A stretch of 35,537 nucleotides of DNA, from contig JAQWIO010000124.1 of the NCBI GenBank assembly GCA_029248845.1, positions 1-35,537 on the forward strand, written 5' to 3'. Made by a program: the position numbers and the translations under genes. Every line of letters begins with the position of its first letter. Position 1 is the first letter of the stretch. Positions 1-35,537 of this stretch are shown here, piece by piece. The stretch comes from Polaribacter sp. (GTDB lineage: Bacteria; Bacteroidota; Bacteroidia; Flavobacteriales; Flavobacteriaceae). A model generated the notes under the pieces. That model was not told the DNA's origin, searched no databases, and worked only from the letters and a program-made list of their open reading frames with translations.

Positions 1-824
1 GAAACAATCTCTGTTTCTTTATTTTCTCCAGGCCATGCTGAACCAAATTTAATTTTTAATAATTCGGCCTGTTTTTCTATAATTGAACACCCTTCTTTAA
101 TATCATCTGTTATTACATTTCCACCAAAAGGAACTACAGCTGTATGTCTAATGATACCGTCTTTAAAAATAGCTAAATCTGTTGTACCGCCACCGATATC
201 AATCAAGGCTACTCCAGCTTCTTTTTCTTCTTGACTCAAAACAGCAGATGCAGATGCTAAAGGCTCTAGGGTAATTTCATTAAGATTTAAACCAGCACTT
301 TTTACACAACGTCCAATGTTTCTAATGGAAGAAACTTGCCCAACAACTACATGAAAATTTGCTTCTAAACGCCCCCCATACATTCCGATAGGCTCTTTAA
401 TATCTGCTTGAGAATCAACTTTAAATTCTTGTGGCAACACATGAATAATTTCTTCTCCGGGCAACATGACTAATTTGTGAACTTGATTAACTAAATTTTC
501 AATATCATTTTCATCAATAACTTCATCGGCGTTATTTCTTGTAATATAATCGCTATGATGTAAACTACGAATATGTTGACCTGCAATACCAACAACAACT
601 TCTTCTATCTTAAGTCCAGAAACACTTTCTGCCTCGTCAACAGCTTGCTGTATAGATTGAATAGTTTGCGTAATATTACTCACTACTCCACGTTTTACTC
701 CTAAACTTTTTGCTTTCCCGATGCCAACAACCTCAATCTTATCATATTCGTTTTTACGACCAATCATGGCAACTATTTTGGTGGTACCAATATCTAAACC
801 AACAGCTATTTTATTATTTTCCAT
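1..824 (-). CDS. ftsA: Cell division protein FtsA (partial; C-terminus beyond the window start)
   Basis: Reverse strand from ATG at 824 reads MENNKIAVGLDIGTTKIVAMIGRKNEYDKIEVVGIGKAKSLGVKRGVV..., an FtsA/actin-fold phosphate-1 motif; located directly after ftsQ. Confidence 0.93.
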   Translation of the reverse strand, partial: MENNKIAVGLDIGTTKIVAMIGRKNEYDKIEVVGIGKAKSLGVKRGVVSNITQTIQSIQQAVDEAESVSGLKIEEVVVGIAGQHIRSLHHSDYITRNNADEVIDENDIENLVNQVHKLVMLPGEEIIHVLPQEFKVDSQADIKEPIGMYGGRLEANFHVVVGQVSSIRNIGRCVKSAGLNLNEITLEPLASASAVLSQEEKEAGVALIDIGGGTTDLAIFKDGIIRHTAVVPFGGNVITDDIKEGCSIIEKQAELLKIKFGSAWPGENKETEIV

Positions 825-830
825 TTTGAT

Positions 831-1556
831 TTACTTTGTGCACACAACTTGGTTGTGATATTTTACATTAATCGTTTTATAATTTTGAATTGTTTTATCT
901 TCAAATGTTTTATTATAAAACGCTTTTAGCTTCTTAAATTTCAAGTCGATTTCAGTTAATTTTCCAAAATCAATTTTATAATTTCCACTTCTTACTGAAA
1001 ATTGATACTCATCGTCGGCAGATTTTTCAATTCCTACAACTTCTTTTTGCAAAAAATCATCCTCTAAAATGAGGGATATTAAAGGCATTATTTTATCAAT
1101 ATCTTCATCACTTTCAACCCCTAAAACCAACATTACTCGTGCGGAATAATTATCAGACAAAGGAACTTTTACTCCTTGTTTATCAACATAATAAGAACTC
1201 TCTTCCTGTAAAATTCTCGCAACAGGTGTTCGTTGTTTAACAATAGTTTTCAATGATCCTGTAATCGATAAAAACACAGACGCATTTTCTACATAAGGGT
1301 TTTCAGATACTAAACTTTCTAATCTGTATAAATCTATTACAGATTTCGCTTGGTTTTTCACACTTGTATCATTTTGTATTAACAATTTATTAACCATAGA
1401 ATGAGTCAAAAAATGATTGTCTCCAACTTCAAATTCGATAACAACTTCCTTTACAATTTTAGTCAAATTTCTATTCAATGAAAAAGAATATAAAAAGCCT
1501 AAAACACTTATCAATAATAAGAACACTATATATTTCAAGAACTTAGTAAACATCAT
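831..1556 (-). CDS. ftsQ: Cell division protein FtsQ-like
   Basis: ORF of 241 aa, N-terminal TM segment, POTRA-like region (ENPYVENASVFLSITGSLKTIVKQRTPVARI), position between murC and ftsA. Confidence 0.88.
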   Translation of the reverse strand: MMFTKFLKYIVFLLLISVLGFLYSFSLNRNLTKIVKEVVIEFEVGDNHFLTHSMVNKLLIQNDTSVKNQAKSVIDLYRLESLVSENPYVENASVFLSITGSLKTIVKQRTPVARILQEESSYYVDKQGVKVPLSDNYSARVMLVLGVESDEDIDKIMPLISLILEDDFLQKEVVGIEKSADDEYQFSVRSGNYKIDFGKLTEIDLKFKKLKAFYNKTFEDKTIQNYKTINVKYHNQVVCTK

Positions 1557-2898
1557 TTCCTATTGTTTTTAAAAGTTTATTTGTAAGGTCATTAACCAGT
1601 ACTCCTATATCTCCTGCTCCTAAAACTGTAACTACTTTTGCTGATGAATTTTTAATATCTTTTACTAAATTATTTTTTTTTGTTAATTTTTTATTCTTGC
1701 AAGTAATTTTATCAAACAACAATTCAGAATTGACTCCAGAGATAGGTACCTCTCTAGCTGGGTAAATATCTAATAATAAAACTTCATCAAACTTAGACAA
1801 GGCAATTGCAAAATCATCTAAAAAATCTCTTGTTCTTGAAAATAAATGTGGCTGAAAAACAACCAATACATTTTCATTAGGATACATTTCTCGTACAGAA
1901 CGCTCCACTGCATTTATTTCTGTAGGATGATGTGCATAATCATCAATTAATACAAGATTTTCGGTTTTAATTTTATATGTAAACCGACGCTTTACTCCTT
2001 TAAAAGAAGATAACCGTTTTTTAATAGTTTCTAACGAAATCCCATAACTATCTGCCATTGCAAATGCCGCCAAAGTATTCATCACATTATGTTGGCCAGG
2101 TAAATGAACCTCAATATTTTTAATTTCTGATGAAGGTGTTTTTACATCAAAACTATATTTTCCACTTTCTACTTTTAAATTTAATGCTTCATAATCTGCA
2201 GGTTCATTAACTGCATAGGTTAGTCCTTTCAAAGGCAAACCTTTTGCTATGATTAATGTTTCCGATATTTTGTTTGAAAATTCGATAAAAGACTCATTCA
2301 ATGCTGCTGCATCTCCATAAATATCTAAATGATCTGCGTCCATAGAGGTTATACAGGCAATATTTGGACTCAACTTTAAGAAAGATCTATCAAACTCATC
2401 AGCTTCAACTACACTAATTTTGTCCGCACCTAGAATTAAATTTGAATTGTAATTTTCTGAAATCCCTCCTAAGAAAGAAGTTGCATTTACTTCAGCCATA
2501 ATATGTCCCAAAATAGACGAGGTTGTTGTTTTTCCGTGCGTACCCGCAACTGCAAAACAAAAAGTAGTTTCAGTTATTTTTCCTAAAACTTCAGATCTTT
2601 TTAAAACCGTAAAATTATGTTCTAAGAAATAAGTTAACACCCTGTTATTTTTTGGAATAGCTGGTGTATACACAATCAACGTTTCCTCTTTTTTTAAAAA
2701 AGAGAGTGGTATCTTTTTTAAGTCATCTTCAAAATGAACTTTAACCCCAAGCTTCTCTAAATCTTTTGTAATTTGAGACGGTGTTTTATCATAACCGGCA
2801 ACTTGTTTTTTATTAGATGCAAAATAACGAGCAATAGCACTCATTCCAATGCCTCCAATACCAACAAAATAAACCTGATGTATCTCTTTTAAATTCAC
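1543..2898 (-). CDS. murC: UDP-N-acetylmuramate--L-alanine ligase
   Basis: ORF with [13 protein letters not shown] and [11 protein letters not shown] motifs; overlaps ftsQ and murG. Confidence 0.97.
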
Positions 2899-3989
2899 TT
2901 TTTTAACAATTGTTCTATCTCGTTAACAATATCTGTCGTTGCTCCTGGAAGGGCCAGTTCGTTTATATTTTCTGACATATGCTCTTGTTTTCCCCTGTCT
3001 TTTAACAAGGTTTCAAAAACAATAGAAAATGTTTCTAACTCATTTTCACTTAATAAAATAGCACCATGCTGGTCTGCAATTGCTTTTGCGTTTTTAGTTT
3101 GATGATCTTCTGCCACATTTGGAGAAGGAATAAAAATAACTGGTTTTCCTACGATACATAATTCAGAAACCGAGCTTGCACCCGCTCTAGAAATAATTAT
3201 ATCTGAAGCTGCATATGCAAAATCCATTCTGTTTAAAAACTGATGAACTTGAATATCGTCTGAAGTATTGTACTTTTTATATTCTTCATAATAGAGTTTT
3301 CCACATTGCCAAATAACCTGAACTTGTTGGTTTTTAAAAAAGTCTAAATTACTTTCAACTAATTGATTTATTTTTCTAGCTCCTAAACTTCCTCCTAAAA
3401 CTAAGATAGTTTTCTTGTTTTTATCTAAACTAAAAAAAGTTTTTCCTTCTTCTATTTTAGAATGAATGGATAACAAATCTTGACGTACAGGGTTTCCTGT
3501 TTTTACAATTTTCCCCAATGGGAAAAACCGCTCTAAATGGTCATAAGCAACACAAATTTTATCTGCCTTTTTACCCAACAGTTTGTTGGTAATTCCTGGA
3601 TACGAATTCTGTTCTTGAATTAAAGTTGGAACTCCCTTTCTATTTGCCATAATTAATGTTGGCCCACTTGCAAAACCACCTGTACCAATTGCGATGTCTG
3701 GCTTAAAATTTTTAATTATTTTTGAGGCATTCCATAAACTATTGAGCATTTTAAAAGGAAAGGATAAATTATCAATTGTTAATTTTCTTTGAATACCAGA
3801 GATCCACAATCCTTTAATTGCATAACCCGCTTGTGGAACTTTTTCCATTTCCATTTTATTTTTTGCACCTACAAAAAGAAAATTAGCCTCTGGATAACGC
3901 AACTTTAATTCGTTTGCAATTGCAATTGCAGGGTAAATATGACCTCCTGTTCCTCCACCAGAAATTAAAATATTAATCGATTGTTTCAT
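2895..3989 (-). CDS. murG: UDP-N-acetylglucosamine transferase MurG
   Basis: [27 protein letters not shown] and [12 protein letters not shown] motifs. Confidence 0.97.
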
Positions 3990-5157
3990 GAAGTATATCT
4001 AAAGGGTTATCATCTAAAATATCGTATTCTGTTTCCTCTTTTGAGGCGCTTACACTTAGAATTATTCCCAATGCAAAACAAGTCATCCAAATAGAAGTAC
4101 CTCCACTACTAATTAGTGGTAAGGTTTGTCCTGTAACTGGAAATAAATTGCTGGCAACAGCCATATTAATAATTGCCTGAAAAACAATTGGCACACCCAC
4201 ACCTAGAACTAACAATGCGCCAAAAATTGTAGTTGTTTTATTAATAACCACAAAAATTCTAAACAGTAATAAAAAATAAATAAACACAATAACAAAACCT
4301 CCAAGCAAACCATATTCCTCTACAATAATTGCAAAAATAAAATCGGATGTAGATTGAGGTAAAAAGTTCTTTTGCACACTTTTTCCTGGACCAACTCCAA
4401 AAATTCCTCCAGTAGCAATTGCAATCTTCGCTTTTTCAACCTGATATGCATCTTTACCTCCTTCTTTAGAAAAGTTTTCTATTCTACTTTCCCAGGTTTG
4501 AACTCTATTTGGCATTGCATCGGGAAAAGCTTTTACTGTCAGAATAAAAATTGAAAGCAGTAAAATACCTGCCCCTAAAATAAATGCTAGATATTTAATT
4601 GGATATCCACCTATAAACATCATCATTAAAATCATTACAAAAATGATTGCAGTCGTAGAAAAATTTGCTGGCAATATCAACAATAGAATAAGAGTAACAG
4701 GAAGCCAAAGCTGCAATACACTTTCTTTAAAATTAATAGCCTTTTCTTTATTCTTTGCTAAATACCTTGCTACATAAATCATTAAAACCAAACCTGCTAA
4801 GGTTGAGGTTTGAAAACCAATTCCTCCTATTCGAATCCATCGACTAGCGTTTGCACCACCAATCGTAGTTCCTTGTGCCAAGGTAAAAATCAATAAAACA
4901 GCAACAACAGGAAGCATTAAAACAGACCCTCCAGAAAAATACCTATATGGCACTTTATGAACACCATAAATAACAGCAAATCCCATAATTAGAAGAACAA
5001 TGTGCTTTACTAGATGACCTAAAGTAGAACCAGAGCCTACAACATACACCAAGTTTGTACTTGCACTGTAAACAGGCATAAATGAAAATATTGCTAAAAC
5101 AGCAACAATTGCCCAAATGGTTTTATCTCCTTGTATATGTTGTAAAATCGTTTTCAT
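3973..5157 (-). CDS. ftsW: FtsW/RodA/SpoVE family septal peptidoglycan polymerase
   Basis: Multi-TM SEDS protein with [31 protein letters not shown] and PLISSGGTS motifs. Confidence 0.95.
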
Positions 5158-5167
5158 GAAATTTTTG

Positions 5168-6502
5168 TTATAAACTTCTTACTGCTCTTTTAAATTGACG
5201 GCCTCTATCTTCATAGCTCTCGAACAAATCAAAACTTGCACAAGCTGGAGAGAGCAAAACCACTTCACCTCTTTCTGACAACTTATGTGAGACTTTCACA
5301 GCCTCTTCGGCTCCTGCAGTTTCAACAATAACATCAACTACATTACCAAACATATTTTTAATTTTTACATTATCAAGACCCAAACAAACAATGGCTTTTA
5401 CTTTTTCTCTTACCAATGGTAATAAATCGCTGTAATCATTTCCTTTATCAACTCCTCCAACAATCCAAACTGTAGACTTGTCCATACATTCTAACGCATA
5501 AAATGTTGCATTTACATTGGTTGCTTTAGAGTCGTTTATATACTCTACACCCTTAATTTTAGCTACATTTTCTAAACGGTGCTCAACACCTTCAAAGTCT
5601 TCTAAACTTTCTTTTATTGTTTGCTTTCGTAGCTTTAATAATTTTGCAGCCATTATTGCTGCCATTGCATTTTTAGTATTGTGTTTTCCCTTAACTGATA
5701 AAGTTGATAATGGCATAGTAAATATTTCTTTATTTATTTTGATGATTATAGTATTGTCTTTTAAATAGGCTCCGTATTCTAATTTTTTTTCAATTGAAAA
5801 TGGAACTAATCTTGCTTTGGTTTTGTTTTCTTCTAACCATTTATGAATCGCTGCATTGTCTGCGTCATAAATTAAATAATCGGTTGCATCTTGATTCATT
5901 GTTATTCTAAATTTTGACGCTATATACTTATCAAAGTCGTACTCATATCGATCTAAATGATCAGGAGTAATATTGGTTAAAATTGCAATATGACTTTTAA
6001 AATTTTGAATTCCGTCTAATTGAAAACTACTTAGTTCCAGAACATAATGTTCATGGGATTCTTCTGCTACTTGCTGAGCAAAACTGTGACCAATATTGCC
6101 TGCTAACCCAACATTTAAGTCTGCATTTTTTAAAATATGATGCAGTAATAAAGTTGTTGTCGTTTTACCATTTGAACCTGTGATCCCAATAATATTTGCA
6201 TTGGTATAGGAAGAAGCAAATTCAATTTCTGAAAGAATCGGAATCAACTTTTTCTTCAACTTTTGAACCAAAGCAACATGATCTGGAATTCCAGGGCTTT
6301 TCATCACTAGAGTAGCATTTAAAATGATACTTTCTGTATGATTCTTCTCCTCAAAATCTATCTTATTATGTAAAAGAACTTCTTTATATTTTTTTAAAAT
6401 TTCTCCTTTATCGGAGACAAAAACTTCATATCCTTTTTGCTTTCCTAAAAGTGCTGTTCCAACACCACTTTCACCTCCACCAAGAATTACCAGTTTTTTC
6501 AT
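5168..6502 (-). CDS. murD: UDP-N-acetylmuramoylalanine--D-glutamate ligase
   Basis: GITGSNGKTTTT, NITPDHLDRY, INDSKATN motifs. Confidence 0.97.
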   Translation of the reverse strand: MKKLVILGGGESGVGTALLGKQKGYEVFVSDKGEILKKYKEVLLHNKIDFEEKNHTESIILNATLVMKSPGIPDHVALVQKLKKKLIPILSEIEFASSYTNANIIGITGSNGKTTTTLLLHHILKNADLNVGLAGNIGHSFAQQVAEESHEHYVLELSSFQLDGIQNFKSHIAILTNITPDHLDRYEYDFDKYIASKFRITMNQDATDYLIYDADNAAIHKWLEENKTKARLVPFSIEKKLEYGAYLKDNTIIIKINKEIFTMPLSTLSVKGKHNTKNAMAAIMAAKLLKLRKQTIKESLEDFEGVEHRLENVAKIKGVEYINDSKATNVNATFYALECMDKSTVWIVGGVDKGNDYSDLLPLVREKVKAIVCLGLDNVKIKNMFGNVVDVIVETAGAEEAVKVSHKLSERGEVVLLSPACASFDLFESYEDRGRQFKRAVRSL

Positions 6503-7729
6503 TTATCTTAATTTCAGGGTAACAATTGTGAATACTGCTAATAAAATCCCTATAATCCAAAATCTGACTACAATTTTACTTTCGTGATAACTCAACTTTT
6601 GGTAGTGGTGATGTAATGGTGCCATTCTAAACACCCTTCTTCCTTCACCAAACTTCTTCTTCGTGTACTTGAACCAAGAAACCTGAAGAATTACAGAAAG
6701 ATTTTCAACAACAAAAATCCCGGCTAAAATTGGCAACAGTAATTCTTTACGAATTGCTATAGCAATAACAGCTATAATTCCACCAATTGTGAGGCTTCCT
6801 GTATCTCCCATAAACACTTGTGCAGGAAATGTATTATACCAGAGAAATCCAATTAATGACCCTGCAAATGCTAAAATAAAAACCGTCATTTCTCCAGAAT
6901 TTGGGATGTACATTACGTCTAAATAATCTGCAAAATTGATATTCCCAGAAACCCATGCAAAAACGGCTAATGTTAGGACTATAATTGCAGAAGTACCTGC
7001 TGCCAGGCCATCTACCCCATCTGTTAGATTTGCTCCATTTGAAACTCCTGTTACAATAAAGACAGTAATAAAAATAAAAACTAACCAGCCATATTTTTCA
7101 TATCCTTCTCCTAAAAAATGCAACAATTTAGAATAGTCTAATTCATTGTCTTTCATGAAAGGAACCGTGGTTTTTGTTGACTTATGAGCTTCCCCAAAAA
7201 TATTTTTTCTTCCTTCACTGTTTTCAATTTGTTGTTCTTTTGGGAGCTTTTCTTTGATTGTTACACCATCATTAAAATAAAGCATCAAACCAACGATAAT
7301 TCCCAAACCGACTTGACCTAAAACTTTGAATTTCCCTTTCAATCCTTCTTTATCTTTTTTAAACACTTTTATATAATCATCTAGAAAGCCTATAAAGCCC
7401 ATCCAAACAGTAGTTATGACAAGAATTATTATATAAATATTATTTAATTTAGCTAATAAAAACACAGGTATTAAAGTCGCCAAAATGATGATAATTCCTC
7501 CCATAGTTGGAGTCCCTGATTTTTGAACTTGCCCCTCTAGGCCTAAGTCTCTAATAGACTCTCCTACTTGTAGTCTTTGTAAAAAACAAATAATTCTCTT
7601 ACCGAAAATAGCAGAAATTAATAATGACAAAATAAATGCTGCAGCTGCTCTAAATGTGATAAATTGAAATACACTGGCTCCTGGAAAACTAAATTGACTT
7701 TCTAAATATTCGAATAAATAATACAGCAT
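6503..7729 (-). CDS. mraY: Phospho-N-acetylmuramoyl-pentapeptide transferase
   Basis: [37 protein letters not shown] motifs; long Bacteroidetes-type insert. Confidence 0.97.
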
Positions 7730-7731
7730 TT

Positions 7732-9198
7732 TTAGTTGTTTTTTAATTGATTGAAACAGATTTTAACTTCCTCTAAATCATCAAAATGAGATCTAACTCC
7801 ATTTATTTCTTGATAATTTTCATGTCCTTTTCCTGCAATTAATATGATATCTCCACGTTCAGAAAATTTACAGGCCGTTTTTATTGCCTGTCTTCTGTCT
7901 AAAATTGACAGCGTTTTTTTATAGTTTTCAGAGGCAATACCCATTTCCATTTCATCAATTATTGTTTGTGGATTTTCTGTTCTTGGATTGTCTGAAGTTA
8001 AAATCGATTGATCACTTAATTGTGAGGCAATATGAGCAATTTTTGGTCTTTTGGCTTTATCTCGATCTCCACCACAACCGACAACTGCAATCAATTTTTC
8101 ACTACCTTTTCTAATATCATTAATCGTTTCCAATACATTCATTAGTGCGTCAGGAGTATGCGCATAATCTATAATTGCTGTAACACCACCCTCAGAAATA
8201 ATAGATTCAAAACGACCACTTACATTTTCTAACTGACTGATAATTGTTAGTATTTCTAATTTTTCTAGGCCTAATAATTCTGCAACGGCAAAAATTGCTA
8301 CTAAATTAGAAGCATTAAATTGACCAATTAATTTTGTCCAAACTTCTGTTTCGTTAATTTTCAATAATGTGCCAGAAAATTGCTTCTCTAAAATTTTAGC
8401 TTTGTAATCTGCTATCGTTGTTAACGCGTAGGTTTTCTTTTTTGCCTTTGTATTTTGCAACATAAAGTTGCCATTTTTATCATCTAAATTTGTAAGTGCA
8501 AAAGCAGATTTAGATAAAGAATCAAAAAAAGATTTTTTTACATCTCTATACGCTGCAAAAGTCTCATGGTAATCTAGATGATCATGAGATAAATTGGTAA
8601 AAACTCCTCCAATAAAAGTTAACCCAGCTGTTCTTTTTTGATGAATTCCATGAGAACTCACTTCCATAAAACAGTAATCCACATCAGCATGAATCATTTT
8701 ATCTAAATAATAATTAATAGTTATAGAATCTGGAGTTGTATGTGTGGCCTTAAATTCGATTTCATCTACCATGATTTTAACAGTAGACAACAATCCAACT
8801 TTATAGCCTGCTTTTTTAAATAATTGATACAACAATGATGCTATCGTAGTTTTACCATTTGTTCCAGTGACACCCACTAAAGGTAATTTCTTAGATGGAT
8901 TACTGTAAAAATTAGCTGCCATAATAGCCAATGCTGAATTAACACAAGGAACCTGAACATAGGTAACCCCTTGTTTTTTGTCTTCTAATAAATCTTCACA
9001 AATGACAGCTATTGCTCCCAACTCTATTGCTTTATTTATAAACAAGTGACCATCAACATTACTTCCTTTTTGAGCTATAAAAACGGTTCCTTTTTCAACC
9101 TTTCTAGAATCAAAAACAATATTATTAATCTCAATATTTGTCAACCCAAAAACTTGATGAATAGTAACCCTATATAATATGTCTTTTAAATTTTTCAG
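7732..9198 (-). CDS. murE: UDP-N-acetylmuramoylalanyl-D-glutamate--2,6-diaminopimelate ligase
   Basis: [33 protein letters not shown] motifs. ORF track starts at 9144 (TTG), but the frame stays open and MurE-like to about 9198 ([25 protein letters not shown]); start codon uncertain, CTG at 9198 proposed. Confidence 0.93.
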
Positions 9199-9199
9199 G

Positions 9200-11218
9200 T
9201 TATGAAAGTTTTAGAGTAATAGTAGTTCCTTTTATTAATTTTTCTCCTTTTTTTTGTGATTGAAATTCTACTTTTCCTACACCATAAATCTTCACTTTCA
9301 ATCCGATGTTTTCTAATAAATACATAGCATCCATTCCTACCATACCTCTAACATCTGGAATCTTTGAATACTCTTTATTTAGTTTTTTATCAAAATCTAG
9401 ATATTGACTATTAATCGTTTCAAACTTTACTTTATCTTCTACAGATTGATTGTCAATTGGCGTTGTTGTAAATATTTTTTGGGCAATTTCCTTGAAAACT
9501 GGCGCTGCAACTGTTGCACCATAATATCCTTTTTCTTTGTTAGGATCATGAATGACAACAATACAAGAATACTTTGGCTTATCTGCTGGAAAAAAACCTG
9601 CAAAAGAGGCTACGTAGTGTTTTGCTGAATAATAACCCCCTTCCCAATCTCCCCTATCGTTTTTAGTTCTTGGAATGTATTTTTTTGCAGTTCCTGTTTT
9701 TCCTGCCATCGAAAAATTAGAAGAATAAATATTGTTTGCAGTTCCCTTTACCACTACATTTTCCATCACTTTTCTAATTTTCTTTAATGTTTCGTCAGAA
9801 GCAATTTTTGAATTTATAATTTCAGTTTTAAAAACCTCCTCTGTTTTATCTTGCCTTCTCAACTCTTTGACAAACATTGGCTTCACCATTATGCCGTTAT
9901 TAGCTACGGCATTGTAAAACATCAATGTTTGCATTGGTGTAACAGAAATTCCATATCCCCAAGACATCCATTCCAATGAAATTTTGTTCCATCTTTTTTT
10001 ATCTTTTGGGTTTGGCACATAAGGCACTCCCTCTCCTTTAATCTGAAAACCTATTGGCTTTGTAAAGCCATATTTTTCAATTTTTTCATAATACTTTTGT
10101 GGAGTAGCGTCATAATGTTCTTTTATCATTTTCACAATTCCTACATTAGACGAAACCTCAAAAACCCTAGCTACAGAAATTTTACCGTGCCCACCTCTAT
10201 GTGAATCTTCGACTTTTCTATTGTGTACAAAAAATTTTCCTTTTTCAGTGTCAATTACAGTTGAAGTATCAATCACTTTATCATCCAAAGCAATCATTAA
10301 ACTTGCCAGCTTGAAGGTAGATCCAGGCTCATGACTCTCCCAAACTGCGTAATTTCTTTTTTCATAGTAAGTTCCTTTTGAGGTTCTTCCTAAATTGGAA
10401 ATCGCTTTAATTTCTCCAGTTGCAGTCTCCATTACAACAGCACAACCATGATCTGCTTCAAAATATGCCAATCTATTTAATAGCGCATGATGTGTAATAT
10501 CTTGGATATTTACATCTATAGTTGTTATGATATCGTGACCATCAATAGGTTCTTTTTCATTCACATCGTTAATTGGCTTCCATTGATTTTTTGCGATTTT
10601 CTGTTTCCATCTTAAACCGTTTACTCCCTTCATATAATCTGCAAAAGCGCCTTCTATTCCGGCACCACCTCTTAAGTCATCATACCCAATTGTACGTTCT
10701 GCTATTTTTCCAATTGGATGCGCTCTAACAGTTCTGTGTTGTGCAATAAACCCACCACTATAAACTCCTTTATTGAAAATTGGAAATTGCTTCATCTTCA
10801 GATAATCTGTATATCCGATATTTCTTGCAATTAATAAATACCTATTCTTTCGCTTTTTAGCATTTCTTAATCTATCTTGATAAAAATCTGAACTTTTACC
10901 CAACATTTTAGAGAGTTCAATTGACAGTGCTACAATATTTTTCTCGAAAACAACATCATCTACAGCAACCACATCCATTCTGATTGTATACTTCGACATT
11001 GAAGTTGCTAATAAATTTCCATCAGCAGCATATACATTTCCTTTGTTTGCAAAAATAGTATCTTGCTTAATTGTTAATTCGGTAGATAATTTCCTGTATT
11101 TTTCACCCTCTGTGTGTTGAATTGCAAAGACACGAAATACAATTGCCAATAAAAAAAGCGTCATAAAAGCAGCTACTAAGTAGAATTTTGTAAGAATGCT
11201 TTTTTTGTGAGTTGCCAA
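9200..11218 (-). CDS. ftsI: Penicillin-binding protein 2/3, FtsI-type transpeptidase with C-terminal PASTA-like domain
   Basis: Transpeptidase motifs EPGSTFK (SxxK), SSNVG (SxN), AGKTGTA (KTG); C-terminal IPDVRGMVGMDAMYLLENIGLKVKIYG. Confidence 0.95.
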   Translation of the reverse strand: MATHKKSILTKFYLVAAFMTLFLLAIVFRVFAIQHTEGEKYRKLSTELTIKQDTIFANKGNVYAADGNLLATSMSKYTIRMDVVAVDDVVFEKNIVALSIELSKMLGKSSDFYQDRLRNAKKRKNRYLLIARNIGYTDYLKMKQFPIFNKGVYSGGFIAQHRTVRAHPIGKIAERTIGYDDLRGGAGIEGAFADYMKGVNGLRWKQKIAKNQWKPINDVNEKEPIDGHDIITTIDVNIQDITHHALLNRLAYFEADHGCAVVMETATGEIKAISNLGRTSKGTYYEKRNYAVWESHEPGSTFKLASLMIALDDKVIDTSTVIDTEKGKFFVHNRKVEDSHRGGHGKISVARVFEVSSNVGIVKMIKEHYDATPQKYYEKIEKYGFTKPIGFQIKGEGVPYVPNPKDKKRWNKISLEWMSWGYGISVTPMQTLMFYNAVANNGIMVKPMFVKELRRQDKTEEVFKTEIINSKIASDETLKKIRKVMENVVVKGTANNIYSSNFSMAGKTGTAKKYIPRTKNDRGDWEGGYYSAKHYVASFAGFFPADKPKYSCIVVIHDPNKEKGYYGATVAAPVFKEIAQKIFTTTPIDNQSVEDKVKFETINSQYLDFDKKLNKEYSKIPDVRGMVGMDAMYLLENIGLKVKIYGVGKVEFQSQKKGEKLIKGTTITLKLS

Positions 11219-11220
11219 TT

Positions 11221-11550
11221 TTATAAATCTTTAATAGTTACTTTTATTTTTTTTGGAGGTGATTGTAAAGGCTCCAACCCAATTGATATCGCTTTCTTTC
11301 GGATATTAGACTCCATTTTCATCCTCATTAAAATAGTCCCCGTATCTACATATTCAGCTCTTAATTCTCTTTTCTTTTTGTTCAGTTTTGAAATCTGAAT
11401 AACTTTCTTATCCGCTTTATGAGCACTTGAAATCATAATCAACATTAACACAACTACAAAAAAAATAATTCGCCAATTTTTAAAAGCAGATTCATCCGTA
11501 AGAAAACTTCCTCTCAGAAAATCGTAAACTCCTTTTTTAACTTTTGACAT
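11221..11550 (-). CDS. ftsL: FtsL-like small bitopic division protein
   Basis: 109 aa, one TM segment followed by a coiled-coil-like region, between ftsI and rsmH. Confidence 0.8.
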   Translation of the reverse strand: MSKVKKGVYDFLRGSFLTDESAFKNWRIIFFVVVLMLIMISSAHKADKKVIQISKLNKKKRELRAEYVDTGTILMRMKMESNIRKKAISIGLEPLQSPPKKIKVTIKDL

Positions 11551-11551
11551 T

Positions 11552-12457
11552 CTACTTTTTTAATGTTGCTACTCTTAATTTAGCACTCCGCGCTCTATTA
11601 TTAAGCTTTATTTCTTGGGGAGTTGGCACTATTAGCTTTCCAATCTTTTTTAGAGGTACTTCACTATTTCCAAAAAAATCTTTCTCAGGCTCTCCACTAA
11701 ATAGTCCTGTCCTAAAAAACCTTTTAACCAAACGATCTTCAAGAGAATGATATGAAATTACACTTAACCTTCCGTCATCTTTTAACAAGTTAGGAAGCTG
11801 CTGTAAAAACTCTTTCAAAACATCCAACTCTTCATTCACCTCTATTCTAATTGCTTGAAATATCTGGGCGATTATTTTATGTTCTTTTGCACTTGGTAAG
11901 AACCTCTGCAAAGCTTTTCTTAATTGAAAACTTGTATCAATTCGCTCTTCCTGTCTTTTTTCAACAATCGTTTTTGCAATATTTCTTGAATTCCTTAATT
12001 CTCCGTATGAAAAAAATATTTCGGCTAATTTCTCTTCTGAATAATTGTTAATAATTTCTTTGGCTGATATTTTTGATTTCTGATTCATCCTCATATCTAG
12101 ATCACCGTCAAAACGTGTTGAAAAACCTCTTTCAGCTTCATCAAATTGATGAGAAGAAACCCCTAAGTCGGCCAAAACACCATCCACCTTTCGAACTCCA
12201 TGAAACCTCAAAAATCTTGAGATATATCTAAAGTTTTCCGGTATCAATACAAAACGCTCATCATCAAAGACATTTTCTTGTGCATCTGGATCTTGATCAA
12301 AACCAAATAATCTTCCAGTCTTTCCAAGTCTTTTTAAGATTTCTTTAGAATGACCACCGCCTCCAAACGTAACATCTACATAAACACCATCTTCTTTAAC
12401 CGAAAGTGCATCAACACTTTCATGTAATAAAACTGGATTATGATAATTCATCTGCAT
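11552..12457 (-). CDS. rsmH: 16S rRNA (cytosine1402-N4)-methyltransferase
   Basis: YHNPVLLHESVDAL, VDVTFGGGGHSKEIL, GVLADLGVSSHQFD, FQAIRIEVNEEL motifs (MraW family). Confidence 0.97.
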   Translation of the reverse strand: MQMNYHNPVLLHESVDALSVKEDGVYVDVTFGGGGHSKEILKRLGKTGRLFGFDQDPDAQENVFDDERFVLIPENFRYISRFLRFHGVRKVDGVLADLGVSSHQFDEAERGFSTRFDGDLDMRMNQKSKISAKEIINNYSEEKLAEIFFSYGELRNSRNIAKTIVEKRQEERIDTSFQLRKALQRFLPSAKEHKIIAQIFQAIRIEVNEELDVLKEFLQQLPNLLKDDGRLSVISYHSLEDRLVKRFFRTGLFSGEPEKDFFGNSEVPLKKIGKLIVPTPQEIKLNNRARSAKLRVATLKK

Positions 12458-12905
12458 CTCTATTTCCCATTACTTCCTCAGCCAAATCAGCAAAATCATC
12501 GGCCGCATCATCTATGGCCTTCTCATACTTATCTTTATCCCAAATCTCAATAATATTCACAGAAGAAGACATAACTACTTGTTTTTTTATTCCCGCAAAT
12601 GCAAACAAATCTTTAGGAATTAAAATTCTTCCTGTTGCGTCTAATTCTACCAATTTAACCCCTGCAGTAAACCTTCTAATGAAATCGTTATTTTTTTTCT
12701 TAAACCTATTTAATGTGTTTATTTTTTCCATCATCAAATTCCACTCCTTTAAAGGGTACAACTCAAGACATGGCTGAAAAACAGCTCTCTTCACAACAAA
12801 GCCATCTTGCAATACATCAGACAACTGCTTCTTAAAGACTGATGAAAACATCAATCTCCCCTTAGCATCGGCTTTACATTCATGGGTTCCAATTAGATTT
12901 ATCAC
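12438..12905 (-). CDS. mraZ: Transcriptional regulator MraZ (GTG start)
   Basis: 155 aa, G-x-H-E-x-x-x-D-x-K-G-R-L motif (GTHECKADAKGRLMFSSVFK) and second half VELDATGRILIPKDL; first gene of the dcw cluster. Confidence 0.95.
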   Translation of the reverse strand: MINLIGTHECKADAKGRLMFSSVFKKQLSDVLQDGFVVKRAVFQPCLELYPLKEWNLMMEKINTLNRFKKKNNDFIRRFTAGVKLVELDATGRILIPKDLFAFAGIKKQVVMSSSVNIIEIWDKDKYEKAIDDAADDFADLAEEVMGNRDADELS

Positions 12906-12928
12906 TGAATAGATTTAATAACTCAACT

Positions 12929-12936
12929 CAAAAATA
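12929..12936 (-). promoter_or_regulatory. Candidate -7 element (TATTTTTG) of the mraZ/dcw promoter
   Basis: Reverse strand TATTTTTG matches Bacteroidetes TAnnTTTG; 23 nt upstream of the GTG start. Confidence 0.6.
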
Positions 12937-12944
12937 TGTAAAAT

Positions 12945-12972
12945 TTACCACTTTTTACCACTTTTTACCACA
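12945..12972 (-). promoter_or_regulatory. Candidate MraZ-binding box: three GTGGTAAA(AA) repeats with 10-bp period
   Basis: Reverse strand reads ATGTGGTAAAAAGTGGTAAAAAGTGGTAA directly upstream of mraZ; known MraZ sites are short G-rich direct repeats with about 10-bp period. Confidence 0.7.
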
Positions 12973-13002
12973 TTGTTAATAAATAAGTCATTTATTAACA
13001 AT
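12972..13002. repeat. Perfect 13-bp inverted repeat with 5-nt spacer in the divergent mraZ / hydrolase intergenic region
   Basis: ATTGTTAATAAAT-AAGTC-ATTTATTAACAAT; arms are exact reverse complements. Confidence 0.9.
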
Positions 13003-13075
13003 TCAATACTGTTAGGATCTTTTTATCAAAAAAAGGGTGAGCCATTAAAACATTACATATTTCATAAAAAAGAAT

Positions 13076-13083
13076 TACATTTG
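13076..13083 (+). promoter_or_regulatory. Candidate -7 element (TACATTTG) for the alpha/beta hydrolase gene
   Basis: Matches TAnnTTTG, 23 nt upstream of ATG 13107. Confidence 0.5.
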
Positions 13084-13106
13084 CGGTTAAGAGAATTCAA
13101 AGATCA

Positions 13107-13871
13107 ATGATTGATAAGTTAAAAACTGAAGGTATTTATACATATGCAGAAGCAGGAGAAGGCCCTACAATAATTCTTTTACATGGGTTAATGGGTGCTT
13201 TGAGTAATTTTAAGGAAACTTTTAATTATTTTTCGACAAATGGTTACAGAGTATTAATACCAGAACTCCCTTTATACAAGCTTCCACTTTTAAAAACAAA
13301 TGTTAAAAATTTAGCTCAATTTTTAAAAGAATTCATGGAGTTTAAAGAATTAGATAATGTCATTCTTTTAGGAAACTCTTTGGGAGGTCATATTGGTTTG
13401 TATTTTACAATGAATTACCAAGAAAAAGTTAGTGCTTTAGTTTTAACGGGAAGCTCTGGACTCTACGAAAAAGCGATGGGAGACAGCTTCCCTAAAAGAG
13501 GAAACTACGAATACATTAAAGAAAAAACAAGAGATGTTTTTTACGATCCGGAAATTGGTACAAAAGAGATGGTGGATGATATCTTTAAAATTGTAAACGA
13601 CCGTAATTCCGTTATTAGAACCCTGGCAATTGCAAAAAGCGCCATTAGACACAACATGTCGAATGACTTGCCAAAAATAAACCAACCAACTTGTATCATA
13701 TGGGGAAAACAAGATACAGTTACTCCTCCAGAAGTTGCTGAAGACTTTAATAAATTATTGTCAAATTCTGATTTATTTTGGATAGACAAATGTGGCCATG
13801 CTGCAATGATGGAAAGACCAGAAGAATTTAATAAAATTCTTCATACTTGGTTTACCTCCAGAAAAATATAA
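13107..13871 (+). CDS. Alpha/beta hydrolase
   Basis: LLHGLMGALSNF, nucleophile elbow GNSLGG, C-terminal GHAAMMERPEEF. Confidence 0.9.
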   Translation: MIDKLKTEGIYTYAEAGEGPTIILLHGLMGALSNFKETFNYFSTNGYRVLIPELPLYKLPLLKTNVKNLAQFLKEFMEFKELDNVILLGNSLGGHIGLYFTMNYQEKVSALVLTGSSGLYEKAMGDSFPKRGNYEYIKEKTRDVFYDPEIGTKEMVDDIFKIVNDRNSVIRTLAIAKSAIRHNMSNDLPKINQPTCIIWGKQDTVTPPEVAEDFNKLLSNSDLFWIDKCGHAAMMERPEEFNKILHTWFTSRKI

Positions 13872-13911
13872 CTTTCGAGGAGAGGAATTTCAAAAAAGAA
13901 CACCTATTTTA

Positions 13912-14523
13912 ATGAAAGTTAAATCTGCAGAATTTATAATGAGCAATAGTAATGTTACGAAGGCTCCAAAGGAAAGAATACCTGAATACGCATTTATTGG
14001 ACGTTCTAACGTTGGGAAATCTTCATTAATTAATATGTTGATGGAGCGCAAAGACTTAGCTAAAATATCTGGGAAACCAGGAAAAACTCAACTTATCAAC
14101 CATTTTAAAATAAATGAAGAGTGGTTTTTAGTAGATTTACCTGGCTATGGATACGCTAAAGTTTCAAAAAAAAAGAGAACTATCTTTCAGTTTTTTATAG
14201 AAAATTACTTCAAAGAAAGAGAGCAGTTAGTCTGTACTTTTGTTTTAATTGACTCTAGACATGACCCCCAGAAAATCGATCTAGAATTCATGAAATTTTT
14301 AGGCGAAAACCAAATTCCATTCTGTATTGTTTTTACCAAAGCAGACAAACTTGGAAGTTCTAAACTTAACAAACAAATCACTTCTTACAAAAAGAAATTA
14401 CTCAATACTTGGGAGACGATTCCTACATCATTTATTACTTCTTCTTCAAGTGGACTTGGACGAAAAGAATTTTTAGATTTTATTGAAGATGTTAATAAAG
14501 ATGTTGCAAAAGATTTTAAATAA
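13912..14523 (+). CDS. yihA: Ribosome biogenesis GTP-binding protein YihA/YsxC/EngB
   Basis: GRSNVGKSSLIN, GKPGKTQLIN, DLPGYGYAK, FTKADK motifs. Confidence 0.97.
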   Translation: MKVKSAEFIMSNSNVTKAPKERIPEYAFIGRSNVGKSSLINMLMERKDLAKISGKPGKTQLINHFKINEEWFLVDLPGYGYAKVSKKKRTIFQFFIENYFKEREQLVCTFVLIDSRHDPQKIDLEFMKFLGENQIPFCIVFTKADKLGSSKLNKQITSYKKKLLNTWETIPTSFITSSSSGLGRKEFLDFIEDVNKDVAKDFK

Positions 14524-14529
14524 TTTCTG

Positions 14530-15216
14530 ATGCATTCTACTAAAAACAATTTGAAAATTTTATTTGAAGACAATCACATTATCATTGTAAATAAACGTGC
14601 AGGTGATATTACTCAGGGTGATAAAACTGGAGACAAACCTTTGAGTGAAGTTGTTAAAGAATATATTAAGGACAAATACAATAAACCTGGAAATGTATAT
14701 CTAGGAGTCGTTCACAGGTTAGATAGACCGACCTCTGGGATCATCATTTTTGCAAAAACCTCCAAATCTTTAGAACGTCTCAATAAAATGCTACGTGATA
14801 AAACCATTCACAAAACCTATTGGGCAGTCGTAAAAAATCAACTAAACAAAGAACAAGACACCCTCATTAACTTCCTAAAGAAAAACCAAAAAAATAATAA
14901 ATCTACCGTATACCCTCGAGAAATTGAAGGAAGCAAAAAAGCAATTCTCCATTATCATTTACTAAAAAAACTCGATCATTATTCTTTAATAGAAATCCTA
15001 TTAGAAACCGGGAGACATCATCAAATTAGAGCTCAATTAGCAGCTATTGGAAGCCCTATAAAAGGAGATTTAAAATATGGATTTGACAGGAGTAATAAAG
15101 ACAGAAGCATTCATTTACATGCACGGAAAATTGAATTTATTCATCCTGTTAGCAAAGAACAAATCCATATAACTGCACCAACTCCGGATGAAGTTCTATG
15201 GAATGCTTGTTTGTAA
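14530..15216 (+). CDS. RluA-family pseudouridine synthase
   Basis: VVHRLDRPTSGIIIFAKTSK catalytic motif and TGRHHQIRAQLAAIG. Confidence 0.92.
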   Translation: MHSTKNNLKILFEDNHIIIVNKRAGDITQGDKTGDKPLSEVVKEYIKDKYNKPGNVYLGVVHRLDRPTSGIIIFAKTSKSLERLNKMLRDKTIHKTYWAVVKNQLNKEQDTLINFLKKNQKNNKSTVYPREIEGSKKAILHYHLLKKLDHYSLIEILLETGRHHQIRAQLAAIGSPIKGDLKYGFDRSNKDRSIHLHARKIEFIHPVSKEQIHITAPTPDEVLWNACL

Positions 15217-15274
15217 TTTTTTTTACCTTAGCTATCATCTTCTCAAAGTGATATCATTTAAAAAATCAACACTT

Positions 15275-16009
15275 ATGATAAAAGAAAAAACAGTCTCTGA
15301 AGCAATACACTATAGACGCTCCATAAGAATATTTGATAACAAAAAACCATTAGATACTTCTTTGGTGAAAAAAAGCATCGAGCAGGCAGCGCTTGCTCCA
15401 AACAGCAGCAATATGCAACTCTGGGAATTTTACCATATTACATCCAAAGAAACCATTCAGAAAATTGCACCATTGTGTTTTCATCAAAATGCTGCAAAAA
15501 CAGCACAACAATTAGTAGTCTTTGTCGTACGGAAAGATCTTTGGAGAAAACGGAGGAAATCAAATTTAAAAATGATTGATACTATTTTTCCGCCAAAACC
15601 AAAATCTGAACAAAGTAGCAGAGAAAAAGTAAGTAGAAATTACTACGGGAAATTAATTCCTTTTGCTTACGCTGATTTTTATGGAATTTTCGGATTTTTA
15701 AAGTTTCTCATGATTTTATTGATCGGAATCTTTAAACCTATTTACAGAGAAGTTCGAAAAAGTGACATGAGAATTGTTGCTCACAAAACATGTGCTTTGG
15801 CAGCCCAAAATTTTATGTTAAGTATGGCCAGTGAAGGCTATGACACCTGCCCTATGGAAGGTTCTGACACGTGGCGTGTAAAGAGAATTTTAGGCTTACC
15901 AAAGGGTGCAGAGATCAATATGATTGTATCTTGCGGAATCAGAAAACCCGAAGGAGTCTATGGTGAGCGTTTTAGAGTTCCTTTTGAGGAGGTGTATAAG
16001 GAGGTTTAA
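15275..16009 (+). CDS. Nitroreductase family protein
   Basis: VSEAIHYRRSIRIFDNKKPLD ... SMASEGYDTCPMEGSD; ATG at 15275 chosen over the upstream ORF start 15188, which overlaps the preceding gene. Confidence 0.85.
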   Translation: MIKEKTVSEAIHYRRSIRIFDNKKPLDTSLVKKSIEQAALAPNSSNMQLWEFYHITSKETIQKIAPLCFHQNAAKTAQQLVVFVVRKDLWRKRRKSNLKMIDTIFPPKPKSEQSSREKVSRNYYGKLIPFAYADFYGIFGFLKFLMILLIGIFKPIYREVRKSDMRIVAHKTCALAAQNFMLSMASEGYDTCPMEGSDTWRVKRILGLPKGAEINMIVSCGIRKPEGVYGERFRVPFEEVYKEV

Positions 16010-16025
16010 AATTATCTCCAAACTA

Positions 16026-18416
16026 TTACTCTCCTTTTGGGGTCAAAACCAATACATTCTCACTCTGTTCTATTTCAGATTGATTGAGCAGCATCTTGAC
16101 AAATTTACCCTCTAAATACTTGTGAGTTTGGTCTTTATAATACTCACTAAACACATTCCCTGATTGTCCTGTTGGAAGAATTGCTAGGCTATTCTCAATA
16201 TCAGAAAAATCAATAACTCTTCTTGTAGAAGGTCCAGCGGTTACTTTATAATACCCTGAACTGTCTAAGTTAAAAATTTGATTATTAATTACCTCATTGC
16301 CTCCAATCGTTTCAAAAGGCCCGACATTAAAAAATGAACGCAGTAAGCCCCCTGCTTTTCCGATAGCATGCTCGTGTTCTACAGAAATAACTCTATTCCA
16401 AGTCCAATCATCTATATTTTCACCCAATTGATTTTGCAAAAAAGCGATCGATCTTTTAAATGCTACACGGATGATCTCATTTCTTGTTTCTATCTTCCCT
16501 TCAGAGGAAATATCGTCCCACCATACAGAATTCTTCCTATTTACCTGACTAGATAGCACCTTATCTTGTAATTGTGAATTGATAAACAATTCAAAACTAC
16601 CCCCTAATTCATCTTTGTATGTGGCGTTTAAAAATTCATACAAAAAGCGATTATAAATCGTAGGTCCTATCGATGTTTTCAAATAAGACCCATCCCAATT
16701 TTCTAAAATTGAAAACACTTTTCTCTCAGATACCATCAGTTCTGACTGCTCTATACTTTTTAATAGATTCTGAATAATTTGTGAAACTGTAGACGATTTT
16801 ACATCATAGATCATTGTTGAAACATCTTCTTTGGTAAAATCATCTTTTTGCTCTAATAATGTTACAATTCTTTTTGCCCTATCTTGAGGATAATAATACC
16901 CTGGGTATAATTTACCTCGTACAGAATCTGGCTGATTATTTGCAGAATACACATAATTCCAGCTGGGATTTACAGCCTGAGGATTTTCCTCAAAAGGCAA
17001 ATACTCAATAATTTCGTCATCCCCTGAAGCCCCATTTAAATAAGTTTTGGAAGACAAACTATCTCTGAGGCTGTATAGTCTTGCAGAGGAAAACCAGCCT
17101 ATATTATTTTTAGCATCTCCATACATGATATTTAATCCTGGAGCATGAATTCTAGCTACATTTTTTTTAAAATCACCGATAGAATTTGCATGAGAAATTC
17201 CATAAGAGACTTCTAGCAATTCATTTGGCAACTGAGTATAGATCCAATTCATTGCAATAGGTCTTTTATCAATAACATGTGCAATTAAATCATTCATTAT
17301 TGGTCCGTGTTTACTCACCTTCACTTTAAAGGTATGATCTTTTTCGTTTTTTATACGGATGGTTTTATCTAATATTTCATATTTCAAATACCCTTTTTCA
17401 GTTTTGTATTCAAGAGGATTCTCAGGATTTTCTTGCTCTATGTAAAAATTTAAATCATCATTTACCAACATAGTTAATCCATAGGCATAGTTTCTATTAT
17501 GACCCAGTAAAGGAAATGGCATCAAAGCGATATTAAATCCATAAATTTCAAAATTTGGAGTTTTGATATGATTTTGATACCAAACTGAAGGTTGCGCAAA
17601 TGCAATGTGAGGATCATTTGCAAAAATCACTTTTCCATTTTTAGTTTTTTCTGGTGCAATTACCCATGAGTTACTTCCAATCAAAGGGGAAACAGGTAAG
17701 TCATCCATAATAGAGGAAACTGTTCTGGAAATAGTCGCATTAATTTTTTCTGGAATACTATTTTTATTAATCGTTAAATTTTCATTTGTGGCACCTAATA
17801 ATTCGTTCAAGTAGGAATCCCCCAACTTTTCTTTTATTTCTGTTAGTAAAGGATCTGTTTTATGAGCAACTGCAAAACTAAATGACATATAACCGAAAAC
17901 ATTGTAAATATCTTTAACGGTATACATTTCTTTTTTTACACCCAATATTGAAAATTCCAAAGGTGTTTCTCCTTCTTCAATGAATTGATTGACCCCCTCT
18001 AAATAGGCCTGCATTAAAATATAAGATTCAGCATTCTTATCCAAAGATGCAATTGTTTTATGAGCAGCTTCCTCAATTCCCAGTCCTGAAAAAAACTGAT
18101 CTAAACTTACCAACTCTTTTCCAAGAATTTCAGAGAGCCTTCCAGGAGCAATTCTCCGCATTAATTCCATTTGCCATAACCTGTCTTGAGCATGAACATA
18201 CCCTAAGGCAATGTAGGCGTCTTTTTGATTTTGAGCATTGATGTGCGGCACACCAATAGCATCAAAATAAATAGTTACTTCTTCAGAAAGATTTTTCAAT
18301 TGCAACTCTCCAGAATAATTTGGCTGTTGTATTTTAGAATATATCCAACCGAGGGAAATCAGCAATAAAAATAAAATTAATAGTATTCTTAAAAAAGGTT
18401 TCAAAAACTTCATCAA
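16026..18416 (-). CDS. Penicillin acylase family (Ntn-hydrolase) protein, membrane-anchored or secreted
   Basis: N-terminal hydrophobic segment, GYVHAQDRLWQMELMRRIAPGRLSEILG, processing site region IGSNSWVIAPEKTKNGKVIFANDPH. Confidence 0.93.
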   Translation of the reverse strand: MMKFLKPFLRILLILFLLLISLGWIYSKIQQPNYSGELQLKNLSEEVTIYFDAIGVPHINAQNQKDAYIALGYVHAQDRLWQMELMRRIAPGRLSEILGKELVSLDQFFSGLGIEEAAHKTIASLDKNAESYILMQAYLEGVNQFIEEGETPLEFSILGVKKEMYTVKDIYNVFGYMSFSFAVAHKTDPLLTEIKEKLGDSYLNELLGATNENLTINKNSIPEKINATISRTVSSIMDDLPVSPLIGSNSWVIAPEKTKNGKVIFANDPHIAFAQPSVWYQNHIKTPNFEIYGFNIALMPFPLLGHNRNYAYGLTMLVNDDLNFYIEQENPENPLEYKTEKGYLKYEILDKTIRIKNEKDHTFKVKVSKHGPIMNDLIAHVIDKRPIAMNWIYTQLPNELLEVSYGISHANSIGDFKKNVARIHAPGLNIMYGDAKNNIGWFSSARLYSLRDSLSSKTYLNGASGDDEIIEYLPFEENPQAVNPSWNYVYSANNQPDSVRGKLYPGYYYPQDRAKRIVTLLEQKDDFTKEDVSTMIYDVKSSTVSQIIQNLLKSIEQSELMVSERKVFSILENWDGSYLKTSIGPTIYNRFLYEFLNATYKDELGGSFELFINSQLQDKVLSSQVNRKNSVWWDDISSEGKIETRNEIIRVAFKRSIAFLQNQLGENIDDWTWNRVISVEHEHAIGKAGGLLRSFFNVGPFETIGGNEVINNQIFNLDSSGYYKVTAGPSTRRVIDFSDIENSLAILPTGQSGNVFSEYYKDQTHKYLEGKFVKMLLNQSEIEQSENVLVLTPKGE

Positions 18417-18428
18417 AATTTATTTTGT

Positions 18429-18436
18429 CAAATATA
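18429..18436 (-). promoter_or_regulatory. Candidate -7 element (TATATTTG) for the penicillin acylase gene
   Basis: Reverse strand TATATTTG just upstream of ATG 18416. Confidence 0.5.
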
Positions 18437-18485
18437 ACTGAATTAAAATTTATGTATTCTTACCAAGAAAATGAAACTTAGTTTG

Positions 18486-18493
18486 TATTTTTG
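18486..18493 (+). promoter_or_regulatory. Candidate -7 element (TATTTTTG) for the aminotransferase gene
   Basis: Matches TAnnTTTG, 18 nt upstream of ATG 18512; argues against the track start at 18491. Confidence 0.5.
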
Positions 18494-18511
18494 AAGGATA
18501 AAATCTCATGT

Positions 18512-19675
18512 ATGAAAAAAATTCAAATGGTTGACTTACAGGGTCAATACCAACAAATAAAAGAAACCGTAAATAGCTCTATTGAGGAGGTGTTGAATTC
18601 CTCAGCCTACATAAACGGACCGTTAGTTCATGAGTTTCAAGCAGATTTAGAAAAATACTTGGGAATAAAACACGTCATTCCTTGTGCCAATGGAACAGAC
18701 GCATTGCAAATTGCAATGATGGGTTTAGGCTTAGAGCAAGGTGATGAAGTTATTACTGCAGATTTTACTTTTGCAGCTACTGTTGAAGTAATCGCATTAT
18801 TAAAACTAACTCCTGTATTAGTAGATGTTGATATAGAAACTTACAATATTGATATTGATGCTTTGAAAAAAGCCATTACCCCAAAAACGAAAGCAATTGT
18901 ACCTGTGCATTTATTTGGTCAAGTGGCAAACATGGATGCTGTCATGGAAATTGCTGCTGCACACAACCTTTTTGTAATTGAAGACAATGCGCAAGCAATT
19001 GGGGCTGATTACACCTATAAGAATGGAACAAAAAAGAAAGCAGGAACCATTGGAAATGTCGGAACCACTTCTTTTTTCCCTTCAAAAAATTTAGGTTGTT
19101 ATGGTGATGGAGGCGCTATTTTTACAAATGATGATGACTTAGCACACCGTATTCGAGGGATTGTAAATCACGGAATGTATACTCGCTACTACCATGATGT
19201 AGTTGGTGTAAACTCTCGTCTAGATTCAATTCAAGCTGGGGTATTAAAAGCAAAATTACCCCATTTAGATACCTACTGCAATGCTCGAAGAATTGCAGCA
19301 CAATTTTACAACAATGCTTTTTCAAGCAATCCCCATATCATAACACCCAAAACCAAATCAAATGCAACAAAAAATTGTGGAGAAATTTGCAGCACATGTG
19401 ATTGCCATGTTTTTCATCAATATACCTTGCAGATCACAAATGGGAAAAGAGATGAATTACACAAACATTTATTAGAAAAAGGAATTCCGAATGCTATTTA
19501 TTATCCTGTAGCCTTGCATTCTCAAAAAGCATATACAGATTCTCGATATAATGAAAGTGATTTTCCTGTAACCAATGAATTAATAAAAACGGTCATTTCT
19601 TTACCAATGCATACTGAGTTAGACCAAGAACAATTGACATATATAACAAAAACAATTTTAGATTTTGTAAATTAA
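18512..19675 (+). CDS. DegT/DnrJ/EryC1/StrS family PLP-dependent aminotransferase
   Basis: MVDLQGQYQQIKETVNSSIEEVLNSSAYINGPLVHEFQ, FFPSKNLGCYGDGGAIFTND (PLP Lys), IPNAIYYPVALHSQKAY. Confidence 0.92.
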   Translation: MKKIQMVDLQGQYQQIKETVNSSIEEVLNSSAYINGPLVHEFQADLEKYLGIKHVIPCANGTDALQIAMMGLGLEQGDEVITADFTFAATVEVIALLKLTPVLVDVDIETYNIDIDALKKAITPKTKAIVPVHLFGQVANMDAVMEIAAAHNLFVIEDNAQAIGADYTYKNGTKKKAGTIGNVGTTSFFPSKNLGCYGDGGAIFTNDDDLAHRIRGIVNHGMYTRYYHDVVGVNSRLDSIQAGVLKAKLPHLDTYCNARRIAAQFYNNAFSSNPHIITPKTKSNATKNCGEICSTCDCHVFHQYTLQITNGKRDELHKHLLEKGIPNAIYYPVALHSQKAYTDSRYNESDFPVTNELIKTVISLPMHTELDQEQLTYITKTILDFVN

Positions 19676-19684
19676 AAGGGGCTT

Positions 19685-20698
19685 ATGAAAAGAATATTGG
19701 TAACAGGAGGGCTTGGTTTCATAGGTTCTCATACGGTCGTAGAATTACAAAATGAAGGTTTTGAGGTTGTAATTATTGATGATTTATCAAATAGCACCAT
19801 TGGTGTTTTAGATAAAATCACAGAAATCACTGGAATACAACCCGCTTTTCATCAAATTGATTTAAAAAATAAAAAGGAGGTGAAAAAATTCTTCGACACC
19901 ACAACGGTTGACGGAATTATTCATTTCGCAGCCTTTAAAGCAGTTGGTGAAAGTATGCACAAACCTTTAGATTATTATGAAAATAATTTAGGATCTTTGG
20001 TGTACTTGCTTCAACAAATGAGAGATCATAAATTAGACAACTTTATTTTCTCATCTTCCTGTACTGTCTATGGACAAGCTGATGAATTACCAATCACAGA
20101 AAAAGCGCCTGTAAAAACTGCAGAATCTGTATACGGAAACACCAAACAAATTGGTGAAGAAATAATAAAAGACACCTGTAAAGCATACAATTTAAATAGT
20201 ATTGCTCTCAGGTATTTCAATCCGATTGGAGCGCATCCCTCTGTAAAAATTGGCGAATTACCCATAGGAGTTCCTCAAAATTTGATTCCGTATGTAACTC
20301 AAACTGCTGCAGGGATTCGTAAAGAACTATCTGTTTTTGGTGATGACTATGACACTAAAGATGGAACCGCAGTTCGTGATTATATCCATGTCGTAGATTT
20401 AGCAAAAGCCCATATTGCTGCTTTGCAACGTTTAATCAAAAAGAACAATACTAAAAGCTTTGAGTTTTTTAATGTAGGAACCGGAAAAGGAAGTTCTGTT
20501 CTAGAAGTCATTAAAGCCTTTGAAAAAATAACTGGAAAACCATTAAACTATAAAATTGTTGGTCGACGAGAAGGGGATATCACTGCTGCTTTTGCAGATA
20601 CTACAAATGCCAATAAAGAATTAAATTGGAAAACAGAAAAATCTTTAGAAGAAGCTTTAGAAGCTGCTTGGAAATGGCAACAACAGAATGAAATATAA
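19685..20698 (+). CDS. galE: UDP-glucose 4-epimerase
   Basis: TGGLGFIGSHTVVEL, SSSCTVYG, YGNTKQIGEEI, RYFNPIGAHPS motifs. Confidence 0.95.
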   Translation: MKRILVTGGLGFIGSHTVVELQNEGFEVVIIDDLSNSTIGVLDKITEITGIQPAFHQIDLKNKKEVKKFFDTTTVDGIIHFAAFKAVGESMHKPLDYYENNLGSLVYLLQQMRDHKLDNFIFSSSCTVYGQADELPITEKAPVKTAESVYGNTKQIGEEIIKDTCKAYNLNSIALRYFNPIGAHPSVKIGELPIGVPQNLIPYVTQTAAGIRKELSVFGDDYDTKDGTAVRDYIHVVDLAKAHIAALQRLIKKNNTKSFEFFNVGTGKGSSVLEVIKAFEKITGKPLNYKIVGRREGDITAAFADTTNANKELNWKTEKSLEEALEAAWKWQQQNEI

Positions 20699-20703
20699 AA
20701 CAC

Positions 20704-20738
20704 AAAAAATCCCACTACAATATAGCGGGATTTTTTTT
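20704..20738. terminator. Likely bidirectional intrinsic terminator between convergent galE and fabD
   Basis: AAAAAATCCCACTACAATATAGCGGGATTTTTTTT: inverted repeat with one mismatch, A/T tracts on both sides. Confidence 0.85.
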
Positions 20739-20753
20739 GATCTGCTTTTTATT

Positions 20754-21641
20754 TTATTCAGATATCGAAGCTCCAGTTGCAGCAACACTTCTATCTATTT
20801 TTCGCATTAAACCTTGTAAAACTTTTCCAGGTCCAACCTCTATAAATTCTGTACCTCCGTCGGCAATCATTGCTTGTATCGATTGTGTCCATCTAACGGG
20901 TGCCGTTAATTGAATCATTAAATTTTTCTTAATCTCATCTGGATTTACAACCGCACTTGCTGTTACATTTTGATACACAGGACAGGTGGGGTTTCTAAAT
21001 TCAGTTGCTTCAATTGCAGCCGCTAATTCTTCTCTTGCGGGCTCCATCATCGGTGAATGAAACGCACCTCCAACAGGCAATAACAGGGCTCTTCTTGCGC
21101 CTTTTTTTGTTAAAACTTCACAAGCTTTTTCAACTGCGGAAATCTCACCAGAAATCACCAATTGACCCGGACAATTATAATTTGCGGCCACTACAACTCC
21201 GGCTATTTCTTTACAAGTTTCCTCAACAATATGATCTTCCAATCCAAGAACTGCAGCCATTGTAGAGGGCTTACTTTCACATGCTTTTTGCATTGCCAAA
21301 GCTCTTTTAGAAACTAATTTTAATCCATCTTCAAAAGACAACACATCATTTGCAACCAACGCAGAAAGTTCTCCCAAAGAATGTCCAGCAACCATTTCTG
21401 GCTGAAAAGAGTCACCCAAAACTTTTGCTAAAATTACAGAATGTAAAAAAATTGCAGGTTGTGTAACTTTTGTTTCCTTCAACTGTTCTGCGGTGCCCTC
21501 AAACATAATATCTGTGATTGAGAACCCTAAAATATCATTTGCTCTCTCAAAATATTCTTGTGCCAACGGAGAATTTTCATACAAATCCAACCCCATTCCA
21601 GTAAATTGGGCGCCTTGACCCGGAAAAATATATGCTTTCAT
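20754..21641 (-). CDS. fabD: Malonyl-CoA:ACP S-malonyltransferase
   Basis: FPGQGAQFTGMG, AGHSLGELSALV, GGAFHSPMM motifs. Confidence 0.97.
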   Translation of the reverse strand: MKAYIFPGQGAQFTGMGLDLYENSPLAQEYFERANDILGFSITDIMFEGTAEQLKETKVTQPAIFLHSVILAKVLGDSFQPEMVAGHSLGELSALVANDVLSFEDGLKLVSKRALAMQKACESKPSTMAAVLGLEDHIVEETCKEIAGVVVAANYNCPGQLVISGEISAVEKACEVLTKKGARRALLLPVGGAFHSPMMEPAREELAAAIEATEFRNPTCPVYQNVTASAVVNPDEIKKNLMIQLTAPVRWTQSIQAMIADGGTEFIEVGPGKVLQGLMRKIDRSVAATGASISE

Positions 21642-21669
21642 TTAATTATTATTTATCATTATTTTTTGG

Positions 21670-21677
21670 CAAAAATA
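21670..21677 (-). promoter_or_regulatory. Candidate -7 element (TATTTTTG) for fabD
   Basis: Reverse-strand match to TAnnTTTG 28 nt upstream of ATG 21641. Confidence 0.5.
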
Positions 21678-21827
21678 AACATTTTTATGAGAAGCTAACC
21701 CCACTTTTTGTGATCACTTTGAAACTCATAGCAAAAGAATATTAACAAGGAGTTCAAACAAAGGAAAATCATTTGCAAACAGAGTATGTCATACATATTT
21801 TTTAGAAAAAAGTGATAGAATATTTAC

Positions 21828-21835
21828 TAAATTTG
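21828..21835 (+). promoter_or_regulatory. Candidate -7 element (TAAATTTG) with ATG only 4 nt downstream
   Basis: TAAATTTGGCACATG; predicted leaderless or near-leaderless transcript. Confidence 0.5.
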
Positions 21836-21839
21836 GCAC

Positions 21840-22526
21840 ATGACACCAAAAGACAAACAATTCGCAAATTTAATCTATTTAATTCTAGCAGCATTATTTA
21901 TTGCCTCTCTGGTAACCTCCAATGTAATCTTTCAGAAATTTTTTTCTTGGGAACCTTTTGGCTGGTATCGTTTCGAAATTTCTGTTGGTATTTTACCCTA
22001 TCCTATTACATTTTTAATCACAGATATTTTATCAGAAATCTATGGAAAGAAAAAAGCAAACCAAGTAGTCATTGCAGGAATTTTTGCATCCCTTTTTTCA
22101 ATGCTCATTATTCTAGTGGCAGATTTATCACCAACAATAAACAATTCTCCGGTGAATAGTGAAACCTTTCATCAAGTATTTGGCTTATCTCCACTTGCTG
22201 TATTCGCATCGATGGTTGCCTATCTGTTTGCCCAATTCATAGACATCAGAATCTTTCATTTTTGGAAACAACTCACCAAAGGAAAACACTTATGGTTACG
22301 TAATAATTTCTCTACTTTTGCCTCACAATTTATAGATACTTTTACCGTACTGTTTTTAATTTGCTCTTTCAAAATTTTACCTTGGAACATGTTCAGTAGC
22401 TTGCTTATGAGTGGTTTTCTTTTTAAAGTCATTATAGCTGCGCTAGACACCCCTATCCTATATGGTGTTATCTTTATTTTCAGAAAAAAATTCAACTTGA
22501 AAGTCGGTGAAGAAATGATAGACTAG
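21840..22526 (+). CDS. yhhQ: Queuosine precursor transporter, YhhQ/VUT family
   Basis: VTSNVIFQKFF, YPITFLITDILSEIYGKKKANQVV, multi-TM. Confidence 0.85.
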   Translation: MTPKDKQFANLIYLILAALFIASLVTSNVIFQKFFSWEPFGWYRFEISVGILPYPITFLITDILSEIYGKKKANQVVIAGIFASLFSMLIILVADLSPTINNSPVNSETFHQVFGLSPLAVFASMVAYLFAQFIDIRIFHFWKQLTKGKHLWLRNNFSTFASQFIDTFTVLFLICSFKILPWNMFSSLLMSGFLFKVIIAALDTPILYGVIFIFRKKFNLKVGEEMID

Positions 22527-22550
22527 TCCGTCAAAACGACATCATTCATT

Positions 22551-22565
22551 GGTTAAAATTTAACC
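22551..22565. promoter_or_regulatory. Palindrome GGTTAAA-A-TTTAACC upstream of the arsenosugar locus; candidate operator
   Basis: 7-bp perfect arms, centre A; 44 nt upstream of ATG 22610 and next to a weak -7-like TACCTTTA (22575-22582). Confidence 0.5.
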
Positions 22566-22609
22566 GAAAAACACTACCTTTATTTTTCTATCATAAAAAA
22601 ACAACAATA

Positions 22610-22945
22610 ATGTCAAAAACATATTATGACCCTGCCGATTTGAGAAAATTTGGCAATATTACAGAATGGAATGAAGCGCTTGGAAATAAATTTTTTGACT
22701 ACTACGGAAAAGTCTTTGAAGAAGGTGCTTTAACAGCTCGTGAAAAATCGTTAATTGCTTTGGCTGTTGCACATACAGAGCAATGCCCATATTGCATAGA
22801 TGCCTACACAAAAGATGGCTTACAACGTGGAATCACTAAAGAAGAAATGATGGAAGCTGTACATGTTGGCGCTGCTATAAAAAGTGGTGCAACCCTAGTT
22901 CATGGGGTTCAAATGATGAACAAAGTAAATAAATTAGAAATGTAA
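22610..22945 (+). CDS. Arsenosugar-biosynthesis-associated peroxidase-like / carboxymuconolactone decarboxylase family protein
   Basis: AhpD/CMD core HTEQCPYCIDAYTKDGLQRGITKEEMMEAVHVGAAIKSG with CxxC; immediately upstream of arsS. Confidence 0.85.
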   Translation: MSKTYYDPADLRKFGNITEWNEALGNKFFDYYGKVFEEGALTAREKSLIALAVAHTEQCPYCIDAYTKDGLQRGITKEEMMEAVHVGAAIKSGATLVHGVQMMNKVNKLEM

Positions 22946-22947
22946 TC

Positions 22948-24003
22948 ATGGCAACAAAATCTCTTTTAGCAAGAAATAATGACTTGGCAAATACAACTCG
23001 CCAACTAGAAATTCTTTCAAATGGAATTTTTGCCAGTGGAGAATTACCCACTTTTGTTTCAAAAATAAAGGAAACAAACCAGTTCCCGTTACGTCCAAAA
23101 AAATTAGAAATTCTACAAATAAACTTGGGGTATATGTGCAACCAAGTTTGCGCACATTGCCATGTAGATGCAGGTCCTGATCGAAAAGAAATTATGACAC
23201 TAGAAACCATGAATCAGTGTTTAAAGGTCATTCAAAAAACAGGAGCACATACGTTAGACTTAACTGGTGGCGCACCCGAAATGAATCCTAATTTTAGGTG
23301 GTTTGTAGAGGAAGCGGCCAAAGTAGGGATTAAAGATTTTATTGTTCGTTCTAACTTAACAATTATCAGAGCCCACAAAAAATACCATGATTTACCAGAA
23401 TTTTTCAAAAAATACCATATTCATGTAGTCTCTTCAATGCCGCATTGGACGCGAGGAAAAACAGACAAACAACGTGGAAATGGGGTTTTTGATCAATCTA
23501 TCAAAGCATTGCAAATGTTAAATGAAGTTGGTTATGGAGTAAAAGGATCCGAATTAAAATTAGATTTGGTCTACAACCCCTCTGGAGCCTTTTTACCTGG
23601 AGACCAAATGGCCTTAGAAAATGATTTTAAGAAAGCGTTGAAAAATAATTTTGATATTGATTTTCACCATTTGTTTGCCATTACCAATTTACCAATTAGT
23701 CGGTTTTTAGATTATTTAATCGCTTCTGAAAATTACGAAGACTATATGATTTCTCTCGTAGAGGCCTACAATCCTGCAGCTGTAGCCAATGTGATGTGTA
23801 CCAATACCCTTTCTGTAAGTTGGGAGGGCTGGTTATATGATTGCGACTTCAATCAAATGTTAAATTTAAAAGTTGCCAGTAGTATAAAACACATCTCAGA
23901 ATATAATAAAGAACTAATTCAAGATAGAAATATCATTATCAATCAACATTGTTATGGGTGTACTGCTGGTGCAGGAAGTAGTTGCCAGGGGGTAGTTGCC
24001 TAA
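22948..24003 (+). CDS. arsS: Arsenosugar biosynthesis radical SAM protein ArsS
   Basis: CNQVCAHCHVDAGPDRKEIM (CxxxCxxC), LTGGAPEMNPNFRWFVE, C-terminal Cys-rich domain MCTNTLSVSWEGWLYDCDFNQML and HCYGCTAGAGSSCQG. Confidence 0.92.
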   Translation: MATKSLLARNNDLANTTRQLEILSNGIFASGELPTFVSKIKETNQFPLRPKKLEILQINLGYMCNQVCAHCHVDAGPDRKEIMTLETMNQCLKVIQKTGAHTLDLTGGAPEMNPNFRWFVEEAAKVGIKDFIVRSNLTIIRAHKKYHDLPEFFKKYHIHVVSSMPHWTRGKTDKQRGNGVFDQSIKALQMLNEVGYGVKGSELKLDLVYNPSGAFLPGDQMALENDFKKALKNNFDIDFHHLFAITNLPISRFLDYLIASENYEDYMISLVEAYNPAAVANVMCTNTLSVSWEGWLYDCDFNQMLNLKVASSIKHISEYNKELIQDRNIIINQHCYGCTAGAGSSCQGVVA

Positions 24004-24061
24004 CTTTAAAGAATCGAACGAAGTTAAAAAGACTTCTTAATTATTGTAAAGTATACAAAAA

Positions 24062-24670
24062 TTGAATACTAAAAATGCCCTTATTATTTTTATTCGGAAT
24101 CCTATACTCGGAAAAGTAAAAACACGTTTGGCAAAATCGGTGGGTGATGAAACCGCCTTGAATATCTACCGATTTTTATTGGATAAAACCAAAGAAGTCA
24201 CTCAGCATCTACCCTGTGATAAAATAGTTTTTTACTCCGAAGAAATTATAAATAAAGATATTTGGGATACTCCTATCTATCAAAAAAAGCTTCAAGATGG
24301 TGCAGATTTGGGAGCAAAAATGAACCATGCATTTGAATCTTGTTTTAAAAATAATTATAAGAACGTTGTATTGATTGGAAGCGATGTATTCGATCTAAAA
24401 GAATCTCATCTTGAGGAAGCTTTTGAACAATTAGAAAAAAAAAATGTCGTTATGGGCCCAGCTTTAGACGGTGGTTATTATTTATTGGGGTTAAAAAAAG
24501 AGCATCCAGAAATCTTTATCAATAAAAACTGGGGAACCTCCACTGTACGAAAAAATACGATGAAACACTTAGAAAAAGAGAATGTACATCTGTTACCCAT
24601 GTTGAATGATATCGATGTTATTGAAGATCTCAAACACCATCCTGCTCTTAGTAAATTTCTACCATTCTAA
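24062..24670 (+). CDS. TIGR04282-like (DUF2064) glycosyltransferase/nucleotidyltransferase-fold protein of arsenosugar loci (TTG start)
   Basis: NALIIFIRNPILGKVKTRLAKSVGDETAL, VVLIGSDVFDL, VVMGPALDGGYYLLGLKK; adjacent to arsS. Confidence 0.85.
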   Translation: MNTKNALIIFIRNPILGKVKTRLAKSVGDETALNIYRFLLDKTKEVTQHLPCDKIVFYSEEIINKDIWDTPIYQKKLQDGADLGAKMNHAFESCFKNNYKNVVLIGSDVFDLKESHLEEAFEQLEKKNVVMGPALDGGYYLLGLKKEHPEIFINKNWGTSTVRKNTMKHLEKENVHLLPMLNDIDVIEDLKHHPALSKFLPF

Positions 24671-24724
24671 GAAGAAGGTATCATTTATAAATACGGAAAC
24701 AAGTTCAGCAACAGTCCATTGAGC

Positions 24725-24775
24725 ATTTATAAAAAAAAACCAACAACCCTATAAAAGAGCTGTTGATTTTTTTTA
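24725..24775. terminator. Probable terminator downstream of the transferase and of the convergent FN3 gene
   Basis: AACCAACAACCCTATAAAAGAGCTGTTGATTTTTTTT; imperfect hairpin plus T tract, paralogous to 26155-26200. Confidence 0.6.
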
Positions 24776-24820
24776 ACCGACCACGCAGGGTAATTTATAA
24801 ATATTTAAACATACGCTATC

Positions 24821-24877
24821 TAGGCCTGCCTGCCGATGGTAGGCCTGCCTGCCGAAGGTAGGCCTGCCTGCCGAAGG
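24821..24877. repeat. Three tandem 19-bp GC-rich repeats TAGGCCTGCCTGCCGAWGG, hairpin-forming
   Basis: Copies 24821-24839, 24840-24858, 24859-24877; followed by CAGGTAG, which pairs with the last copy (CCTGCC-GAA-GGCAGG). Confidence 0.95.
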
Positions 24878-24888
24878 CAGGTAGATGT

Positions 24889-25989
24889 TTAAAAAGACCG
24901 AACGGGACGAACCAAATAAGTGTTGGACTTTTCCCCACCAGTTAGTAAACCATTCGAGAAATTATATCTCCACGCTTGTGTACCTTTCTCCGAAGAACTC
25001 CAGTAGTAGTCATTAATAAATACCCTACCGTCATTTGATTCTAATATGGGGTTTATAGTTACCCTTTCATCATACATTTTGTTCAACTCATGTATTGAAG
25101 GTAAATACCAATCATCGTAATTACCACCACGATAAGTTGTTGCCTGATAGGCTGCATAGTTTTGATTGCCTGGAAATTTAACAATAATCTTATCGGTATT
25201 AAATTTACCACGGTCCATATTCTCTAGTGTTCCCGTCACTTCCTGCGCTACACCATCAGGACTCCATTGTATTTCAGAATCTAAGTCTTCTAAAGCACAA
25301 ATCAACCCACGTATTTGACCATAAACATGGTTGGGGTCATCACCGTTTAAAAGATAAAACACCACACCCCCTTGATAAAAATCACCTACTTTGGGGATCA
25401 ATTCTACTGAATTTGAAGCTTCGCTAGGAAGACTGGTGTCAATGGCATTGGTAGCCGTAACGGTAAAGGTGTAAGATTCGCCAATGGCTAACGATGTAAC
25501 TCTTATTTTATTATTTTGATTAAATTCTTCGGCAGAAAATTGTTGAGCGGAAATGGGGGTAACAGCTCCTAAAATTGGAGTAACTGTATAAGAAATAATA
25601 TCTGAGCCTCCATTTTCTGATGGAGATGGAGGGGTAAAAGTAATCTCAACTTCTCCAGATACATTAGTAACAACAGAGGCTTGAACATTTGTTGGAGCAC
25701 TTGGACAGGTAATTAGTTTCGTCAAAGCTTTCCATTCTTGACCATTATAAAACATAATTACTCCTTTACCTTCAAAATCGGTAACATACACCTGTAACCC
25801 TGTAGCAGGGCTTGAAATATCACGACGTTGCTGATTGGTCATTCTTGGCAACAAAAACCCTTTGCTAGTACTTTTTAATTCTAAAACAGCTGTCTCTTCT
25901 ATTTCATCTGTACCAATACCTACTTGAGCACATAATGAAAATGAAATAACAAAACTTAGAGATACGAGTATTAATTGTAGCTTTTTCAT
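24889..25989 (-). CDS. Secreted FN3-domain protein with C-terminal DUF1566/Lcl-type domain
   Basis: Signal peptide, VGIGTDEIEETAVLELKSTSKGFLLPRMTNQQR motif, FN3-like PTNVQASVVTNVSGEVEITFTPP, C-terminal YRGGNYDDWYLPSIHELNKMY...YYWSSSE...VRPVRSF. Confidence 0.8.
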   Translation of the reverse strand: MKKLQLILVSLSFVISFSLCAQVGIGTDEIEETAVLELKSTSKGFLLPRMTNQQRRDISSPATGLQVYVTDFEGKGVIMFYNGQEWKALTKLITCPSAPTNVQASVVTNVSGEVEITFTPPSPSENGGSDIISYTVTPILGAVTPISAQQFSAEEFNQNNKIRVTSLAIGESYTFTVTATNAIDTSLPSEASNSVELIPKVGDFYQGGVVFYLLNGDDPNHVYGQIRGLICALEDLDSEIQWSPDGVAQEVTGTLENMDRGKFNTDKIIVKFPGNQNYAAYQATTYRGGNYDDWYLPSIHELNKMYDERVTINPILESNDGRVFINDYYWSSSEKGTQAWRYNFSNGLLTGGEKSNTYLVRPVRSF

Positions 25990-26154
25990 CTTTTTTGTTT
26001 AAAGTTAGCAAATAAAATAAAACTAACAAAATTATTCATTGTTTTTCATTTAATTGAAATGAAACGTTTCTTTAAAAATAAGGGAGACAAAAGCAACTTC
26101 TTGTTTCTATTGTACGAATCTTCCTGTCTTGCTTCCCTTCAATAGCGTCCTAAA

Positions 26155-26200
26155 AAGACCAACAACTCTACAAAAGAACTGTTGGTTATTTGTTTTTTTA
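26155..26200. terminator. Probable terminator, paralogous to 24725-24775
   Basis: ACCAACAACTCTACAAAAGAACTGTTGGTTATTTGTTTTTTT hairpin plus T tract. Confidence 0.6.
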
Positions 26201-26267
26201 AACCAACCACTTGTGCGGTAATTTATGAATACTTAAATGGTAAACCTGCCTACCGGAAGATAGATTC

Positions 26268-27346
26268 TTAAAAAGCCCGAATGAGACGCACCTGGAGACT
26301 AAAATTCTTACTATAATGATTCGAGGAGCTATAAAAAATCGACCACGCTTTATATTTATCGTACTCAGAAGAACTCCAGTAGGAATTTCCAATTTCAGTA
26401 AACTCAGAGTTAGCCTCTAAGATTGATTTAGAATCATACATTTCGTTCAACTCATCTTTTGAGGGTAAAAACCAATCTGTGTAACCACCACCTCTGTATG
26501 CCCTTGCCAAGCCTGCTGCATAATCTGTTTGAATTTCGCCTTGTATGTCTATAATAATAGAAGTATTGTTTGCGCCTTTGTCTATTGCTGTGTCTGTTAC
26601 TCCTGTAGTAAGATTAGAACCATTGTACCAAGGGACCGGACCTTGATCTTCTATAGCACAAATCAAACCTTGATCTTCATTTCCATCTCCATCTAAATCT
26701 GTTGGTATTGGAGCTATGTAAAACACCACACCTCCTTGATAAAAATCACCTACTGTGGCGGTGTTGTTATTGAATTTGAAGCTTCACTAGGAAGACTAGT
26801 GCCAATGGCATTGGTAGCCTTAACGGTAAAGGTGTAAGATTTGCCAATGGCTAAGCCTGTAACCTTTGTACTAGCATTTCCTGATGCGTATACCTCGGTA
26901 CCTGATGCGTCTACCTCGGTAGGAGTACCGGTAACACCTCCTAAAATTGGAGTAACTTTGTAAGAAATAATATCCGAGCCTCCATTATCTGATGGGGGGG
27001 TAAAAGTAATCTCAACTTCTCCAGATGCATTAGTAACAACAGAGGCTTGTACCTCTGTTGGGGCATTTGGTCTCGAACCTAGTTGCGTGAATGCTTTCCA
27101 TTTATCAGCCTCATAAAACATAATTGTTCCTTCACGAAAATCTGTGACAAAAACCTGTAATCCTTGAGCTGGGTCTTTAATAGCAAGACGCTCTGCATTG
27201 GTCATTCTTGGCAACAAAAAGCCTTGACTCTTACTTTCTAATTCTAAAATAGCTGAGTCATGTGTATCATGTTTACCAATACTAATCTGGGCAAACGATG
27301 AAACTGAAATAGCAAAACCTAGGGAAATTATTACTAACTTTTTCAT
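26268..27346 (-). pseudogene. Second FN3/DUF1566-like gene, paralog of 24889-25989, split by a frameshift near 26750-26770
   Basis: ORFs 26750-27346 (N-terminus plus FN3, ends SNSITTPPQ*) and 26268-26729 (GGVVFYIAP...YRGGGYTDWFLPSKDELNEMY...VRLIRAF) together match the intact paralog; 1 nt shorter at the junction. Confidence 0.85.
26880..26921 (-). repeat. In-frame 21-bp tandem duplication within the frameshifted FN3 gene
   Basis: CCTGATGCGTATACCTCGGTA / CCTGATGCGTCTACCTCGGTA (20/21 identical), encoding (TEV[DY]ASG)x2; absent from the paralog. Confidence 0.9.
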
Positions 27347-27550
27347 TTTATTAACTAATGTACAAAATAAAATAAAGATTAAAAAAAAAATTAATTGAAA
27401 TCAAATTTTCTTTAAAAATAGCAGAGACAAAAGCAACTTCTTGTTTCAATTATCAAATTGCTTCGGTTATACTTCCCTATTGATGACGGGGTGGTATTAT
27501 TGCGTTCCTGCCAATTGATAGTCAAGAAAAAACCTTCCCCTGCAATTTAT

Positions 27551-27795
27551 GATGTGATAACATAGTTTTTTACTCCAAAGAAATCACAAATTAAGGATAT
27601 TTGAGATACTATTATCGATCAAAAAAAAGTATCCAAAAATCTTGATCAATAGGAACTGGGAAACATCCATTGTGAAAAAACACTATTAAAAACTTAGAAA
27701 AAGTTAATGTACATTTGTTACCAATGTTGAATGATATAAATGTGATTGAAGAGATCAAATATAGTCCTGCTTTTACTAAATTTTTAACATTCTAA
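27551..27795 (+). pseudogene. Decayed 3' fragment of a second copy of the TIGR04282-like transferase
   Basis: Nucleotide similarity to 24216-24682: tgtgataacatagttttttactccaaagaaat..., ...gtacatttgttaccaatgttgaatgatataaatgtgattgaagag...ttctaaaagaaaagtatcat; internal ~211-bp deletion, frameshifts and stops. Confidence 0.9.
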
Positions 27796-27830
27796 AAGAA
27801 AAGTATCATAAACAGTAAACTTTTGCATAC

Positions 27831-28649
27831 ATGAAAAAACAACAACTATTAAAGGAAACGACTGATTTTTTAATCTCTAAGGGGTTTAAAAATCCCGCAA
27901 TAGGGATTGTATTAGGAACTGGCTTAAGTCAATTAATCAATGAAATTGACATTGAACAAGAAATTGCATATTCAGACATTCCACATTTCCCAAAAGCAAC
28001 TGTAGAATTTCACACTGGAAAATTAATTTTAGGAACACTTTCAGGAAAAAAAGTAATTGTTATGTCTGGTAGATTTCACCTATATGAAGGATACAATCAA
28101 TGGGAAGTAACCTATGGAATTAGAACCATGCATCGATTAGGAATTTCTAACTTATTAATATCTAACGCAGCAGGAGCTATCAATCTTTCTTACCAAAAAG
28201 GTGATTTAATGCTTATTGAGGACCATCTAAATTTACAAGGAGGATCCCCTCTGGCATTTGCTGAAATAAATGAGTTTGGAGAACGTTTTGTAGATATGTT
28301 AGCGCCCTATTCTAAAACAATGAATGATTTGTTAAAAGCAATTGCCAAAAAGAATGATATTCGATTACAAGAAGGAACCTATGCAGGAGTTTACGGACCA
28401 CAATTGGAAACTAGAGCAGAGTATAGAATGTTACAAATTTTAGAAGCTGATGCCGTAGGAATGAGTACTGTACCCGAAGTGATTGTAGCTAAGCATTTGA
28501 AGTTACCTTGTGCTGCAATTTCAGTCTTAACAGATGAATGCGATCCGAAAAATTTAGCTCCGGTAAATATTCATGAAATTATCGAAATTGCTGAGAAAAC
28601 AGAACCAAAAATGCTCCTATTATTTAAAGAATTGATACAAAAATTATGA
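27831..28649 (+). CDS. Purine-nucleoside phosphorylase (PNP-I, trimeric type)
   Basis: GIVLGTGLSQL, MSGRFHLYEGY, SNAAGAIN, GTYAGVYGPQLETRAEYRMLQILEADAVGMSTVPEVIVAKH. Confidence 0.95.
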   Translation: MKKQQLLKETTDFLISKGFKNPAIGIVLGTGLSQLINEIDIEQEIAYSDIPHFPKATVEFHTGKLILGTLSGKKVIVMSGRFHLYEGYNQWEVTYGIRTMHRLGISNLLISNAAGAINLSYQKGDLMLIEDHLNLQGGSPLAFAEINEFGERFVDMLAPYSKTMNDLLKAIAKKNDIRLQEGTYAGVYGPQLETRAEYRMLQILEADAVGMSTVPEVIVAKHLKLPCAAISVLTDECDPKNLAPVNIHEIIEIAEKTEPKMLLLFKELIQKL

Positions 28650-29614
28650 GTTATCTTGAAACAACACATGACATATACAAAGAAGCAGCATTGACTCCAG
28701 ATGTGGGCTTATGCTGTACAACCAATCCCATTTGGGAGTTGCCAGGATTAAAAATCCCCAAAATTATGCAAGAAATGAATTATGGTTGTGGTTCTACTGT
28801 TCATGCACGTGATTTAACAAACAACCCCAAAATGTTGTATGTGGGTGTAGGCGGTGGCATGGAATTATTGCAATTTTCTTATTTTAATCGTCAAAAAGGA
28901 GGGGTAATTGGATTGGATGTTGTTGATGAAATGTTAGAAGCCTCTCGTACAAACTTTGCGAAAGCTGAACAAATGAACTCATGGTTTAAAAGTGAATTTG
29001 TAAACCTTCTAAAAGGCGATGCAATGAACCTGCCTATTGAAGATAATTCTATTGATGTAGCAGCTCAAAATTGTTTGTTCAATATTTTCAAATCTGACGA
29101 CTTAAAAAAAGCCATTTCAGAGATGTATCGGGTGTTAAAACCTCATGGTAGATTGGTAATGAGTGATCCAACCTGTGAACAACCCATGAACGATGAATTA
29201 CGAAATGACGAACGGTTACGTGCTTTATGTTTGAGTGGTAGCTTATCGATTGCAGATTACGTAAAATGCTTAACAAATGCAGGTTTTGGAACCATCGAAA
29301 TTAGAGCTCGTAAACCCTACAGAATTCTAGACCCAAAGAATTATCCAACAGATGAACTCATCTATATAGAATCAATTGAGGTAGCTGCAATTAAAGACCC
29401 AATGCCAGAAGATGGACCCTGTATTTTTACAGGGAAAGCCGCTATTTATTACGGTAATGAAGATTATTTTGATGATGGAGCTGGACATATCTTATTAAAA
29501 AATCAACCTTTGGCTATTTGTGATAAAACAGCCAATCAGCTTCAACAAGCTGCCAACAATAATATTTTCATTAGTGAATCTACCTATCATTATGATGGTG
29601 GAGGCTGTTGTTAA
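28646..29614 (+). CDS. arsM: Arsenosugar-type arsenite methyltransferase ArsM
   Basis: SAM-binding VGVGGGMELLQFSYF, DLGLCC/YGCG-like Cys motifs (VGLCCTTNPIW, MNYGCGSTVHARDL), C-terminal GGGCC; overlaps the PNP stop by 4 nt. Confidence 0.85.
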   Translation: MSYLETTHDIYKEAALTPDVGLCCTTNPIWELPGLKIPKIMQEMNYGCGSTVHARDLTNNPKMLYVGVGGGMELLQFSYFNRQKGGVIGLDVVDEMLEASRTNFAKAEQMNSWFKSEFVNLLKGDAMNLPIEDNSIDVAAQNCLFNIFKSDDLKKAISEMYRVLKPHGRLVMSDPTCEQPMNDELRNDERLRALCLSGSLSIADYVKCLTNAGFGTIEIRARKPYRILDPKNYPTDELIYIESIEVAAIKDPMPEDGPCIFTGKAAIYYGNEDYFDDGAGHILLKNQPLAICDKTANQLQQAANNNIFISESTYHYDGGGCC

Positions 29615-29647
29615 AACCTATAAATCATCATTCAAATAAATTAAAAA

Positions 29648-30073
29648 ATGTCACAAAAAAAACAACCAAACCTTATAAAATGGGGTTTAAAATATTCTTT
29701 AACTGCAGCTTTGGCTGGAATTCTTTGCTGTGTAGCACCTGCTGTCTTATTTATGTTTGGACTGATGGGAGGGGTCTATGCCATTTCTTTTGCAGATTTT
29801 TTCTATGAGGAAGATGGAAGTTCTGGGACCGGATCGTTTATTCTTAAAATAATAGCTTTTTGTATTGGGATTTATGGAATTTACTCCTTTCAAAAAAAAC
29901 AAAATCAATGTTCAATCAGACCACAAAGGAAGCGTACTAATTTAATACTCCTAAGCTTAACAATTCTTATTTTAGGTATTGGTCTTTTTCTTACCCTAGA
30001 AAAATGGTCTTCCTGGTATTTTGACAAATACATTGTCCCAGAGCAGCAAAAGGAATTAAAAATAACTCCTTAA
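29648..30073 (+). CDS. Small MerT-like membrane protein with CC motif in the first TM segment; putative metal(loid) transporter
   Basis: LTAALAGILCCVAPAVLFMFGLMGG resembles the MerT TM1 CCxxP motif; three predicted TM segments; 30 nt after arsM. Confidence 0.6.
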   Translation: MSQKKQPNLIKWGLKYSLTAALAGILCCVAPAVLFMFGLMGGVYAISFADFFYEEDGSSGTGSFILKIIAFCIGIYGIYSFQKKQNQCSIRPQRKRTNLILLSLTILILGIGLFLTLEKWSSWYFDKYIVPEQQKELKITP

Positions 30074-30111
30074 CCCTAAAAAATAATTTTTATTCACTTT
30101 TATTTTCTTTA
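30065..30111 (+). terminator. Possible hairpin/terminator after the MerT-like gene
   Basis: CCCTAAA ... TTTAGGG inverted repeat with a long AT-rich loop, in an AT-rich intergenic. Confidence 0.35.
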
Positions 30112-30145
30112 GGGATTATTAATTAAAAAAAAGAAAAAAACCCCT

Positions 30146-30153
30146 TAATTTTG
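30146..30153 (+). promoter_or_regulatory. Candidate -7 element (TAATTTTG) with ATG 4 nt downstream
   Basis: TTAATTTTGTTGAATG; predicted leaderless transcript for the glycosyltransferase operon. Confidence 0.5.
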
Positions 30154-30157
30154 TTGA

Positions 30158-30856
30158 ATGAACGAACTTATCAAAGTTATTATTCCTGCGTATAATGAAG
30201 AAGATTCTATCGCAAAAGTTATAAGAGACATTCCAACCCTAGTAAATGAAATAATTGTGGTTAGTAATAAATCTACTGATAATACAGAAATAAATGCCCT
30301 CAAAGCTGGAGCAACTGTTCTAAAAGAATCTAGGAAAGGATATGGTTATGCTTGTTTAAAAGGCATGGAATATATTGCTAGCTTAGACCCAATTAAACAA
30401 CCCTCTATTCTTGTGTTTTTAGACGGTGATTATTCTGATTACCCTGAACAATTAACAGAAATCATTCATCCTATTATTCATGAAAACATAGATTTTGTGA
30501 TTGGTTCTCGAGTAAAAAGATTAAGAGAAACTGGCTCAATGACCCCTCAACAAGTATTTGGAAATTGGTTAGCTACCTTTTTAATGAACTTTTTATTTGG
30601 CGCTAGATATACAGACTTAGGACCCTTTAGAGCTATCAAGTATCATAAATTATTACAGCTTAAAATGCAGGACAAAACTTATGGGTGGACTGTAGAGATG
30701 CAGTTAAAAGTATTAAAACAAAAATTAAGCTACAAAGAAATCCCTGTAAAATATAAAAATAGAATTGGTATTTCAAAAGTTTCAGGTACCATAAAAGGAA
30801 CTATATTTGCAGGAGTAAAAATATTGGGTTGGATTTTTAAATACAGTTTTAAATAG
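30158..30856 (+). CDS. Family 2 glycosyltransferase, dolichyl/polyprenyl-phosphate-sugar synthase-like
   Basis: VIIPAYNEEDSIAKVIRDIP, VFLDGDYSDYPEQ, FGARYTDLGPFRAI. Confidence 0.88.
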   Translation: MNELIKVIIPAYNEEDSIAKVIRDIPTLVNEIIVVSNKSTDNTEINALKAGATVLKESRKGYGYACLKGMEYIASLDPIKQPSILVFLDGDYSDYPEQLTEIIHPIIHENIDFVIGSRVKRLRETGSMTPQQVFGNWLATFLMNFLFGARYTDLGPFRAIKYHKLLQLKMQDKTYGWTVEMQLKVLKQKLSYKEIPVKYKNRIGISKVSGTIKGTIFAGVKILGWIFKYSFK

Positions 30857-32346
30857 TGGTTCTAGAATATATCATCATCGTAATATACTCAATCGCATTA
30901 TTGCTTATTTTCATGTATGCAATTGCGCAGTTAAACTTGCTCTTTAATTATTTAAAAGCAAGAAAGAAAAAAGATGACTCCATAAAGTTTGACTTCAGCA
31001 ATCCTTCAGAAATCCCTTTTATAACTATACAGCTTCCTGTTTATAACGAATTATATGTTATGGAGCGTTTGTTAAAAAATATTTCTAAATTAGAATATCC
31101 AAGAGAAAAATTAGAAATTCAAGTACTGGATGATTCTACCGATGAGTCTCTAATCACTACCGCAGAACAAGTGAAATTAATTCAAGAAAAAGGAATTGAT
31201 ATTCAACACATCAGACGATCTAACAGACAAGGCTTTAAAGCGGGTGCATTAAAAGAAGGATTGAAAACTGCAAAAGGAGAATTCATTGTCATTTTTGATG
31301 CAGATTTTTTACCAAAATCTGATTGGCTATTTCAAACAATACCCTATTTTAAGAATCCTGAAATTGGGGTTGTCCAAACTAAGTGGGGGCATATTAACAG
31401 AAATTATTCAACACTAACAAAAATTCAAGCTTTTGCTTTGGATGCACATTTTACCCTAGAGCAAGTTGGAAGAAATAGCAAAGGTCATTTTATTAATTTT
31501 AACGGTACTGCAGGTGTTTGGAGAAAAGAATGCATTTATGATGCCGGAAATTGGGAAGGTGACACACTTACTGAAGATTTAGATTTAAGTTACAGAGCAC
31601 AATTAAAAAATTGGAAATTTAAATACTTGTTAGATGTAGAAACACCTGCTGAACTCCCTGTTGTCATTAGTGCTGCCAGATCTCAACAATTTAGATGGAA
31701 CAAAGGGGGAGCTGAGAATTTTCAAAAAATGATGAGACGAGTGATCAGTAATAAAAGAGTTCCTTTTAGAACGAAAATTCATAGTTTACTACATTTGCTT
31801 AATAGCTCTATGTTTACCTGTATTCTACTGGTGGCAGTTCTAAGTATCCCTATGTTGTACATTAAAAACGAATACGCTCATTTAAAAAATTACTTCTATA
31901 TAATGAGTTTTTTCGTTATAAGTTCTTTGATATTTTTTATTTGTTATTGGCACATGTTTAAAAATATCTATGGTGGGGGATTTCTAAAATTCATCAGATA
32001 TATTGGGGCATTTTTCACATTCTTTTCTATTGCAATGGGTTTTTCATTACATAATACAATAGCTGTTTTAGAAGGGCATTTTGGGAAAAAAAGTGAATTT
32101 GTAAGAACTCCAAAATTTAATATTAGTACGATTAAAGACAAATGGAAGAGAAACAAATACATTAAGAAAAAGCCTTCAATTCATGTTGTTTTGGAAGGAT
32201 TACTAGCGCTTTACTTTATCTTTGGAATGTATAGTGCATTTATTGTAGGAAACCAAGGGGGAGACTTTGGTTTATTTCCATTCCATTTTATGCTTTTTGC
32301 AGGCTTTAGTTATGTATTTTTTAAATCAATTTTTTCCAAAGCCTAG
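30856..32346 (+). CDS. Membrane processive GT2, cellulose synthase/CslA-like (GTG start)
   Basis: ITIQLPVYNE, VLDDSTDES, IFDADFLP, TLTEDLDLSYRAQ, QQFRWNKGGAEN (QxxRW), C-terminal TM segments. Confidence 0.9.
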   Translation: MVLEYIIIVIYSIALLLIFMYAIAQLNLLFNYLKARKKKDDSIKFDFSNPSEIPFITIQLPVYNELYVMERLLKNISKLEYPREKLEIQVLDDSTDESLITTAEQVKLIQEKGIDIQHIRRSNRQGFKAGALKEGLKTAKGEFIVIFDADFLPKSDWLFQTIPYFKNPEIGVVQTKWGHINRNYSTLTKIQAFALDAHFTLEQVGRNSKGHFINFNGTAGVWRKECIYDAGNWEGDTLTEDLDLSYRAQLKNWKFKYLLDVETPAELPVVISAARSQQFRWNKGGAENFQKMMRRVISNKRVPFRTKIHSLLHLLNSSMFTCILLVAVLSIPMLYIKNEYAHLKNYFYIMSFFVISSLIFFICYWHMFKNIYGGGFLKFIRYIGAFFTFFSIAMGFSLHNTIAVLEGHFGKKSEFVRTPKFNISTIKDKWKRNKYIKKKPSIHVVLEGLLALYFIFGMYSAFIVGNQGGDFGLFPFHFMLFAGFSYVFFKSIFSKA

Positions 32347-33698
32347 TGTCTTTTTTTACAAAATATAAAGATGTGCTTCTCATACTGATTAGCGCTGTAC
32401 TTTATTTTGTGTTTGCCTATTTCCTGGAAAGAACTGAATTTAAAACATTGCTTTTTTTGTGGTATTCTCTTTTTGGCTGTTTTTATCTCTTGATAAATAG
32501 CAAGACCATTAATACTTCAACTTTAATTGCATTGGTGCTTTTTTTTAGGATTCTCTTTCTCTTTGCAATTCCTAATTTATCACAGGATTTTTATAGGTTT
32601 ATTTGGGATGGACGTATGATTTTAGAGGGAATCAATCCGTATTTATCATTCCCTAAAACATATATCAAACAAAGCATACAACCCATTCACGACGCATATC
32701 ACCTCTACAGTGGCATGGGTGAATTGAACGGAAGTCATTACACAAATTACCCGCCCATAAATCAGCTATGTTTTTTCTTTGCTGCGTTGTTTGCTGGTAA
32801 AAGTATTTTTGGGAGCATCATTGTTTTAAAGGTCATCATTATTAGCGCTGATATGGGAATTTTATATTTTGGTACAAAACTTTTAAAAAGACTACACTTA
32901 CCCATAAGAAATATCTTTTGGTATGCTCTAAATCCATTTATAATTATAGAAATGACGGGGAATTTACATTTTGAGCCCGTAATGATTTTTTTCTTAATAT
33001 GGAGTTTGTATACCTTGTACAAGCAACAATGGATTTTGGCTGCAATTCTTCTTGCCTGCTCAATTTCAGTAAAACTGATTCCATTATTAATGCTACCCTT
33101 ATTTTACCAATGGTTTGTGAGAAAAGATCAAAATTGGATTACAAGTTTTAAAAAATTAAGTCTTTTTTATACGATTGTTTTATCAACCACATTTCTTTTA
33201 TTTTTACCTTTCTACACCCCGGAATTTCTAAAAAACTATAGCAGTTCTATAAGTTTATGGTTTCAAAATTTTGAATTTAACGGAAGCTTTTACTACATAT
33301 TTAGAAAAATTGGATACTATTTTAGTGGTTATAATGAAATTGCTCTTATTGGAAAAATAACTCCTCTCCTAACATTTATATTTTTGATGATTATAACTTT
33401 TGTAAGAAAAAACAACACAATGATAGCATTCATTACTGTTTCATTATTTGGACTCTGTTTTTATTATTTCACAGCATCAACTGTGCATCCTTGGTATCTG
33501 GCAACTCCTTTATTTTTATCAATTTTCACAAAATATCGTTTCCCAATTATTTGGACTATCGTTGTTATTTTTAGCTATCAAGCATATGTAAATGTACCTT
33601 CAAAAGAAAACTTATGGTGGATAAGTGTAGAGTATTCTATACTGTATGGTTTTCTTCTTTTCGAACTTCGAAAAACATCCATTAAAATAAAGTTATAA
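32346..33698 (+). CDS. Multi-TM GT-C/mannosyltransferase-like protein (GTG start)
   Basis: SQDFYRFIWDGRMILEGINPYLSFP, NYPPINQ, SVKLIPLLMLPLF; GT-C/PIG-M-like topology. Confidence 0.75.
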   Translation: MSFFTKYKDVLLILISAVLYFVFAYFLERTEFKTLLFLWYSLFGCFYLLINSKTINTSTLIALVLFFRILFLFAIPNLSQDFYRFIWDGRMILEGINPYLSFPKTYIKQSIQPIHDAYHLYSGMGELNGSHYTNYPPINQLCFFFAALFAGKSIFGSIIVLKVIIISADMGILYFGTKLLKRLHLPIRNIFWYALNPFIIIEMTGNLHFEPVMIFFLIWSLYTLYKQQWILAAILLACSISVKLIPLLMLPLFYQWFVRKDQNWITSFKKLSLFYTIVLSTTFLLFLPFYTPEFLKNYSSSISLWFQNFEFNGSFYYIFRKIGYYFSGYNEIALIGKITPLLTFIFLMIITFVRKNNTMIAFITVSLFGLCFYYFTASTVHPWYLATPLFLSIFTKYRFPIIWTIVVIFSYQAYVNVPSKENLWWISVEYSILYGFLLFELRKTSIKIKL

Positions 33699-33764
33699 AT
33701 AATCAATTTTCGCACTTATATAAAGAGATTTTTGTATTTTAGGCATCTACTTTTGAATTAAATT

Positions 33765-34793
33765 ATGAAAAGACTCACTATAAAAGACATTGCAAAGGAA
33801 TTTAATGTTTCTATATCTACTGTTTCTAAAGCTCTAAACGATAGTTATGAAATTAGTGTGAGTACAAAAGAAAAGATTCAAAAATATGCAAAAAAAAATA
33901 ACTACAAACCCAATTTTAATGCGTTAAGTTTAAAAAATAGACAAACAAAAACCATAGGGATTATCATTCCAAATATGCTAAACTATTTTTTTGCTCAAGT
34001 TTTTAACGGTATTGAAAAAGTAGCCAACAAAAGGGGGTATAAAATAATTTCATGTATTTCCAATGAATCTTTTAAAAAAGAAGTTGAAACCATCGAAATG
34101 TTATCAAACGGAAGTATAGATGGTTTTATTTTGTCTTTGGCAGAAGAAACGGTTTCTAAAAATAATTTCACTCATTTTAAGGAAGTACTAGATAACGGGA
34201 CCCCAATTGTGATGTTCGATAGAGTTGCCGAGAATTTAAAATGCGATAAAGTTGTTACAGATAATTTTGATAGTGCTAGGAGGACAGTGGGGTATTTGGT
34301 TAAATCAGGACATCAAAATATTGCATTTATCTCTACTATAAATAACCTAGAAATTGGAAGAAGAAGACAATTAGGATATTTAAAAGGATTAGAAGACTAC
34401 AATTTAAAAGTTGAAAAGAATCTCATCATAAATATCGATGATGACTATAAAAATTATGAAAAAATTTTAGAACCTATTTTTAAAAATAACACCATCGATA
34501 GTGTGATTGCAACCGACGAATCATCTGCAATTGCAGCAATGAAAGTTGCAATTAAAAAAGGACATAAAATTCCTGAAAATTTTTCTGTTATTTCTTTTTC
34601 TAATGGGATTTTAGCTAGGCACTCAAGTCCAAAAATGACAACGGTTAGTCAGCATGGAAAAATTATGGGAGAAAAAGCTGCTGAAATGCTTATCAATAGA
34701 TTAGAGGATAAAACTGAAGAAAAAAAGAAACCTAAAACAATTGTTGTTAAAACCGATTTAGTAGAAAGAAATTCTACTAAAAAAATATTATAA
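33765..34793 (+). CDS. LacI-family transcriptional regulator
   Basis: MKRLTIKDIAKEFNVSISTVSKALNDSYEISVSTKEKIQKYAKKNNYKPN HTH plus periplasmic-binding-like domain. Confidence 0.95.
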   Translation: MKRLTIKDIAKEFNVSISTVSKALNDSYEISVSTKEKIQKYAKKNNYKPNFNALSLKNRQTKTIGIIIPNMLNYFFAQVFNGIEKVANKRGYKIISCISNESFKKEVETIEMLSNGSIDGFILSLAEETVSKNNFTHFKEVLDNGTPIVMFDRVAENLKCDKVVTDNFDSARRTVGYLVKSGHQNIAFISTINNLEIGRRRQLGYLKGLEDYNLKVEKNLIINIDDDYKNYEKILEPIFKNNTIDSVIATDESSAIAAMKVAIKKGHKIPENFSVISFSNGILARHSSPKMTTVSQHGKIMGEKAAEMLINRLEDKTEEKKKPKTIVVKTDLVERNSTKKIL

Positions 34794-34817
34794 ATTTAAA
34801 ATTGTTTATTGCCCTTC

Positions 34818-35537
34818 ATGGATCTATCTAGAGTTAAGTTAGTTGTTTCTGATATGGACGGAACCCTACTGAATTCTAATGGAGAGGTTAGTGATTTATT
34901 CTTCAAATTATTTAATCAATTAAAAAACAATAATATTCATTTTTGTGCTGCAAGCGGAAGACAATACAATAGCATTATTCATAAATTAGCCCCCATAAAA
35001 GAGGATATTTTTGTAATCGCTGAAAATGGAGGAATTGTCAAAAAACAAAATACATTATTAGCCTTAAACTCTCTGTCTGCAGAAAAAATAAAAAAAATAA
35101 TTCCTATTTTAAGATCTATAGACAATGCGCACGTAGTTTTGTGTGGGAAAAATCAAGCCTTCGTAGAGTCTAAAAACAAAAAATTTATAGACTTATTCCA
35201 TGAATACTATCACAGCTATAAAATAGTAGCTGATTTGATAAAAATAGCAGATTCTGAAGATTTTTTAAAAATTGCTATTTATCATTTTACTTCATCAGAA
35301 GATTTTATTTACCCAAACCTAAAAGATTTAGAAGATGAATTACTCATTAAAATTTCTGGTAAAAATTGGTTGGACATTTCTGATAAAAAAGCGAATAAAG
35401 GAAATGCATTAAAGAAAGTGCAAAGACTTTTAAGTATTACCAAAGAAGAAACACTTGTCTTTGGAGATTATCACAATGACATAGAAATGCTAAAAGAAGC
35501 CGATTTTAGCTTTGCAATGAAAAATGCCCACGAAGAC
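34818..35537 (+). CDS. HAD-superfamily (Cof-type) hydrolase, partial at window end
   Basis: MDLSRVKLVVSDMDGTLLNSNGEVSD ... AASGRQYNSI ... KGNALKKVQRLL ... VFGDYHNDIEML. Confidence 0.92.
   Translation, partial: MDLSRVKLVVSDMDGTLLNSNGEVSDLFFKLFNQLKNNNIHFCAASGRQYNSIIHKLAPIKEDIFVIAENGGIVKKQNTLLALNSLSAEKIKKIIPILRSIDNAHVVLCGKNQAFVESKNKKFIDLFHEYYHSYKIVADLIKIADSEDFLKIAIYHFTSSEDFIYPNLKDLEDELLIKISGKNWLDISDKKANKGNALKKVQRLLSITKEETLVFGDYHNDIEMLKEADFSFAMKNAHED

Follow-up and report, generated by a model that had tools for sequence, protein, structure and literature searches.

The window, by which we mean the whole stretch of DNA analysed here, is one entire contig (C94, 35,537 bp) of an incomplete marine Polaribacter genome (1.24 Mb, 53.5% complete). 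It carries a row of ars genes in which an AhpD-like gene (TIGR04169), arsS, a glycosyltransferase gene (TF), a purine-nucleoside phosphorylase gene (PNP) and arsM were named by NCBIfam profiles, all scoring above their cut-offs (Table 1). TF is the sole full transferase copy in this partial assembly. Among the genomes found, the closest is Polaribacter sp. HE327_NSB031, a metagenome genome (L037, seemingly identical with G137), and L038/G066 comes next.

Table 1. Features between arsS and arsM, in window coordinates
Feature	Position	Strand	Evidence
arsS, arsenosugar radical SAM protein	22948–24003	+	TIGR04167, 433 bits (cut-off 300)
TF, intact arsenosugar glycosyltransferase gene, TTG start	24062–24670	+	TIGR04282, 210.8 bits (cut-off 134)
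Ancestral TF-PNP spacer behind intact TF, to degenerate PNP start (ATA for ATG)	24671–24730	+	
FN3 unit a: intact FN3 + Lcl_C gene (24889–25989) and upstream region	24733–26138	-	PF00041, PF07603
FN3 unit b: second FN3 + Lcl_C gene, frameshift-broken	26152–27478	-	PF00041, PF07603
Junction between FN3 unit b and psiTF, 74 bp	27479–27552	.	No match found
psiTF, transferase pseudogene: from TF codon ~52 through the stop into the 3' flank, 211-bp internal deletion at 27621–27629	27553–27809	+	
Shortened TF-PNP spacer preceding PNP	27810–27830	+	Alignment with L037 and L038
PNP, purine-nucleoside phosphorylase gene, intact	27831–28649	+	NF006054, 324.6 bits
arsM of arsenosugar type, intact	28646–29614	+	NF038099, 573.9 bits

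The FN3/Lcl block

An earlier, sequence-only reading of the window described an FN3 block that now parts the transferase from PNP, and a 3.1-kb FN3/Lcl block indeed lies there. Its two units stand on the opposite strand to the ars genes and have an upstream region in common, each with its own terminator-like hairpin (about 24733–24772 in unit a, with repeats D6 and D7; 26158–26186 in unit b, with repeat D7). A frameshift, located between 26729 and 26750, breaks the unit b gene (26268–27346), which is otherwise well preserved. Units b and a share 76% DNA identity over the main part of unit b, and since the FN3 part of the unit b gene is close to the unit a copy and the C-terminal part is distant from that copy, a mosaic exchange is suggested. 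Short tandem repeats occur in both units: three copies of a 19-bp G+C-rich sequence (TAGGCCTGCCTGCCGAAGG) immediately following the first FN3 gene (24821–24881), and two copies of a 21-bp sequence inside the broken gene (26880–26921) that is absent from its sister.

At an E-value of 1e-20 or lower, 13 of 168 genomes hold relatives of the FN3 genes, the best outside the window's own genome at 46%. A further Polaribacter genome, G154 (L081), also carries such genes side by side (ORFs 6442–7245 and 7373–8410), so that the pair in the window may already have been in tandem before its arrival between TF and PNP. The block holds only FN3/Lcl genes and yielded neither a transposase or integrase nor a terminal repeat; its ends bear no inverted repeat pair resembling element termini. 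These absences, and a flanking duplication of about 515 bp, set the arrangement apart from a transposon insertion.

A decayed transferase remnant in front of PNP

Directly upstream of PNP lies a remnant of the transferase gene (psiTF), homologous to codons ~52–202 of the TIGR04282-type gene and occupying the position of TF in relatives. The pairwise alignment by which the sequence-only reading had proposed to be checked gave two strong, collinear pieces. When 27401–28000 was compared with 23901–24900 by blastn, positions 27621–27809 matched 24494–24684 at 81% identity (E 4e-49, or 9e-46 when searched within the whole window), and 27553–27627 matched 24215–24288 at 87% identity (E 2e-21). The alignment score of 226 was reached by none of 300 first-order Markov shuffles of the query (maximum 54), and the two copies share the stop codon and a downstream GTATCAT. 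This bears out the earlier proposal of a decayed duplicate of the transferase 3' part and flank; the bounds then given, 27551–27795, need a small correction, the remnant starting at 27553 and ending at 27809. An extension upstream into the TF 5' part or arsS was rejected as not significant: for 27452–27552 neither the first part of TF nor the end of arsS gave a detectable match, with 220 of 300 shuffles scoring as high. Likewise, the junction sequence (27479–27552) gave no significant match to the TF 5' part, arsS, the region upstream of FN3 unit a or elsewhere in the assembly, and no hit in the genus starts within it.

The internal deletion was located exactly by the earlier reading. TF contains two AAAAAAAG runs, at 24282–24289 and 24493–24500, spaced 211 bp apart, in place of which psiTF keeps a single fused run, AAAAAAAAG, at 27621–27629; the loss is of exactly 211 bp, which is not a multiple of three and breaks the frame. 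Deletion between short direct repeats is a general mechanism, and the loss in psiTF, bounded by identical repeats of which one is left, shows no difference from it and is an ordinary case. In addition, psiTF is without the TF start, its 5' piece has a +1 insertion that creates TAA, a TGG-to-TGA change replaces a tryptophan codon by a stop, and its 3' piece has lost 2 bp. Beginning at codon ~52 and bearing these lesions, psiTF cannot encode the enzyme and, in contrast to the TIGR04282 transferase gene, is not a gene. Differences between TF and psiTF fall on codon positions 1, 2 and 3 in the numbers 16/9/17, against 19/3/27 between TF and its orthologue in G137; second-position changes are therefore raised in psiTF, as in a pseudogene, which fits a loss of constraint. 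With homology to an intact gene at 24062–24670, a destroyed frame and relaxed constraint, psiTF is by its sequence features an ordinary pseudogene and presumably a non-functional relic.

Extent of the duplication and the ancestral gene order

TF and PNP coordinates could be paired in 84 same-genus genomes, and in all 84 TF precedes PNP on the same strand in collinear order. The gap between them is at most 236 bp in 69 genomes (68 with no more than 200 bp, one with 236 bp) and 760–859 bp in the other 15; none exceeds 859 bp, so FN3 genes were seen between TF and PNP in none of these relatives. The window, with a gap of 3160 bp, is alone at this size among the genomes paired. L037 and L038 have uninterrupted arsS-TF-PNP-arsM, the very order that the earlier reading expected of related genomes, with TF-PNP gaps of about 60–75 bp. 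Its claim that the transferase formerly lay immediately upstream of PNP accords with this, and the comparisons support arsS-TF-PNP-arsM as the ancestral order. A misjoined contig appears an unlikely source of the arrangement, because the window continues on both sides as L037 does, which has no FN3 block; in L037 and L038 alike, the neighbouring genes correspond to those of the window on either side.

The duplication seems to reach beyond the coding sequence of TF. Behind the intact TF, 24671–24730 resembles the TF-PNP spacer of L038 (none of 1000 shuffles as good) and that of L037 (core, 2 of 1000 shuffles; a longer stretch is weaker, at 44 of 1000), and a shortened form of the same spacer stands in front of PNP. 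The evidence for a duplicated spacer comes from these relatives, the two spacers of the window not being significant when compared directly. The duplicated block would then span about 515 bp, running from TF codon ~52 across the spacer and ending near the start codon of PNP, an extent that is well supported. The duplication of the transferase 3' end proposed earlier was thus correct as to the 3' part of TF and too small, the spacer to about the PNP start being included. Both flanks of the insert carry this ancestral block, which is complete in the unoccupied relatives, all 84 of which are without the FN3 block. Two further resemblances were not counted. The first 40 bp beyond 24733 resemble the start of PNP (1 of 1000 shuffles), and were rejected as PNP coding sequence because they form the FN3 terminator hairpin, present in unit b too, and because the L037 PNP start is unmatched; a 33-bp match to the psiTF spacer in contig C28 of G137 has no gene-start context and was taken as chance.

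As to age, TF and psiTF group as sisters after the split from G137, with UFBoot 89 on 249 shared columns and 94 with the full gene. The alternative placements of psiTF or TF with G137 are not rejected (AU p 0.11–0.25). The branch uniting the two copies has little length, and of the derived sites 5 are shared by psiTF with G137 and 7 with TF. The duplication is probably younger than the split from G137 and, with 17% of sites differing between the copies, is by this measure not recent.

Origin and consequences of the arrangement

At the level of sequence, these comparisons establish the homology and decay of psiTF and the ancestral order of its locus. We consider it somewhat probable, taking the whole history together, that the remnant is a non-functional relic of the entry of the FN3/Lcl block with direct duplication. 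From an ancestor with arsS-TF-PNP-arsM, the block would have settled between TF and PNP along with direct duplication of about 515 bp; the left copy would have remained part of a complete TF, and the right copy, without the TF start, would have been free to decay, dropping 211 bp, most simply via slippage or recombination between the two AAAAAAAG runs, and acquiring frameshifts and stops. The split of the operon and the partial duplicate claimed by the earlier reading stand; we infer that a single insertion event made the duplication, as we do the slippage or recombination behind the 211-bp loss. No intermediate state was present among the genomes found, which counts against this history, as do the weak tree, the unmatched 74-bp junction and the lack of mobile-element genes or ends in the block. 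Direct flanking duplication is a general outcome of insertion or single-crossover integration, and the window shows the same complete gene, insert, and truncated copy with a complete downstream gene; it differs in being old, eroded and devoid of a recognisable vector or mobile element.

The one-event claim is limited in that an older tandem duplication of TF, entered later by FN3 genes, leaves the same anatomy. Such a history, in which TF-TF-PNP, with the spacer doubled too, arose first and the FN3/Lcl genes inserted later where the copies met, deleting the 5' part of the second one, is possible but rather unlikely. The full spacer retained by the left copy is what plain tandem duplication also gives, and a faster change of TF would be expected if two working copies had shared the job awhile. 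At positions unanimous in five outgroups, the TF of the window has 14 changes against 2 in that of G137, whereas the corresponding counts are 5:6 for arsS, 6:7 for PNP and 8:3 for arsM; single-outgroup relative-rate tests for TF gave p 0.009–0.06, in a comparison that was not planned beforehand and that rests on one gene pair. Against G137, dN/dS is 0.20 for TF and 0.05–0.11 for arsS, PNP and arsM, by which measure TF is still under purifying selection, its faster amino-acid change fitting a time when TF was redundant or less in demand. Against a tandem duplication first, it requires two events and the loss of the 5' part, and no relative was seen with two tandem TF genes, second hits in the genus being distant (28–41% identity) and non-adjacent.

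In a special form of the insertion history, which we regard as improbable, a DNA circle from another strain that bore a TF segment together with the spacer and FN3 genes would have integrated by a single crossover. The left TF would then be a chimera of native and donor sequence, in that order, and the right remnant one of donor and native sequence. A crossover inside an internal fragment gives exactly the observed arrangement, and the identities to G137 also speak for it, psiTF being as close as TF in the 3' piece (83.1%, TF 81.4%) and TF closer in the 5' piece (77.9%, psiTF 72.7%). Yet these differences are small, AU tests for each segment fail to separate the topologies, and the donor was not found. 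Still less credible is the fuller version in which homologous single-crossover integration from a diverged strain would have left a chimeric TF with faster change and PNP-arsM under separate control; if it were true, the faster amino-acid change would reflect a mixed origin or an altered job.

That the remnant was kept as a promoter or leader of PNP-arsM after the operon link was lost is likewise doubtful: PNP and arsM are intact with low dN/dS (0.05–0.13), which requires their transcription, and the FN3 genes are oppositely oriented, but the + strand of 27341–27840 holds neither a near-consensus Bacteroidota promoter pair (TTTG...TAnnTTTG) nor a sigma-70-like site, and psiTF carries many changes.

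Returning to the entry of the FN3/Lcl block with direct duplication, two genes with terminators now stand between the halves of the row, and on this layout PNP-arsM must presumably be transcribed apart from arsS-TF. No literature was found on an arsenosugar operon with PNP or ArsS, nor anything else bearing on the locus. The locus is an ordinary, well-preserved genomic scar and changes no general picture. It offers a clear, polarised example of an arsenosugar operon split by inserted surface-protein-type genes, in which the relic fixes both the ancestral order and the entry site, and which could help in asking whether separate control of the pathway's two halves is possible. The TF-PNP junction has taken up other genes elsewhere in the genus: two of the 15 larger gaps were opened, and each is filled by one co-directional gene for a secreted-looking protein of 242–248 aa with a C-terminal sorting-like end (L023, 760–1488, - strand; L030, 2100–2846, + strand).
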